DNA of 61,214 bases from an uncultured Bacteroidia bacterium (lineage in GTDB: Bacteria; Bacteroidota; Bacteroidia; J057; CALAJH01), in contig CALAJH010000039.1 in assembly GCA_937922655.1 (NCBI GenBank), forward strand, positions 1 through 61,214, in the 5' to 3' direction. Every line of letters starts with the position of its first letter. The stretch's first letter is position 1. Under the pieces are notes generated by a model. That model did not search any database. It saw nothing but the letters and a program-made list of their open reading frames with translations, and was not told where the DNA came from. This document shows, piece after piece, positions 1-61,214 of this stretch. A program made the translations under genes and the position numbers.

Positions 1-138
1 GCTTTCTTCGATGATTTCGTAACGTTCGACGCGTTCGTCGAGCACGTGTTCCAACAGGGGCTTGGCCCTGCGAGCCACGCCTTTTTTGACGACGTAGTCG
101 AAGGGGTTTCGCGGCGTGAAAAAATGTCCGGTATTCAT
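1..138 (-). CDS. Partial hypothetical protein (N-terminal 46 residues)
   Basis: A minus-strand reading frame starts with ATG at 138 and runs without a stop to the window edge. Its 46 visible residues begin MNTGHFFTPRNPFDYVV and continue with a basic, helical-looking stretch (KKGVARRAKPLLEHVLDERVERYEIIEES region). There is no signal peptide or membrane segment in the visible part. I do not recognise the family from this fragment. It is divergent from gatA, with 271 bp between the two starts, so that gap should hold promoters for both. The steady codon choice (GTC, GAC, GAA, CGC), matching real genes here, supports it being coding. Confidence 0.55.
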   Translation of the reverse strand, partial: MNTGHFFTPRNPFDYVVKKGVARRAKPLLEHVLDERVERYEIIEES

Positions 139-397
139 GACGGTGTTTTAACGCCGCCAATTTACGCACTTTGTCAAAACGTTGCACCCCGTAAACCGCA
201 AAAGTTGGAACGCGGCCGCAACCCCGGCGAAAACAACGGACGGCGGAATCGGCCGTTGTCGACAATCGTCCTCGAAGCGTCTTCGTTCGTTGCGACGGCG
301 TTGTTTATCGTTGCCGTCGCAAGGCTCGGTGCTCCGCCACGGCTAGGGGATGAACGCAATTTTCCCGACAAGGCCCACGCAAACCAAAAACTTTATC

Positions 398-405
398 GAA
401 ATTTG
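398..405 (+). promoter_or_regulatory. Candidate -7 box of gatA (GAAATTTG, one mismatch)
   Basis: The 8-mer matches the Bacteroidota -7 consensus TAnnTTTG except at its first base, and lies exactly 4 nt before the gatA ATG. That spacing would put transcription initiation at or beside the start codon, giving a leaderless mRNA. No TTG is visible about 20 nt further upstream. The same 4-nt spacing is seen at purS and at the ABC ATPase gene. Confidence 0.4.
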
Positions 406-409
406 CACC

Positions 410-1810
410 ATGCAGGATTATATCGGCTTTCGCCGGGCGCTCTTGGCCGGGGAAACGACGTGCGCACAAACGGTGGAAACGTTTTTGGAACGCATCACCC
501 AAACCGAACGTCTGAACATATTTATCGAAACGTTCGCGGACGAGGCCCGAAAACGCGCCGACGAAGTAGACGCGCAAGTTCGGACGGGAAACGTCGGCAA
601 AGCGGCGGGCATGGTCGTTTCCATAAAAGACGTCGTTTCCTATGCAGGCCACACCTTGACGGCGGGTTCGAAGATATTGCAGGGCTTCAAGACCGTATTG
701 ACCGCCACCGCCCTTGAAAGATTGATTGACGAGGGCGCGATAGTCATAGGACGTACGAACTGTGACGAATTTGCCATGGGTTCGTCGAACGAGCATTCGA
801 TTTACGGGCCGTGCCGCAACCCTTTCGACCCCGAACGCACCCCCGGCGGTTCGTCGGGGGGAGCGGCCGCGTCCATCGCCGCAAACCTTTGCCACGTCGC
901 CATCGGCAGCGACACCGGCGGCTCGGTGCGCCAACCCGCCTCGTTCTGCAACGCCGTGGGCATCAAACCCACTTACGGACGGGTTTCGCGTTGGGGTTTG
1001 GTGGCCTACGCCTCGTCCTTCGACCAAATTTCGCCGATAACCTCGTCCGTTCGCGACGCCGAACTGGCCCTTGAAATTATGTCGGGCCACGACCCCAAAG
1101 ACAATACCTCGGCCATGCGTCCGTGGCAAGGCCCGCCTCTTCCCGAACGTTACCGCGTCGGGGTCATTCGGCAAACCATGGATTCGCCCGGACTAAACGC
1201 CGAAGTCAAGGCGGGCGTCGAAACCAAAATGGCCGCCCTCCAAGCAACGGGACATTCCGTCGAATACGTGGATTTTCCGTATTTGGACTATCTCGTGCCA
1301 ACCTACTACATTTTGACCACCGCCGAAGCCTCGTCCAACCTTTCGCGTTACGACGGCGTTCGCTACGGTTACCGTTCGCCCAAGGCCCAAACCCTTGAAG
1401 AGGTATACACGCTTTCCCGTACCGAAGGCTTTGGCGCCGAAGTCAAACGACGCATTCTTTTGGGAACGTTCGTGCTTTCGGCCGGCTATTACGACGCCTA
1501 CTATCAACGGGCGCAAAAAGTCAGAAGGATTTTGCGCGACTACACCCGCGAACTCTTAAAAAACTTTGACGTTCTTCTTTCCCCGACCACCCCTACGACC
1601 GCCTTCAAAATCGGCGAAAAAACCGACGACCCCATCGCCATGTATCTTTCCGACATCTACACCGTCCATGCGAATTTGGTCGGTATGCCGGCCGTTTCCG
1701 TACCTTGCGGCTTCGACGCGTCGGGATTGCCTTTTGGCGTGCATCTTTTGGCGCCCGAATTCGCCGAAAACCGTTTGTTCGACTTGGGCCGGAGATTGGT
1801 CGAAATATGA
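410..1810 (+). CDS. gatA: Asp-tRNA(Asn)/Glu-tRNA(Gln) amidotransferase subunit A
   Basis: GatA is the amidase subunit of the GatCAB complex, which releases ammonia from glutamine to convert misacylated Glu-tRNA(Gln) or Asp-tRNA(Asn) into the correct amidated form in the cytoplasm. The 466-residue protein is close to the usual length and shows the amidase signature. Numbered from the ATG at 410, the Lys-cisSer-Ser triad is Lys73 (SIKD), Ser148 (GGSSGG) and Ser172 (DTGGSVR); the spacings of 75 and 24 residues are those of the amidase family. An in-frame ATG at 350 would add 20 residues of unrelated sequence; 410 is preferred because MQDYIGFRRAL matches the family N-terminus and a -7-like box lies just before it. 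gatB and gatC are not in the window. Its stop overlaps the next start in ATGA, suggesting translational coupling. Confidence 0.95.
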   Translation: MQDYIGFRRALLAGETTCAQTVETFLERITQTERLNIFIETFADEARKRADEVDAQVRTGNVGKAAGMVVSIKDVVSYAGHTLTAGSKILQGFKTVLTATALERLIDEGAIVIGRTNCDEFAMGSSNEHSIYGPCRNPFDPERTPGGSSGGAAASIAANLCHVAIGSDTGGSVRQPASFCNAVGIKPTYGRVSRWGLVAYASSFDQISPITSSVRDAELALEIMSGHDPKDNTSAMRPWQGPPLPERYRVGVIRQTMDSPGLNAEVKAGVETKMAALQATGHSVEYVDFPYLDYLVPTYYILTTAEASSNLSRYDGVRYGYRSPKAQTLEEVYTLSRTEGFGAEVKRRILLGTFVLSAGYYDAYYQRAQKVRRILRDYTRELLKNFDVLLSPTTPTTAFKIGEKTDDPIAMYLSDIYTVHANLVGMPAVSVPCGFDASGLPFGVHLLAPEFAENRLFDLGRRLVEI

Positions 1811-2727
1811 CGTGGCTGTGGTGGCTGGGATGGTGGGCGCTGGCGGCGCAGGACGTTTCGGTCGAAGCCGAATTCGAACACGCCTACGTGCGCGTCGGCG
1901 AACATACGAGCGTCAAGGTCGTCGTCCGCCGCCCTGCGAGCGTCGTCGTCCACTTCGAAGAATCCAACGCCGCCTTTGCCCCCTTCGAAATCGTCAAAAA
2001 AACGGCGCCCGTTTCAACGAAAACCGGCGACCGCGTCGTCGAAACCCGACGTTACACCGTAACGACTTTTTCCACCGACAGCATTTTGTTTTTGCGCATT
2101 CCTTATGCGTTTACGGGCGGGCAGGGACGCATGCGGCGTTACGCCGAGGCAAAAATTCGGTTTAAATCCGTATTGGACGGTAAAAAAACGGGTCTGCAAC
2201 GCGACTTTCGTTTGGCGGAAATACCCAACGACGACAACGGAAAACTTTGGACGCTCGCTGGCGCGGCATTGATAACGTTGGCGCTGACGCTGGCGTTGTG
2301 GCGGCCGGTCAAGCGATGGCGGGCCAAACGCAAACGACGCAAAGCCTTTCAAACCGTAGCCGCCGCGTTCGATTCCGCCCTCGGCGCCGATTGGAACCAA
2401 CAAGCCCATGCCGAAAAAATCATCGTTGAGCTGGGGAGGGTGTGGAAACCGTGGCTCGATGAAAAAGCGCCCGCCTTTTCGCTCAACGAAATGCGTCGCT
2501 TCGCTCAGACAACGCTCGCGAAATACCAAGAAGCGGCGGAAAACCGCCCGTCCCCGCCCGAAATTCCCGACGTTTCCGCGTGGGTCGAGCTGCTCAAAAT
2601 CGAAGAAGAGATTTGCCACGCGCGGCGCCCGCCGCCGCCCCAACACATCCAAAATACGCTCCAAAAAGCGCGCGCGGCGCTCGAGCAGCGCCATCGTTTT
2701 TTGGAAAAAACCTTTTACGCCCCATAA
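1807..2727 (+). CDS. BatD-like single-pass membrane protein
   Basis: This 306-residue protein starts inside the gatA stop codon (ATGA overlap). It opens with a short hydrophobic, Trp-rich signal sequence ending in AAQDVSVEAEF. A beta-rich periplasmic region follows, with the wording of BatD/oxygen-tolerance-like domains (R.GE.., VVETRRYTVTTF, RIPYAF). One transmembrane helix (about residues 158-175, AGAALITLALTLALW) is followed by a very basic stop-transfer segment (RPVKRWRAKRKRRK) and a cytoplasmic helical tail of about 120 residues. BatD-like proteins usually sit with MoxR/BatA/BatB genes; none is here, so the assignment rests on domain order and local wording. A role in envelope quality control is only an inference. 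Downstream birA begins 2 nt after its stop. Confidence 0.55.
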   Translation: MTWLWWLGWWALAAQDVSVEAEFEHAYVRVGEHTSVKVVVRRPASVVVHFEESNAAFAPFEIVKKTAPVSTKTGDRVVETRRYTVTTFSTDSILFLRIPYAFTGGQGRMRRYAEAKIRFKSVLDGKKTGLQRDFRLAEIPNDDNGKLWTLAGAALITLALTLALWRPVKRWRAKRKRRKAFQTVAAAFDSALGADWNQQAHAEKIIVELGRVWKPWLDEKAPAFSLNEMRRFAQTTLAKYQEAAENRPSPPEIPDVSAWVELLKIEEEICHARRPPPPQHIQNTLQKARAALEQRHRFLEKTFYAP

Positions 2728-2729
2728 AC

Positions 2730-3476
2730 ATGGAACGCCCCGTTTATCGTTTGGCCGAAGTGGATTCGACCAACGACGAAGCCAAACGCATCTACGCCCA
2801 AAAACCGGGAGAATTCGTCGTCGTAGCCGAACGGCAAACGGCGGGACGCGGTCGGCAGGGACGCCTTTGGCATGCCGCCCCCGGATTGAATTTGACCGCC
2901 TCGTTCGTCGTCCAACCCCGCTTTTTAACGGGAACGGAAGCGTTTTTGTTGAGCGAGGCCGCCGCCGTCGCCGCCGTTCTCGCTCTGCGAAGCATGGCCC
3001 CGTCCGACGTACTCATTACCGCCAAATGGCCCAACGACGTTACGGTCTTGGACAAAAAAATCGCCGGCATACTCATCGAAAACGTTTGGTTGGGTGAAAA
3101 ATGGGAGTGCGCCGTTGTCGGTTTTGGAATCAATGTCAATCAAACCGAATTCGACGACGAAATCAAAACCCGCGCCGCCTCGCTTTCCCAAATGCACGGC
3201 GGCAAACCCCAAAGTTTGGAACGGATGTTTCGTGCATTGTACGATATTTTTTGGGACGGCGTCGAACGCCTGCAATCGGGCGACAAAAACGGAATCGAGC
3301 GCGAATTCCACGCCGTTTGGGGCGACAAAGGACGCACCGTCGTACTCAACGAAACCGAAAAAGGCGTACCCATACGCGTCGGGCGCGACGGACGCATCGA
3401 AATCCAAACCGCCGCCGGAATCAAACGTTATGCGCTCGACGAGGCGCGCTTGAACTTCGCCGCACCGATTTATTAA
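2730..3476 (+). CDS. birA: Biotin--[acetyl-CoA-carboxylase] ligase
   Basis: BirA activates biotin with ATP and attaches it to the acceptor lysine of biotin carboxyl carrier proteins. The 248-residue sequence holds the biotin-protein ligase catalytic core: STNDEAKR near the N-terminus, the adenylate-binding loop GRGRQG (residues 39-44), KWPNDV (99-104), KIAGILIE and GFGINVNQ. There is no N-terminal winged-helix DNA-binding domain, so it is a monofunctional ligase rather than a repressor, as is common in Bacteroidota. The ATG at 2730 is chosen because the in-frame region before it overlaps the previous gene in another frame and codes for low-complexity Arg/Ala/Pro sequence. It follows the BatD-like gene by 2 nt and is probably co-transcribed with gatA. 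No carboxylase gene is in the window. Confidence 0.93.
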   Translation: MERPVYRLAEVDSTNDEAKRIYAQKPGEFVVVAERQTAGRGRQGRLWHAAPGLNLTASFVVQPRFLTGTEAFLLSEAAAVAAVLALRSMAPSDVLITAKWPNDVTVLDKKIAGILIENVWLGEKWECAVVGFGINVNQTEFDDEIKTRAASLSQMHGGKPQSLERMFRALYDIFWDGVERLQSGDKNGIEREFHAVWGDKGRTVVLNETEKGVPIRVGRDGRIEIQTAAGIKRYALDEARLNFAAPIY

Positions 3477-3509
3477 CCCGCCGCCGTCGCCTCCAAACAA
3501 TAAATTTTG

Positions 3510-3517
3510 TATTTTTG
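3510..3517 (+). promoter_or_regulatory. -7 promoter box TATTTTTG of the PKD protein gene
   Basis: An exact TAnnTTTG box followed by CG lies 20 nt before the ATG at 3538, in an AT-rich pocket after birA. No TTG is visible at the expected upstream distance. It indicates that the PKD gene starts a new transcript. Confidence 0.6.
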
Positions 3518-3537
3518 CGAATCAAAGAAAAAAGAAA

Positions 3538-5175
3538 ATGACAAGAACGACGGCGGCGGTGTGCATGGTCTTGATGCTCATCGGATGGGCGCACGGACAG
3601 GTAACGTTGAACGCGGGCGATTTGCCCCAAGCGGGTTCAAGGGCGCTTTTCAGCCGGGCAACGGGCTTGGGAAACTTTAACCCCGAAAGCACCGGCCCCA
3701 ACCAAACGTGGGATTTCCGCAGCCTAACCCCAAGTTCCCAAATCGAACAAAACTACGTCGCGGGATTGACCACGCCTTACGCCTTTTTCTTTGCCCAAAA
3801 CTTCGGCGTCGAGGACGCCAACCTCGGGTTTTTGAGCCAGCTGGGCGCCATCCCCGTCGGTGGATTCAACGTTGCCTTGGACAACCCCTATTTATTCTTC
3901 TCCAAGAACGCCACGCGTTATGCGGCCGTCGGACGCGGCGTAACCATCAACGGCTTTCCGGCGCCGTTTTTTTACACCGACCCCGACGAAATCTATCATT
4001 TTCCCATGACCTACCAGCGCCAAGACGCCTCCACCTTCCGGTTCAACGTCCAGATTCCGACGTTTAACGGCGGTTATCGAAGCGCGGGTACGCGCAATTC
4101 GACCGTCGACGGTTGGGGTACGGTCGCCACGCCAACGGGGACTTATCCCTGTTTGCGTCTAAAATCGGTGGTGGTTTTCAGGGACACGCTCGACGTTCCC
4201 GAAGGTTTGCCCCTGCCCATACCCTTTCCTTTGCCCATCACCCAAATCCCGCTGACGTACACGCGCACCGAGTACACGTGGCTGGCGCCGGGCGAGGGCG
4301 TTCCCATCGCGCAGGTGAACGTTGTTTCCGCGTTTCAGTTCCAACTTCCTTTGCCGATTATTCCGAGTTTTGGCGGATTTACGGAGGTATTGTGGCGGGA
4401 CGTGGACCGTAGGCCCGTGGCGGCGTTTTCCACCCTAGGGTCATTGACGGGGTGCACGCCGCTGACGGTCAAGTTCGTCAACGAATCCTTGCGCGGCGAA
4501 ACGTATCGTTGGAGTTTCGGCGACGGGCGCACGTCCGTCGACCCCAACCCGACCTACGTTTACACGCGCCCCGGGGATTTTTCGGTAACCCTGACGGTAA
4601 CCAACGCCTTTGGTACGGATTCGTTGCGCAAGGTACGCTTGGTGCGTGCGGACGGGGTGGTACCAGCCTTTAAGGCCGAACGCACCTCGGCGCCGCTCGA
4701 AGATGCGCGCATCAAGTTCGCCAACCAAACCACGGGCCCCCAAAACCTTTCCTACCTCTGGGACTTTGGCGACGGTTTTTTAAGCGTTGAAAAAACGCCG
4801 ACGCATTATTATCGTTACCCCGGCGTGTACACCGTGAGCCTGACCGCCGTTACGGCCTCGGGGTGCGAAGGCGAAGCGGTCAAAAAGGATTACATTTCCA
4901 TCGGCACGACGGGCCGGCACGATGCGTCTTTGGTTTCCACGTTGTTCGCTTATCCAAATCCTTCGTACGGCGACATGACGGTCGAATACGCTTTGACACA
5001 AGGGGGCAAAGCGGAATTTACGCTTTACGACCTTGCGGGACGCAGGGTGTGGACGGCCCAAAGTCCCGAACGCGCGGGAACCATCGCCGTTCCCCGTCCC
5101 GAAAACCCGGGCCTTTATCTTTTGGAACTTCGCCAAAACGGCGCCGCGGTACGATTAAAAGCCTTGTGGCATTGA
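3538..5175 (+). CDS. Secreted PKD-domain protein with T9SS sorting domain
   Basis: The 545-residue protein has a clear signal peptide (TAAVCMVLMLIGWAHG-Q, residues 1-20), an N-terminal region of about 270 residues that I do not recognise, two PKD domains (about 290-370 and 376-455) and a type A T9SS C-terminal domain from about 468 with YPNPSYGDM and the ending GLYLLELRQNG. Each PKD domain has the hallmark WSFGDG or WDFGDG and a Y..PG.(Y/F)(S/T)V turn. PKD domains are usually binding or spacer modules of surface proteins; the substrate is unknown. The protein is expected to cross the outer membrane by T9SS, lose its C-terminal domain and be released or anchored to the surface. The HEAT-repeat gene follows 19 nt downstream. 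Confidence 0.9.
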   Translation: MTRTTAAVCMVLMLIGWAHGQVTLNAGDLPQAGSRALFSRATGLGNFNPESTGPNQTWDFRSLTPSSQIEQNYVAGLTTPYAFFFAQNFGVEDANLGFLSQLGAIPVGGFNVALDNPYLFFSKNATRYAAVGRGVTINGFPAPFFYTDPDEIYHFPMTYQRQDASTFRFNVQIPTFNGGYRSAGTRNSTVDGWGTVATPTGTYPCLRLKSVVVFRDTLDVPEGLPLPIPFPLPITQIPLTYTRTEYTWLAPGEGVPIAQVNVVSAFQFQLPLPIIPSFGGFTEVLWRDVDRRPVAAFSTLGSLTGCTPLTVKFVNESLRGETYRWSFGDGRTSVDPNPTYVYTRPGDFSVTLTVTNAFGTDSLRKVRLVRADGVVPAFKAERTSAPLEDARIKFANQTTGPQNLSYLWDFGDGFLSVEKTPTHYYRYPGVYTVSLTAVTASGCEGEAVKKDYISIGTTGRHDASLVSTLFAYPNPSYGDMTVEYALTQGGKAEFTLYDLAGRRVWTAQSPERAGTIAVPRPENPGLYLLELRQNGAAVRLKALWH

Positions 5176-5194
5176 AAAACAAACCGAAAACGCG

Positions 5195-7291
5195 ATGACG
5201 AACGACGCTTTTTTGCTGTTCTTATGGGGAATTATCGCGTTTCTGACGGGAGGGCTGACGGAGTTTGTGGTCACGGGTATCGACGGCGGGAAACGGGCCA
5301 AAAATTATCGCCGAAAAATCGCCCAATGGATGCGCTACCGCATCCAACGCCGGGGACGGCGCGGGCGGGGGGTGAATTGGGTGTTTTCTCCCGTGCGTCG
5401 GCTTCGCACGACGTTTTCGTTGATTTCCATCCCGTTTTGGATGAGCGTCGCGGGCTTTGTTGTCAATTATTTGAGTACAACGACGTACATCCCCGGCGCT
5501 CCGGCGTCGGGGTTTTTATTGTTGGCGGTGGGAGGTTGGCTGGCGCATATGGGCATGCGTGCGCTGACGGTGCGCGACAGCTCGGACTTGGAGGCCGAAT
5601 GCGTCTACGCGGCCTTGACCACGCCCGCCGGCACGCCCGAACGTTTTTTGCAGTTTTTCGCCCATCCGGAATTGGATTTTCGGTTTGCGGGCTTGCGGGC
5701 GTGGTCGGAACGTAGGGTCGGGTCGGCAAGTCTCCAAGCCCGCGCCGCCGAGGTCGCCGTGGGCTTTTTGTCCGACAAATCGTTTGAACGTCGCAAGCTT
5801 GCCTACGAATTTTTATACCGACACGCCCCCGGGGTGTTAAAAGAAAAATTGGGTCGGGTTTTGGAACATCCCGTGGCCGAGGTGCGCAAACACGCGCTTG
5901 AATACATCCGCGTGCTTTCGCCGGCGGAAAGAACGGCCGCTTTAAAGTCGCGTTTGAGCGACGTCAAAGCCGACGTGGCCGCCGCCGCCGCAAAACTCCT
6001 CAACGAACAACCGAAAAACATCGAAGAATATTTGAGCGATTTGCGCGAGGGTTCGATACCCTTGCGGATATTGGCGGCCGAATATTTTGCGCAACATCCC
6101 GATGCACGGGCGTTCGAGGGCTTGGCGGCGCTATTGAAGTTCGACGACTGGAAGGCGCGTCGGGCGGCGGCGGCGGCCTTGGGCCGCATGGAAGATGCGC
6201 AAGCCGAGACGGCGCTGTCGGCGTTTTGCGCCGACGTACAAAGCTACGCCGCCAACGAAGCCACGCAACGACGCGAGGCCTACCTCGAAGCCGTGCAAGG
6301 TTTGCGCAACCACGTTTTTACGGGCGGGCAAAGGCCAACGACGACAACGGTGCGGGGTTTGGTGCGATTGGTCGGCGACGACGACCCCAAAGTCGCCAAA
6401 GCGGCCGCCGCCGCCCTAAGGGAAATGCAACAAACCGAGGCGTTGGTGCAAACGTTCGAAACCGGCGGCCCCGCCGTTCGGGAAATTGTGTTGCTGACGC
6501 TCGCCGATTCGACGGACGAGGCCTTACTTCCGATATTCCGCAAAGGCTTGGAATCGCCCGACTCGAACGTCGTCAAGGCGGCGGCGACGGCCATCGGCCA
6601 TAGTCCCTACGTCGAAGACGCTCTCGCCCTCCTTCCCCTGCTCAAACACAACGATACAAGCGTGGTCTATGCGGCCGTAAACGCATTGGGAAAAATAGGC
6701 GCCTTGCCGACGTTGGCGGCTTTGTCCGAACTTGTGCAAAAAACGCAAACGCTCATGCGTCGTTCGACGGCCTACGCCGATGCCGGCGAATCGAAAAAAA
6801 ATTTCACCCTCCTTTACAACAAAGCCCGAGACGCCATTCGACGCATCATCCAAAAACAATCCGCGCTACCCGCCTACCCCGTCGAAAAATTTTATTGTCG
6901 AAAATGTTTCAGTCGTTTTCGGAAAAGCATCGCCGAAACGTGGGAATACATCGAGTGCAAACGCTGCCGCGACGACCGCCACCACCTCGTCCCCGTAGAC
7001 AAAATCGTCGGCTTTATCGGCGACGCTTATGGAACCGGTTACAAAGCGGGAGAGTTTTATATTGGTTTATGGGATGAAAAATCAAAATCGACCGTCGACG
7101 CCGAAATCGACGAAATGATCATAGTCGGCGGCGGCTCCGTCTCTTACGATTGGGCGGTGAGCGCCGTACTCCAAAAACTTCAAGAATCGGGGCAAAACGT
7201 ACCGGTAAAGCTTGTCGGCCCGCCGCGATTAACGGCCAACACCCAAGCCATGCTTCGCGATTATTGTCCCGCCGTCTTTGCGCCGGAATAA
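5195..7291 (+). CDS. Membrane-anchored HEAT-repeat protein with zinc ribbon and unknown C-terminal domain
   Basis: This 698-residue protein has three hydrophobic helices in its first 125 residues (about 5-27, 76-95 and 102-121), separated by a very basic loop (RIQRRGRRGRG). A long alpha-helical region from about 140 to 540 shows HEAT-repeat wording again and again (DVKADVAAAAAKLL, DDPKVAKAAAAALREM, DSNVVKAAATAIG). Cys568/Cys571 and Cys588/Cys591 then form a CxxC-x16-CxxC zinc-ribbon candidate, with His596/His597 close by. The last about 100 residues (IDEMIIVGGGSVSYDW, VPVKLVGPPRLTANTQ) look like a small alpha/beta domain that I do not recognise. I infer a membrane-tethered scaffold with its HEAT array on the cytoplasmic side; no enzymatic motif is visible. 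It lies between a secreted PKD protein and a histidine kinase on the same strand. Confidence 0.75.
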   Translation: MTNDAFLLFLWGIIAFLTGGLTEFVVTGIDGGKRAKNYRRKIAQWMRYRIQRRGRRGRGVNWVFSPVRRLRTTFSLISIPFWMSVAGFVVNYLSTTTYIPGAPASGFLLLAVGGWLAHMGMRALTVRDSSDLEAECVYAALTTPAGTPERFLQFFAHPELDFRFAGLRAWSERRVGSASLQARAAEVAVGFLSDKSFERRKLAYEFLYRHAPGVLKEKLGRVLEHPVAEVRKHALEYIRVLSPAERTAALKSRLSDVKADVAAAAAKLLNEQPKNIEEYLSDLREGSIPLRILAAEYFAQHPDARAFEGLAALLKFDDWKARRAAAAALGRMEDAQAETALSAFCADVQSYAANEATQRREAYLEAVQGLRNHVFTGGQRPTTTTVRGLVRLVGDDDPKVAKAAAAALREMQQTEALVQTFETGGPAVREIVLLTLADSTDEALLPIFRKGLESPDSNVVKAAATAIGHSPYVEDALALLPLLKHNDTSVVYAAVNALGKIGALPTLAALSELVQKTQTLMRRSTAYADAGESKKNFTLLYNKARDAIRRIIQKQSALPAYPVEKFYCRKCFSRFRKSIAETWEYIECKRCRDDRHHLVPVDKIVGFIGDAYGTGYKAGEFYIGLWDEKSKSTVDAEIDEMIIVGGGSVSYDWAVSAVLQKLQESGQNVPVKLVGPPRLTANTQAMLRDYCPAVFAPE

Positions 7292-7379
7292 AGCTTGGAA
7301 ACGATGGTTTTTCTCGCGCATGCATGCCACCCCTCAATCCACAAACAATGCATCGGTCGTAGTTAAAAAATTGTATTTT

Positions 7380-9908
7380 ATGAACGATTGGCGTTCGTTT
7401 ACACGGCCTTGGATTTCGTTCGCACTCGAACGATGTTATTTTCTTGTTCTTTTTTTTATCTACACGGCAAGCGTAAACGCACAATTTCTTATTAAAGAAA
7501 AAGTTTTGAACGACGAGGAACTTTTGAAGCTCAAAAAAGAAATCAAGCGTTCGTCGGGAAGACAAAAATTCGACAAATTGGTGCGTTTGACCTATCATTT
7601 AACCCTTCGGGTCGACGCCGACACCGCCGAATTGAACGAGTACGTAAAAGAAGCGGAGCGGACGGTCAAATCCTTGGGCGACGACCCCTATCTCGAAATA
7701 CGTTTGGATTGGATGCGGACGTTCGGAAATCCGGAAAAATTTAAGCAATTGGCTTCGAAAATCATTCGTTTCTACGAAAACTCCGACCCTCGGCGCAACC
7801 AACGCGAAGACACGCTCATCTATGCGGCGGTACTGCATTCGTTGGGCCAATACTATTCTGCCCTGCAACAACCGGAATCGTTGAAAGAAAGCGCTCGTTA
7901 TCATTACAAGGCGTTGCATTTATACGAGGCCCTTGGGGATTCGAGCTGGATTAAACACCAGTACGGAACGCTGGGAGCGGTTCACTTAATAACACACAAT
8001 TACGAAGACGCGGTAAGATATACACTCGCCGCGATTCGATACGGCGAGCGCACGGAAGAAGAACGCTCGGCCAACTTATCTTTGCGCAACAACTTGGCTT
8101 TGATGTATTTTGGCCAAAAAAAGTTTCGCGAGGCTTTGGAAACGTTCGAGTACGTCGCCAAAGAGTACCGCAACCTCAACCGAAACTACTTGCACGACGT
8201 GAACGTCGTCGTAGGAGCGACGCAGTTCATGGTCAACGCGTCAATGGCCGCAATGAACCTTGGGGATACGGCCCTGCTTTCCGAAAACATCCGTGATTTG
8301 CGCCAATGGCTCGACGAACATCCTTCCGACTATTATTCGGCTTATTTGACGTTATTTGAAATGGGCGAGGCGTTTTTGCGCAACGACGACGCCCTCGGGG
8401 AACGCAAGTATCGTGCGTTGAAAGAAATCTTGCCCAAGGCAAAGGCGTGGCGTGCGGCCGGCGTCGCGGACATGGTGATGGGAAAACATGCGATGAAAAA
8501 TCGGCAATTTCAACCCGCCGCCCGCGCTTTTCAATCCGCCCTTTCCCATCCCGAATTGCCCTTAAAAATCTATCTCGAACAAATCTATCGCGGCGCCGCC
8601 GACGCCTATTACGCCCTGCAACGCTACGATTCGGCGTATTATTTTATTCGTCAAGAAATGATTTTACGCGACTCCATCGCCAAAATAGCCGACGAATACC
8701 GCGGCATGGAGTTGTTGCACCGTTACCAAAGCGACGCCCTCAAAGAATCTTTGCGAAACGCGACGTTGGAAAATCAAAGACATCGCTTTGAAAAACGATG
8801 GGCTTGGGGAACGGCGATATTTATCGGTTTTGTAGTGTTGGTGTTGGCTCCGGTGTTGTGGAAGCTTTGGAAGACGCAAAAACGAGTCAAACGCATCAAT
8901 CTACGGGTAAGAAAGCACAACGAAACGATAACACGGCAAAAAAAAGAAATACAAATTCACGCCGAAGCTTTGCAATCGGCGCTTGAAGCCAAAGACCGTT
9001 TGGACAAATTCAAGGAAAACATGATGCAACTCGTCGTTCACGACCTTAAAAGCCCGCTCAACGTCGTGCTGGGCTTCGCGGAAATGTCCAGCGACGAAAC
9101 GACGAAAAGATATGTATCCGCTGCGGGGCAAAAAATGCTGACGTTGGTGCTGACGCTGCTCGACGTTTCCAAGTTTGAATCCGATTCGCTCAAACCGCAT
9201 TTGACGAACGTTGCTTTGGGCGACATGATTGCTTCGGCGCGGGAACACATCTTTCTCGAACTCGAAACCAAACAAATCCGGTTTGAGACGACGGGGCCGA
9301 ACGTCGTCGTCCGGGCCGACAAACAATTGTTGTATCGTATTTTGGTCAATTTGTTCACGAACGCGGTGAAATACACGCCGCCGGGTGGAAAAATTACGGT
9401 CGATGTCGAGGTCGAAGGCGAACGCGTCGGGGTCTCGGTTTCGGACACGGGGCCGGGCATCCCCGAAGAGTTTTTGCCGCAACTTTTCGACCGGTTTACA
9501 ACGGGCGGAAAAAATTTGGGACGCACGCCTTCGACGGGCTTGGGATTGTATTTTTGCAAGCTGACCGTCGAAGCGCACGGGGGAAAGATTCGGGCGCTGT
9601 CGCGCGTAGGCGAGGGTACGACGTTCACTTTCGATTTGGAACTTGTTTCCGTAAACGAAAAAGCAATGGTCGATGCCGAAAAAACCATGGGGGAAAAGCC
9701 GCCGTTGAGTCCGGAAATCGTCAAAACGCTCGAGCCGTTTTTGGAAAAGTTGATGCGCATGGAGGTTTACGAAACGACGCAAATCTTGGCGGTCGTGGAC
9801 GAAATACCGCCGGACGGTGCGGAAATCGAGCGTTGGAAAAGCGAGGTGCGCAACGCGGTTTTCAACTGCAACGCCGAGGCTTACACCCGATTGGTGAAGA
9901 TGGGTTAA
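7380..9908 (+). CDS. TPR sensor histidine kinase
   Basis: This 842-residue protein starts at the ATG at 7380 (MNDWRSFTRPW), giving a signal sequence that ends near SVNAQ; an upstream in-frame ATG at 7278 overlaps the HEAT gene and is less likely. Residues about 40-460 form a periplasmic helical region with TPR-like repeats. A transmembrane helix (about 473-496) leads into a basic coiled coil, a HisKA domain with phospho-acceptor His554 in VVHDLKSPLN, and a HATPase domain with N box (NLFTNAVKYTPPGG), G1 (DTGPGIP), F box and G2 (GLGLYFCK). A tail of about 90 residues follows the ATPase and resembles the helical C-termini of Bacteroidota TPR kinases. It should autophosphorylate and pass phosphate to a response regulator, but none is encoded nearby, so partner and signal are unknown. 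Confidence 0.9.
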   Translation: MNDWRSFTRPWISFALERCYFLVLFFIYTASVNAQFLIKEKVLNDEELLKLKKEIKRSSGRQKFDKLVRLTYHLTLRVDADTAELNEYVKEAERTVKSLGDDPYLEIRLDWMRTFGNPEKFKQLASKIIRFYENSDPRRNQREDTLIYAAVLHSLGQYYSALQQPESLKESARYHYKALHLYEALGDSSWIKHQYGTLGAVHLITHNYEDAVRYTLAAIRYGERTEEERSANLSLRNNLALMYFGQKKFREALETFEYVAKEYRNLNRNYLHDVNVVVGATQFMVNASMAAMNLGDTALLSENIRDLRQWLDEHPSDYYSAYLTLFEMGEAFLRNDDALGERKYRALKEILPKAKAWRAAGVADMVMGKHAMKNRQFQPAARAFQSALSHPELPLKIYLEQIYRGAADAYYALQRYDSAYYFIRQEMILRDSIAKIADEYRGMELLHRYQSDALKESLRNATLENQRHRFEKRWAWGTAIFIGFVVLVLAPVLWKLWKTQKRVKRINLRVRKHNETITRQKKEIQIHAEALQSALEAKDRLDKFKENMMQLVVHDLKSPLNVVLGFAEMSSDETTKRYVSAAGQKMLTLVLTLLDVSKFESDSLKPHLTNVALGDMIASAREHIFLELETKQIRFETTGPNVVVRADKQLLYRILVNLFTNAVKYTPPGGKITVDVEVEGERVGVSVSDTGPGIPEEFLPQLFDRFTTGGKNLGRTPSTGLGLYFCKLTVEAHGGKIRALSRVGEGTTFTFDLELVSVNEKAMVDAEKTMGEKPPLSPEIVKTLEPFLEKLMRMEVYETTQILAVVDEIPPDGAEIERWKSEVRNAVFNCNAEAYTRLVKMG

Positions 9909-9928
9909 ACGGAAGTTGGGACGGCGCT

Positions 9929-10570
9929 TTACCGTTCCCAGCCGTATTTTCCGATAAGCGGTACGAAGCGAAAGCGTCCGAACTCTTCTTGTTGAAAAGT
10001 TCCGTCGGGTTTTCGGACGATGCGGGTCATGGATTGGAGTTCTTTGTCGCCGACGGGGACGACGAGTCTTCCGCCGGGCTTGAGCTGTTGAAGCAGGGGG
10101 GCGGGAATATCGGGACTGCCGGCGGTAACGAGAATGGCGTCGAAAGGGGCGTGTTCGGGCAGGCCGCCCGTGCCGTCGCCCCAAAACAGTTTGACGTTGT
10201 AGGTTTTGAGACGTTCAAGGGCTTGGAGATGGAGGGTACGGTCGCGTTCGACGGAGTAAACCTCGGCGCCGAGCGTGGCCAAAATCGCGGCTTGATAGCC
10301 CGAACCCGTACCGATTTCCAAAACTTTTTCGCCCGGTTGCGGATTCGCCAGCCAAGTTTGATAAGCGACGGTAAAGGGTTGGCTGATGGTTTGTCCGGTG
10401 GCGCCGAGGGTCAGCGGGGTGTCCTCGTAGGCCAAATTGGCCAAGGCGCTGTCCACAAATTCGTGCCTTGGTACGGTCTCAAAGGCCGACAAAATCCGTG
10501 CGTCCCTAACGCCGTAACCGGCAATGACTTCGGTCATGCGCCGGCGCAGGCCCCGGTATTTTCCTTCCAA
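9929..10570 (-). CDS. pcm: Protein-L-isoaspartate O-methyltransferase
   Basis: PCMT uses S-adenosylmethionine to methylate L-isoaspartyl residues in aged proteins so that they can revert to aspartate. The 213-residue protein has the standard length and order: VPRHEFVDSA (residues 33-42), the TISQPFTVA loop (61-69) and the SAM-binding motif VLEIGTGSGYQAA (83-95), followed by LKPGGRLVVPVG. It lies 2 nt downstream of the TonB-dependent receptor stop on the same strand, so the two are probably one transcript. It converges with the histidine kinase, with 20 nt between the two stops and no convincing terminator hairpin there. Confidence 0.93.
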   Translation of the reverse strand: MEGKYRGLRRRMTEVIAGYGVRDARILSAFETVPRHEFVDSALANLAYEDTPLTLGATGQTISQPFTVAYQTWLANPQPGEKVLEIGTGSGYQAAILATLGAEVYSVERDRTLHLQALERLKTYNVKLFWGDGTGGLPEHAPFDAILVTAGSPDIPAPLLQQLKPGGRLVVPVGDKELQSMTRIVRKPDGTFQQEEFGRFRFVPLIGKYGWER

Positions 10571-10572
10571 AT

Positions 10573-12930
10573 CTAGAACTTAAAATTCAACGTAAAGGTA
10601 GGAATAATCGGGAAAAGCGCCACGATTTTGCCTTGAAAACCGACGAATCCGCCCCCTTGTCCTTGCACTTGGTCGTAAAAGAAAAAGAAAGGGTTGGCGC
10701 GGTTGTAGAGGTTGTAGACCGTGAGGTTGACGTCGATGTTTAGGTTGCGGTTGGGGTTGACGTAGAGGGGCTTGAACTTGTAGGTGGCCGAAAGGTCCAT
10801 GCGGTGATAGGCGGGCATGCGAAAGTTGCCGAATTTTTCAAAAATGCCGACGGGCGTACCGAAAAGATTGATGGCGGCAAAATTGGCCGTGCCGGGAAAA
10901 AACGTGTATTGGTCGGCGATGGTGACGGCTTCTCCCGTACGATAAACAAAAATCACCGACAGCGTCAAGAAGTTGCGTTTGTCTTTGTTGTGAAAGTCGT
11001 AGTTGGCGACGACGGAGAGGTCGTGCCGGCGGTCGAAGCGGAAGGGGAAAGGGTCGGCTTGAACGTCGGGAAAACGGCGCCACGCCCATGCCAGCGTGTA
11101 CGAAATCCAGCCTGAAAATTTGCCCGCCCGTTTTTCCAAATAGACTTCGGCGCCGTAACTCCAACCGTCGCCAACGATGAACGCCTTGTCCAATTCGTTG
11201 TTGAGAAAGATGTTCGACCCCGGGATGAGCATGAGCTGATTGTTGAGCCACTTGTAATAGCCTTCGACGGTAACGGCGAAGTCGAGTTTGGGAAAGACCC
11301 ACGTGGCGCCGGCGGCGACTTGGTCGGCGTATTGGGGACGGATGCGTTCGGTGGAGGGATACCAGATGTCGGTAGGCAGCGAGGAGGCCGAATTGCTGAC
11401 CAGATGGATGTATTGATAAGTTCGGGCGAAGGAGGCTTTGAGCGAGACGTCGGGATGGACGCGAAAACGGGTGGCGGCGCGGGGTTCGACGCCGCCGTAG
11501 ACGCGGTTCAAGGCCGCAAAGCCCGAAAAGCGCACGCCCGCGTTGATACGCAACCACCGGGTCGCGTCCCATTCGTCGGAGAGGTAAGCCGCCCCTTCGT
11601 GGCCCGTTTTGGTGTCGTTGAAGGTGAAGGGGATGTCCTGTTCGCTTCCCGAGACGGTGGCGTTGAGGCCGTTGGGATTGAAGTGGTGGTAGATGTATTG
11701 GCCGCCAAAGCGCATTTTATGTGTCGGCGTCGCCGTCCATTCAAAATCCGCTTTCCCCGAGCCGTTCAAGATTCGGGAAAAAAAGCTGGCTTTGGCATCG
11801 GAAAAGCGGTTGGTGATGTCGTAGTTGTAACTGCAAAAAATGGCCGAGGCGTTCATGAACATTCGGTTGTTGATAATGCGGTTCCAACGTCCGGTGACGG
11901 TGGCGTTCTGCCAATAAAATTGGAAGTCGAAGACGTCGTTTTTGAAGCCAAGAACGTCCCGTCCCAAAAAGGCGCTGACGAAAACGCGGTCTTTGGGGGT
12001 TAGGTTGTAGTTGGCTTTGAGATTGAGGTCCCAAAACCGGTAGTTGGGTAGGGGGTCGGCGTCGGAACCTTCGTTGATTTTGTTGATGAGCGAGGTGAAA
12101 AGGTCGATATAGGTGCGCCGACCCGCGACCATGAACGAGCCTTTTTCTTTGACGATGGGCCCTTCGACGGCCAAGCGACTGGAAATAAGGCCGAGACCGC
12201 CGGCGGCATGATACTTTTGGTTGTTGCCTTCCTTCATTTTGACGTCCAAGACCGACGAGAGCCTGCCGCCGTAGCGTGCGGGAAAATCGGCTTTGTAGAC
12301 TTCGAGTTCTTTGACGGCGTCGGAATTGAAAACGGAAAACAGGCCGCCGAGGTGGGAGGCGTTGTAAACGACGGCTTCGTCAAGAAGAATGAGGTTTTGG
12401 TCCGAGCCGCCGCCGCGCACGTAGAAACCCGCCGTTCCCTCGGTGCCGGCCTTGATACCCGGCAAAAATTGCAAGACCTTGACCACGTCCACCTCGCCGA
12501 AGATTGCAGGGATTTTTTGCATTTGGACGATGTCGAGTTTGGTACGGCTCATTTGCGTCGATTCGACCAAGTCCTGAATGCGTTCCCCCTCGATGACGAC
12601 CGTTTCCATTTCCACCGATTCGACGCCCATTTTGACGTTGAGCGTTCGGTTTTCTTTGAGGCCGACCAGTTTTTCGACCACCGTTCGGTAACCCAAAAGC
12701 GTAAAAACGAGGGTAAGGGTATCCGCGGGCGGGTGGGAAAGGGAATAAAAGCCGTAAGCGTTGGATACGGCGCCCGTATTGCCTGCGCGGACGGTTACGC
12801 CCGAAAGCGTTTCCCCCGTTTCCGCGTCTTTGATTTCCCCGGAAACGACGATTTTCTTTTCCCGGCCGGGAGCTTGGGCCCATAACGGCGAGGTCGCGCA
12901 TATCGCCAGAGCCATCAACAAAAAAGTCAT
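10573..12930 (-). CDS. TonB-dependent receptor with carboxypeptidase-like regulatory domain
   Basis: The 785-residue protein begins at 12930 (MTFLLMALAICATSPLWAQ), a clean signal peptide; an upstream in-frame ATG at 12984 would place a basic stretch before it and also spans the -7 promoter box. After the signal comes a CarboxypepD_reg-like domain (GEIKDAETGETLSGVTVR, with AYGFYSL), then a plug domain (LQFLPGIK, FYVRGGGSDQNLILLDEA, LSSVLDVKMKEG) and a long beta-barrel ending in TFTLNFKF with the terminal aromatic typical of outer-membrane barrels. It should import a ligand with TonB-ExbB energy, but the ligand cannot be told from sequence. There is no SusD-like gene next to it, so it is not a classical polysaccharide-utilisation pair. 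Confidence 0.9.
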   Translation of the reverse strand: MTFLLMALAICATSPLWAQAPGREKKIVVSGEIKDAETGETLSGVTVRAGNTGAVSNAYGFYSLSHPPADTLTLVFTLLGYRTVVEKLVGLKENRTLNVKMGVESVEMETVVIEGERIQDLVESTQMSRTKLDIVQMQKIPAIFGEVDVVKVLQFLPGIKAGTEGTAGFYVRGGGSDQNLILLDEAVVYNASHLGGLFSVFNSDAVKELEVYKADFPARYGGRLSSVLDVKMKEGNNQKYHAAGGLGLISSRLAVEGPIVKEKGSFMVAGRRTYIDLFTSLINKINEGSDADPLPNYRFWDLNLKANYNLTPKDRVFVSAFLGRDVLGFKNDVFDFQFYWQNATVTGRWNRIINNRMFMNASAIFCSYNYDITNRFSDAKASFFSRILNGSGKADFEWTATPTHKMRFGGQYIYHHFNPNGLNATVSGSEQDIPFTFNDTKTGHEGAAYLSDEWDATRWLRINAGVRFSGFAALNRVYGGVEPRAATRFRVHPDVSLKASFARTYQYIHLVSNSASSLPTDIWYPSTERIRPQYADQVAAGATWVFPKLDFAVTVEGYYKWLNNQLMLIPGSNIFLNNELDKAFIVGDGWSYGAEVYLEKRAGKFSGWISYTLAWAWRRFPDVQADPFPFRFDRRHDLSVVANYDFHNKDKRNFLTLSVIFVYRTGEAVTIADQYTFFPGTANFAAINLFGTPVGIFEKFGNFRMPAYHRMDLSATYKFKPLYVNPNRNLNIDVNLTVYNLYNRANPFFFFYDQVQGQGGGFVGFQGKIVALFPIIPTFTLNFKF

Positions 12931-12958
12931 GATATATGTTTGTTTGCCGTTTGCGACG

Positions 12959-12966
12959 CAAAGATA
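12959..12966 (-). promoter_or_regulatory. -7 promoter box TATCTTTG of the TonB receptor-pcm transcript
   Basis: An exact TAnnTTTG box followed by CG lies 28 nt before the receptor start codon at 12930. It supports the chosen start, because the longer reading frame would have to begin inside or before the promoter. No TTG is found at the usual -33 distance. Confidence 0.6.
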
Positions 12967-13113
12967 ACAAGCCTTTTCGGCCAAAGGTTTATTGGGGGAA
13001 AAATTGGATTTTAACTAAAAAACAAAGCCCATAGAACCGTCGTTTTTACGACTAAAACGCGGGTAGTACGGCGTATAACTCGTCAAATCCGTTGTCTTTT
13101 ATTTATTCTCGCC

Positions 13114-13992
13114 TCAATGTTCGGCGTTTCCGTTGAGGGGGTAAAGCACGGCGCGCACCGTCGAAACGGGAACGCCGACGACGCGGGCGATGCGTTCGTC
13201 GTCGAATCCCTCGGCCTTCAACCCAAGAATAAAATCCCGCCGCGCCTTTTCGACGCCTTTTTCAAAGCCTTCTTCGCGCCCTTCTTCGCGCCCTTTGTCG
13301 ACGCCTTTTTCAAAGCCGAACTCCCACAAAAACGTCCCCTCGATGATTTTGAGGTCTTCCTCGGCGTAATGGGCCCGGATGTTTTGTTTGACCATCGTTT
13401 GCAATTCTTTGTCCCTCAATTGTAAAATTACGCCCAAAAGATTGTAGGCGTGGGCCCGCAACCGGCGACTTGGCGTCAGCTCCCGTATCCGTCGCAGGGC
13501 TTTGTCCACATACGTTTTGCGGTCGCGAATGTTGCAAAGAAACGAAAAAATCACGGCGCCGAGCGTTCCCAACGCGTAAAACTCCTCCGCGTCCCTGTCC
13601 CTCGCCGAAACCAACAAATAACGTATGGTGTACTGTTTGCGCTCGAAACGTCGGGGCATCGTGCAGGGCCCCGCGCCAAGGTAAAGCACGAGGTGAAGCG
13701 GCAAGAATCCGTGGTATTTGAGCGTCGCGCCGCCGTAGGTGAGCAAACGCTCGCCGATTTTCAAGTCGTTGTCGCGTTGCGCCTCGCAGTGCACCCCTTC
13801 GTCCTCGTCGGTGTCGAGGTTGGTTCCGCGTCCCAAGACGTCGCAATACAAACCTTTATAGTCGGGCATTTTGGCGTCGAGCCACACGACGCCGCGCCAC
13901 CTAAGCCCCGCCAAATGCGCCAACAACGTCCCTTCGTCCATTTTCAACAAAATGTTCGCCGCCTTGTCGTAAAGTTTTGGTCCCGAAATCAT
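13114..13992 (-). CDS. Rpn/PD-(D/E)XK family putative nuclease
   Basis: This 292-residue protein resembles the Rpn-type family, often labelled transposase but really PD-(D/E)XK nucleases. Its core has YCDVLGRGTN followed by EGVHCEAQRDND and the helix IGERLLTYG, fitting the D...ExQ catalytic pattern of the fold. A DNA- or RNA-cutting role is inferred from the family, and the exact substrate is unknown. The C-terminal part has six tetrapeptide repeats of the form G-x-(E/D)-(K/E), then a short helix-turn-helix-like end (GFDDERIARVVGVPVSTVRAVL), a common layout for this family. There is no transposon end or partner gene. It stands alone between the TonB receptor and the divergent dioxygenase gene. 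The ATG at 13992 is the first in frame. Confidence 0.75.
   Translation of the reverse strand: MISGPKLYDKAANILLKMDEGTLLAHLAGLRWRGVVWLDAKMPDYKGLYCDVLGRGTNLDTDEDEGVHCEAQRDNDLKIGERLLTYGGATLKYHGFLPLHLVLYLGAGPCTMPRRFERKQYTIRYLLVSARDRDAEEFYALGTLGAVIFSFLCNIRDRKTYVDKALRRIRELTPSRRLRAHAYNLLGVILQLRDKELQTMVKQNIRAHYAEEDLKIIEGTFLWEFGFEKGVDKGREEGREEGFEKGVEKARRDFILGLKAEGFDDERIARVVGVPVSTVRAVLYPLNGNAEH
13246..13317 (-). repeat. Six in-frame 12-bp tandem repeats inside the Rpn-type gene
   Basis: Six consecutive 12-bp units (13246, 13258, 13270, 13282, 13294 and 13306) encode, in protein order, GFEK, GVDK, GREE, GREE, GFEK and GVEK. The two central units (13270-13281 and 13282-13293) are identical at the DNA level, and the units at 13258 and 13306 are also identical to each other. 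Unit gain or loss would keep the frame and change the hinge by four residues. Confidence 0.85.
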
Positions 13993-14190
13993 GACTTCTT
14001 TTTTCGCAATTACGCAAAAAAATTTCGGGCGGTATCAAACAACGACAAACAAAACATTATGCGTTGGCGCGTTCAAATTCTTTTCGTCAAGGACGACAAT
14101 TATTGCCCCCGTTTTATTGTTTGGCGTCGTTCGGGAACGTTTGCATTGGGAGAGGATTGCCGTGCAATTGCAAATGTATAAAAAAGCCGT

Positions 14191-14198
14191 TAATTTTG
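14191..14198 (+). promoter_or_regulatory. -7 promoter box TAATTTTG of the dioxygenase gene
   Basis: An exact TAnnTTTG box ends 5 nt before the ATG at 14204. A TTG at 14168-14170 stands 20 nt upstream of it, so this is the only start in the window with both promoter elements at textbook spacing. The transcript would begin at or next to the start codon. Confidence 0.65.
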
Positions 14199-14203
14199 CC
14201 CGA

Positions 14204-15235
14204 ATGAAAAAAACAACATTGCCCTTTATCGTCACTCCCAACGACGGCGGCGGAAATTTGGAGGAGTTGGAAGGACGGATTCGGTCGGGCGAATTTGAAA
14301 ACGAAATCACACATACGGGTGCGGTCCTGTTTCGGGGTTTCGACGTGCGCGGCGCGGAAGATTTCCAACGTATCGCCATGACCGTCGCGCCCGACCTCCA
14401 AGAACAATATCTCGGTACATCACCGCGCGAAAGCAAAAGCCGATACGTCTTTTCGGCATCCGAACTACCCGCTTTTTATCCCATCATGCAACATTGCGAA
14501 ATGTCTTTTTTGCCCTCGGCGCCCCGCAAGATTTTCTTTTACTGCAAAACGGCGCCGACGGTCGGTGGGGAAACGCCGCTGACCGACTTTCGCAAAGTCG
14601 CCGCAAGCCTCAACCCCAAAATCCGCCGCGAATTCGAACAAAAAGGCATTCGCAACATCCGCAACTACGCCGGCCCCAAGTCGCCCAAATCCTTCGACCT
14701 ATGGTCGCTTAAACGTTGGAACGAAATGTTCAAAACCGAAGACAAAACCAAAGTCGAGGCCGAATGCCAAAAACAAGGATTTGAATATCAATGGCTCAAA
14801 GGCGACCGATTGCGGTTGATAAACACCCAACCGGCGTTCAAAACGCACCCGAAAACCGGGGAAACGGCGTGGTTCAACCATTTACAGGTGTTTCATACGG
14901 CCGCTGCGGCCTACGAATACAAAAAAATTGCGGCCATGCGTCCGACGTTGAAAAACAGGGCGTTGGCTTGGGCGACGAAAGCCATGACCCAAATCAAAAA
15001 ACGCGTTTCGCCCTACGAAAACCACGGTACCCATTGCACCTTCGGCGACGGTTCCCCTATCCCCGAAGCCTACATTTACCATGTTCTGGACGTAATTTGG
15101 CAACATCTCGTGCCGCTCCAATGGCAAGCGGGCGACGTCGTCGCCATCGACAACGATTCCATCGCCCACGGCCGCCTGCCATACTCCGGCGCACGCGAAG
15201 TGCTCGTTGCATGGACGGGCGAATCAAAATCCTAA
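14204..15235 (+). CDS. TauD/TfdA-family (clavaminate-synthase-like) dioxygenase
   Basis: This 343-residue protein is a non-heme Fe(II)/2-oxoglutarate dioxygenase. Numbered from 14204, the facial triad is His97 and Glu99 (QHCEMSF; the H-x-E form is that of clavaminate-synthase-like members, where most TauD proteins have H-x-D) and His322 (DNDSIAHGR). Arg331 in GAREVLVAW is placed to bind 2-oxoglutarate. Other hallmarks are GAVLFRGFDV near the N-terminus and GGETPLTDFRKV. The substrate is unknown. An alternative ATG at 14174 would add ten residues, but the -7 box at 14191-14198 lies downstream of it, which favours 14204. It is followed by the M1 peptidase gene 8 nt later and may share its transcript. 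Confidence 0.85.
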   Translation: MKKTTLPFIVTPNDGGGNLEELEGRIRSGEFENEITHTGAVLFRGFDVRGAEDFQRIAMTVAPDLQEQYLGTSPRESKSRYVFSASELPAFYPIMQHCEMSFLPSAPRKIFFYCKTAPTVGGETPLTDFRKVAASLNPKIRREFEQKGIRNIRNYAGPKSPKSFDLWSLKRWNEMFKTEDKTKVEAECQKQGFEYQWLKGDRLRLINTQPAFKTHPKTGETAWFNHLQVFHTAAAAYEYKKIAAMRPTLKNRALAWATKAMTQIKKRVSPYENHGTHCTFGDGSPIPEAYIYHVLDVIWQHLVPLQWQAGDVVAIDNDSIAHGRLPYSGAREVLVAWTGESKS

Positions 15236-15243
15236 ACAAAACA

Positions 15244-17454
15244 ATGCATTGGATAATCGCTTTATTGTCGGCGACGACGGTATGGGCGCAAAACCCCTTT
15301 CGGTCCATCGAAGACGCTTTTCCCACCCCCAACGACTATCGCAGCGCCTCCGGCGCCCCCGGGCATAAGTATTGGCAACAACGCGCCGATTACCACATCC
15401 GCGCCACGCTCGACCCCGTAACCCAACGATTGTCGGGCGCCGAAACCATCACGTATCACAACCTCTCCCCCGACCCGCTGTCGTTTCTTTGGATACAGCT
15501 CGACCAAAACATCTTCGACAAACACGCGCAGGGTTACGCCGGCGAAACCCAACGCCTTCGCGAATCCATACCCCTCGACGAAATCATCAAACATCAACGG
15601 CGCGAAAACTACGACGGCAAACTCCGCATACTTTCGGTCGTCGACAACAACGGCGCCAAATTGATGTATACGGAAGTCGGCACGATGATGCGCGTGGATT
15701 TAACCGAGGCAATAGCTCCGGGGAAAAAGTTTGTTTTTTCGATAAAGTGGGAACACAAGGTCAACAACCATAAAATTTTCGGCGGACGCGGCGGTTACGA
15801 ATACTTTTGGCAGGACGACAACTACATCTTCGAGATGGCACAATGGTTTCCGCGCATGGCCGTTTACAACGACCTGCACGGCTGGCAAACCCTTCAGTAT
15901 TTGGGGCGGGGGGAATTTACGCTGAGTTTCGGGGACTACGACGTTTCCTTGACCGTTCCCGAGGATTACGTGGTAACGGCGACGGGCGAACTGCAAAACA
16001 CTGACGTTCTCAAAAGCGAATGGCGCACCCGGCTCAATACGGCCCGTCAAAGCGCCGAACCCGTTTACATCATCACCCCCGAAGAAGCCAAAGAAAACGA
16101 AAAATCCCGCGCCACGGGCACAAAAACTTGGCGTTTTAAAGCCGAAAACGTCCGCGACTTTGCATGGGCCGCCTCCCGCAAGTTCATCTGGGACGCGATG
16201 AACAAAAACGGCGTATTATGCCAATCGCTTTACCCCAAAGAAGGCTCGCCGCTCTGGGACAGATATTCGACCAAAGCCGTGGCTCACGCCGTCGATTTTT
16301 ATTCTCATTACACGGGCATAAAGTATCCATGGCCCGTGGCCATCTCCGTCAACGGCCCCGTTAACGGCATGGAGTATCCGATGATATGCTTCAACGGCCC
16401 GCGCCCCGACGCCGACGGCTTTTACTCCCACGGCGTGCGTTACGCCCTTGTTTCCGTCGTGATTCACGAGGTGGGCCACAATTTTTTCCCCATGATTATC
16501 AACTCCGACGAACGGCGTTGGATGTGGATGGACGAGGGATTGAATTCCTTCGTACAATATTTGTGCGAACAAGAATGGGAACGGGACTATCCCTCGCGAC
16601 GAGGGCCGGCAGAAAAACTTGTCCCGTTCATGCGCGACCCGACGCATCGCCACGCGCCGATAATGACCGCACCCGACCAAATTCTCAAAACCGGAGACCT
16701 AACCTACGGCAAAACCGCCGCCGGACTCAACATTTTGCGCGAAACCGTCATGGGCCGAGAACTCTTCGACGCCGCCTTCAAAGAATACTGTCGGCGTTGG
16801 GCGTTCAAACACCCCTACCCCGCAGACTTTTTCCGAACGCTCAAACAGGTTTCGGGCGTGGACATCGATTGGTTCATAAACGGCTGGTTTTTCGGTACCG
16901 ACCCCGTGGATTTGGCCATTGCGTCGGTAACCGAATACACCGTTTCAAATTTTGACCCCGACGCAGAGAACGCCCACCTGCGTTCCCAACCCAAACGCGA
17001 ATCCATTTCCCAAAAACGCAACCGCGCCGACATCCCCCAAACCGTTTCGGAACGCGACCCCAACATCGAAACCACTCCCCCGCCCGCCGTCGAACTCTCC
17101 GAAAACGAACGCCGGCGCCTGCTCAACGCCCGCATGCGTCTCAGCGACGAAGAACGAGCCTTCCTCGACGCGGGAAAACGTCTGTATGAGGTGGAAATAA
17201 AAAACATCGGCGGCATGGTGATGCCGTGGATATTGGAATTTGTATTCGAAGACGGCACGTCGACGGAGATACGCATCGGCGCGGAAATATGGCGACTCGA
17301 CCCCAAAACCGCCGCCAAAGTTTTCGTTTTCGACAAACCCGTCGCATCCCTTACTTTGGACCCACATTTTGAAACCCCCGACATCGACCGCGAAAACAAC
17401 CAAATCCACGCCCCATTTAAACGACAACGCATCATCCCAAGAATAGGGAATTAA
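15244..17454 (+). CDS. M1-family metallopeptidase (aminopeptidase)
   Basis: This 736-residue zinc peptidase has a signal peptide (MHWIIALLSATTVWAQ) and so acts in the periplasm or outside. The zinc site is HEVGHN with His408, Glu409 and His412, and the third ligand Glu431 in MDEGLNSF, giving the HExxH-x18-E spacing of family M1. The upstream NGMEYPMICF takes the place of the GxMEN motif. The first 300 residues carry the M1 N-terminal beta-domain (TIR..LDPVTQRLSGAETITYHN). A linker with many Pro and Arg residues follows the catalytic and helical part, then a small beta-rich end. No T9SS sorting domain is present. The start at 15244 lies just after the dioxygenase stop; TerC follows 14 nt downstream. 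Confidence 0.9.
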   Translation: MHWIIALLSATTVWAQNPFRSIEDAFPTPNDYRSASGAPGHKYWQQRADYHIRATLDPVTQRLSGAETITYHNLSPDPLSFLWIQLDQNIFDKHAQGYAGETQRLRESIPLDEIIKHQRRENYDGKLRILSVVDNNGAKLMYTEVGTMMRVDLTEAIAPGKKFVFSIKWEHKVNNHKIFGGRGGYEYFWQDDNYIFEMAQWFPRMAVYNDLHGWQTLQYLGRGEFTLSFGDYDVSLTVPEDYVVTATGELQNTDVLKSEWRTRLNTARQSAEPVYIITPEEAKENEKSRATGTKTWRFKAENVRDFAWAASRKFIWDAMNKNGVLCQSLYPKEGSPLWDRYSTKAVAHAVDFYSHYTGIKYPWPVAISVNGPVNGMEYPMICFNGPRPDADGFYSHGVRYALVSVVIHEVGHNFFPMIINSDERRWMWMDEGLNSFVQYLCEQEWERDYPSRRGPAEKLVPFMRDPTHRHAPIMTAPDQILKTGDLTYGKTAAGLNILRETVMGRELFDAAFKEYCRRWAFKHPYPADFFRTLKQVSGVDIDWFINGWFFGTDPVDLAIASVTEYTVSNFDPDAENAHLRSQPKRESISQKRNRADIPQTVSERDPNIETTPPPAVELSENERRRLLNARMRLSDEERAFLDAGKRLYEVEIKNIGGMVMPWILEFVFEDGTSTEIRIGAEIWRLDPKTAAKVFVFDKPVASLTLDPHFETPDIDRENNQIHAPFKRQRIIPRIGN

Positions 17455-17468
17455 AAAAATTTATACTC

Positions 17469-18242
17469 ATGGACCCTTCTATTTTTTTGGACCCCCACGT
17501 TTACGTCAGCCTTTTGAGCCTGACGGTCATGCTCATCATCTTGGACGTGGACAACCTGATATTCATGTCCATTTTGACGATGGAAATGCCGCCCGATTTG
17601 CAACGTCGCTCCCGACGCTTGGGTTTGTTCATCGGCATCGGCATACGCATAGCCTTGCTTTCGGCCATCGGCCAAATTGTCAGTATGGACGAACATCCAC
17701 TTTTTCACGTCGGCGACCAAGCCTATACCTTGCGCGAAGTGATACTTTTTGGCGGCGGGGCGTTTTTGATTTACAAGGCGACGCTCGAAATCCACAAAAA
17801 GCTCGAAGGCGCCGACGACGACGTTCCCAAAGAAAAAAGCCATACGTTGGGCAAGGCGCTCGTTCAACTTTCGACAATCAACCTGATATTTTCGGTGGAC
17901 TCGGTGATTACGGCTGTGGGCATGACCAAACACATCGCCGTCATGCTGACGGCGGTCGCCGTTTCGATGACGCTCATGTATATTTTTCAGATGCCGATAG
18001 GTCGGTTTGTGGCCAAACACCCGACGTTTAAAATATTGGCGTTGTCGTTTTTGCTCTTGATAGGGGTGATGTTGGTGGGGGAAGGGACGCATTTCGCCGT
18101 ACCCAAAGGGTATATTTACTTTGCGATGGCGTTTTCTTTCGGCGTCGAACTCATCAACCTTCGCATCATCAAACAAGGCAAACCCGTGAATTTGCACGGC
18201 GCCGCCAATGCCGACCAAGCGGCGGAATTGGACGAACTTTAA
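17469..18242 (+). CDS. TerC-family integral membrane protein
   Basis: This 257-residue protein has seven to eight hydrophobic helices and the TerC signatures: LDVDNLIFMSIL in the first helix and STINLIFSVDSVITAVGM in the middle, each placing acidic residues inside the membrane. TerC proteins are linked to tellurite resistance and, in better-studied members, to Mn(II) export and metal loading of exported enzymes; the ion here is inferred from the family. The length and helix number fit the short TerC type without a C-terminal CBS domain. It lies 14 nt after a zinc metallopeptidase gene and 48 nt before coaX. Confidence 0.9.
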   Translation: MDPSIFLDPHVYVSLLSLTVMLIILDVDNLIFMSILTMEMPPDLQRRSRRLGLFIGIGIRIALLSAIGQIVSMDEHPLFHVGDQAYTLREVILFGGGAFLIYKATLEIHKKLEGADDDVPKEKSHTLGKALVQLSTINLIFSVDSVITAVGMTKHIAVMLTAVAVSMTLMYIFQMPIGRFVAKHPTFKILALSFLLLIGVMLVGEGTHFAVPKGYIYFAMAFSFGVELINLRIIKQGKPVNLHGAANADQAAELDEL

Positions 18243-18290
18243 AACTTTGGGCGTTGGCGCAAATTACGTCGTCGACCCGACAATGGTTCA

Positions 18291-19070
18291 ATGAACGACG
18301 AACAATCGACGGCGGTGGTGGATTTGGGCAACACCGCCGTAAAAATATGGATGGACGAAGAATTGCGGTGGGTGGGCGGTCGAATAACGACCACGGAATT
18401 GGCGGAGGCCTTGCGCGACGCACAACGGACAATATGGTGGGCGACGCGCGAACCCGAACCGGGCATGGCCGAGATTTTGGGGCCGCATCGGGTTTGGGGG
18501 ACGACGCCCGGGCCGTTGATTAACGCCTACCGCACCCCCGAAACTCTGGGCGCCGACCGCTGGGCCGCCGTCAACGGCGCTTTCGTTTGGGCGCGACGAG
18601 AAACGGGAACGGCGGTTTTGGTCGTCGATGCCGGCACGGCCCTCACCTACGACTTTGCCACCGACTTTTTGGCGTCGGAAAACAATTTTTTTACGCGTCC
18701 ATGCGCCGAACGCGGCACCTATTGGGGCGGAGGCATCGGCCCCGGATTAAGCCTGCGCTACCGCGCCCTGCACGAACACACCGCCCGTCTGCCGTTGTTG
18801 GAAGTGGCCGACGACGTGGAATTGAACTTTGGCATGGACACCGTCGGTTCGCTCAGATTTGGGGTTGAAGCGGCGACGGTCTTGGAAATCGAGGCCGTCA
18901 TCGCCCGAACACATTCGCGATTGCCGCAGGGCGCAATATTGGACGTGTTTTTAACGGGCGGGGACGCGCCGCTTTTGCATAAAAGCCTACAAAGTCGCAA
19001 CTTTGCAACGCGGACGCTCAAGCCCGATTTGGCCGCTTACGGCGCCCGTTTGCTTTTTCGATGCGATTGA
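18291..19070 (+). CDS. coaX: Type III pantothenate kinase
   Basis: CoaX phosphorylates pantothenate with ATP in the first step of coenzyme A synthesis. The 259-residue protein has the type III (ASKHA-fold) motifs in order: VVDLGNTAVKIW (residues 9-20, phosphate 1), the pantothenate-site GADRWAAVNGA, VVDAGTALTYDF (phosphate 2), GGGIGPGLSLRYRALHEHTARLP and VFLTGGDAP. Type III enzymes need a monovalent cation and resist feedback by CoA. The gene overlaps the following outer-membrane protein gene by 10 nt, an arrangement familiar in Bacteroidota, where coaX often leads a set of envelope genes. Confidence 0.95.
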   Translation: MNDEQSTAVVDLGNTAVKIWMDEELRWVGGRITTTELAEALRDAQRTIWWATREPEPGMAEILGPHRVWGTTPGPLINAYRTPETLGADRWAAVNGAFVWARRETGTAVLVVDAGTALTYDFATDFLASENNFFTRPCAERGTYWGGGIGPGLSLRYRALHEHTARLPLLEVADDVELNFGMDTVGSLRFGVEAATVLEIEAVIARTHSRLPQGAILDVFLTGGDAPLLHKSLQSRNFATRTLKPDLAAYGARLLFRCD

Positions 19071-20332
19071 TTTTGATTTGGGCGTTGGGGTGCCAAGCGC
19101 TTTATGCGCAATCCGACCTCGCCAACTTCGAGGCCGGCCTCAGTCCGTATTCCGCCTTTGGCGTGGGGGAAATCCACCGTCGCGCCTTATCGCGCAATTT
19201 CGCCATGGCCGGCGTCGGAACCGCCGAATTCGACCCCCTCTCCCCCGCCGTGAACAATCCCGCAAGTTGGTCCGACCTGCGTTTCACAAGCGTGGACTTT
19301 TCGATGTACGGCCAAACCTCCCTGCTCTCCGAAACGGGAAAAAGCACCGAACGCTCGACGGGCGGCCTGCAAAGTCTGGTTATGGTCTTCAAAAAAGTCA
19401 AGCCCTTGGCCGTCGGCGCCGGCGTAACCCCTTACGCCCAAGTGGGTTACGAAATCCTTCGCTCGAATTTTATGACCGTCGAGGGCGTACGATACGAGGT
19501 TCGGGAACTGCGAAGAGGATGGGGCGGAATCAACAACGCGTTTTTGGGCGCGTCGCACAAGGTTCTCAAACAACGTTTGAGTTTCGGTTTGAGCCTGCAT
19601 TATCTTTTTGGTTCGATGAACCGCGAATGGGCGACGAGCCTCTATCAGGTGGAAAATCCCGTGGGCTTTACGCAAAAAATACGCGTGGACGGCCTCAACC
19701 TCAAAACCGGGGCGGCGTATCTGGACACACTCAAATTCGTCAAAGGCAATCCAACAATACGCGTTGGCGCCACGGCGGATTGGTCCGTTTTTCATCAAGC
19801 GCGACGCGTTACGGAATTGCGCAACCCGATTAATTCCCCGTTCTCGGACACCGTAGCCTTCGGACGCACCCCGTTGTATCGTCCGGCGAACGCTTTTTCC
19901 ATCGGTTTGGCCGTCGAAAAAAGCATGAACTATTCGTTGTCGGCCGAATTTGAATATCAACCTTGGAACGACAAGAATTTTCCCACGACGGACAACGTGC
20001 GTTACGGTGCGGCGTTCGGCGCGGCGTTGGGCGGCGAATGGATACCCGACTACCGGGCGGCCAAACAATACCACAAACGCATCGCTCTTCGAGCGGGCGC
20101 CGGTTTCGACAAGCTATATATTCGAGTCAATGGAAAAGACCTTTATCAAACGCGTATGACGTTGGGTTTGGGGCTGCCCTTGTCTTATCGTTCGTTTACG
20201 CGGATTAATATCGGCGGGGAATGGGCCTACCGCGGCCAAACCCGTCACGGCCTGGTCTTGGAACATCATTTTCGGTTTGTGTTGGGCGTAAGTTTTACCG
20301 AACCGTGGCTTTCACCCAAAAAATACGATTAA
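19061..20332 (+). CDS. Putative outer-membrane beta-barrel protein
   Basis: This 423-residue protein has a signal peptide (MRLILIWALGCQALYAQ) and a mature part of alternating polar and hydrophobic residues. It shows the conserved start of a Bacteroidota outer-membrane family related to FadL/OMPP1 barrels (SPYSAFGVGEIHRR, AMAGVGTAEFDPLSPAVNNPASW), where an early Asn-Pro-Ala stretch follows a glycine-rich turn. The C-terminal part (GGEWAYRG, HHFRFVLGVSF) looks like closing strands. Possible roles are uptake of hydrophobic molecules or an envelope assembly factor; the sequence does not decide. It starts inside coaX, and the DsrE gene follows 4 nt after its stop, so the three genes are probably co-translated. 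Confidence 0.7.
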   Translation: MRLILIWALGCQALYAQSDLANFEAGLSPYSAFGVGEIHRRALSRNFAMAGVGTAEFDPLSPAVNNPASWSDLRFTSVDFSMYGQTSLLSETGKSTERSTGGLQSLVMVFKKVKPLAVGAGVTPYAQVGYEILRSNFMTVEGVRYEVRELRRGWGGINNAFLGASHKVLKQRLSFGLSLHYLFGSMNREWATSLYQVENPVGFTQKIRVDGLNLKTGAAYLDTLKFVKGNPTIRVGATADWSVFHQARRVTELRNPINSPFSDTVAFGRTPLYRPANAFSIGLAVEKSMNYSLSAEFEYQPWNDKNFPTTDNVRYGAAFGAALGGEWIPDYRAAKQYHKRIALRAGAGFDKLYIRVNGKDLYQTRMTLGLGLPLSYRSFTRINIGGEWAYRGQTRHGLVLEHHFRFVLGVSFTEPWLSPKKYD

Positions 20333-20336
20333 AATC

Positions 20337-20696
20337 ATGGAAGAGTTTGAATTGCAAATCATTATTTCGTCGGGACTAAACGCGCCGGAAAAGGCAACGT
20401 TGGGCTTGGCGACGGCGTTGGCGGCGGCGTCCTCGGGGGCGTCGGTAGTGGTTTTTTTTACCATGCACGGGGCGATATGGGCCGACCCCAAATACGGCCA
20501 CGAACACGTTTTCGCCAAATTTGAAACCATAGCCACCTACTTGAACATACTTGCGGAAATGGAAGTGGTCTTGGAAGGATGCACGGCGTGCGTCGAGGAG
20601 ATGTGTCCTGCGGTGGCGCTGCGCCCGGGCTTTCGCTTGGGCGGATTGTCGGTCGCGGCCATTCGCGCCCTGACCGTTCCCACTTTGACGTTCTAA
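20337..20696 (+). CDS. DsrE/DsrF-like family protein
   Basis: This 119-residue protein has the DsrE-like alpha/beta fold: a first strand (LQIIISSG), a helix of small residues (TLGLATALAAASSG), a second strand (SVVVFFTMHG) and a late Cys-rich loop with Cys82, Cys85 and Cys90 (GCTACVEEMC). Family members take part in sulfur relay or bind small thiols; a Cys in this loop is the usual reactive residue. There is no DsrH, DsrC or TusE gene nearby, so a role in sulfur transfer is only possible. It is probably last in the coaX transcript, since mtgA follows after 146 nt that include a promoter-like box. Confidence 0.75.
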   Translation: MEEFELQIIISSGLNAPEKATLGLATALAAASSGASVVVFFTMHGAIWADPKYGHEHVFAKFETIATYLNILAEMEVVLEGCTACVEEMCPAVALRPGFRLGGLSVAAIRALTVPTLTF

Positions 20697-20842
20697 CGAA
20701 ACGTATCCGGTTTTACAAAAAAACATGCGCCTCTTAGGTGGCAACGACCAACGTTCACACCGTTGGTCGCGGCGGAAACCGTTGCGCGACATCGTTCGCC
20801 GTTTTCGACAATGGCCGTATTTTCGTATATTGGCCGCCGGCT

Positions 20843-21550
20843 ATGGCGGGACTGATTGAAGGACTTATGGCGATGGCGTTGGTACGTTGGCTTTTGCGAA
20901 CGCTCAAACGCATCGTTTTCTGGTTTGTCGTGTCGTCGGTGGGGCTGACGATATTGTATCGTTTCGTTCCCGTGGCATATACGCCGTTAATGTTTGTGCG
21001 GGGTGAAGTTTGGAAGGCAAAAAAACAATGGGTTCCGATTGAAAAAATGTGTCCCGACTTGGTTGCGGCGGCAATCATCGCCGAGGACCAAAAATTCAAC
21101 GAACATTGGGGTTTTGACTTTGCGGCAATGTGGGACGCATGGAAATACAATCGTACGCACAACGGCCACAAGCGCGGCGCCAGCACCATTTCCCAGCAAA
21201 CCGCCAAAAACGTATTTCTTTACCCTTCGCGAACTTATTTGCGCAAAATTCTTGAGGTTTATTTTACGGTGTTGATAGAAATATTTTGGCCGAAAAAGCG
21301 GATAATGGAGGTTTATCTCAACGTCGCAGAAACGGGCGACGGCATTTACGGTGTAGAGGCGGCGGCCCAATATTACTACGGAAAATCGGCGGCGAACCTC
21401 AACCGCGACCAAGCGGCGGCCGTAGTGGCGTGTTTTCCTTCGCCGAGGCGGTGGTCGCCCGTTCGTCCGTCCGCTTTCGTCGCGCAACGCATCGCATGGG
21501 TCAAGGCCCAAATTCCCAATTTCCCGCCGTCGAAATGCACCTTTCAATAG
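20843..21550 (+). CDS. mtgA: Monofunctional peptidoglycan transglycosylase
   Basis: MtgA polymerises lipid II into glycan strands at the outer face of the inner membrane. The 235-residue protein has one N-terminal transmembrane helix (about residues 22-40) and the GT51 motifs: AIIAEDQKFNEHWG with catalytic Glu81, KRGASTISQQTAKNVFL, RKILEVYFTVLIEIFWPKKRIMEVYLNVAE (shown here in separate motifs RKILE and KRIMEVYLNV) and GIYGVEAAAQYYYGK. There is no transpeptidase domain. The ATG at 20843 is favoured; ATGs at 20867 and 20873 are also possible and a longer frame from 20738 is unlikely. A near-consensus -7 box (TATTTTCG at about 20816) lies upstream. Its end overlaps the end of the convergent E1 gene by 7 nt. 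Confidence 0.92.
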   Translation: MAGLIEGLMAMALVRWLLRTLKRIVFWFVVSSVGLTILYRFVPVAYTPLMFVRGEVWKAKKQWVPIEKMCPDLVAAAIIAEDQKFNEHWGFDFAAMWDAWKYNRTHNGHKRGASTISQQTAKNVFLYPSRTYLRKILEVYFTVLIEIFWPKKRIMEVYLNVAETGDGIYGVEAAAQYYYGKSAANLNRDQAAAVVACFPSPRRWSPVRPSAFVAQRIAWVKAQIPNFPPSKCTFQ

Positions 21551-23598
21551 GCAAGCATTTTTTCGAGCGCGGTTTTGAAGCGTTGCGCAGGCAAAAATTG
21601 GTTTTCCAACACGGCGTTGAACGGCACGGGCGTATCCAAGGCCGCAACCCTGACGACGGGCGCATCCAAATAGGCAAACATCCGCTCACCGACGGTGGCG
21701 GCGATTTCGGCTCCGAAACCGCCGGTGTAAGTGTCTTCGTGCAAAACAAGGCATTTTCCCGTTTTGCGCACCGAATCGAAAACGGCGGTTTGGTCCCACG
21801 GCAACAAGGTTCTGAGGTCGATGATTTCGACGCGTCCGGCATGCGCGGCCGCCGCTTCCAACGCCCAATGCACCCCTAAACCGTAGGTTACGACCGTTGC
21901 GTCCGAACCTTCGAGAACGACGCGGGCTTTGCCGATTTCGACGGTATAATATTCGGTCGGAGTGGGGTCCTGCACCGAACGATACATTTTTTTGTGTTCA
22001 AAGTACAAAACGGGCCCCGGGTCGGCAAGGGCGGCGGTCATTAGGCCTTTGGCGTCGAAGGCGGTGGCGGGAAAGACGACCTTCAGGCCCGGAACGTGGG
22101 TAAAAAACGCCTCCGTACTTTGCGAATGGAAGGGGCCCGCGGCCACGCCGGCGCCCGTCGGCAAACGAACCACCACCCGCGGCGCGTGGCCCCAACGATA
22201 ATGCGTTTTGGCCAAATTGTTGATAATTTGGTTGAAGCCGCAACTGACAAAGTCGGCAAACTGCATTTCGACCATTGCGCGTTTGCCCGCCAAAGACAAT
22301 CCCATGCCCGCCGCAATTATCGCCGATTCGCACAAAGGCGTGTTGCGCACCCTCTGCTTCCCAAAACGTTCGACGAAACCTTGGGTGATTTTAAACACGC
22401 CGCCGTATTCGGCGATGTCTTGCCCCATTAAGACCAGCGAAGGGTCGCGTTCCATCGCTTGAAACAGACCTTCGGAAATTGCGTCTATCATACGTTTTTG
22501 GGGGGCGGTGGACAAGTCGCCGGCGGCATGGACGACGGGCGCCGCTCCGGACGGATATACGTCGTCAAGTTCGTCGCTTTCGGTTACGGCGGAAATATCG
22601 GGTGTGGCGAACATTTTTTCCAAGCCTTCTTCTATGGCGCGTTTGTGTTCGGCACGCAAACGTTCGGCGTGTGCGTCGGTGAGCACGCCCGATTCTTTCA
22701 GGAAGTTTTCGTAATTGGCGACGGGGTCTTTGGCGGCCCAACGCTCAAGCAATTCTTTGGGAACGTACTTGACCCCCGAGGCTTCCTCGTGGCCGCGCAT
22801 ACGAAAAGTAAGGGCTTCCAAGAGAATCGGACGGCGTTCCTTGCGGGCCCATTCGGCGGCGTAGCGCGTGGCCGTAATCATCTCCAAGACGTTGTTGCCG
22901 TCGGCCTGAATGCCTTGAATACCGTAACCGTAGGCTTTGTCGATGAACTGTTTGCAACGAAACTGTTCGGAAGAGGGCGTGGAAAGTCCGTAGCCGTTGT
23001 TTTCGACCAGGAAAACGACGGGCAAATCCCAGACGGCGGCGGTATTGACGGCTTCGTGGAAATCGCCTTCGGAGGCGCCGCCGTCGCCGGAATAGGCCAA
23101 ACAAATGCGCTCGGCGCCGTCGAGGTTGGAAGCGAGGGCCACGCCGTCGGCCACGCCCAACATCGCGCCCAAATGCGAAATCATGCCGATAATCCGCCAT
23201 TCGAGCGTACCGAAGTGAAACGAACGGTCGCGTCCTTTGGTGAAACCTTCGCGTTTGCCCTGCCACTGACAAAACAAACGTTCCAGCGGCATTTTCCGCG
23301 TGGTGAAAACCCCCAAATTGCGGTGCAGCGGAAAGATGAAGTCGTCGTTGCGCAGGGCGAGGGTCGTGCCAACGGCCACCGCTTCCTGCCCAATGCCCGA
23401 AAACCATTTGCTGATTTTGTTTTGCCGCAACAATATGAGCATTTTTTCCTCAATCATTCGCGGCAAAAGCAAGGCCGAATAGACGTCGAGCAGTTCTTGG
23501 TCGGAAAAGCCGGTTCTATCGAAAACGATGGGCGCTTGGAGGGCGCGGGCGGAGGCGTCGGGGGTGGAGGGGTCGGGCGCCGGCGTAACGAGTATCAT
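21544..23598 (-). CDS. Fused alpha/beta 2-oxoacid dehydrogenase E1 component
   Basis: This 684-residue protein joins the E1 alpha and E1 beta subunits of a thiamine-diphosphate-dependent 2-oxoacid dehydrogenase in one chain. The alpha half (about 25-340) has GIGQEAVAVG, SHLGAMLGVADGVA and the ThDP motif GDG (171-173) ending in NN (200-201). The beta half (about 370-684) has MGQDIAEYGGVFKIT, FGKQRVRNTPLCESAI, the transketolase-like central region and a C-terminal domain with VVTYGLGVHWALEAA. Fusions like this are frequent in Bacteroidota and are usually assigned to branched-chain 2-oxoacids, though pyruvate cannot be excluded. E2 and E3 genes are not in the window. It has its own promoter at 23619-23626. 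Confidence 0.9.
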   Translation of the reverse strand: MILVTPAPDPSTPDASARALQAPIVFDRTGFSDQELLDVYSALLLPRMIEEKMLILLRQNKISKWFSGIGQEAVAVGTTLALRNDDFIFPLHRNLGVFTTRKMPLERLFCQWQGKREGFTKGRDRSFHFGTLEWRIIGMISHLGAMLGVADGVALASNLDGAERICLAYSGDGGASEGDFHEAVNTAAVWDLPVVFLVENNGYGLSTPSSEQFRCKQFIDKAYGYGIQGIQADGNNVLEMITATRYAAEWARKERRPILLEALTFRMRGHEEASGVKYVPKELLERWAAKDPVANYENFLKESGVLTDAHAERLRAEHKRAIEEGLEKMFATPDISAVTESDELDDVYPSGAAPVVHAAGDLSTAPQKRMIDAISEGLFQAMERDPSLVLMGQDIAEYGGVFKITQGFVERFGKQRVRNTPLCESAIIAAGMGLSLAGKRAMVEMQFADFVSCGFNQIINNLAKTHYRWGHAPRVVVRLPTGAGVAAGPFHSQSTEAFFTHVPGLKVVFPATAFDAKGLMTAALADPGPVLYFEHKKMYRSVQDPTPTEYYTVEIGKARVVLEGSDATVVTYGLGVHWALEAAAAHAGRVEIIDLRTLLPWDQTAVFDSVRKTGKCLVLHEDTYTGGFGAEIAATVGERMFAYLDAPVVRVAALDTPVPFNAVLENQFLPAQRFKTALEKMLAY

Positions 23599-23618
23599 CT
23601 GACTGAAATATTTTTACG

Positions 23619-23626
23619 CAAAGATA
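23619..23626 (-). promoter_or_regulatory. -7 promoter box TATCTTTG of the E1 gene
   Basis: An exact box followed by CG lies 20 nt before the E1 ATG at 23598. A terminator hairpin begins only 2 nt upstream of it, occupying the place where a -33 element would be; no TTG is present there. Confidence 0.65.
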
Positions 23627-23627
23627 G

Positions 23628-23662
23628 AAAAAACGGGCGGGTTTGGCTCCCGCCCGTTTTTT
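23628..23662 (-). terminator. Rho-independent terminator after the CtpA gene (bidirectional)
   Basis: A perfect 14-bp inverted repeat (23628-23641 with 23649-23662) has a GC-rich core (CGGGCGGG / CCCGCCCG), A/T runs on both sides and a 7-nt loop. It lies between the CtpA stop and the E1 promoter, and would end CtpA transcription on the minus strand. Confidence 0.85.
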
Positions 23663-23716
23663 GAAAAATTGTCGCCGCTGCGTGCCAACGAACCAAGCGC
23701 GAAAGCGAAAGGCCGT

Positions 23717-25384
23717 TTATTTTCCCAAAAGTATTCTTTTGTAACGCACGGGGTCTTTAAGAACTTCGGCTGCCAATTTGACGTCGGGGTCGTCGCGAAA
23801 GCCCGCCTGAATACGTCCTTTGCGGAAGTAATAGCGTTGGATGATTTCGTCTTTTAAGGCCTTGGATATTTCGGTTTTGTAGTTGAAAAGGTCTTTTTCA
23901 ACCTGCGCCTTGACGGCGGCCTGCAAGGTTTCGACTTGCTTAATCATCGCGGGGTCGTAGGCGTCTTTTTTCATTTTGGCCACGAGGGTGTCGAGCAGAC
24001 GCGAATACTCGGATTCAAACTTGAAATTTCTTTGGGCGACGAAACGAGCAAAATCGTTGAAAAGCGCGTCGTCCACCTGAAACTCTTCGGCGGGCGGGAT
24101 GGAGGGATGGGCAAAATAATATTGGGTCACGAAGTCCTGTAACACGTGGGCCTTGAAAAGTTCGCGGGTGACGGGACGAAAGGGAGGGGCTTCGGAAAGA
24201 AGGTCGGGTCGAATGCCGCCCGCGTCCAAGACGGGCCGGCCCGCCCGAGTCTTAAACGATTGTTTGAGGCTGTCGGGTGTTTTGACCACCGAGCCGTCCT
24301 TGGTTTTGTGCGAATAATCGATGGCTTGAATGCACCGACCCGACGGGGTGTAATATCGGGCCGTCGTTACCTTTAATTGTGTTTTGTAGCTGAGCGGACG
24401 CGTGGTTTGCACCAAACCCTTGCCAAACGACTGGCGCCCAACGATTACGCCCCGGTCCAAGTCCTGCATGACTCCGGCAACAATTTCGGAGGCGCTGGCG
24501 CTTTTTTCGTCGATGAGAACGGCAAGGGGCAGATTGACGTCGAGCGGGTCGTTTTCGGCGTTGTAGCGTTTATAGGAGCCTTCGACCTTGCCGCGCGTTT
24601 CAACGATTTTTTCGCCTTTGGCAACAAAAAGATTGGAGATGGCGACGGCCTCGTGCAAAAGCCCGCCCGGATTTCCCCGCAAATCCAAGACCAAACCTTT
24701 GAGGTTGGGGTCTTGTTTTTTGAGTTCGGCAATGGCTTTTTGCAGGTCTTCGGCGGCGTTGCGCGTGAATTGATGCAGGCTCACGTAGCCGATGCCCGGC
24801 TCGGCCATACCTTGAAAGGGAACGTTGTCGATTTTGATGTCTTCGCGCTTAACGGTAAAAACCAAAGGTTTTTCCTGCCCAAAACGACGAACGGTCAATT
24901 TGACGTCGGTTCCCGCTTGGCCGCGTACAAGGTTGCGAACGTCGATGTTGTCGAAGTTTTTGCCTTCGATGTTTTCGTTGTCGATTTTGATGATTTGGTC
25001 GCCGGGGCGCAAGCCGGCGTTGAAGGCCGGACGGTTTTCGTAGACTTCGGCGATGATGACCCGGCCGTTGAAATTTTCCATGTTGGCGCCGATGCCGCCG
25101 TATTGGCCGTCGGTCATGTAACGATACTCCTCGATTTCGGCAACGCTGATGTAGTTGGTGTAAGGGTCCAAGGATTTGAGCATAGCGTCGATGCCCGTAC
25201 GAATCAGCGGCCCGGGTTCGACCTCGTCCACGTAGTTGAGGTCCACCTCGCGAACGATTTTCGTGAAAATGTCCAGATTTTTGGAAATTTCAAAGAAGTG
25301 GTCGGAGCGCGACAAACCAAAACCCGTTAGCGCCAAAGCCGCCGTTGCCAACGCCGCCGCCAATCCTATTTTGTTTTTTTTCAT
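23717..25384 (-). CDS. S41-family C-terminal processing peptidase
   Basis: This 555-residue CtpA/Prc-type serine protease has an N-terminal signal anchor (MKKNKIGLAAALATAALALTG). A helical entry region (SLDPYTNYIS) is followed by a PDZ domain (about 85-165, GGIGANME, GLRPGDQIIKID) and the S41 catalytic domain, with the carboxylate-binding turn LVLDLRGNPGG and the catalytic Ser/Lys dyad in EKSASASEIVAG and GRQSFGKG. A helical C-terminal extension of about 190 residues ends in LKDPVRYKRILLGK. Such enzymes cut periplasmic or lipoprotein substrates and peptidoglycan hydrolases; the target here is unknown. It has its own promoter and terminator. Confidence 0.92.
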   Translation of the reverse strand: MKKNKIGLAAALATAALALTGFGLSRSDHFFEISKNLDIFTKIVREVDLNYVDEVEPGPLIRTGIDAMLKSLDPYTNYISVAEIEEYRYMTDGQYGGIGANMENFNGRVIIAEVYENRPAFNAGLRPGDQIIKIDNENIEGKNFDNIDVRNLVRGQAGTDVKLTVRRFGQEKPLVFTVKREDIKIDNVPFQGMAEPGIGYVSLHQFTRNAAEDLQKAIAELKKQDPNLKGLVLDLRGNPGGLLHEAVAISNLFVAKGEKIVETRGKVEGSYKRYNAENDPLDVNLPLAVLIDEKSASASEIVAGVMQDLDRGVIVGRQSFGKGLVQTTRPLSYKTQLKVTTARYYTPSGRCIQAIDYSHKTKDGSVVKTPDSLKQSFKTRAGRPVLDAGGIRPDLLSEAPPFRPVTRELFKAHVLQDFVTQYYFAHPSIPPAEEFQVDDALFNDFARFVAQRNFKFESEYSRLLDTLVAKMKKDAYDPAMIKQVETLQAAVKAQVEKDLFNYKTEISKALKDEIIQRYYFRKGRIQAGFRDDPDVKLAAEVLKDPVRYKRILLGK

Positions 25385-25407
25385 TGAATGTTTCGTATTT
25401 GTTTACA

Positions 25408-25415
25408 CAAATTTA
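25408..25415 (-). promoter_or_regulatory. -7 promoter box TAAATTTG of the CtpA gene
   Basis: An exact TAnnTTTG box lies 23 nt before the ATG at 25384, in the AT-rich gap between CtpA and the DNA methyltransferase. Confidence 0.55.
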
Positions 25416-25506
25416 CGTCAAAAAACGTTCCGCGTCCGCTCGTCCGACGTATGCCCGGATTAAAATGTCAAAGCGCCCGTTTAGGGTACGGAGCGAAAAA
25501 GTTGGT

Positions 25507-26592
25507 TTATTTTTCCAATAAAAACAAGTATTCTTGATAAGGTTGTTGTTGGCAAACCCACTCGTTGGTCCATTTCATTTCCGCCATGACGTTTTTTTTA
25601 TAATCTATTTTCACCAACTTTACGAGCCTTCCGACGACGTCGATACACTCGGCAAGTTCGCGTGCCGTCGCCCTTCCGCCCGAAGCGTAAGACAACAAAA
25701 CGTAAGGGGCGCGGGTTTGTTCGAGCATGTGTTGGATGGCGTTCAAGGCGATAAATTTGCCCGCGGCGTCGGTTCTAAAATCCTCGAAGGGCGAATAACT
25801 TTCGGCGTCGGAACTGTCTTTTCGGCGACCGACTTTTCCGAAGAGTTCGGGGCGGTCGTTGAGGACGACGGTTGTCCAGAGGTGGTAATAGCCGGCGTAA
25901 CGCACGCGCGACGGGGGCATTTTTTCGTTGTTGGAACCGTAGGGCGGGTCGAAATACGCCAAATCGACCTCGACGTTCGGCAACAAATCGAATATGTCTT
26001 TTTGCCAAACCTCGTGGTTTCCCTTGTTTGGAGTCAAATTCGGAAGCTTGATTCGCATCGTTTGATAAGAGCGCGGAGCCCAATCGTTGAGGTAGGAGGA
26101 GAAATGTCCGAGGGTGCTTTCGACCTCGTCCAGGGCCAAAATCAACGCCGTAAGCAGCACGCATTTTTCGGTTTCGGGCAAACGGTATTCGTCGATTTTT
26201 TCGCGTACGGCGTCGAGTTTTCGGGTGTTGTGGTATTGCCACGGTTTTTTTTCACCGCGTTTGCTTCCGTCGCCGCCGTAGTTTTGAGTAAACCAGCCGT
26301 CTTTTCCGGGCAAAGCGTTGAGTTCGTCAATCAGGGGTTGAAAGTGGGAGGGCGGGCGCTCGTTCAAAAGAAAGGTCGTCGCAAACACACGCGACCATTC
26401 GGCGCGGTCGTTGCAAACCACCTCGTATCCCGACCCCGCCAACGCTTGCGACACCCGCGTCGTTCCCGAAAATCCGTCCAAGACTTTTTTCACCCCCAAC
26501 GGACGTATCAATTCCAAAATATTGGGAATCAATTTGAGTTTCGAACCGACGTACTTTATGCCGTAAGTGGCGGGAAAGGACGGCGTTGCCAT
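25507..26592 (-). CDS. Orphan DNA adenine methyltransferase (D12 class)
   Basis: This 361-residue enzyme has the motifs of D12/Dam-class SAM-dependent DNA N6-adenine methyltransferases: motif X near the N-terminus (IKYVGSKLKLIPNI), motif I (VLDGFSGTTRVSQAL) and catalytic motif IV (DLAYFDPPYGSNN). The long middle insertion should hold the target-recognition domain. The recognition sequence cannot be predicted. There is no restriction endonuclease, specificity subunit or phage gene beside it, so it is either an orphan epigenetic enzyme or a remnant of a restriction system. The ATG at 26592 is preferred to one at 26598, since a TAACTTTTG element (one extra base against the -7 consensus) ends 3 nt before it. 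Confidence 0.85.
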   Translation of the reverse strand: MATPSFPATYGIKYVGSKLKLIPNILELIRPLGVKKVLDGFSGTTRVSQALAGSGYEVVCNDRAEWSRVFATTFLLNERPPSHFQPLIDELNALPGKDGWFTQNYGGDGSKRGEKKPWQYHNTRKLDAVREKIDEYRLPETEKCVLLTALILALDEVESTLGHFSSYLNDWAPRSYQTMRIKLPNLTPNKGNHEVWQKDIFDLLPNVEVDLAYFDPPYGSNNEKMPPSRVRYAGYYHLWTTVVLNDRPELFGKVGRRKDSSDAESYSPFEDFRTDAAGKFIALNAIQHMLEQTRAPYVLLSYASGGRATARELAECIDVVGRLVKLVKIDYKKNVMAEMKWTNEWVCQQQPYQEYLFLLEK

Positions 26593-26762
26593 GAGCAAAA
26601 GTTAAAAATACGAATAAAAAACGCAGAAAAAGAAAAGTTGCTTGGCGGAATCATTCCCTAATTTTAAAGGTTGTAAAATTAGCGTCAAAGACATTTGTTT
26701 CGTTTTAAACTACGGAATTATTGGCCAAAAATGTTTAATTTGCGCACGCAAGGCTTCGGCGC

Positions 26763-26770
26763 GATATTTG
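26763..26770 (+). promoter_or_regulatory. -7 promoter-like box GATATTTG of the ABC ATPase operon
   Basis: The box has one mismatch to TAnnTTTG, is followed by CG, and ends exactly 4 nt before the GTG start codon at 26775. The mRNA would start at or beside the start codon. Confidence 0.45.
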
Positions 26771-26774
26771 CGGG

Positions 26775-27548
26775 GTGGAAAAAATATTGGAAATACACGA
26801 TTTGACGGTGTCGTATCGCGGCAAACCGGTGCTGTGGAGCGTGGATACGACGCTTCCCGCCGGGGTGATGGCGGGTATACTCGGCCCGAACGGGGCGGGA
26901 AAGTCCACGCTTTTGAAGGCGGTCATGGGTTTGGTGCCGGCGGCGACGGGGGCGGTGCGCATTTTTGAGCGTCCCGTAAACGAAGTGCGGCGACGCGTGG
27001 CCTACGTCCCCCAACGGGAATCGGTGGATTGGGACTTTCCCGCGACGGTTTTCGACGTCGCGCTTATGGGCGTCTACCCGAGGCTCGGTCTTTTTCGCCG
27101 CCCCGGAACGCCCGAAAAAACTTTTGTGTTGGAATGTTTGCGCAAAGTGGGCATGGAAGAATACAAAGACCGACAAATCGGCGGACTCTCGGGAGGCCAA
27201 CAACAACGGGTGTTTTTGGCGCGGGCGCTTGCGCAAAACGCCGACCTTTACCTGCTCGACGAACCGTTCGCGGGCGTCGACGTGGCCACCGAGGCCGGCG
27301 TCGTCGCCATCCTGCGGGAAATGAAGGCCGCCGGAAAAACCGTCGTCGTCGTCCACCACGACCTCCACACCGCCCCCGACTACTTCGACTGGATGCTTTT
27401 ATTGAACCAAAGATTGGTCGCCGCCGGACCGACTCAAAACGTTTTCAACGCCGAAAACCTTCAAACGGCCTTTGGAGGCAAACTCACCGCCCTCACCCAC
27501 TTGGCCGGACTCATGCAAAACAGCCGTTTACCCTTACGCGAATTCTGA
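26775..27548 (+). CDS. ABC transporter ATP-binding protein, metal (Zn/Mn) type
   Basis: This 257-residue ATPase has Walker A GPNGAGKST (residues 37-45), Q-loop region YVPQRESVDWDFP, signature LSGGQQQR, Walker B LYLLDEPF and switch His in VVVHHDLH. The wording between Q-loop and signature (SVDWDFPATVFDVALMG) is that of zinc/manganese/iron-type ATPases (ZnuC/MntB/TroB). It should couple ATP hydrolysis to import by a two-component membrane permease. No permease or solute-binding protein is present here, which is unusual because these genes are normally together. The start codon is GTG at 26775, chosen because VEKILEIHDL aligns with family N-termini. A TPR gene follows 2 nt after its stop. Confidence 0.88.
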   Translation: MEKILEIHDLTVSYRGKPVLWSVDTTLPAGVMAGILGPNGAGKSTLLKAVMGLVPAATGAVRIFERPVNEVRRRVAYVPQRESVDWDFPATVFDVALMGVYPRLGLFRRPGTPEKTFVLECLRKVGMEEYKDRQIGGLSGGQQQRVFLARALAQNADLYLLDEPFAGVDVATEAGVVAILREMKAAGKTVVVVHHDLHTAPDYFDWMLLLNQRLVAAGPTQNVFNAENLQTAFGGKLTALTHLAGLMQNSRLPLREF

Positions 27549-27550
27549 TT

Positions 27551-29365
27551 ATGAAACATTTATTCGTCTTAACCTTTTCTTGGGTTTTGTTTGCGGGCGC
27601 GGTGATTTTCGCCCAAAACGACAACGAAAGCCATTTGGCCAACGAATACTTCAACGACGGCGAATACGAAAAAGCCATCGAACTCTATAAAAAACTCAAT
27701 AGACAAGCCCCGAACGTCGAGTTTTACGTTCAGCGCGTCATCGATTCGTATTTGTCCTTGCAACAGCCCGACGAGGCGCGGGATTTTTTGGAAAAAGCCC
27801 TCAAAAAATCGCCGGAAAACATACAATTTCAGGCGATGGTGGGAATGTTGTACGAACGCGGCGGCAAATTGGCCGAGGCCGAGGCGCATTGGCAAAAATT
27901 GGTTGCGACGGTCAAAACACAGTCGGACTTCGCACGCTTGGCGGCATGGTTCACCAACGCCCGAAAAACCGAATTGGCCAAAGCCGCCTACGCCCGCGCC
28001 CGTACCGTGCTCAACAACCCCGCCCTTTTCGCCAACGAACTGGCCAACGTTTACCAATACGAAAACAACTTCGAGGGCGCGACCGTCGAATACCTCAACG
28101 TTTATTTTACCAACAAATCCCAATACTCTTACGTCAAAGCGCAAATTTTACGTATGGCCAAAGAGGACAACGTGGACGCAATGGAAAAAGCCCTTTTGAC
28201 GGTCATACAAAAAAAGCCCGAAGACCTCGAAGTCAAAGAACTTTTGTACGAATTTTATCTGCAAACCAACCGCTATTCGGACGCACTGGCCCAAGCCAAA
28301 GCCTTGGACAAACTCAAAAAAGAATCGGGTTCGCGCGTCTTCGCTTTGGCGCAAACCCTCCAAAACGCCCGCGAGTACGACCTCTCCAACCACGCCTTGG
28401 ATTACATCGTCAAAAACTACAAAGAATCGCCCAATTATCAGGCGGCCATGCAGGAAATCGCCAAAAACTTCGAACTCAAAGCGTTTTCCATCGTCCCGCT
28501 CGACATCGAAAGCGTACACAAAGCCGTAAACAATTACGCCACGCTCTTGGAACAGTTCGGACGACGCGAGGCGCTCGCCGAAGCCATGTATCGAAAGGCA
28601 CGCCTGCAAATCTTTTACCTCGACGACGTCGAAGGCGGACTCAAAGAACTCGAAACCATCGAAAGACTCAACATGCCCGCCATCAAAAAAGTCGACGCCC
28701 GCCTGCTCATCGGCGACGTATACCTTTTGCAAGGCGACTTCCTCAAAGCCAAAGACAAATACATGGCCGTCGAAAACGAATTTAAAGAAACCCAAACGGG
28801 CGCCATGGCCAAGTTCCGGGACGCCAAACTTTGTTATTTCAAAGGCGAATTTGAATTGGCCAAATCCTACCTCAAAATCCTTAAAGACAACACTTCCAAC
28901 AACATCGCCAACGACGCCATTCAATTGTTTTTGTTGATTCAAGACAATACGGGCTTGGACACCACCGAAACGGCCATGCAACTCTTCGCCAACGCCCAAC
29001 TCGCCGTCTATCGCAAAAACTTTCCAAACGCCTTAAAACTCCTCGACTCCCTACTCTATCAATTTCCCAACCATCCCCTGTCCGACGACGTTTACTGGGA
29101 AAAAGCCCAAATTTATCTGGCGCTCGGCGACGTGGACAACGCCATGAAATACCTCGACAAAATCCTTTCCGACTACGGAGAAGACGTTAGGGGCGACGAC
29201 GCGCTTTTCGCCAAAGCCGAACTCTACGAACACGCCCTCAAAGACAAAAAAACGGCCCACGACCTCTATCTGGATTTATTGGTCAAATACCCTTCGAGTT
29301 TGTTTAAAGTCGAGGCCCGCAAGCGCATTCGACGCCTGCGCGGCGAACAAGGTTTCGGTTCATGA
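27551..29365 (+). CDS. Exported TPR-repeat protein
   Basis: This 604-residue protein begins with a signal peptide (MKHLFVLTFSWVLFAGAVIFAQ) and is then almost wholly helical with TPR-like pairs (ANEYFNDGEYEKAIELYKKL, LAEAEAHWQKL, GDVDNAMKYLDKIL, spread from residue 25 to 600). The last repeats resemble those of BamD/YbgF-like tol-pal-associated proteins (ALKLLDSLLYQFPNHPLSDD), which suggests a periplasmic scaffold. There is no lipobox Cys. It starts 2 nt after the ABC ATPase stop and overlaps the next gene by 4 nt (ATGA), so the three are almost certainly one operon. Its function is not known; work at the inner face of the outer membrane with the following barrel protein is an inference. Confidence 0.8.
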   Translation: MKHLFVLTFSWVLFAGAVIFAQNDNESHLANEYFNDGEYEKAIELYKKLNRQAPNVEFYVQRVIDSYLSLQQPDEARDFLEKALKKSPENIQFQAMVGMLYERGGKLAEAEAHWQKLVATVKTQSDFARLAAWFTNARKTELAKAAYARARTVLNNPALFANELANVYQYENNFEGATVEYLNVYFTNKSQYSYVKAQILRMAKEDNVDAMEKALLTVIQKKPEDLEVKELLYEFYLQTNRYSDALAQAKALDKLKKESGSRVFALAQTLQNAREYDLSNHALDYIVKNYKESPNYQAAMQEIAKNFELKAFSIVPLDIESVHKAVNNYATLLEQFGRREALAEAMYRKARLQIFYLDDVEGGLKELETIERLNMPAIKKVDARLLIGDVYLLQGDFLKAKDKYMAVENEFKETQTGAMAKFRDAKLCYFKGEFELAKSYLKILKDNTSNNIANDAIQLFLLIQDNTGLDTTETAMQLFANAQLAVYRKNFPNALKLLDSLLYQFPNHPLSDDVYWEKAQIYLALGDVDNAMKYLDKILSDYGEDVRGDDALFAKAELYEHALKDKKTAHDLYLDLLVKYPSSLFKVEARKRIRRLRGEQGFGS

Positions 29366-29997
29366 AAAAGGCGACGCTCTTTGTTGGGTTGGCAATATTC
29401 TTGCCGACGGGCTTGTGGGCGCAAATGGGCGTGGGACTGCGCTTTGGCGCCGCCTTCAACTATTTTCTCAACGCAAAAAAATATCCGCTTATCGACGGCT
29501 TCTATTCCAACACCGTCGTCGGTCCGACGTTCAAAATGTATTTCAAAAACGGTTCGTTGGAAGCGGGCGCCGCGTGGATTTACAAACAGCGTCCCGGACT
29601 TTTCAGCCTACCCCTTGTCCAACAGAACTTCGTCAAAACCGATTCGACATCCGTCAACGGCCTCGAACTCGATTTCAAAGGCGGCCCACGATTTTTTAAG
29701 TTTCTTTGTCCGCGCCTCGGGATTATCGGCGGTTATCGTTGGATACAACGGGGAATGCTCGAACGCGGCTCGTCCGAACGCGTCAACGCCTTTTACGCCA
29801 TGGTTCCCGTCGGCGTCTCGGCCGATTTCAATACGGGTTTCGGTACCACGGGCGTGGCGTTTTATTACCAAATCGGTTTGGCCAACGTCATTCATTCCCC
29901 CAAAACGCCCGTCGGCGGGAGAATGCACGCCCTTTATTTTGAAATTCACGTCATGCTCGACCTCATCCCCGGACGCGAAACCCCCGACCCCAATTAA
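29362..29997 (+). CDS. Putative outer-membrane beta-barrel protein (PorT-like size)
   Basis: This 211-residue protein has a signal peptide (MKKATLFVGLAIFLPTGLWAQ) followed by alternating strands rich in aromatic and Gly residues (GVGLRFGAAFNYFL, SLEAGAAWIYKQRPG, GLELDFKGGPRFFKF, VGVSADFNTGFGTTGVAFYYQIG). Size and strand pattern fit an eight-stranded outer-membrane barrel of the kind common in Bacteroidota (OMP_b-brl). The last strand (HALYFEIHVMLDL) is followed by a short polar tail. It is translationally coupled to the TPR protein by an ATGA overlap. No function can be assigned. Confidence 0.7.
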   Translation: MKKATLFVGLAIFLPTGLWAQMGVGLRFGAAFNYFLNAKKYPLIDGFYSNTVVGPTFKMYFKNGSLEAGAAWIYKQRPGLFSLPLVQQNFVKTDSTSVNGLELDFKGGPRFFKFLCPRLGIIGGYRWIQRGMLERGSSERVNAFYAMVPVGVSADFNTGFGTTGVAFYYQIGLANVIHSPKTPVGGRMHALYFEIHVMLDLIPGRETPDPN

Positions 29998-30026
29998 ATC
30001 AAAAGCCGTAAGAAAACACACTTGCT

Positions 30027-32447
30027 TTACCGCACGACCGACACCCTCGTCGTACCGCCGGGCACGAGACGCAAAAGATAAAACCCCGCCGGCGGAGCGT
30101 CCAAAACGCCGTCCATGGTGCGGCCGCGCGAAACGATTCTACCCGTTGCGTCCAACCATTCAAAAGCGATTTCCCCGTTTAAGCCCGCTAGGTATAATTT
30201 TTCCCCTTCACGCACCGGGTTCGGATAAACCTTGGGGCGAACAACGCTTTTTTCCGTTCGGACCAAACTCCATTGATGCGAATTGAATTCGGGACGAATC
30301 ATCAGCGTCCCCGAAAAGCGTCCGTATTGCCACGACCGGTTGTTGGAATAAACGATGTTTTCTTTGTTGTCGTGACTTAAATCGAAACCGACGGCCAACA
30401 AGTCGGCGTCGCGCTGGATGCATCCGATAAAATAATCCCTGCCGGCCTGCACCTTGACGGCCGAATCGAGTTCGTAGCGATAAAAGTAACGATAGGGGAA
30501 AGCGACGCCGCCGTCGCCAAGGTCTAGGGGCGGGTATTGGGTGAAAACGCCGTTGGTTTTTTGATACAATATGGAGTCGGGGTGGAAGGTGTCGGGCTTC
30601 CATATCGCGAGGGTAAAGCTTTTTCCCGCCGCCGAATCGATTTTCGGCGTGTGTACAAAACACATCCAAACGGCGGAAATTTCGTCGTCGCGGTTAAAGC
30701 GGTATTTTTGGGCGAAGGCATTCCGCGATTCGACGCCGTAGCCGTATTCGGGTTCGCCGTCGTCGTAAGCCAGATAATCGCGAATAAAATAGGGTTCGGA
30801 AAGAACGTTGTTGGCGGGAACGGGGTCTTCGAAGGATACGGGTAAAGCAAGGGTATAGGTCAAACGTCCGGCGTAACCGGGAGGATAAAACGTTGCCGGC
30901 GGCGGCACGGAGACGTCGGTGAAAGTTTGAGCCGGGGACGTCAAAGCGACGGGCGTTTGCGTCCACAAGGTATTGTTGGGCGGGTCGAAAACCGACAAAT
31001 ACGCCCCATCCGTGGAATAATTTGCATCGGAAAGATTGGAAACCGTGGCCGTCCACGGCCCCAAAGGATAGGCGCCGTCGGCAAAGTGGCGTTGCGGCAC
31101 GGCCGTCAGCGGCACGGGAAACGGCGAACGCGAAACCTCGCTTATGCCCACGTCCTTTTGCGCACGCATCGGTTTAACGCCCGCATCCAAACCCACGTAA
31201 TCCAAGTGCCAGCAATCAAACGGCCCCGAACGCGTACCGTAATTGCGAAACATAACCTGAAATCGCGAATGCATAAACTCGGAACGGTCGATGGGCACCA
31301 CCGCCCGATAAAACGTATCGCGTCGAAATTCGACGTTTTCAAAATTGACCGACCAAACGAAAACAAACGGGTCGCGAAGCGTCGAATCCGAACTGCGGAA
31401 AAACACGGCCAAAGAGTCGTCGGCGGTATGGCGGAGGGTGAATTGTTTTTCTCCGGCGGGAACGATTCTTTCTTCCGATACTTTACGGGCAAAATATCGG
31501 GTAAACGTCCCCGTGTAATGCCTTCCGACGACGGCCATCGTATCGCAACGCCAAAGCGTGTCGTAGACCGTGCCGGCGGCCACAACAAGCGTATCCAAAT
31601 TTTCGAATATCGTATCGAGGGCGACGGTAATTTTTACGACCGTGTCGCAAAAAACGACGACGGACGTGTCTCGATAGATGAAATTGCGAACGGCGGTAAA
31701 CGAACCGACGCTTACGGTGTCGAAGGGGTCGGGTTCGGGAAAAGGAAGAAATTCGACGGGGCCTTCCCACGCAAGGTACGTTCGGATTTCGAGGGTGTCG
31801 TTACGGGGCAGGGTGCGGGGATTGACAAGGGTGTCGTTGCGTTGGCCACGTCCTTCAAAGGGTCCTTCGGTGGCCAAAACGATGCTGTCGCGGCGAACGA
31901 CGGTGTCGGTTACGGCCACGCTGTCCCATACGGTGCGGGTAACGACGTAGGTTTTGGGCGCGTTGGAATCCGCGACGTAAAACGTGGTATCGGTGAAGGC
32001 GTAAGGCGGGTCGTTTTTTCCCGCAAATTGAAAATAAAACGTCAAAAAAAGATTGAAATGCGCCTTCGCCTCCGACAAATCGATGTATCCGGTGCATAAA
32101 GAGTCGGCGGCGCCTTGTTCGTTGTTGATGGAATAGACGGTACGTACGGCGTTGAGGCCGTCAAAAAGAAGGGTGCCGTAATCGGGCGGGCGATGGGCCG
32201 AATTCCGGCTAACCAAAGCGGGTTGTTTGGGGAGCCATTTCGTCGAATCGGCGTAATTTTGGCTATAAAGAAACGAATCGAAGAACGGAAGCGAAACGCG
32301 GGGAACGGAATTTTGGCCGGTTTCATCGGTGGTTTTGGCCGTACGGGTCGTCGGCGCTCCCGAAACGGGGCGGGTCAAGGCGTCCTGAGCCAACGTCGCA
32401 TCGGTCGCCGTCAAATAAAACAGTAACCACAAAAATATTGACATCAT
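30027..32447 (-). CDS. Large secreted protein with T9SS sorting domain
   Basis: This 806-residue protein starts at 32447 (MMSIFLWLLFYLTATDATLAQ), a signal peptide; its start overlaps the stop of the fkbM gene (TAATG). The mature part is beta-rich with many Asp-Thr and Val-Asp pairs. It has FDCWHLDYVGLDAG at about 420, a pattern I associate with large Bacteroidota surface proteins, where a jelly-roll-like domain precedes it. A type A T9SS domain begins near residue 740 with VYPNPVREGEKL and ends with AGFYLLRLVPGG. No catalytic motif is recognised. It is the last gene of a transcript that begins with rplS, which is odd for a secreted protein. Confidence 0.85.
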   Translation of the reverse strand: MMSIFLWLLFYLTATDATLAQDALTRPVSGAPTTRTAKTTDETGQNSVPRVSLPFFDSFLYSQNYADSTKWLPKQPALVSRNSAHRPPDYGTLLFDGLNAVRTVYSINNEQGAADSLCTGYIDLSEAKAHFNLFLTFYFQFAGKNDPPYAFTDTTFYVADSNAPKTYVVTRTVWDSVAVTDTVVRRDSIVLATEGPFEGRGQRNDTLVNPRTLPRNDTLEIRTYLAWEGPVEFLPFPEPDPFDTVSVGSFTAVRNFIYRDTSVVVFCDTVVKITVALDTIFENLDTLVVAAGTVYDTLWRCDTMAVVGRHYTGTFTRYFARKVSEERIVPAGEKQFTLRHTADDSLAVFFRSSDSTLRDPFVFVWSVNFENVEFRRDTFYRAVVPIDRSEFMHSRFQVMFRNYGTRSGPFDCWHLDYVGLDAGVKPMRAQKDVGISEVSRSPFPVPLTAVPQRHFADGAYPLGPWTATVSNLSDANYSTDGAYLSVFDPPNNTLWTQTPVALTSPAQTFTDVSVPPPATFYPPGYAGRLTYTLALPVSFEDPVPANNVLSEPYFIRDYLAYDDGEPEYGYGVESRNAFAQKYRFNRDDEISAVWMCFVHTPKIDSAAGKSFTLAIWKPDTFHPDSILYQKTNGVFTQYPPLDLGDGGVAFPYRYFYRYELDSAVKVQAGRDYFIGCIQRDADLLAVGFDLSHDNKENIVYSNNRSWQYGRFSGTLMIRPEFNSHQWSLVRTEKSVVRPKVYPNPVREGEKLYLAGLNGEIAFEWLDATGRIVSRGRTMDGVLDAPPAGFYLLRLVPGGTTRVSVVR

Positions 32448-33325
32448 TAGATTAAACCCAAACTTTGGGCGGTTTGGGGTTGGCAAATAAGATAATTAAA
32501 GGACGGCGCATGGCCGCGCAAACGCTCGTCGCGATAAGGGCCGTGTTTTTCATCCACGTGAAAAAACCAATAGCCCAAACCGTCCAACAGGCGTTCCACT
32601 TTTTGCCCCACGTCGTCCAAGAGTATTTCGACGAGCATATCCGGTTTGTCGCGCTCCAAAACATCCTTCATACCTTCCAATACTTCGGGTTCGTGAGTTT
32701 CAACGTCGATTTTTAACAAATCCACTTTATTGATTCCGTTTTCACGACAATAGTCGGAAAGTCGAACCGTTTGAATTTCCAAAGTTTTGACCGACGTTCC
32801 GGGCGGATTGAGATTTTTGTCCACGGTAACGGAATAAAGGTGTTCGTCGTTGGCCATGTAAATAACGGCGGTGCGATTGGCGTTGGAAACGGCCCGCTCG
32901 TCGCAAACAATATCAAAGCCGTTGGCCGCAACGTTGGCTTTCAATTTTTTGAAAACCGAAGGAATCGGTTCAAAAGCGTAAACCCGCGCTTGTGGACGAT
33001 TGACCTTGGCCAACAACGCGTATATGCCCGTATTGGCGCCGACATCAAAAACAACGTCGGCCCGCAAACACAACTTTTCCCACAAACGCAAGGATTGACC
33101 TTCAAAGTTGCCGTAAAGTCCCGTCCAAAATATTTCGTTCTCCAAATACGTTCCGTAATGATGCAAACGTATTTTTTTTCCTTCGGCGTTTTTAACCCAA
33201 AACGGACCGTCGAAATGCAGATGTTGATATATTGCGCGAGGAGGAACGCCAATGCTCCTAACCGTATGCATCAACGGACTTTTAAACGGCAGGGCGCGGT
33301 AAATATTTCGGAGTAAGGATTTCAT
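32447..33325 (-). CDS. FkbM-family SAM-dependent methyltransferase
   Basis: This 292-residue protein has the FkbM methyltransferase core: motif I VVFDVGANTGIYALLA (about 90-105), YAFEPIPSVFKKLKAN, and LLKIDVETHEPEVLEGM. FkbM-type enzymes O-methylate sugars of glycans and secondary metabolites. The acceptor here is unknown. It sits between yifB (11 nt upstream) and a T9SS protein gene whose start overlaps its stop, so it may act on surface glycan or on glycosylated secreted proteins; this is an inference from position only. There is no glycosyltransferase nearby to support a glycan locus. Confidence 0.88.
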   Translation of the reverse strand: MKSLLRNIYRALPFKSPLMHTVRSIGVPPRAIYQHLHFDGPFWVKNAEGKKIRLHHYGTYLENEIFWTGLYGNFEGQSLRLWEKLCLRADVVFDVGANTGIYALLAKVNRPQARVYAFEPIPSVFKKLKANVAANGFDIVCDERAVSNANRTAVIYMANDEHLYSVTVDKNLNPPGTSVKTLEIQTVRLSDYCRENGINKVDLLKIDVETHEPEVLEGMKDVLERDKPDMLVEILLDDVGQKVERLLDGLGYWFFHVDEKHGPYRDERLRGHAPSFNYLICQPQTAQSLGLI

Positions 33326-33336
33326 AGATTCTTATG

Positions 33337-34881
33337 TTATCCCGCCCAGCCTTCGCGGTCGAGGTTGCGATATTGGACGGCTTCGGCAACGTGGTGAACT
33401 TGAATGGATTCTGATTGGTCGAGATCGGCAATAGTGCGCGAAACCTTTAATATGCGGTCGTAGGCGCGGGCGGAAAGCTGAAAGCGTTCCATGGCCGTTT
33501 GAAGGATTTTCATTCCAACGGTATCGAGCGTGCAAATTTCACGAACCATTTTTGTGGTCATGTGGGCGTTGGCGTAGACTCCCGGAGCCGTTATGGATTT
33601 GAAGCGTTGCCTTTGGCGTTCGCGGGCTTGGATGACTCTGGCGCGGATGTTTTCCGACGGTTCGCCCGCCGACTTCGACGCCAAAGCCTCAAACGGCACC
33701 GGCGTAATTTCGACGTGCAAATCGATTCTATCCAACAACGGCCCCGAAACCCTGCTCAAATATTTATGTACCGCGCCGGGCGGACAAACGCATTGTTTTT
33801 CGGGATGGTTGTAATAACCGCACGGGCAGGGGTTCATGCCCGCAACCAGCATAAATCCCGCCGGATAGTCCACCGCGAACTTGGCCCGGGAAATGCTGAC
33901 CGTGCGGTCTTCCAGCGGCTGACGCAAGACTTCGAGGGCCTTGCGGTTGAACTCCGGCAGCTCGTCCAAAAACAACACCCCGTTGTGGGCCAAAGATATT
34001 TCCCCGGGCAAAGCGCCCGAGCCGCCGCCGACCAACGCCACATCGCTTATCGTATGGTGGGGCGTGCGAAACGGACGTTCGACCATCAAACCGACGCGCG
34101 TCCCCAATTTTCCCGCCACCGAATGAATTTTGGTGGTTTCCAAGGCCTCGGGCAAGGTCATGGGCGGCAAAATCGTAGGTATACGCTTGGCCATCATGCT
34201 TTTGCCCGCACCCGGCGGTCCAATCATAATGACGTTGTGGCTGCCGGCCGCCGCCACTTCCAACGCCCGTTTGACGTTCTCCTGTCCTTTGACTTCCGAA
34301 AAATCGCAGGAAAAAACACGCGTGCCGTCTTCAAAAAGTTCGCGCGTATTGACGTTGGCAGGGGCAATGTCGCGTTTGCCGTTGAGAAAATCGACGACTT
34401 CGGCAAGATTGCGAACGGGATAAACCGACAATCTGTCCACCACGCCGGCTTCACCGACGTTGGCCTCGGGGAGAATGAAACCTTTAAAACCTTTGGCGCG
34501 GGCCTCGACGGCGACGGGCAAAGCGCCGCGAATGGGCAACACCGTACCGTCCAAAGCCAATTCACCCATAACGACGTAGTCGGCAAGAACCTCGCCGCGC
34601 ACCTGCCCCGATACCCCCAGAATGCCGACGGCCAAAGTCAGGTCGAAGTTCGAACCTTCTTTGCGCACGTCGGCCGGCGACATATTGACGGTCAATTTGC
34701 CACGCGGGTATTCGAGACGGTTGTTTTTGAAAGCGGCCTCGATGCGTTCACGGCTTTCGCGCACGGCGTTGTCGGGCAGGCCGGTCAGTACAAAGCCGTG
34801 CGGTCCCCCCAAATTGACCTCCACCGTAACGATAATCGCGTCCAGACCGCGAAGCGTGCTTCCAAACGTCTTGACCAACAT
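33337..34881 (-). CDS. YifB/ComM-family Mg-chelatase-like AAA+ ATPase
   Basis: This 514-residue AAA+ protein has the three-part YifB layout. First is a Lon-protease-like N-terminal domain (IVTVEVNLGGPHGFVLTGLPDNAVRE split as VEVNL, GLPDNAVRES). Then comes a Mg-chelatase AAA+ core with Walker A IGPPGAGKSMM, Walker B VLFLDELPEF and the Cys-rich MNPCPCGYY...CVC segment. A C-terminal Mg-chelatase lid domain ends near HVAEAVQYRNLDR. Family member ComM is a helicase that drives branch migration in natural transformation; whether this bacterium takes up DNA cannot be told here. The gene starts 8 nt after rplS and is followed by fkbM after 11 nt. Confidence 0.93.
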   Translation of the reverse strand: MLVKTFGSTLRGLDAIIVTVEVNLGGPHGFVLTGLPDNAVRESRERIEAAFKNNRLEYPRGKLTVNMSPADVRKEGSNFDLTLAVGILGVSGQVRGEVLADYVVMGELALDGTVLPIRGALPVAVEARAKGFKGFILPEANVGEAGVVDRLSVYPVRNLAEVVDFLNGKRDIAPANVNTRELFEDGTRVFSCDFSEVKGQENVKRALEVAAAGSHNVIMIGPPGAGKSMMAKRIPTILPPMTLPEALETTKIHSVAGKLGTRVGLMVERPFRTPHHTISDVALVGGGSGALPGEISLAHNGVLFLDELPEFNRKALEVLRQPLEDRTVSISRAKFAVDYPAGFMLVAGMNPCPCGYYNHPEKQCVCPPGAVHKYLSRVSGPLLDRIDLHVEITPVPFEALASKSAGEPSENIRARVIQARERQRQRFKSITAPGVYANAHMTTKMVREICTLDTVGMKILQTAMERFQLSARAYDRILKVSRTIADLDQSESIQVHHVAEAVQYRNLDREGWAG

Positions 34882-34889
34882 GGCAAGCG

Positions 34890-35270
34890 TTATTTCGCCG
34901 CCCGTTCGCGAATGCGCATGGATTTGCCAAAACGCTCGCGCAAATAGAAAATCCGCGCCCGGCGAACCCGGCCCCTTTTGACCAGCTCAATTTTTTCGAC
35001 CGACGGCGAATGAATGGGAAAAATTCTTTCAACCCCCACACCGTTGGAAATCTTGCGGACGGTAACGGTTTCGGTTCCGCCCGTTCCCCGGCGCTGAATC
35101 ACTACCCCTTGGTATTGCTGAATGCGTTCTTTGGCGCCTTCGCGGATTTTCACGTGAACGTTGACGGTGTCGCCGGCTCGAAAGTCGGGCAAATCTTTTT
35201 TCAAAAACGGCTCCTGCACGATGGCGATGAGTTCGCGCACGTCTTGAAATTTACGATTGAGGATCTTCAT
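34890..35270 (-). CDS. rplS: 50S ribosomal protein L19
   Basis: L19 sits at the 30S-50S interface and contributes to intersubunit bridges. The 126-residue sequence has the family wording: [22 protein letters not shown] split by a turn, [30 protein letters not shown], and [15 protein letters not shown]. In many bacteria it ends the rpsP-rimM-trmD-rplS operon; here those genes are absent and rplS has its own promoter, 19 nt before the ATG. It is followed closely by yifB, fkbM and a T9SS gene on the same strand with no visible terminator between them. Confidence 0.97.
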
Positions 35271-35289
35271 GTCCCTAAAAAATAGCCCG

Positions 35290-35297
35290 CAAAGTTA
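35290..35297 (-). promoter_or_regulatory. -7 promoter box TAACTTTG of the rplS transcript
   Basis: An exact TAnnTTTG box followed by CG lies 19 nt before the rplS ATG, in the 39-nt gap after the LRR gene. It would drive rplS and, by read-through, yifB, fkbM and the T9SS gene. Confidence 0.65.
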
Positions 35298-35309
35298 CGA
35301 CGTATTTTG

Positions 35310-36650
35310 CTAATATGAAAGTCCGCGATTGGCAAGAGCGGCGGCGACGTCGAAGAGGGTGACGGCGCCGTCGCCGTCGGCGTCGCAAAACTTGGCGTTC
35401 ACCGTTTGTCCGCGATAATCGAGGTTTAAAGGCCAGTCTTGGGCGGAGGGATACGGTTGCCACAAAACGCCGCCCTCCTCACGAGCCGAACCTTGCGCAC
35501 CATACGCCGAGGCAATGACGAAAACGTCCATAGCGTCGCAAGTACGGTCCCGGTTGGCGTCGCCGGGGTATTGCAACGCCATTACGTTCAAACGAATGGG
35601 ACGGCGATGCAAAACGAGTTCGGTTGCCGCGTCGTTGGTTACGTCGCAATCGAAAACGCCGCTTTGCGTCGCGTTAAAAACGACCGTCGCCGATTCCGAA
35701 AACGCCTCTCCGTTGAAATACCATTGGTAGCGGTTGGACGCGCCGGGGGTCGGCACGGAAATCGTTACTTCGTCGCCCTCAAAGACCGTGATTTCCTCCG
35801 TATCCAAAATCGAGTCTTGCGGCGCGTAAGCGTATACCGCCGCCCCGGTAAATTTCGAGACGTTCGCCTCGATATCGCCAAAGTCGAAACGATTGTTTTG
35901 TGCAAAAAAAGCGCCCGGAAGCAGCGGCCCCGTAATTTCGGGGAGTTCGTCGAGTTCGTTGTCGTTGACGTGCAGCTCGTTCAAAAACAAAAGGTTGTTG
36001 TAGGATTCGGGCAGGGCGCCGGAAAAAAGGTTGTGGGAAACGTCCAATATCGTCATAAATTCAAGGTTACCGAACGATTCCGGCAACTGTCCCGAAAGAC
36101 GATTGTGAGAAACGTTCAAATAACCGAGTTCGGCAAGGGCGCTCAGCGCCGAAGGCAACACGCCTTCCAAATCGTTGTACGAAAGGTCGAGTTCGGACAA
36201 CGACGAAGCGTCCGACAATTCCAACGGAATCGAACCCGTCAATTGATTGTAAGAAAGATTGAGATACCAAAGCCGATTGACGCCGACGGGGACGGAGCCG
36301 GTGAACGCGTTGTGCGAAAGGTCCAAAAAGAAAAGGTTTTCGGGCATGGCGGGAATCCCCCCCGAAAGCGCGTTGAACGACAAATCCAAGGCGGCGAGCG
36401 CATCCAAATCCGCGATGGAGGCGGGAATGATACCGGTCAAACCGTTGTTGACCAACGTTAATCCGGATACACGGCCGGCTTCGACATCAACGCCGTACCA
36501 TTCGCTCACCGGCGCTTCAAGGTTCCATGTTGCGTACCAATTCGGTCCGTTGGTCGCGTTGTAAAATTCCACCAAGGCCAAAGAATCGGTCGGCGACTGT
36601 GCCCGTGCCGTCGTCGTTATCGCAACCCATAAGACGATAATCGCTTTCAT
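35310..36650 (-). CDS. Secreted leucine-rich-repeat protein with dockerin-like end
   Basis: This 446-residue protein has a signal peptide (MKAIIVLWVAITTTARAQ). After an LRR cap region (GPNWYATW, about 30-40) come about nine plant-type LRRs up to about residue 250 (LDLSFNALSGGIP, LNVSHNRLSGQLP, LDVSHNLFSGALP). An Ig-like region follows (GDEVTISVPTPGASNRYQWYFNGE). The end has two Ca-binding-type loops, GDANRDRTCDAMD and DADGDGAVTLFD, separated by a Trp-containing linker, in the manner of type I dockerins. There is no YPNP-type T9SS domain; the chain ends right after the second loop (LANRGLSY). The protein is likely exported; a calcium-dependent binding role is inferred. A near-match -7 box (TAACTTTC) lies just before its ATG. 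Confidence 0.8.
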   Translation of the reverse strand: MKAIIVLWVAITTTARAQSPTDSLALVEFYNATNGPNWYATWNLEAPVSEWYGVDVEAGRVSGLTLVNNGLTGIIPASIADLDALAALDLSFNALSGGIPAMPENLFFLDLSHNAFTGSVPVGVNRLWYLNLSYNQLTGSIPLELSDASSLSELDLSYNDLEGVLPSALSALAELGYLNVSHNRLSGQLPESFGNLEFMTILDVSHNLFSGALPESYNNLLFLNELHVNDNELDELPEITGPLLPGAFFAQNNRFDFGDIEANVSKFTGAAVYAYAPQDSILDTEEITVFEGDEVTISVPTPGASNRYQWYFNGEAFSESATVVFNATQSGVFDCDVTNDAATELVLHRRPIRLNVMALQYPGDANRDRTCDAMDVFVIASAYGAQGSAREEGGVLWQPYPSAQDWPLNLDYRGQTVNAKFCDADGDGAVTLFDVAAALANRGLSY

Positions 36651-36742
36651 GCTTGAAAGTTATAAACTTTTTTGTTTTGCACGAAAATTATTTCGGCGAT
36701 TGATTGAAAAAAACCGTCGAAAGCGCGCAATCAACGGGCGAC

Positions 36743-37696
36743 TCACTTCAGCCGTCGTCCGGCAAAAAGCCATATCGTCAAAACGCTCAGCATTACCGAC
36801 GCGGCCATAATATACACAAACGCCATCGGCGATTCGGCGAACGGCAGTTCGATGTTCATACCGTAAAAACTGGCCACGAGCGTCGGTATCATCAACACTA
36901 TCGTTACTTTGGTAAGGGATTTCATAACGGCATTGACGTTGTTGGAAATGACGGAGGCGAAGGCGTCCATCAAGCCGCTGAGGATGTTGGTGTAAATATT
37001 GGCCATTTCAAGAGCTTGGGTGTTGTCGATGATGATGTCTTCGAGCAACTGCTTTTCTTCGGCAAGCGCCATGCGTAAAAACGGCGTGCGCCGCAAACGC
37101 TCCATCATAATGTGGTTGGCCCGCAACGACGTGGAAAAATAAACCAAACTTTTTTCGTAATTTAACAAACGTATAAGTTCGCGGTTGCGTTGCGACTCTT
37201 GCAGTTGGCGCTCGATTTCCGAGGTTTGGATTTCAATGTCTTTAAGGTAACGGAGATAGCGCAAGGCGGACGAATAAAATATTTGCAATACGAAACGAAG
37301 CTGGTTTTCGGGGTTGAAACCCTTGACGCGTCCTTCGGCGAAATCGGAAAGCATCGAAAGTTTGTAGGCCGTAACGGTAACGACCCCTTTGGGCGTAACA
37401 ACGATGCCGATGGGCAAAGTAACATAGGGAATGTCGCGCCGAACGGAAAGTTCAAGGTCTTCGGAACGGTTGGTTACCGGCACGCGCAAAATGATGAGAA
37501 TCGCGTCGCCTTCGATTTCATAACGGGAGCGTTCGTCGGGGTCGAGGGCGGCGGAAATCAATTCCGTCGGGGCGCCGTAAAGTTCGGAAATACGTTTGAT
37601 TTCGTCGGGCGTGGGCTTGACCGCCCAAACCCATGTGCCGTCGTCGCCCGCCTTCTCCTCTACCCCATTCGGTCCTCGACCGTAAGTTATCAACAT
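36743..37696 (-). CDS. corA: CorA-family magnesium/divalent cation transporter
   Basis: This 317-residue transporter has a cytoplasmic alpha/beta N-terminal domain (ISELYGAPTELISAALDPDE), a long helical stalk and two C-terminal transmembrane helices. The first ends with the selectivity motif YGMNIELPF and the second is AFVYIMAASVMLSVLTIWLF; the protein ends in basic residues (AGRRLK), as usual for CorA. It forms a pentameric channel for Mg(II), Co(II) or Ni(II). The ATG at 37696 gives the family length; the frame stays open upstream to 37894, but that part is not like CorA and contains the -7 box, so it is left out. It is divergent from the galactokinase-like gene. Confidence 0.92.
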   Translation of the reverse strand: MLITYGRGPNGVEEKAGDDGTWVWAVKPTPDEIKRISELYGAPTELISAALDPDERSRYEIEGDAILIILRVPVTNRSEDLELSVRRDIPYVTLPIGIVVTPKGVVTVTAYKLSMLSDFAEGRVKGFNPENQLRFVLQIFYSSALRYLRYLKDIEIQTSEIERQLQESQRNRELIRLLNYEKSLVYFSTSLRANHIMMERLRRTPFLRMALAEEKQLLEDIIIDNTQALEMANIYTNILSGLMDAFASVISNNVNAVMKSLTKVTIVLMIPTLVASFYGMNIELPFAESPMAFVYIMAASVMLSVLTIWLFAGRRLK

Positions 37697-37718
37697 CGCC
37701 CGTGGATTTTTGCGTCCG

Positions 37719-37726
37719 CAAAGATA
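37719..37726 (-). promoter_or_regulatory. -7 promoter box TATCTTTG of corA
   Basis: An exact TAnnTTTG box followed by CG, 22 nt before the corA ATG. A TTTG is present 24 nt upstream, longer than the 19-21 nt normally seen. Confidence 0.6.
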
Positions 37727-38083
37727 CTCAACTTTTCCGCTTTCCCGAACCAAAGTTTTTGAACACCCCAAAATCGCGCCGCAACCATCCGACCAACGCC
37801 CGCATTCGCAATTCAATAAAACGACAACCAAAATTTTGTCCTTGTGATTAAAAACTATCGCGTCCGACTTTCCGACGTGTAAAAATTCGCCCAAACGCGT
37901 ACGAAATATACGCGGTGCCCCCGACTATACACTCAAACGCAAGTCGTCGATTTGTGGAAACGCCGACTCAACTCCCCGCAAACGTAGTCGTTGCAATTTT
38001 TACGAAATTCGCATGAACGATAAACAATGTCCAAAGTCCGCCCGTTAATCGCGTTCGGGACGCGGCGTTTGAGGCGGACGTTC

Positions 38084-38091
38084 TATCTTTG
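38084..38091 (+). promoter_or_regulatory. -7 promoter box TATCTTTG of the galactokinase-like gene
   Basis: An exact TAnnTTTG box followed by CG, 17 nt before the ATG at 38109. No TTG is found at the expected upstream distance. Confidence 0.6.
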
Positions 38092-38108
38092 CGCTTATTT
38101 TTTCGACG

Positions 38109-39290
38109 ATGGATTCTTTACGAGAAAAGTTTTCTCGGGTATACGGCGCCGGTGGGGAAACGGAAATATTTTTTGCTCCGGGACGGGTGTGTTTTTTGGG
38201 CGATCATTTGGACTACAACGGCGGAACGGTGTTGACGTTTGCACTGCCGATGGGCGTTTACGCAACGGTGCGTTACCGCAACGACGGGGTCTTGCGACTT
38301 TTTTCCGAGCGCGGCGGAAACAACGTTGTCGAACACCGATTGGGACAAAACGTCGAAACGGCGTGGGCCCGTTATCCCGCGGGCGTTTACGAGTATCTTT
38401 TGGGTCAAGACCGTCCTTGCGAAGGCGGCATGGCCTGTGCCGGTTACAACGTTTCCGGCGCCGACGTGTATTATCATTCCACGTTGCCCATCGGCGCGGG
38501 ACTTTCGTCGTCGGCCGCCCTTGAAATCGTTACCGCGTTTGCTTTGCTTTATCCAATTTACGGCGAACAAATCGACAAATCCGAAATCGCCCGACTCTGC
38601 AAACGCGTCGAAAACCGGTTCGTCGGCGTAAACTGCGGCATTATGGACCAATTCAGCGTCGCCCTCGGACGCGAAGGTCATCTGCTTATCCTCGATTGTT
38701 CGGACGAAAGCTATACGTTTTCGGAGGCGGGATTGGAGGGTTGGGTGTGGGTGGCGATGAACACGAACGTCCCTCGGGCCTTACGCGAATCGAAATACAA
38801 CGAGCGCCGCGCCGAATGCGAAACGGCGTTGAACGCTTTACGCGAAAAAAATCCGTCGTTGCGGGCGCCGGCGCACGCGGACAAAGCGATGTTGGATGCG
38901 GCCGAACTGTCGCCAAACGTTCGCAAACGCGCCGAATACGTCGTCGAGGAGCAGGCGCGGGTCGTCGAATGCATTGCGGCGTTGAAACGCGGGGACGTGC
39001 AAACCATCGGTCGGTTGATGAACGAGTCGCACGCGGGCCTGCAAACCTTGTACGAGGTAACGGGCCGGCACTTGGACGCCTTATGTTCGGCGGCGCAAAA
39101 AGCGCCCGGCGCCGTGGGCGCGCGCATGACCGGAGCCGGCTTTGGCGGTTGCGCCATCGCCTTGGTAGCCGCCGAAGCCCAAACCGAATTTATCCGTAGC
39201 GTCGGCGAAAGCTATCTTCAAGCCACGGGCATGAACGCCGATTTTTACGTCGTTCGTCCGTCGGCGGGCGTGCGGCGCGTGGACGAATAA
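38109..39290 (+). CDS. galK: Galactokinase-like GHMP sugar kinase
   Basis: This 393-residue protein is a GHMP-family kinase closest in layout to galactokinase, which makes galactose 1-phosphate for the Leloir pathway. It has the N-terminal sugar-binding signature, the ATP-loop LPIGAGLSSSAALE, the catalytic-Asp region NCGIMDQFSVALG and the C-terminal GARMTGAGFGGCAIALV. The first signature reads GRVCFLGDHLDYNGG where galactokinases normally have GRVNLIGEHTDY, so the conserved Glu that contacts the sugar is Asp32; His33 and Asp35 are kept. The sugar could therefore be galactose or a related one such as N-acetylgalactosamine. No galT, galE or transporter is near. It stands alone, converging with uvrA with 9 nt between the stops. 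Confidence 0.82.
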   Translation: MDSLREKFSRVYGAGGETEIFFAPGRVCFLGDHLDYNGGTVLTFALPMGVYATVRYRNDGVLRLFSERGGNNVVEHRLGQNVETAWARYPAGVYEYLLGQDRPCEGGMACAGYNVSGADVYYHSTLPIGAGLSSSAALEIVTAFALLYPIYGEQIDKSEIARLCKRVENRFVGVNCGIMDQFSVALGREGHLLILDCSDESYTFSEAGLEGWVWVAMNTNVPRALRESKYNERRAECETALNALREKNPSLRAPAHADKAMLDAAELSPNVRKRAEYVVEEQARVVECIAALKRGDVQTIGRLMNESHAGLQTLYEVTGRHLDALCSAAQKAPGAVGARMTGAGFGGCAIALVAAEAQTEFIRSVGESYLQATGMNADFYVVRPSAGVRRVDE

Positions 39291-39299
39291 ACGTCGTTA

Positions 39300-42065
39300 T
39301 TAGAGTTTACCCGCCAAATAAGGAGCCGTACGCGATTCTCGAACGGCCAACAGGCCTTCGGGCGGTCCTTGATACACAACGTTACCGCCGGCTTCGCCCC
39401 CTTCGGGACCGAGGTCGATAATCCAATCGGCGGTTTTAATGATTTCGACGTTGTGTTCGATAATGACGACGGTGTGTCCGTTTTCGGTCAGTTCGCGCAT
39501 GACTTCCATGAGTAAGCGCACGTCGTGAAAATGCAGGCCCGTCGAGGGTTCGTCGAAAATGTAAAGGGTGGCCTGACCGGGCTTGCGTTCCAAGAAGGAG
39601 GCAAGTTTGAGACGTTGGGCCTCGCCGCCCGAAAGCGTCGAAACGCTTTGCCCCAAACGCAGATACCCCAACCCCACCCGTTTGAGCAGGTTCAAACGAG
39701 AAAAAATCCGCGGTTCGTTTTCAAAAACCTCGCAAGCCTCTTCAACCGAAAGTTGGAGAACGTCGTAGATGTTGAGTCCGTTGCGACGGATTTCAAGAAT
39801 TTCGGGCTTATAGCGTTTGCCTTGGCAGGTTTCGCAAACAAGTTCGACGTCGGCCAAGAACTGCATTTCGACGGTAACGTATCCTTCGCCGGCGCAGGTT
39901 TCGCAGCGTCCGCCGTAGTTGTTGAAAGAAAAATGACCGGCGTGAACGCCGGCGGCCTTGGCTTCGGGCGCTTGGGCCATCCATTCGCGGATAGGGTCGA
40001 AGGCGCCGATGTAGGTCGCGGGATTGGAGCGTTGATTTTTGGAAACGGAGTTTTGGTCGACCATTTCGACGTAAAATATCGAATTTTTGGGCATGGCAAG
40101 GCCGTCGATTTCGACGTAACCCGCGCCGTACTGTCCGATTTTTTGGCATACCGCGGGATAAAGAACGCGCTTGCAAAGCGTGGTTTTTCCCGAACCGCTC
40201 ACCCCCGTAACGACCGTGAGCGCACCTATCGGAAACTCGACACTGATGTTTTTGAGATTGTGGGTTTTAGCCCCGAACACGCCGATAAGTTCTTGGATTT
40301 TGCGTTTTTGGGCGGGGACGGGTACGGCTTCGCGTCCGTTAAGATATCGGGCGGTGAGCGTGTCGGCGGCGGCAAGTTTGGACGGCACGCCCGCAAAAAC
40401 GATTTCGCCGCCGTATTCTCCCGCTTTGGGACCAAAATCGACGACGTAGTCCGCGGCTCGAATGAGCGTTTCGTCGTGTTCGACGACGATGACGGTGTTG
40501 CCCATGTCGCGCAGGGCTTTAAGAACGGCGGCGAGGCGTTCGCTGTCGCGAGGATGGAGCCCAACGCTGGGCTCGTCCAAGATGTAAAGGGCGCCGGTGA
40601 GGTTGTTTCCCAGGCGGTTGGCCAAATTCAGACGCTGCATTTCGCCGCCGGAAAGGGTGCCGGCTTCCCGGTTGAGGCTCAAATACCCCAAACCCACGTC
40701 GTTGAGGTATTTGAGCCGGGTTTTGATTTCCGTTAAAATCCTTGCGCCGACCCGTTGTTGATGTTCGGTCAGCTCAAAATTTTCGACGCGCTTTTGCAAT
40801 TCTTCGAGCGTGCCGGCAAGCAATTGAGCGATGGTGTATCCGGAAACCCTAACGTAAAGCGCTTCTTTGCGAATCTTGCTGCCTTGACAATCGGGACAAG
40901 GACCGATTTCGCAAAATTCCAACATTCTTTCGTAAACGCCCGGCCCTCCCGAAGCCTTGACCTCTCGGGCCATGCCGAAGAGGCCCATCACCCGGTCGTT
41001 GCCTTTCCAAATCAAGTTGCGTTCCTGCTCGGAGAGTTCGTTGTAAGGCTTGTGTAGGGGAAAAAGATTTTTTTCGGCCCACTTCATGAACTGGTTTCCA
41101 TACGACTTGAAGCCGTGGACTTTCCAAATTTCTATCGCGCCTTGTTCCAACGAGGCGTGGGGACGAAGAACGACGCGGCGTTCGGAAAGCATGGCGCTTT
41201 GCCCCGTAGCATCGCACAACGGACAGGCGCCAACGGGGGAATTGTAGTTGAACAGGGCTTCCGTCGGACGCTCGAAGGCTACGCCGTCCTCCTCAAATTT
41301 ATCGGAAAAATGTTCGATTTTACCGTTTTCGACCCATATCGCGCATTCGCCCTCGCCTTCGCCGAAGGCCGAAAGGACGCTGTCGGCGGCGCGAAAACGA
41401 AAATCGTCGTCGTCGGCCTCAAATTTGAGCCTATCGACGTTGAGGTAAAGACCTTCGAGGGACTTGGGCGGGGATTTAATCAAGCTTTCGATTTCGACGA
41501 GCGTACCGTTGGACAACACGCGGGAAAAGCCTTTTTGCAAAGCCACCTCCAGTTCCTGAACCGGGGTGCGCCCTTTACGCAACTTAAACGGTACAAGGAT
41601 GTACACGCGCGAACCGGGCGTTTGGGCGGCGATGTAATCGACTACGTCCTCGACGGTTACGGGTTTGACCTCGCGACCCGTGACGGGCGAATACACCCGC
41701 CCCACCTTCGCAAACAAAAGTCGCAAATAGTCGTAAACCTCGGTGACGGAACCAACGGTTGAACGCCCGCCGCCACCCGCCGCCTTTTGACGAACGGCGA
41801 TCGCGGGCGACAAACCCTCGATGAAGTCTACGGGCGGCTTGGCCATGCGCGACAAAAACTGCCGGGCATACGAACTCAGCGACTCGACGTAACGCCGGTG
41901 GCCTTCGGCATAGAGGGTATCGAAAACGAAGGTCGTTTTGCCCGAGCCGCTCACCCCCGTAACAACGACCAAACGGTTGCGCGGCAAATCCACGCCGACG
42001 TTTTTGAGGTTGTTGAGCGTCGCACCCCGAACACGAATAATAGGCAAACTTTGGGCGTTTTTCAT
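39300..42065 (-). CDS. uvrA: Excinuclease ABC subunit UvrA
   Basis: UvrA is the damage-sensing ATPase dimer of nucleotide excision repair. The 921-residue protein has two ABC modules: first Walker A GVSGSGKTTF near residue 35 with signature LSGGEMQR and LDEPSVGLHPRD, second Walker A GVSGSGKTTLC with LSGGEAQR and FDEPSTGLHFHD. Zinc-binding cysteines appear as CPLC and CPDC in the first half and as CETC...CETC in the second. The segment RSTVGSVTEVYDYLRLLFA is the usual UvrA wording. The ATG at 42065 fits family N-termini (MKNAQSLPIIRVRGATLNNLKN in parts); an earlier in-frame ATG at 42170 would add 35 atypical residues. A near-consensus -7 box (TAAATTCG) ends 6 nt before 42065. Confidence 0.95.
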   Translation of the reverse strand: MKNAQSLPIIRVRGATLNNLKNVGVDLPRNRLVVVTGVSGSGKTTFVFDTLYAEGHRRYVESLSSYARQFLSRMAKPPVDFIEGLSPAIAVRQKAAGGGGRSTVGSVTEVYDYLRLLFAKVGRVYSPVTGREVKPVTVEDVVDYIAAQTPGSRVYILVPFKLRKGRTPVQELEVALQKGFSRVLSNGTLVEIESLIKSPPKSLEGLYLNVDRLKFEADDDDFRFRAADSVLSAFGEGEGECAIWVENGKIEHFSDKFEEDGVAFERPTEALFNYNSPVGACPLCDATGQSAMLSERRVVLRPHASLEQGAIEIWKVHGFKSYGNQFMKWAEKNLFPLHKPYNELSEQERNLIWKGNDRVMGLFGMAREVKASGGPGVYERMLEFCEIGPCPDCQGSKIRKEALYVRVSGYTIAQLLAGTLEELQKRVENFELTEHQQRVGARILTEIKTRLKYLNDVGLGYLSLNREAGTLSGGEMQRLNLANRLGNNLTGALYILDEPSVGLHPRDSERLAAVLKALRDMGNTVIVVEHDETLIRAADYVVDFGPKAGEYGGEIVFAGVPSKLAAADTLTARYLNGREAVPVPAQKRKIQELIGVFGAKTHNLKNISVEFPIGALTVVTGVSGSGKTTLCKRVLYPAVCQKIGQYGAGYVEIDGLAMPKNSIFYVEMVDQNSVSKNQRSNPATYIGAFDPIREWMAQAPEAKAAGVHAGHFSFNNYGGRCETCAGEGYVTVEMQFLADVELVCETCQGKRYKPEILEIRRNGLNIYDVLQLSVEEACEVFENEPRIFSRLNLLKRVGLGYLRLGQSVSTLSGGEAQRLKLASFLERKPGQATLYIFDEPSTGLHFHDVRLLMEVMRELTENGHTVVIIEHNVEIIKTADWIIDLGPEGGEAGGNVVYQGPPEGLLAVRESRTAPYLAGKL

Positions 42066-42218
42066 CAATGCCGAATTTAACGCGAATTTCGGAAAAAAAA
42101 TAGGCCCCCGTTCGGAAAGTCCCGCACCCGTACACCGCAAAAGAAGCTTCCTTTTTTGCAATGCCGCCATTTTTGGGGGAAAATTCTCGGTTGCCGCGAA
42201 GGTTGTCGCATTTTTTTT

Positions 42219-42226
42219 TATTTTTG
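42219..42226 (+). promoter_or_regulatory. -7 promoter box TATTTTTG of the desaturase gene
   Basis: An exact TAnnTTTG box in a T-rich stretch, 26 nt before the ATG at 42253. No TTG is found at 19-21 nt upstream. Confidence 0.5.
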
Positions 42227-42252
42227 TTGACGCACAAATTTATTTACAAGCA

Positions 42253-43200
42253 ATGAGCGTCAAAGATTATCTAACAAAAGAAGAAATGCAGGCGTTGGCA
42301 CAAAAGTCCGACGTACGCGGGGCGTGGGAGGTGGCACGGCAATGGCTGTGGATAGCGGGCGCGATGGCGGCGGCGGCGGCGTTCCCGCATCCGGCGGTGG
42401 TCGTGGCGGCGATGTTCGTTTTAGGCGGCAAACAGCTGGCTTGCGCCATCATTATGCACGACGCATCGCATTATTCGCTTTTTAAACGCTCGAAAACCAA
42501 TATTTTTGTAGGCAATTGGTTCGGGGCCTACCCCATTTTTCATGATACCGTTCGTTATCGGCCCTATCACCTCAAACATCATGCCGTCACCGGTCGTCCC
42601 GAAGACCCCGACCTCCCGCTTACTTTCGGTTATCCCTCGGGAAAATTGAGCTTGGCGCGAAAATTTTTTCGCGACCTTTCCGGACTCACGGGTATTAAAA
42701 GCCAAATCGGACTTTTGCTCATGAATTTGGGCGTATGGAAATACAACCTTGGAGGAAGGGTGATAAAAGAACGGGGAGTAACGTGGAAAACAGTCGTGGC
42801 CAACGGCGTCAAACGCCTGTCGGGACCGTTGGCGGCCAACGCCGTCATCTTCGGCGTATGCTGGGCGGCGGGCGCGGCGTGGGTTTACCTGCTTTGGCCC
42901 GCCGCAATGCTGACCACTTTTCAATTTTCGTTGCGCGTGCGTTCGATGGCCGAGCATTCGATGGTTCCCGACCCGCTCGACGACCACAAAAACACCCGTA
43001 CCACCTACGCCGGACTCGTCGAACAAATCCTTTTCGCCCCCTTGCACGTCAATTATCACGCCGAACACCACCTTTTACCCGGCATTCCGTCGTATCATTA
43101 TCCCAAAATGCATAAGTTGCTCAAAGCGCGGGGATACTACGACAACGGCGTTTTGGCAACGGGATATGGACAAGTCGTACGCTTAGCCCTCAACAAGTAG
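42253..43200 (+). CDS. Membrane fatty acid desaturase
   Basis: This 315-residue integral membrane di-iron enzyme has the three histidine boxes: HDASH (HxxxH), HLKHH (HxxHH) and, near the C-terminus, HVNYHAEHHLLPGIP. Hydrophobic helices flank them (LWIAGAMAAAAAF, VVVAAMFVLGG, and two between boxes two and three). It should place a double bond in an acyl chain, using electrons from a ferredoxin or cytochrome partner not seen here; related Bacteroidota proteins may instead act on carotenoids or sphingolipids. The ATG at 42253 follows a -7 box; an in-frame extension to 41938 overlaps uvrA on the opposite strand and is rejected. Its 3' end overlaps maf by 11 nt (convergent). Confidence 0.88.
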   Translation: MSVKDYLTKEEMQALAQKSDVRGAWEVARQWLWIAGAMAAAAAFPHPAVVVAAMFVLGGKQLACAIIMHDASHYSLFKRSKTNIFVGNWFGAYPIFHDTVRYRPYHLKHHAVTGRPEDPDLPLTFGYPSGKLSLARKFFRDLSGLTGIKSQIGLLLMNLGVWKYNLGGRVIKERGVTWKTVVANGVKRLSGPLAANAVIFGVCWAAGAAWVYLLWPAAMLTTFQFSLRVRSMAEHSMVPDPLDDHKNTRTTYAGLVEQILFAPLHVNYHAEHHLLPGIPSYHYPKMHKLLKARGYYDNGVLATGYGQVVRLALNK

Positions 43201-43759
43201 TCACAAACGCATCGAGTTCGACGACAAGTCGGCACACGGGCAGTCCCATGACGTTGTAATAGTCGCCTTCGATGCGACTGACCGCTCGAAGGCCTATCCA
43301 TTCCTGTATACCGTAGGCGCCGGCCTTGTCCAAAGGACGATAATTTTCGACGTAATACTCAATTTCACGGGCGGTTAAAGAACGAAAACGCACGAGCGTC
43401 GTTTCGGAAAAAGTATGGGCCTTGTTTTTGTGAATCAGGCTTACGCCCCCAATCACTTCGTGAGTCCGTCCCGACAACATTTTCAACATTTGCTTGGCCT
43501 CCCGGGCGTCTTTGGGTTTTTCCAACAACATGTCTTCACAAACGACGACGGTATCCGCCCCCAAAACAAGGTACTCGTCGGATTCGTGTTTAAAGAATTC
43601 GGCTTTTTTCCGAGAAAGCAATCCGGGAATTTCACGTTTGGGATACCACGCGGGTACGGCTTTTTCGTCCACGTCCGCCGCTTTTGCGACAAAGTCGAAT
43701 CCCGCCGTCGTCAAGAGTTCGATGCGCCGCGGCGAACGCGACGCCAAAAGTATTTTCAT
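43190..43759 (-). CDS. maf: Maf-family nucleoside triphosphate pyrophosphatase
   Basis: This 189-residue protein hydrolyses non-canonical or methylated nucleoside triphosphates (dTTP/UTP type in this subfamily) to monophosphates, cleaning the nucleotide pool. It has ASRSPRRIELL at the N-terminus (phosphate-binding SxxR), GADTVV near residue 68, KPKDAREAKQMLKMLSGRTHEV and the late KAGAYGIQ with GDYYNVMGLPV. The length is usual. It follows the thioredoxin-like gene after 9 nt and is probably co-transcribed with it. Its end overlaps the desaturase end by 11 nt on the other strand. Confidence 0.92.
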   Translation of the reverse strand: MKILLASRSPRRIELLTTAGFDFVAKAADVDEKAVPAWYPKREIPGLLSRKKAEFFKHESDEYLVLGADTVVVCEDMLLEKPKDAREAKQMLKMLSGRTHEVIGGVSLIHKNKAHTFSETTLVRFRSLTAREIEYYVENYRPLDKAGAYGIQEWIGLRAVSRIEGDYYNVMGLPVCRLVVELDAFVTTC

Positions 43760-43768
43760 GCCGCAAAT

Positions 43769-44386
43769 TTACGACGCAATCCGGGCGAAAAGCGCGGTCA
43801 TTTCTTCGTTGAGCGCCCGGTATTTGTCTTGGGCATAGCGTAAATGCAGCGCTTTCTGAAAATCGTCTTTGGACAATTTGCCCGCCTTGTATTCAACGGC
43901 AAGTTCTTGCATGTATGCGGGGCGCGGCCCCCAATGCGCCAAAACCGTATGGTTTTCTCCGTCCAAAACGATAAACTTGGGAATGGAACGGGCGCCGTTG
44001 GTCAAAAAAGCGTCCATAACGTCGGGATTTTCGTCCCTGAGTAAAAATTTAAGCGTGATTTTAGGATTAAGGGCGGCCATTTTGGGAAAAAGAGCGATGT
44101 TTTGCGCCGCGTCTCCGCACCACCATTCCGTCAATACCACCCAAACCTGCGGTTTGGAAATCGCTTTTATCGCTTCGGCCAACGGAGGGGATACCACAGC
44201 CTGCATATCCCCGCGTTTGAGGCGTTGGACGTTCATTTTCGTATATTCTATCATGGCCGGCGAATGGTCGTCGCCCGTGGTTTTGCCCTCGGCCAACAAT
44301 TTTTCTATCAACGCCCAATATTCGGCGTAACTCATGGCCTTCGCGATTCTTGATTCGTCGAACAGCCGCGTCATCGTTGCATTCAT
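43769..44386 (-). CDS. Thioredoxin-family protein with a single active-site cysteine
   Basis: This 205-residue protein shows a thioredoxin-like core: VWVVLTEWWCGDAAQN (strand, then W-C-G-D-A in place of WCxxC), LKFLLRDENPDVMDAFLTNG and RSIPKFIVLDGE with the cis-Pro. Only the first cysteine of the active site is kept, and no signal peptide is present, so it is probably a cytoplasmic reductase or binding protein of the monothiol type that is frequent in Bacteroidota. The ATG at 44386 is favoured over 44446 because the -7 box at 44420-44427 lies between the two. It is divergent from purS and lies 9 nt upstream of maf. Confidence 0.82.
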   Translation of the reverse strand: MNATMTRLFDESRIAKAMSYAEYWALIEKLLAEGKTTGDDHSPAMIEYTKMNVQRLKRGDMQAVVSPPLAEAIKAISKPQVWVVLTEWWCGDAAQNIALFPKMAALNPKITLKFLLRDENPDVMDAFLTNGARSIPKFIVLDGENHTVLAHWGPRPAYMQELAVEYKAGKLSKDDFQKALHLRYAQDKYRALNEEMTALFARIAS

Positions 44387-44419
44387 AGCTATGAAAACAC
44401 CGTTGGGCTTCAAATAATT

Positions 44420-44427
44420 CAAATTTA
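44420..44427 (-). promoter_or_regulatory. -7 promoter box TAAATTTG of the thioredoxin-like/maf transcript
   Basis: An exact TAnnTTTG box, 33 nt before the ATG at 44386. It is only 29 nt from the oppositely directed purS box, so the two promoters lie almost back to back. Confidence 0.5.
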
Positions 44428-44456
44428 CATCATATAACAAACCCAAAAATTATCGT

Positions 44457-44464
44457 TATTTTTG
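44457..44464 (+). promoter_or_regulatory. -7 promoter box TATTTTTG of purS
   Basis: An exact box followed by CG, ending exactly 4 nt before the GTG start codon at 44469. The purS transcript should begin at or next to the start codon and be leaderless. Confidence 0.65.
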
Positions 44465-44468
44465 CGTC

Positions 44469-44729
44469 GTGAAATACCGGATATTTGTAAACGTCATGCC
44501 GCATGCGGAACTTCTCGACCCGCAAGGCAAGGCGATATTGGCGGGCTTGCGGCATTTGGAAATGCCGGCGATTGACGAGGTTCGGGTCGGCAAACGTATA
44601 GCGCTTGTCGTCGAAGCGGAAAACGAAGCGGCGGCGCACGCCCAAGCCCGCGCCGCCGCCGAAAAACTTTTGGCCAACCCCGTCATCGAAAATTTTACGC
44701 TCGAAGCGCCGGAGGCACTCGTTGCCTAG
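44469..44729 (+). CDS. purS: Phosphoribosylformylglycinamidine synthase subunit PurS
   Basis: PurS is the small subunit that bridges PurL and PurQ in the fourth step of purine synthesis (FGAR to FGAM). The 86-residue protein has the family start ([21 protein letters not shown] in parts), then [23 protein letters not shown] and [13 protein letters not shown] at the end. The start must be GTG at 44469, since the first strand (YRIFVNV) is essential to the fold and no ATG precedes it. purL, purQ and other pur genes are not nearby, so it is an isolated gene. It has its own promoter 4 nt upstream. Its stop overlaps the clpX stop by 4 nt (convergent). Confidence 0.92.
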
Positions 44730-45985
44730 ACCGCCTGTGCCAACGGTGGTTGCATCACTCCGCTTTCGATAAGTCGCTGCCGACAATAATCGGCGCTCAC
44801 AACGAACTCCGTGCGCCCCGTGCCCGGCAACTCAAACATCGCCTCGGACAATACGCCTTCGAGAATCGAACGCAAGCCCCGGGCGCCGAGTTTGAGTTCG
44901 TCGGCTTTTTCCACAATAAAATCCAAAGCCGCAGGCTCAAAAATCAAGTTGCAACCTTCGAGCGAAAACAACTTGGCGTACTGTTTAAGCAAGGCGTTTT
45001 TCGGTTCGGTAAGTATGCGTTTGAGCGCCGCCTTGTCCAAAGGTTCCAAATACGTGACCACGGGAAGACGACCGATGAGTTCGGGGATGAGTCCAAAACG
45101 CTTCAAGTCGGCGGGTTGTACGTACTTAAACAAATTTTTGTTTTCGATTTTTCGGGTTTCGGCGGTGCGAAAACCGACCGACTGCAACGAGACCCGATTG
45201 GCGATAATGCGTTCAAGTCCGTCGAAGGCGCCGCCGCAAATAAACAGTATATTCGACGTGTCGATGCGAACGTAGGCTTGGTCGGGGTGTTTGCGTCCGC
45301 CCTTGGGCGGAACATTGGCTTCCGTGCCTTCAAGAATTTTTAGAAGCGCCTGCTGTACGCCTTCGCCCGAAACGTCCCGGGTAATGGACGGATTGTCGGC
45401 CTTTCTGGCGATTTTGTCGATTTCGTCGATGTAGACCACGCCTTGTTGTGCGGCGTCGACGTCGTAGTCCGCCGCTTGCAAGAGCCGAACGAGAATATTT
45501 TCGACGTCCTCACCAACGTATCCCGCCTCGGTGAACACCGTCGCGTCCGCGATGCAAAACGGCACCTTCAATATTTTCGCTATCGTGCGGGCCAAAAGGG
45601 TTTTGCCCGTCCCCGTTTGCCCGATGAGCAAAATATTGGATTTTTCCAGCTCGACGTCTTTTCGCGGTTCGGAAAGATAGCTTAATCGTTTGTAATGATT
45701 GTACACCGCCACCGACAAGGCTTTTTTCGCCTCGTCTTGACCGATAATGTAGTCGTCGAGATGTTTTTTTATTTGTGCGGGAAACGGCACTTCGCGCTCT
45801 TTGCCCGTTGTTTTGGGAATATGCCGTGCCTCGCCCAACTCCTCTTCAATCAAATTGTGGGCGTATTCGACGCAAAAATTGCAGATTTGAACGCCGTCGT
45901 TGCCCGCAATCATCATAAACGTCAAGTCCGCCGACCGCCCGCAAAACGAACATTCCTGTTTGCCCGTTGCCCGTTTTTTTGCCAC
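44726..45985 (-). CDS. clpX: ATP-dependent Clp protease ATP-binding subunit ClpX
   Basis: ClpX is the hexameric AAA+ unfoldase that feeds substrates to ClpP. The 419-residue protein has the N-terminal zinc-binding domain ([14 protein letters not shown] and CNFCVEYA), Walker [13 protein letters not shown], Walker [12 protein letters not shown], the pore loop region [11 protein letters not shown] and sensor/C-terminal parts [15 protein letters not shown] and [11 protein letters not shown]. The start codon is GTG at 45985 (revcomp of CAC), since the frame is closed further upstream and [11 protein letters not shown] is a normal ClpX lead. clpP and tig, often beside clpX, are not here. A -7 box lies 25 nt upstream. 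Confidence 0.96.
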
Positions 45986-46010
45986 CTTTTAGGTTTTGAT
46001 TATTAAAACG

Positions 46011-46018
46011 CAAAATTA
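46011..46018 (-). promoter_or_regulatory. -7 promoter box TAATTTTG of clpX
   Basis: An exact TAnnTTTG box followed by CG lies 25 nt before the clpX GTG. It is separated from the upstream T9SS gene by a terminator hairpin. Confidence 0.6.
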
Positions 46019-46042
46019 GCAAAATATGTCCACCGCGTGATT

Positions 46043-46071
46043 AAAAAAGAACCCGCCGCAAATGCGGCGGG
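46043..46071 (-). terminator. Rho-independent terminator of the beta-helix T9SS gene
   Basis: On the minus strand an 8-bp GC-only stem (CCCGCCGC / GCGGCGGG, 46052-46071) with a 4-nt loop is followed by a run of six T. It lies 27 nt after the T9SS stop and before the clpX promoter. Confidence 0.85.
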
Positions 46072-46098
46072 CCGACTACTTAACCACAAACTTTCGAT

Positions 46099-49000
46099 TT
46101 ACTGCAACGTTACCTTGAACGAACGTGCCAGCGACGGGGTAACGACCTGCAAAAAGTAGAGTCCGGCGGGTTTGCCTTCCAGCGTACCCGTCCATTGGTT
46201 GTCTCCGGCAACGGTCGTCATTTCATCGCGCAACACCACGCGGCCGTTGAGGTCGGATACGGTAACAAGCGCTTTTTCAATTTGAGCCGTGGCGAAACGA
46301 AGATTAAGTTCGCCCGTGGTCGGATTGGGATAAAGCACGGTTTCCGACGACGTCGTTTCGCCCGCACGTGTGGAGGGCGTCGTAAAGGTAAAGTTGCGCG
46401 TATAAGCGGTATTGCCGCCGCACGTCGAACGTACGTTAAATTCGTAGTTGGTCGAGGGACTGAGTCCCGTTATATCATAGCTCGTAACCAGTCCGGGGGT
46501 TACCACCGTGTAAGTCGGGTTGCCGATGGGCCGATAACGGAGCGTGGCACCCGTGGCCAAAGCCGAATTTTGCCAGGTAACCGTAGCCGTGGTGGCGGTA
46601 GGCGTGGCCGAAAGCGGCAATGGGAAGGCCAAGGGGTTGTCTTTGTCCGAAAAAGCAAACGTCCCTACAACCGTCAAGCCCGAAACCGTCGCCTCGTTAC
46701 CGCTGAGCGTCGTGTTCGGCGCCGCCTCGGGAACGAAAGGATAGTGGTACCATCCGCCGCAGTTTTGAGAACGACTTACTATTACGTCCGCAAGGTTGTC
46801 CACGTCGCCTATCATGCCCGGAGTAAAGGCGAGCGTCAAATTGTAAGCATAATTGGCGGCGCCCGGATTAACCGAAACCACATAATAACCGTTGCTTTTT
46901 GTCGCGGTTAAGGTGTTGGCCGGATTGACTCCCGAATAGTAACGAATGGAAAGGGTCGTCAGCGACGGGTCGTAAACCGTTACTTCGGCTTTGGCGTAAG
47001 TGTTGCCCGCAAAGTTGAAATAGTACGTTCCCGTTCCGGTAATGTTTTGGGATATCAGGTGAGGGGCCGGCGTGGCGGCGGTTATTTCTATCGAACCGAT
47101 GTCCGCCGCTACGCCTTGGGTGGTCGAGCGCGACGTTCCCGTAAAGTCGATGCTGTTGTTTTGCACCAAAGGCCCCGCTATGCCTTTGCCGTTGACGTAC
47201 CAGCGGTCGATATTGTTTTGTATATTCAAATCGCCGTTGGCGGTGCTGGTAAAAAAGTTTGCGGACGGAAGAGCGACGGCCGTCGTACAAAGCGAATAAG
47301 CGTCGGAATTGGATATCGAACGCCAACCCGAAAAATCGTAAAACACCGTCGAGGGTTCGGGCCCCCAACCGCCGACGGTCGTGGGGACGGCGGTAACGTA
47401 AAGATTGTAATTGGAGGCGCCTGCGGCCCAGCCGTCGGCCGGAGCGCCGTCAAAGTTTACGTTGGAAACCGCCACGTGTGTACCGCCGAGCGTCCGTTCG
47501 TTGTAGAAAATATTGTTGCGCAACTGAACGTTGGATTTGACGGTGCGAAAATAAGCCGCCGAACTCGCCGACGTGTTCGACGTTCCGCCCACGTAAATCG
47601 AGTTGTTGTGGAAATGGGAGGTGCGCATAATGCCGTTGCCTTCCCAAAAACCGAAAATCGCGGCGTCGTTGGCGTTGGTTCCGTTGGTGAGCGAAATTTG
47701 GTTGTTGAAAAACGTCCAGTTGTTGCCCGCCCAGTAGTCGATACCCGTAATCCAGTGCATGTTCGCCGCCGGATTGCTTGTTTCCAAATTGTAAACCCGA
47801 TTGCGGCTGCACGTACCGTTGGCGTTCACCGCCCACGGCGAACACGACAACACAATGCCCGAAACCCGCGCAATGGTGGTACTGTTGTTCGTACTGTTGT
47901 TGTAAAGGTTGAACACCGTGTTTTGATTGATTTGGTTGCCCGAGGCGTTGGCCGTCGAATTGTACAAAATGCCGATAACCGACGTGTTCGATTGCGGGAA
48001 CCAGCTCAGGTCGTTGTGATTGGCCGTTTGGGTTACGGTCAAATTCCGTACGGTGTTTTGATTGATGTAGGCGCGGCGACGCGAATCGACGGCGATACCA
48101 TGGATACGTGCATTGTTGCCGTTGTTCGTGGCCGTAATTTGGCCTACGACGTTATTTAAAATTTGTACCGGCGATTCGCACGAAGAGGCGGTGGTAATTC
48201 CGCGGAAAAATCCGTTGCCCGCAAACGAGATGCCCAAACCCGGAGTGGCGGCGTTGCCTATGGTGTTGTTCGTAATAAGAAACTCCGCCGCCGCAACCGA
48301 ACCCAAATCGGCGATAATACCGTAAGCGTTGTAAGCGGCGGTGGAAGAAAGCTCAAGGTTACGGACGATGTTGCCCGTAATAGTCGTATTGAACGAAGCG
48401 GTGGCGCAACGAACGCGTATACCGATGAACATCAAACCCGAAGTGTTTTGCCACGGATTGCCGCTCGTGCCTCCGTTTGCCGAACGACCGCCCACACGGT
48501 TGTTGCTGATAGTGTTGTTTTCGGAAGTGGCTCCCGGCACGAAATCAATGCCGGTTTGCTGGGTGGAAGCGGCAAAAGTACAGAAAACGCTGTTGCCGTC
48601 AATCGTCCACGAGTCGCCGTTGCCCACGTCCGTCACCCATATTCCACGGCCCGTGAAGTCGGAAATTTGGTTGTTGCTTAGGGTGTTGTTGTCGTTCAAA
48701 ATGCCCGCCGCGCCTTGGGAATAAATACCGTTGACGGGGTAAACGCCGGCATTGGCCGTAACAATAGAGTTGCTTAGGGTGTTGTTGTCGTTGCCCGCAA
48801 CGCTTCCCACTCCGAAAACGACCACTCCGGAGTTGGCGTCGGCATTTCGGCCCTGCACGTTAAGGTAAGTAAAGGTGTTGAAACGGGCATCGTTTTCAAA
48901 GGCGATGGCGGGCGCCGTCGTTCCCGTATTTCTCACCGAAATGCGTCGCGCCGTTCCCGTTCCTTGCGTCCGTCCGTCGAACGTATAATACGAACCCGTA

Positions 49001-49359
49001 ACGCGTATCGTCGGCACGGCGCCGCCTTGCGCGATGATACGCGTGGCGGTGCCGTCGTTGGCGCGCCAAATCCTGATAGGATTGGAGGCCGAGGCGCCCG
49101 TTATCGGCGGCAAAACAATGGGAAAGGTTTCACCCGTAGAAACGTAGGTGTTGTTGATTTCAAAGGTAACGCCGCCGGCGCCGACCCCCGCGCTTGTCAG
49201 CGCCGTTATCGCGGCAGTGAGCGTCGCATAGTCCCCGCCGGGACCCACGGTATACACCCCGGTCATTTGCGCCGAAATTTTTCCAAACATCAGCCCCAGC
49301 GCGACCATCGCTGATATACCGAACTTGTTTTTTTTCAATACGTACATCTTTTTTATCAT
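46099..49359 (-). CDS. Large T9SS cargo with parallel beta-helix and fibronectin type III domain
   Basis: The protein has 1,086 residues from the ATG at 49359 (MIKKMYVLKKN), with a signal peptide ending near GKISAQ; an ATG at 49347 is also possible. Residues about 30-700 have the regular N-x-I-x-x-N spacing of right-handed parallel beta-helix proteins (NTLSNSIV, NTISNNRVGG, TTITGNIVRNL, NQINQNTVFNL), starting with the GPGGDYATLTAAITAL entry seen in this class. A further beta region follows, then a fibronectin type III domain at about 911-1000 (TATTATVTWQNS, YDITGLSPSTNYEF). The type A sorting domain begins at about 1008 (LYPNPTTGELNLRF). Beta-helix cargo often binds or cuts polysaccharide, but I see no catalytic site. 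A clear terminator follows the gene. Confidence 0.88.
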   Translation of the reverse strand: MIKKMYVLKKNKFGISAMVALGLMFGKISAQMTGVYTVGPGGDYATLTAAITALTSAGVGAGGVTFEINNTYVSTGETFPIVLPPITGASASNPIRIWRANDGTATRIIAQGGAVPTIRVTGSYYTFDGRTQGTGTARRISVRNTGTTAPAIAFENDARFNTFTYLNVQGRNADANSGVVVFGVGSVAGNDNNTLSNSIVTANAGVYPVNGIYSQGAAGILNDNNTLSNNQISDFTGRGIWVTDVGNGDSWTIDGNSVFCTFAASTQQTGIDFVPGATSENNTISNNRVGGRSANGGTSGNPWQNTSGLMFIGIRVRCATASFNTTITGNIVRNLELSSTAAYNAYGIIADLGSVAAAEFLITNNTIGNAATPGLGISFAGNGFFRGITTASSCESPVQILNNVVGQITATNNGNNARIHGIAVDSRRRAYINQNTVRNLTVTQTANHNDLSWFPQSNTSVIGILYNSTANASGNQINQNTVFNLYNNSTNNSTTIARVSGIVLSCSPWAVNANGTCSRNRVYNLETSNPAANMHWITGIDYWAGNNWTFFNNQISLTNGTNANDAAIFGFWEGNGIMRTSHFHNNSIYVGGTSNTSASSAAYFRTVKSNVQLRNNIFYNERTLGGTHVAVSNVNFDGAPADGWAAGASNYNLYVTAVPTTVGGWGPEPSTVFYDFSGWRSISNSDAYSLCTTAVALPSANFFTSTANGDLNIQNNIDRWYVNGKGIAGPLVQNNSIDFTGTSRSTTQGVAADIGSIEITAATPAPHLISQNITGTGTYYFNFAGNTYAKAEVTVYDPSLTTLSIRYYSGVNPANTLTATKSNGYYVVSVNPGAANYAYNLTLAFTPGMIGDVDNLADVIVSRSQNCGGWYHYPFVPEAAPNTTLSGNEATVSGLTVVGTFAFSDKDNPLAFPLPLSATPTATTATVTWQNSALATGATLRYRPIGNPTYTVVTPGLVTSYDITGLSPSTNYEFNVRSTCGGNTAYTRNFTFTTPSTRAGETTSSETVLYPNPTTGELNLRFATAQIEKALVTVSDLNGRVVLRDEMTTVAGDNQWTGTLEGKPAGLYFLQVVTPSLARSFKVTLQ

Positions 49360-49554
49360 ATTTTTAATAAATGACTTTATGCGGCAACATGCCGAAAAAG
49401 TTGCAATGCAAAGTAAATCATATTTTGAACGCCTCGCCAAAGAATTTCGACGAAACGCAATAATTTGACGCTAAACGATGTATAGGCGACTTCAAAACGA
49501 GCCGTTCAACCACGCCGTCAATCTTGCCCTTTAACGCTTATTTTCATGAATGAA

Positions 49555-49578
49555 GAGGGCCGCCCCAAGGCGGCCCTC
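49555..49578 (-). terminator. Hairpin after the multi-FN3 T9SS gene
   Basis: A 10-bp GC-rich inverted repeat (GAGGGCCGCC / GGCGGCCCTC) with a 4-nt loop lies 22 nt after the stop of the gene that ends at 49601. The minus strand beyond it is only moderately T-rich, so termination strength is uncertain. Confidence 0.6.
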
Positions 49579-49600
49579 CGGATTCAAAACAGAGATTTCG

Positions 49601-52600
49601 TTATTCCAATACCAAACGTACGGTTTGGGAGATTTCTCCCATGACGAACTTGACAAAATAAACGCCCGACGATTTGCCCGTCAAATCCAGCGAAATTTGA
49701 TTTTCTCCTTCTGCGACGGAATAAGCTTTTTCGCATACGCGGGCGCCCACAAGATTGAACACCGCAACCGTGGCAAGGCCTTCCGCCGCCGACACAAACG
49801 ACAACGAAGTCATGCCTTTCGACGGATTGGGATAAACCGTCAACGACGAAACGGATTCGTTGTAGTCGATTTCGAGGCCTTCGCGCATGCCTCCCGACAG
49901 CGTTGCGAATCGACGCTCCGTCGAATAGCCCGAGCTTTGACCTTCGGCACACAACGCGCGCACGCGTACGGCATAGCGGGTGGAAGGCGTCAAACCCGTT
50001 ATGACGGCGAATTGAATCGCGGCATCGGTTTGCGTTACCGTTATCGTCGTGTATTCCGACGAAGTGGACAAACGATAACCGACTTCGTAAGCTACGGCGT
50101 TGGCCAAACGCGGCCAGCGAACGGTTGCGGTCGTCGGACTAATCGCAATGCTGTTGATAAACGGCGTGGCCGAACAGTCCACGGCGGGTTTGACGAACGT
50201 CGTCGTGACTTCGGTCGAACTTGTTTCACCACATATCGTACGCACGCGAACGACGTATTCTCCGGCCGCCAGCATCGAAACGTTCAAAGAAACGGACGTA
50301 TTGCCCGAGGTTTGGGAAATGCCCGTGCCGTCGATGCTTACTTCATACGCGGTAACCGTAGCGCCGCCCGAAGGAGCGACAAACGACACGTTGAGCGTGC
50401 CGCTCAATACGGCGGTTAAACCCGTTACGGGTAGGCAAAGGGGCGCCTCGGGAACGACGAAACTCGTGGTTTGAACGCCCGCCGCGTCGCAAGTCGCGTA
50501 CACAACGACGGAGTAGGTTCCGGGAGCCAAATCGGTAAGCGTAACGTTGGTACCGGCGGTGGTTACAATCACGCCGTTGCCGTTGGGGTAGGTAACTTCG
50601 ACTTCAAAAGTTTGGTTGGCGGGGGCCTCGGGCGCCGTCCAAGAAATTTGCGCCGTACCGTTGGACGCGGCCGATGCGCTTGCACTCGTCGGCGCGACGC
50701 ATTCCGAGGGCGGCGTTTGCGTCGTGAAAAACGTCAAAACCGAGAACGGCGAAAACACGCCGCTGACGCACAAGGCACGTACACGCACTTGGTAGTTCGT
50801 TCCCGGTTCAAGGCCCGAAAGGGTAAGCGACGTCGTGGCGCCCGAAAGATTGACAAAGTTCTCGATGCTCGCTCCCACTTTTTTGTAACGCACTTGATAC
50901 AACGTCGGCGTAGGCGTAATAGGATTCCACGAAATCGTAGCGCCGGTCTGGGTCACCGAACTTACCGTTACCCCCGAAGGCGCGTTGCAAGCAATGGAAA
51001 TCACTTCAACGATGCGTTGGGCGGTGAGGGTGCATAAATCGGGAGTGACGAAAGTGTAGGTGACGAGATGGGTACCCACGCCGGCGGCCGAAGGACTAAA
51101 AACGTTGCCCGTAACCCCGGGACCGCTAAACGTACCGCCCGCAGGCGCCCCCGTCATCGTTACCGACGTTACCGTCGAATAATAAGCCGAATTCAATCCC
51201 GAAATGCTTGCGCCTATCACGTCCACGATTTGTTGCACCACGCCGCCGCATCCAAAATTGTATTTTAAAACGTATTGGTCGCCCGGCGAAACGTTCAAAA
51301 CGTAACCGTCGAGAATGGTTTCCTCACCGTTGTAAATGTAGGAAAGCACGCCGCCGGTAGGTTCAACGGGGATAACGGCATCGCAACCCGCGTAAATCGT
51401 CGGTATTTCGCCAAAATTCGGTTCTTGACTTTCGACGAGGGTTATCGTCGTCGAATAACCGTAGCATTGGCCGCCGAAAGTATCGGAAACGGCAAGGGTG
51501 TATTCGCCGGGGGCAAGCAACGACGGAAAGAAATAAGCCGTCGTACCGGAGGCGATGAAAGCCGGAGCCTCAACGGCGGCGCCCGTCGGATAAGTCAGCG
51601 TGAACGGCCCAAGCGCGGGTACGGCGTTGATTTCCACCGCTCCCGTTTCGCACGTGAAATGGGTGGCGTTGAAACCCGTAACTTCGGGAGTCAATATCTC
51701 TTTCACCTCGTAATTAACGGTCGTGGTGTATTCGCACGCGCCCACAAAATAAGAATAGGTCGCGGAATAAATGCCGACTTCCAAGTTGGTGTTCAGAATG
51801 TAGCGATTGTTTTCGGGGTCGGCGACGGCGGCCTCGTCGGAAAACGTTCCGTCGGTGGTGGTAACGAAACCGTTGCCGTCAACATCGACTTGGACGGCAA
51901 AGAAAACTTCCGAACCTTGACAGACGGCGGCGGGAATGGCGACGTCGAAAACGACCGTACCGGTATTGGCAACGGAAAAATATACGGTATCGGCACATCC
52001 ACCCGGAACGGTATAAATCAGTTCGTAGTCGCCCGCGCCGAGGGCCGGGATTTCAAAATAACCGTTTTCGTCGAAGGCCACGCCGCCGCCGTTGTTGGTT
52101 AGCGTGCCGTCGGTACGCGAAACCGTACCCGATACCGTGGCGCCGATGCAGTAAGCGGTGGATACGCCGGAAATAAAATCGCCCGCAACGGGTTCGGCCA
52201 CCGTGACGGTAAGACTCGTGGTGTATTCGCAACCGTTGTAAATACCCGAATAAGTAACGACGTGTTCGCCCGGACCTGCGGCAACGGGGTCGAACATAGC
52301 GTCCATAACGCCGGCGCCTTCGAACGTTCCGCCTGCCGGAGAAAAATCGGCGAGTTCTATGGCCGTGGCTAAATCACAGGCGGACAAGACCAAGGGAGCG
52401 GTGATTTCGGCGCCCGCGTAATAAATCGAAACCTCGGCCGTCGCTTCGCCCGCAACGATGGTGTAGACCGCGGGGTTGAGCGAAAAAGCGGCGGGGCCGT
52501 CAAGAATGGCGTAAAAAACGCCGGTAACGGGATTTTTGGCCAAACGCAGCTGGCTTGCCAATGCGCCGGTGATGTCCACGCCGTCGGCATTTCTGACCCG

Positions 52601-52756
52601 TAAATCGGCGTTTGCAGGCTCAACCGTCCCCGTTACCGTAACTTCCGGGCCGTCGGCCGAACGACAAAACATGGAATTGTCGAGGATTACGGACTGGGCC
52701 TTTACGCCGGAAACGACCGCCGTCCAAGCCAAAGCCCACAAAAGTAAATATCTCAT
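49601..52756 (-). CDS. Large T9SS cargo with Ig-like and four Cys-bounded FN3 domains
   Basis: The 1,051-residue protein has a signal peptide (MRYLLLWALAWTAVVSGVKAQ). Residues 20-585 contain Ig-like or PKD-like beta modules with repeated phrases (GGTFEGAGVM and GGTFSGPGVTG; GEHVVTYSG and GTHLVTYTF), many with paired cysteines. Four fibronectin type III domains start near 589, 685, 772 and 859. Each opens with Cys followed by a Pro-containing strand and closes with another Cys (VRALC, YATC, VRTIC, VRALC), suggesting one disulfide per domain. A type A sorting domain begins near 972 (VYPNPSKGMTSLSF). It looks like an extended adhesin-like surface protein; no ligand can be named. A -7 box lies at 52806-52813. 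Confidence 0.88.
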   Translation of the reverse strand: MRYLLLWALAWTAVVSGVKAQSVILDNSMFCRSADGPEVTVTGTVEPANADLRVRNADGVDITGALASQLRLAKNPVTGVFYAILDGPAAFSLNPAVYTIVAGEATAEVSIYYAGAEITAPLVLSACDLATAIELADFSPAGGTFEGAGVMDAMFDPVAAGPGEHVVTYSGIYNGCEYTTSLTVTVAEPVAGDFISGVSTAYCIGATVSGTVSRTDGTLTNNGGGVAFDENGYFEIPALGAGDYELIYTVPGGCADTVYFSVANTGTVVFDVAIPAAVCQGSEVFFAVQVDVDGNGFVTTTDGTFSDEAAVADPENNRYILNTNLEVGIYSATYSYFVGACEYTTTVNYEVKEILTPEVTGFNATHFTCETGAVEINAVPALGPFTLTYPTGAAVEAPAFIASGTTAYFFPSLLAPGEYTLAVSDTFGGQCYGYSTTITLVESQEPNFGEIPTIYAGCDAVIPVEPTGGVLSYIYNGEETILDGYVLNVSPGDQYVLKYNFGCGGVVQQIVDVIGASISGLNSAYYSTVTSVTMTGAPAGGTFSGPGVTGNVFSPSAAGVGTHLVTYTFVTPDLCTLTAQRIVEVISIACNAPSGVTVSSVTQTGATISWNPITPTPTLYQVRYKKVGASIENFVNLSGATTSLTLSGLEPGTNYQVRVRALCVSGVFSPFSVLTFFTTQTPPSECVAPTSASASAASNGTAQISWTAPEAPANQTFEVEVTYPNGNGVIVTTAGTNVTLTDLAPGTYSVVVYATCDAAGVQTTSFVVPEAPLCLPVTGLTAVLSGTLNVSFVAPSGGATVTAYEVSIDGTGISQTSGNTSVSLNVSMLAAGEYVVRVRTICGETSSTEVTTTFVKPAVDCSATPFINSIAISPTTATVRWPRLANAVAYEVGYRLSTSSEYTTITVTQTDAAIQFAVITGLTPSTRYAVRVRALCAEGQSSGYSTERRFATLSGGMREGLEIDYNESVSSLTVYPNPSKGMTSLSFVSAAEGLATVAVFNLVGARVCEKAYSVAEGENQISLDLTGKSSGVYFVKFVMGEISQTVRLVLE

Positions 52757-52805
52757 AGATGCTTATCTAAATGTTCGCGTTTTAGTGCGCCGTGTTAGCG
52801 CCGCA

Positions 52806-52813
52806 CAAAATTA
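52806..52813 (-). promoter_or_regulatory. -7 promoter box TAATTTTG of the multi-FN3 T9SS gene
   Basis: An exact TAnnTTTG box, 49 nt before the ATG at 52756, giving a leader of about 40 nt, longer than for most genes here. It lies in the gap that also holds the start of rnpB on the other strand. Confidence 0.5.
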
Positions 52814-52894
52814 GTGAAATATGGAATATCTAAAAAAAGTTTTTTGACCGCATGCAGGGAACGAACGGTGAAAAAAAAGTGTTTTCAGGGGATG

Positions 52895-53240
52895 AACGAG
52901 CGGGCCGTGCCGTCGCCGGCGGCCGGAGGCCGTCGGAGGAAAGTCCGGACAACACAGGGCGCCCCGCTTTCCGAAAGGAAAGGCGCGACGGAGGGAAACC
53001 CCGCGCGACGGAAAGTGCCACAGAAAACAGACCGCCCTTAGGGGCAAGGGTGAAAACGTGCGGTAAGAGCGCACGGCCCGGCGCGGCGACGCGGCGGGCG
53101 GTAAACCCCGGGGGTTGCAAGACCGTGTATACCGGCGTCGGCCTCGAGCCGAAGCGAACGGCCCGTTCGCCGCCGGGGGGTGGGTCGCTTAGAGAAATGA
53201 CGGCGAAGACAGAATCCGGCTTATTGCGGTCCCGCTCGTT
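52895..53240 (+). ncRNA. rnpB: RNase P RNA, bacterial type A
   Basis: RNase P RNA is the catalytic part of the ribozyme that removes 5' leaders from tRNA precursors. All the conserved regions are present in order: GAGGAAAGTCCGGAC (from 52936), ACAGAAA...AGACCGCC, AAGGGTGAAA, GTGCGGTAAGAGCGCAC, GTAAACCCC and, near the 3' end, AGAATCCGGCTTAT. The ends are set by helix P1: 52895-52904 (AACGAGCGGG) pairs perfectly with 53231-53240 (CCCGCTCGTT). The length of about 346 nt fits type A. The 3' strand of P1 runs into a T-rich tract (TTTTTGTTTTTT to about 53250) that should end transcription. I could not find a convincing promoter box upstream. It converges with the GMC oxidoreductase gene. Confidence 0.95.
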
Positions 53241-53333
53241 TTTGTTTTTTGCGCCTCTTCATCCCCGACTTTCGTGCCTCGAAAACAGCTTTACAACAAT
53301 AAAACGTTCTCCATCGCTCCTTTCTCCAAACGT

Positions 53334-54719
53334 TTATCTTGCCGACAATTCGTCGCTTAATTTTTGACTTAGAGCCATGATGGTGAAATAAGGGTTGATT
53401 CCCGGTGCGTTGGGAAATATCGAAGAGTCGGAAATAAAAACGTTGTTCGTGCCGTGAAGGGCGAAATCCGGACCGACGACCGAACTTTTTTCGTCGACGC
53501 CCATCGCGCAACCGCCCATAAGGTGCAATCCGAAACGGAACGACGCGGGTATAAACTTTTTGGCGCCGGCTTTTTCAAAAATATTTTGTATGACGGACTT
53601 GGCTTGGGCGGCGCGGCTTTCGTCTTGGGCCGTAAACGTTTTTTTTATCACCAACCGGCCTTTTTTGTCCGTCGAAAGCTCGCCCGCCGGCTCGTCGCGT
53701 ATCGCCGCCTCGATGCATCCGTAATAAGCATAGTTTTTGATGAACGCTTGGCCTTCGCGCCCCATTTTGGCGTAAAGCATGGCGATGGATATCGGCGGCG
53801 CGTAAACGTTTTCGAGTTTGAAGCCCGCCGCGCGAAAGCCGGGGTCGTGGGAGCATACCGACTGGAACGCGCCCTTGTGAGCGTTGACGGGATGGTCGAA
53901 AAGACCGAAAAACATCAGTTGGGGATGCATACAAAACCCTTTTCCCAAAGCGGGAAGCCGGTTTTTGAGGCCCGAGTTGTGCAAAAGCACGGCGTTGCCG
54001 AACGCACCGCCGGCACATACCGCATTTTTGCCCGTGAACGTTTGTTTGCCCTCGCGCCCCGCGCCGTGAACTTTCACCGTTTCTTTGCCGATTTCCAATT
54101 TTTCCGCCGTAAATTCGGTAACCATCGGCAAATCGGGTACGCGTTGCAAGAAACACACCCACGTCGATTGTTTGGAATCAAGTTGGCATCCGCCCAAACA
54201 ACCAATGCAGTCGTTGCCTTCTTTGAGCCGACAATCGGATTGGCCGCGGTGCAAGGGACCCCACCGATAGCCCATCGCGTCACAACCGCGAATAAATTGT
54301 TTGGCGTTTTCCGTGAATTCATCGGGGGTAAATTCGTGGATGTGCAAATGCTTTTGCACCGCGTCGTAATACGGGGTCATGGCGGGCAAAGAAAAAAAAT
54401 CCACGCCCGAGGCCGCACGCCAGTCGGCAAAAGCGACGTCGTCGAAACGGTCAAGGTCGCATTGATTGACGATGGTCGTGCCGCCGACGCATTTGCCGCG
54501 CATGAAAGCCAAGCGCGCGTCGGCGCTGAACTCCAACCCGCCGCCCCAAAACAATTGCGTCGAATAATCGGCCTCGGTGCGGGGAAAAGTCTTGCGGTCG
54601 AATTTTTTCCCCGCTTCAAGCAAAAGTACGTTCATGCCCGCCAAATGCAGGTTCGTCGCCAACACACCGCCCGACGCCCCCGAACCCACCACTATCACGT
54701 CGTATATTTTTTCGGCCAT
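53334..54719 (-). CDS. GMC-family FAD-dependent oxidoreductase
   Basis: This 461-residue flavoprotein has an N-terminal FAD-binding Rossmann motif (VVGSGASGGVLA, about residues 10-21) with the following acidic strand end (LLLEAG), the FAD-loop RGKCVGGTTIVNQ, and a C-terminal catalytic region FGLHLMGGCAMG with NVFISDSSIFPNAPGINPYFTIMA. A Cys cluster (DCIGCLGGCQLDSKQS) in the middle resembles that of bacterial GMC members that oxidise sterols or alcohols. There is no signal peptide, so it is cytoplasmic or peripheral. Substrate and electron acceptor are unknown. It has a consensus -7 box 15 nt upstream and stands alone. Confidence 0.88.
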   Translation of the reverse strand: MAEKIYDVIVVGSGASGGVLATNLHLAGMNVLLLEAGKKFDRKTFPRTEADYSTQLFWGGGLEFSADARLAFMRGKCVGGTTIVNQCDLDRFDDVAFADWRAASGVDFFSLPAMTPYYDAVQKHLHIHEFTPDEFTENAKQFIRGCDAMGYRWGPLHRGQSDCRLKEGNDCIGCLGGCQLDSKQSTWVCFLQRVPDLPMVTEFTAEKLEIGKETVKVHGAGREGKQTFTGKNAVCAGGAFGNAVLLHNSGLKNRLPALGKGFCMHPQLMFFGLFDHPVNAHKGAFQSVCSHDPGFRAAGFKLENVYAPPISIAMLYAKMGREGQAFIKNYAYYGCIEAAIRDEPAGELSTDKKGRLVIKKTFTAQDESRAAQAKSVIQNIFEKAGAKKFIPASFRFGLHLMGGCAMGVDEKSSVVGPDFALHGTNNVFISDSSIFPNAPGINPYFTIMALSQKLSDELSAR

Positions 54720-54734
54720 GCCAATTATTTTTTA

Positions 54735-54742
54735 CAAAGTTA
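54735..54742 (-). promoter_or_regulatory. -7 promoter box TAACTTTG of the GMC oxidoreductase gene
   Basis: An exact TAnnTTTG box, 15 nt before the ATG at 54719, in an AT-rich pocket. Confidence 0.6.
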
Positions 54743-54919
54743 GCAATTAGTTTACGGACGCGAAAGTCGGGCACGAACCTTTTCGGGAGCGTCGACGGTC
54801 GGGCGACGACGCGGACGGAAGACCAAACGTCGAAGCGTTTGTCGAAAGCTTTTACGCACGGAGCCGTCGTCAAAAGACGAACCGCCCCGTCGAATCGCTT
54901 TAACCCTTTGGTCCAACTC

Positions 54920-55483
54920 TTATTTTTTCGGCGGCGCCGGCGGTTGGCTTGTCGAACCGCCGCTTGTTTTGTTCGGGTCTATACCCAATTTCAGCATCAC
55001 GTCTTTGGTAAAGTCGTAGCGCGAATCGACGTACAACACCGTTGCCGCCCCCGCTTTGTCCAACATCAAATTCACCAGTTTTTCTTTGGAAACGGTTTCA
55101 ATGGCCGTAAACAGCTTTTCTTGGACGGGGCGCAACTTTTCCTCGCGCATTTTGAAAAGCTCGCCGTCGTAACCGAAGCGTTTTTTTTGCAGTTCCTTGG
55201 CCTTGCGCTCCTCGTTCATGATGTTGGTTTGTTGACGTTCTTTTTCCTCCTTGCTCAAAAGCACTTCTTTGGCCCGATACTCGTCGTACATTTTTTCGAT
55301 TTTGGCGTACATTTCGTCGAGCTCCTTTTGCCACTGTTGGGACGTGGCGTCGACCTCCTGTTGCACGGCTTGGTAGTCGGGCATGTTTTCAAAAATAAAC
55401 TGGGAGTCGATGACCCCAAATTTTTGAGCAAAGACGCCGTTGGACAACGTCAAAAAGACAACGGCCAATAAAATACGTTTCAT
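54920..55483 (-). CDS. OmpH/Skp-family periplasmic chaperone
   Basis: This 187-residue protein has a signal peptide (MKRILLAVVFLTLSNGVFAQ), then the OmpH/Skp domain: a first strand KFGVIDSQFIFENMPDY, a long highly charged coiled coil (about 40-125, rich in Lys, Glu and Gln) and the closing strands ATVLYVDSRYDFTKDVMLKLGI. Skp is a trimer that holds unfolded outer-membrane proteins in the periplasm during their passage to BamA. A Ser/Thr/Pro/Lys tail follows the domain (SGGSTSQPPAPPKK). bamA, usually beside ompH in Bacteroidota, is not in the window. It stands between the GMC and asparagine-synthase-like genes on the same strand. Confidence 0.9.
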   Translation of the reverse strand: MKRILLAVVFLTLSNGVFAQKFGVIDSQFIFENMPDYQAVQQEVDATSQQWQKELDEMYAKIEKMYDEYRAKEVLLSKEEKERQQTNIMNEERKAKELQKKRFGYDGELFKMREEKLRPVQEKLFTAIETVSKEKLVNLMLDKAGAATVLYVDSRYDFTKDVMLKLGIDPNKTSGGSTSQPPAPPKK

Positions 55484-55510
55484 GTTTGAAATAATAATGA
55501 ATGATACGAA

Positions 55511-56887
55511 CTATTTGGACAAAAAGCGTGCCGAACGGCGTTTTCTCGCGATTTTATCCAAAGGGTAAAGCGTCAAATACGCAAAATAGGCGGTATTGTA
55601 GGGATTGGGAACGGATTTCCCGAACCGTGCCGCCAAACGCAAAACGTCCTGAAAAAAATGGTAACGCCAATACGTGGGCGGACGAGCAATGACGCGGTTG
55701 ATTTTACGAACGTATTCGGGACGAATCACTTCGGCCAAAACCTCCTCGGACAACGGCGGAGGAACCATGCGCTCCCACGCCGTACGCGAAAGATCGTTGC
55801 GACGGTCGAAACGCAGTCCATCGTTTTCGGGCAACAAATTTTTGGCACGGAAAAATTCCGTTTGCCAAAGCCGATTTTTCCGAAGTTCTTGCGGCAAGGC
55901 AAGCATGGCCGTTGCCGTTTCCTGCGTACACAAGGGGGAAAACGGCGAAAAACCCAACGACCGCGGAACCGATTCCAAATACTGCAACAACGTCATTTTC
56001 AAACGTATCGCAGCCAAAACGCAAAAACGCTCGTCGCGCAAATATTCTTTTTGTCTTTCGTAAAATTCGATTTCGGGCTTTTCCGACGGCCTGACGGTCA
56101 AGGCACGCGCGTCCGCTTGCATGCCGTGTGTAAGTTTTAACCGGGCTAGGTCTTCCGGTTTATGGACGGGAGGAAAAGTTTTTCCGGCCCATGCGTCGCC
56201 CACCAATCCCGAAAGCAACGGCCCGCGCATCGTTTCCGCAATTTTTTTATAAAATTCGATGTGATACATGCCGTGCGCATGGGTCGACGCACCAAAAAGC
56301 CCGTACCAATCGTCGAAATACCGATGAAAATCCCCCAAAATCACCTGCCGCCATTCGACGCCCAAACGTTTGGCGAGCTCACGGGCAACGACCGCATCCT
56401 TCGAGCGCTCCTGTTGACATGCACCGCCGTAAGAAAACGCCCGCACCCGCCAAGGCTCGGCCAACATCGCCGCTATCAAACGCGAATCGTACCCTCCGCT
56501 CAACGGCAGTACAATTTCCCCGTCCGCCGACGACTCCCACGTTTGTATCGTCGTTTGAATCAAATGAAAAACGTCGTCGGGACGGGTCGGGGTATGGAAA
56601 AGATTGAGCCAATCGGGCTCGGGACGGGGACGAACAAAAAGTTTGCCGTCCGCGCCCCGAACCAAATCGGCATTGGGAGGTAAAAACCTCACGCCCGCCA
56701 CCGGGGTACGTTCAAAAACACAAAAACCCCAATCCAAATAATAGTAAAGTCCCGTCGCATCCCAATCAAAGTCTTCTTCGACCAAATCGTTGAAATTGTA
56801 CGAAAAACGATTTTGGTTATAGAACACGTTGGGACGACCGACCCAATCGGTGGAGGCGACGACGGTGGCGCGGTTTTCGTGTTTCAT
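55511..56887 (-). CDS. Asparagine-synthase-like protein without a glutaminase site
   Basis: This 458-residue protein has the PP-loop of the asparagine synthase C-terminal domain (LPLSGGYDSRLIAAM, with Ser130), a following SYGGACQQERSKDAVVARELAKRLG stretch (seen in two parts) and FSPFSPLCTQETATAML later on. The N-terminal 110 residues keep the size and some wording of the class II glutaminase half (WDATGLYYYLDWGFCVFERTPVAGV), but the second residue is Lys, not the nucleophilic Cys2, so it cannot use glutamine in the normal way. It may use free ammonia or modify a carboxylate of another molecule. Homologues of this kind are found in polysaccharide and natural-product loci, but there are no such genes here. 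The ATG at 56887 is preferred as a -7 box lies 10 nt before it. Confidence 0.82.
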   Translation of the reverse strand: MKHENRATVVASTDWVGRPNVFYNQNRFSYNFNDLVEEDFDWDATGLYYYLDWGFCVFERTPVAGVRFLPPNADLVRGADGKLFVRPRPEPDWLNLFHTPTRPDDVFHLIQTTIQTWESSADGEIVLPLSGGYDSRLIAAMLAEPWRVRAFSYGGACQQERSKDAVVARELAKRLGVEWRQVILGDFHRYFDDWYGLFGASTHAHGMYHIEFYKKIAETMRGPLLSGLVGDAWAGKTFPPVHKPEDLARLKLTHGMQADARALTVRPSEKPEIEFYERQKEYLRDERFCVLAAIRLKMTLLQYLESVPRSLGFSPFSPLCTQETATAMLALPQELRKNRLWQTEFFRAKNLLPENDGLRFDRRNDLSRTAWERMVPPPLSEEVLAEVIRPEYVRKINRVIARPPTYWRYHFFQDVLRLAARFGKSVPNPYNTAYFAYLTLYPLDKIARKRRSARFLSK

Positions 56888-56897
56888 GTTCGTCGCG

Positions 56898-56905
56898 CAA
56901 AGATA
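56898..56905 (-). promoter_or_regulatory. -7 promoter box TATCTTTG of the asparagine-synthase-like gene
   Basis: An exact TAnnTTTG box followed by CG, 10 nt before the ATG at 56887, so the leader is only a few nucleotides. A terminator for the upstream gene ends 15 nt before it. Confidence 0.65.
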
Positions 56906-56920
56906 CGCCGATGCGGCCGA

Positions 56921-56950
56921 AAAAAAAACCGCCGCCCGTCGGGGCGGCGG
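56921..56950 (-). terminator. Rho-independent terminator of the last complete T9SS gene
   Basis: On the minus strand a 9-bp GC-only stem (CCGCCGCCC / GGGCGGCGG, 56929-56950) with a 4-nt GTCG-type loop is followed by eight T. It lies 24 nt after the T9SS stop at 56975. Confidence 0.88.
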
Positions 56951-56974
56951 CATAAGTCAAACACAAACGAAGCT

Positions 56975-59900
56975 TTACTCTTTCATCAACGTTTTGGAAA
57001 CCGCGCCTTCGGACGTTTCCATGCGAAGAATGTACACGCCGGCGGGTTGGGCTTTCAAATCGAGTTCGATTTCGGTGGCGCCGGCTGTATAGACGCGGGT
57101 AAGCACCGGTTTGCCGACGGCGTCAAAGACTTTTACCACGGCGTTCGACGAACGCGGCGACGTTTCGATTTTGAACACGCCGTTGGACGGGTTCGGATAA
57201 ACGTTGAAGTCGAAATCCGCCAAGTTTATTACGCTCGAAGTGCCTTGGCAGGCGGCGGTGCGGCAAATATTGACTTCAAAGGTCGTTTCGTTGGTGTAGC
57301 AGGTTCCCGAATTGGAACGCAAGGTAACGGTTCCGCGGCCGGCGTTGCTACCCGAACACGGGAAATTGACGACGATGGTGTCCGTTCCAACAACCGTGGC
57401 GCTTCCCCGTTGGCCTTGAACGACAACGGCGTTCGTAGGCGTGAACGACCATGTACGAGAGGTGGGGCAGTTGGTGTTCGCGGTGGTTTTGTCGATAAAA
57501 GTAATATTGCGTCCGCAAGCGATTTGTTGGCCGGCGGTGTTCGGGTCATCGTCTCCCAAGGTACCGGCATTGGATTCGGCGGCGAAAAAGAGCGTATCGT
57601 AAACAACGACCGAACGGGTGGCCGTGCGTTCGATGCCGCAACCGGCGGGGTCGCGTGCCACAACGCGATAGTTAATCGTCACCGGCTGACCGCACGACTC
57701 GTTGTTGAAAATCGGCTCAAGGTTCCATTGTTGTGCCACGGGGTCGTAGACTTGGGCGTCGGTCCACGTTTGAGTAACGCCGTTGGCGTCCACCCACGTG
57801 CCGGTTACATGCCATTCGTAGTTGATGCCGTTGGGGTTGCCTTCAATCATTTTGAAAAGGCTGGTAAGTTTGCGACGGCATTGTACTTCGGGAACGGAAT
57901 CGGGACGAAGGGTAACGCTCCAGTTGATAAACTGAAAGTCTTTGGTTGAAACGCATCCGGTGGAGGTCTTCGTTACCGTTACGCGGTAGCGACCCGTTTG
58001 AGAAATATTATACGTATTTTGGGTACCGACTTGGTCGTAAGTGGAAGTAGTGGTGTTGAAGCGGCGCCAGCTAACGGTAACACCCGTTTCGTTGGTGGCG
58101 GTGAGCGTAACGGCGGGAGCGCTTTCGCACTTGGCCTCAACGTCTTGCACCGTAATTACGGGCAAAGGACTGATGTTGATGCTCAGCGTTTGGCTCAGGC
58201 TTTGGTCGTTGCAGTTGGGGTTGGTGATTTCTACACGTACTTGGCTCACGTCGTCGGCTTGGGTAACCGTTATAAGGGATTGTCCGTTAAGGCCGGGCTG
58301 TTCGACACCGTCAAAAAACCATACGGTCGTCGAGGCCAAAGAAGGCAGGCCCGTGTTGAGCGTGACCGTACCGCAGCCGCGAGCCTCGCCATTGGGATAC
58401 AAAGACGACGGGAAAATTTCGTTGTTCGCGCCGCCAAAGTTCACGACCGTCGCTTGAGCCGTATTGTTACGGCAGGAAACGTCGTTGGGAAACTCCAATT
58501 GCAAATCGATAACCGACGTGCCGGCGCCCAAGGTAATTTCGGGCAAATTAACGTTTTGCGTTTGCCCCGGGGTCAAATTGACGTTGTACGTACCGGCAAG
58601 TTCGTAATCGCTTCCGTTGACCGAATAGTACAAGTTGGCGGGGCCGTTGGCGGCTGTGGTGCCTTCGTTGCGAAGGGTGGCCGTCGGGGTGACGGAGGAA
58701 GAGAAACAAAGATTTTCTTGGACGTTAAACGCTGTAACCCCCAAGTCGATGGACGGTTTGACGAAATCCGACTCGCGAATAATACGGTTGCGGATGTAAA
58801 AAAACCGAACGGGATTAACGTCGGTGGTACGCAGTTTTAAGAAAACGGTGGGCAGGATATATTCGCCGTTGGGGCGCGAAAGCACCGTCGTAGACAGGGT
58901 GCCGTAATAAATTTGCCCGGAGAACGTCGGGTCTTGGATGGTTTGAGATTTGGGGGAGGTGGTGGCGTCGTCTTCGACACGCAAGGCCATTTCATAGGCT
59001 TGGGGCGACATTTGGTCGGGTCCGGCGGCGTCCATATCGTCGAGCCAAGAAAAAAAGATGCGGTCGCCGGCCTCGTTGCGGGCTACGTTGAGGTGGTTGC
59101 CGTAGTTGAGCGAAGTTCCGGGGAGTGTACCGCGCCACGTGTTCACGTCCGTCAAATACCGGGGACACCAAGTCGCACCTTGGTCTTTGGTCGTCAGGTC
59201 AATCAAAATTTTACGGGCGCCGGGTTGCAGATAATACGGGGCGCCGTCGGTGTTGTTGGTACCGTTCATCACTATGGCGAAAAAGTGCGGATTGCCGAAT
59301 TTATCGACGGTGATGTCGAAATCAATGGGATAAGGCCATCCAAGGGTGGAGTCGCCGTCCTCGAAGTAGGTAATAAGCGAGTCGCGTACGGATTTATAGC
59401 GATAAAGTTGAACGTCGATGGGGCCTTCCCATGTGGCGCCGTAGTCCGAGGAGCGATAGAAAATCGGGGTGTAGAGGCGTTCGCCTTCAAAAGCGGGATT
59501 GGCGACGAGGTCGGCCGTGGCGGCGGCCCAGCCCCATTTTCCATCGGGCGAAAAAGCGATGTTGGCGGAATTGATGGCGAAACCGCTGCCGCTCACCTGA
59601 GGGCCGGGACGAAAAGTACGATGCTTGCTCCATGCAACGCTGTTCGTGCCTTCGTCGTAAACGCCGCGGAAAAGCACGAGCGAGTCGTTGAAATAACCGC
59701 CTTCGCCTTCGTTGGTAAAAGTGTTGTCGAATTGCCAAAGAATGCCTTCGGTGCTCATGCACAAACCGCCGCCGGTAAAAACGCGCTGGTCTTGGGCGTT
59801 GGAAAGAAACGAGAACGTTGCGTCCGGGGTTTGGTGGTTGGGGCCGTTGGCGTTGAAGCCCGTGAGGTTGCGCGAGCCGCCCCACATGTAGTTGCCCCAT

Positions 59901-60316
59901 CCGTTGCCGTCGGTACAGGCCGCCATCCAACCCAAGCGAAGGTCGCTCAAATTTGCGGAATTTCCTTTCGACCATATAACCGCTTGGGGATAACGACCGC
60001 GGGCGTTGTTGCCCGCAGGATAAGGCAAAGGATTAAGCGGACCGTAATCTATTTGCCACGTGTTGCCACCGTCGGTCGAAAAATCGTAACGCATCAAGCC
60101 ATTGGCCACAAGCGTCGGCGTGCCGCCCCAAATATCGACGTTTTGCCGGTGAATCCAACCTACCAAGTTGTGTTTGTCACTGGCAAACACCTGATTGTGG
60201 CGGTTGGAAATAATCGTGTAGGCGTTGCTCGCCTCGCCAACCTCCACCGTGCTTATCTGTGCCTGCGACCATTGCACCGACCACAGAAAGAGAAGTGCAA
60301 GCGTAAGCTTTCTCAT
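56975..60316 (-). CDS. Large T9SS cargo with sialidase-like N-terminus and CARDB-like domain
   Basis: The 1,113-residue protein has a signal peptide (MRKLTLALLFLWSVQWSQAQ). Residues about 20-500 have the look of a sialidase-type propeller (DFSTDGGNTWQIDY, YRSSDYGATWEGP, KDQGATWCPRY, i.e. S/T-x-D-G/Q-G-x-T-W Asp-boxes). A CARDB-like module follows (about 527-640, SVTPTATLRNEGTTAANGP). Further Ig-like domains lead to a type A sorting domain near 1040 (VYPNPSNGVFKIE, GVYILRME). Asp-boxes are structural and do not by themselves show glycosidase activity; I do not see a full sialidase arginine triad. Two TAnnTTTG boxes on this strand (60391-60398 and 60419-60426) lie 74-110 nt before the start. 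A strong terminator follows. Confidence 0.87.
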   Translation of the reverse strand: MRKLTLALLFLWSVQWSQAQISTVEVGEASNAYTIISNRHNQVFASDKHNLVGWIHRQNVDIWGGTPTLVANGLMRYDFSTDGGNTWQIDYGPLNPLPYPAGNNARGRYPQAVIWSKGNSANLSDLRLGWMAACTDGNGWGNYMWGGSRNLTGFNANGPNHQTPDATFSFLSNAQDQRVFTGGGLCMSTEGILWQFDNTFTNEGEGGYFNDSLVLFRGVYDEGTNSVAWSKHRTFRPGPQVSGSGFAINSANIAFSPDGKWGWAAATADLVANPAFEGERLYTPIFYRSSDYGATWEGPIDVQLYRYKSVRDSLITYFEDGDSTLGWPYPIDFDITVDKFGNPHFFAIVMNGTNNTDGAPYYLQPGARKILIDLTTKDQGATWCPRYLTDVNTWRGTLPGTSLNYGNHLNVARNEAGDRIFFSWLDDMDAAGPDQMSPQAYEMALRVEDDATTSPKSQTIQDPTFSGQIYYGTLSTTVLSRPNGEYILPTVFLKLRTTDVNPVRFFYIRNRIIRESDFVKPSIDLGVTAFNVQENLCFSSSVTPTATLRNEGTTAANGPANLYYSVNGSDYELAGTYNVNLTPGQTQNVNLPEITLGAGTSVIDLQLEFPNDVSCRNNTAQATVVNFGGANNEIFPSSLYPNGEARGCGTVTLNTGLPSLASTTVWFFDGVEQPGLNGQSLITVTQADDVSQVRVEITNPNCNDQSLSQTLSINISPLPVITVQDVEAKCESAPAVTLTATNETGVTVSWRRFNTTTSTYDQVGTQNTYNISQTGRYRVTVTKTSTGCVSTKDFQFINWSVTLRPDSVPEVQCRRKLTSLFKMIEGNPNGINYEWHVTGTWVDANGVTQTWTDAQVYDPVAQQWNLEPIFNNESCGQPVTINYRVVARDPAGCGIERTATRSVVVYDTLFFAAESNAGTLGDDDPNTAGQQIACGRNITFIDKTTANTNCPTSRTWSFTPTNAVVVQGQRGSATVVGTDTIVVNFPCSGSNAGRGTVTLRSNSGTCYTNETTFEVNICRTAACQGTSSVINLADFDFNVYPNPSNGVFKIETSPRSSNAVVKVFDAVGKPVLTRVYTAGATEIELDLKAQPAGVYILRMETSEGAVSKTLMKE

Positions 60317-60995
60317 TCGTTTAATTGCTTAACTTTTAAATAAAATAACTAAAACTTTTCCTTGCTTTTATGCAGGATGGAAAAATCCCACAAATTTAAT
60401 TACCTTTCGGTTATCCGGCAAAATTAGTTGCAAATTCACCCGTGAAGGGGAGAGGCCGATGCGAAACGACGCCGCTCAAGCGACGGAAAGAAAAGGGTAG
60501 ATTGGAGATACGGGCAATTCCCGTGGAGGTAAAGTTCCGAAGTATTTTTGAATTTGCAAAATTTTAGGTAGGTACCACAGAGAATAAATAATAAAAAAAA
60601 TATCCACAGACCTAAAAATACCATAATTGCATTGTAAATTTCGTAACATCCCCGGTTTGTGCAAACCGTAATAATATGGTAAAAACACAAAACCATAATT
60701 TTTTTGTAAAAACGGCCGATGCCTCTTCGTCCAAAATCCACTCACAAAATCGTCGAGACCGACGTTCCCGTAGTGCGAAGCGGGTAACGACAATAATAGG
60801 AATTCATCTTAAATTATTCCTTGGCATTAAAGATAAGCGGTTGTTGTTTTAATCCGTGTTGATTCTTCATCGGTAGTTGCCTTAATCAATTTTTTCATTG
60901 TTGCCCGTTTTTCTACGACCACGTTCGTCGGTTCCATCCGCCTTATCGCACAATAATTTTAGATTACCCTATCGTTTGCCTGTTTAGCTCTACTT
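60317..60995. other. AT-rich intergenic region with no recognisable gene
   Basis: About 680 bp between two T9SS cargo genes. The first 110 bp hold two minus-strand TAnnTTTG boxes that may serve the gene ending at 56975. From about 60540 to 60990 base composition is clearly more AT-rich than the rest of the window. Two minus-strand frames of about 100 codons (60436-60741 and 60476-60793) overlap each other, have Cys/Phe/Ile-rich translations and codon choice unlike real genes here, so I do not call them. I see no tRNA, no repeat array and no mobile-element ends. Confidence 0.5.
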
Positions 60996-61035
60996 AAAAA
61001 CGCGTCCGCCCGGCAAAACGGACGGACGCGTTTTT
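60996..61035 (-). terminator. Rho-independent terminator of the T9SS gene at the window end
   Basis: A perfect 13-bp inverted repeat (60996-61008 with 61023-61035, core CGCGTCCG / CGGACGCG) has A/T runs on both sides and a 14-nt loop. It lies 19 nt after the stop at 61054 and could act in both directions. Confidence 0.85.
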
Positions 61036-61053
61036 GGAAAATCGAGCTGCGGT

Positions 61054-61214
61054 TTATTCGACCACCAGCCTTGCGCTCCGCATGGCCGCGCCCGACTCGA
61101 CCGTCAGCAGATACACGCCTTTGGCCAACGATTGACGCAAGTCCACGCTCAGCGACGCCTCGTTTGCCGCGCTCGCGTGCGCTTCGCCATAAACCTTCCG
61201 GCCCAACGCATCGT
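61054..61214 (-). CDS. Partial T9SS cargo protein (C-terminal 53 residues)
   Basis: This minus-strand frame enters at the window edge and ends with TAA at 61054-61056. The visible residues read DALGRKVYGEA, then LSVDLRQSLAKGVYLLTVESG and finish RLVVE. This is the last part of a type A T9SS sorting domain: the D-x-x-G-R-x-V strand, the hydrophobic strand before G-V-Y-L-L, and the basic closing strand. The YPNP part lies beyond the edge. With the three neighbouring genes it makes four T9SS cargo genes in 15 kb. A strong terminator follows. Confidence 0.85.
   Translation of the reverse strand, partial: DALGRKVYGEAHASAANEASLSVDLRQSLAKGVYLLTVESGAAMRSARLVVE

Follow-up and report, generated by a model that had tools for sequence, protein, structure and literature searches.

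The window, i.e., the whole stretch of DNA analyzed here (61,214 nucleotides of contig CALAJH010000039.1 from an uncultured Bacteroidia bacterium), contains a gene for a HEAT-repeat protein located between genes for a PKD-repeat protein and a TPR histidine kinase. As presented in Table 1, the three genes lie on the same strand. The T9SS sorting domain of the PKD neighbour was recognized at 6.4e-9, which would agree with a Bacteroidota lineage. Upstream of these genes, we observed a membrane protein gene (positions 1810-2727, + strand) without any Pfam or NCBIfam match above cut-off; its product presumably resembles BatD, and we take its flanking genes to be GatA-like and BirA-like. With Rfam, a single match in the window reached the gathering score, a bacterial class A RNase P RNA (positions 52897-53242, + strand, 190.7 bits).

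Table 1. The HEAT-repeat gene, its parts and its two neighbours, in window positions.
Feature	Positions	Strand	Basis or remark
PKD-repeat protein with T9SS sorting domain	3538..5175	+	stop 19 bases before HEAT start; association not established
HEAT-repeat gene, 698 aa, ATG start	5195..7291	+	open reading frame
N-terminal membrane part, residues 1-125	5195..5569	+	hydropathy, loop charge count, low-confidence model
HEAT repeats, residues 130-555, ~425 residues	5582..6859	+	Pfam, structure comparison
Ribbon CxxC-x16-CxxC, residues 568-591	6896..6967	+	C568, C571, C588, C591
C-terminal domain, ~88 residues, 603-690	7001..7264	+	12 columns invariant in three sequences
TPR histidine kinase	7380..9908	+	starts 88 bases after HEAT gene; association not supported

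The layout given for the HEAT protein in a preliminary description of this DNA was largely right, and both phrases quoted there are present in the 698-residue frame, at residues 642 and 671. Among the three membrane helices proposed, two hydrophobic segments (residues 8-26 and 72-90) passed the hydropathy cut of 1.6 over 19 residues. By contrast, the third region (about residues 104-123) is weaker, with a best window of only 1.44, and appears as a helix in the low-confidence model. The loop at residues 28-71 is very basic as claimed, with 16 K+R vs 1 D+E. The expected 400 or so residues of HEAT repeats were confirmed by matches to Pfam HEAT_2 (PF13646; 4.1e-24 over 5 stretches, 85.1 bits for a cut-off of 27.7) and HEAT (PF02985; 6.5e-16, 57.4 bits for a cut-off of 23.5). 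By sequence, the closest solved relatives of this region are designed alphaRep proteins (a fusion protein at 6.7e-21 and alphaReps at 1.5e-20). The single-sequence model of the HEAT part also aligned best with alphaReps (Z 19.1, rmsd 5.1, 215 residues), the full-length model, at a mean pLDDT of 52.7, being usable for this part only. Across the 21 remaining genomes of the order, including G017, the one that carries a homolog of the protein, residues 1-555 had no hit at E 1e-5.

After the repeats, the protein carries the two CxxC knuckles of a zinc ribbon, with all four cysteines of the announced CxxC-x16-CxxC spacing located, and zinc binding is predicted only. The C-terminal domain had been described as belonging to no recognized family, and the Pfam, NCBIfam, PHROG and PADLOC libraries provided no convincing match. 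Indeed, the tail gave nothing over the curated cut-offs of Pfam or NCBIfam and marginal PHROG matches only, and the tail alone had no PADLOC match up to E 1. The preliminary description was prepared to give up its view if a well-characterized domain matched the C-terminal residues, and none did. Four weak candidates were set aside: UPF0515 for the tail (0.066), NTP_transf_6 on the G017 tail (0.0054, below cut-off and absent from the listings for the other two proteins), Imm30 on the G017 protein (0.0017, below cut-off) and phrog_1244, of unknown function, around the ribbon (0.011 here and 0.0079 in G017). The single-sequence model of the tail (mean pLDDT 45.7) predicts, with low confidence, the order two strands, helix, strand, helix. 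A Foldseek search with this model returned 0/483 matches at E 0.001 (best E 0.73), a result uninformative on fold novelty. Among the 12 invariant columns, D639 is the only acidic residue, and Lys, Arg, Glu, His, Cys, Ser and Thr are all absent; therefore no conserved catalytic set was seen in the tail, although invariant columns are weak evidence when drawn from three tail sequences only.

We then considered the relatives of the tail. Searching with a 141-residue query yielded one match at 6.7e-12 in G017, within a similarly laid out protein, and a second place in the genome of origin, a paralog on contig C38 (7.7e-6). Reciprocally, the G017 tail recovered the window gene at 3.4e-11; at 0.001 it did not recover the paralog. 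For the C-terminal domain, the alignment scores were 87 against G017 (shuffle maximum 57) and 106 against the paralog (shuffle maximum 51), neither being reached by any of 2000 shuffles, and 46 between G017 and the paralog, a narrow margin over the maximum of 45 in 2000 shuffles. These alignments show that the tail is a genuine module, conserved by homology and reused in two architectures. The G017 protein (640 aa) shows three hydrophobic segments, a HEAT-like region whose HEAT_2 match of 22.9 bits is under the Pfam cut-off of 27.7, a CxxC-x17-CxxC ribbon and the C-terminal domain. In the paralog (335 aa), a single hydrophobic segment exceeds the cut and another peaks at 1.25; Pfam gives no HEAT match at E 10, and the C-terminal domain is present. 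Cysteine conservation, also put forward beforehand as a touchstone, held in part: the G017 homolog retains all four residues, but in the paralog only the first CxxC survives as such, the second half of its ribbon being changed. Since the second CxxC was lost there, the ribbon may be dispensable. Toward their N-termini, the three proteins had no detectable similarity, with 1346, 1536 and 173 of 2000 shuffles reaching the observed scores. In addition, the TTG start codon of the paralog is preceded, at a distance of 59 bases, by the end of a 37-residue open reading frame with one hydrophobic stretch (locus L006, 8901-9014, on C38). This frame may encode a small membrane protein of its own or else represent the genuine N-terminus of the paralog, lost by a frame change.

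The tail is rare, being present in 2 of the 22 genomes of the order. Profile searches matched 2/395 genomes of the class and, at E 0.1, 11/395 genomes of the phylum, where the match was convincing in the genome of origin only. The 2/395 obtained among the genomes of relatives is not independent, as that sample is seemingly largely the same draw as that of the class; overall, the draws overlap. In another class, 0/294 genomes matched, in a search run without a positive control. With a profile built on three sequences, distant relatives can have been missed. Pattern searches matched 10 and 53 stretches in two rounds on genome contigs and 71 on viral contigs, none of them confirmed, and tblastn against plasmids and phages gave no match. 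Ten weak loci from the phylum were judged to be chance matches, seven being re-found as partial alignments without ribbon and domain together and three not at all. The same judgement was made for seven further weak loci (L022-L028), four of them re-found, including L028, which passed the whole-sequence threshold (0.00098 under the Z of that search) only because four short stretches were added up, the strongest of them at 1.3. In a literature search by titles and abstract openings, we found no paper describing this architecture. Since the tail was found in two other proteins only, the gene is a modest lead and not a new kind of system.

We give about an even chance to the reading of the HEAT protein as a membrane-tethered cytoplasmic adaptor with the tail as a binding module. 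This reading is drawn from the basic loop, the protein-binding HEAT solenoid and a tail without a conserved catalytic set. The N-terminal helices would anchor the protein in the inner membrane. Basic loops are cytoplasmic under the positive-inside rule, and because the loop is strongly basic, both it and what follows the third helix, i.e., everything after residue 125, are suggested to be on the cytoplasmic side. HEAT solenoids bind proteins, as established for the family, and this one would bind one partner, whereas the ribbon and C-terminal domain would bind a second. This second partner may be shared with the paralog, in which the same tail occurs without recognized HEAT repeats. We infer that a complex may be assembled at the membrane, as the preliminary description had suggested. 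The adaptor reading is supported by the HEAT repeats, found by both profile and fold comparison, the G017 counterpart, the paralog, whose tail comes without a Pfam HEAT match, and the basic loop beside hydrophobic segments. Against it stand the dissimilar N-terminal parts, the lack of hits for residues 1-555 elsewhere in the order, the subthreshold HEAT match of G017, the number of tails (three only) and the missing second CxxC of the paralog. The ribbon-linked C-terminal domain could, with equal chances for and against, be an undescribed small alpha/beta domain that membrane proteins of one order use as a portable binding module, in one case following HEAT repeats and in the other lacking them. 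If so, the catalogue would gain a small domain restricted to one lineage, together with a membrane HEAT architecture, and the paralog pair, with and without HEAT repeats, would allow one to ask what the tail binds.

An envelope unit, in which the HEAT protein would be a cytoplasmic export or sensing scaffold acting with the secreted PKD protein and possibly the histidine kinase, is unlikely, and the earlier proposal of a unit with both neighbours was mostly unsupported. Three points argue for it: the PKD and HEAT genes are 19 bases apart, the paralog also adjoins a PKD-repeat gene in the same orientation, and six other window proteins scanned for PKD gave no match at 0.001. The gene next to the paralog (L006, 10129-12492, on C38; PKD_4 at 2.3e-44) begins about 80 bases downstream of it and runs off the contig. 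However, the order is reversed, the PKD gene being upstream of the HEAT gene and downstream of the paralog, and the match between the two PKD genes is confined to the repeats. Two such PKD-adjacent cases do not establish a unit. Moreover, in the surroundings of the G017 homolog and of the paralog, neither the kinase nor the N-terminal part of the PKD protein was detected. The G017 homolog has other neighbours than the window gene, and the relative of the PKD N-terminal part in that genome is on another contig; a weak PKD match, which speaks for some link, was seen about 6.4 kb past the homolog, in an open reading frame beginning about 4.8 kb downstream. Relatives of this N-terminal part occur in 18 of the 22 genomes of the order, and at the three places examined, each read over 12-16 kb, the HEAT, kinase, BirA, GatA and BatD-like proteins had no detected relative at E 1e-4.

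The most specific rival is a KH-like nucleic-acid binder, in which the ribbon and a KH-like domain would hold RNA, DNA or a transcription factor at the membrane; we consider it quite improbable. A GxxG loop is the motif of KH domains of the NusA type. The best PDB match of the tail profile was NusA (E 0.071), with the GxxG loop aligned with the domain start, and the motif occurs as GFIG in the HEAT protein and as GVVG in the paralog. However, E-values of 0.071 and 0.32 are at chance level, G017 carries GLIS instead, so that the motif is in 2/3 sequences, and the low-confidence order of elements was not matched to KH. Finally, a role in defence, in which the HEAT repeats and ribbon would sense and the tail would be the effector, is very improbable: the PADLOC models HEAT-ARM_XIII (1.4e-9) and HEAT_CxxC_PDDEXK (0.0076) matched and the distribution is patchy, but both matches are confined to the HEAT repeats, the invariant columns hold no nuclease motif, and the neighbouring genes listed for the window include no recognized defence gene.

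The understanding of known systems is unchanged by the finding of this protein. HEAT_CxxC_PDDEXK shares with it the HEAT repeats and, going by the name of the model, a CxxC motif, but the match covers residues 435-514 only and leaves the nuclease part unmatched. PD-(D/E)xK is the nuclease motif expected of that model, and in the C-terminal domain a single acidic residue and no lysine are invariant, as far as three sequences can tell. HEAT proteins of the PBS-lyase type, NblB and CpcE, matched weakly over the HEAT region (7e-10 and 1.6e-6); membership was rejected, since the scores of 38.8 and 27.8 bits are far below the curated cut-offs of 300 and 330, and the membrane part and ribbon were unmatched. 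In the vWA-MoxR-beta-propeller ternary systems, the third component has a membrane-spanning segment in its variable N-terminal region and typically carries TPR and beta-propeller regions (eLife 2020, PMC7159879). The membrane-spanning segment so described is the likeness to the HEAT protein, which differs in having neither TPR nor beta-propeller by Pfam; a bpX1 search found nothing in the genome of origin, yet its control likewise matched 0/14 genomes. With HEAT repeat proteins in general, the protein shares residues 130-555, above the Pfam cut-offs of both HEAT families, and it differs from them by a membrane part, a ribbon and a C-terminal domain that lie outside PF13646 and PF02985.
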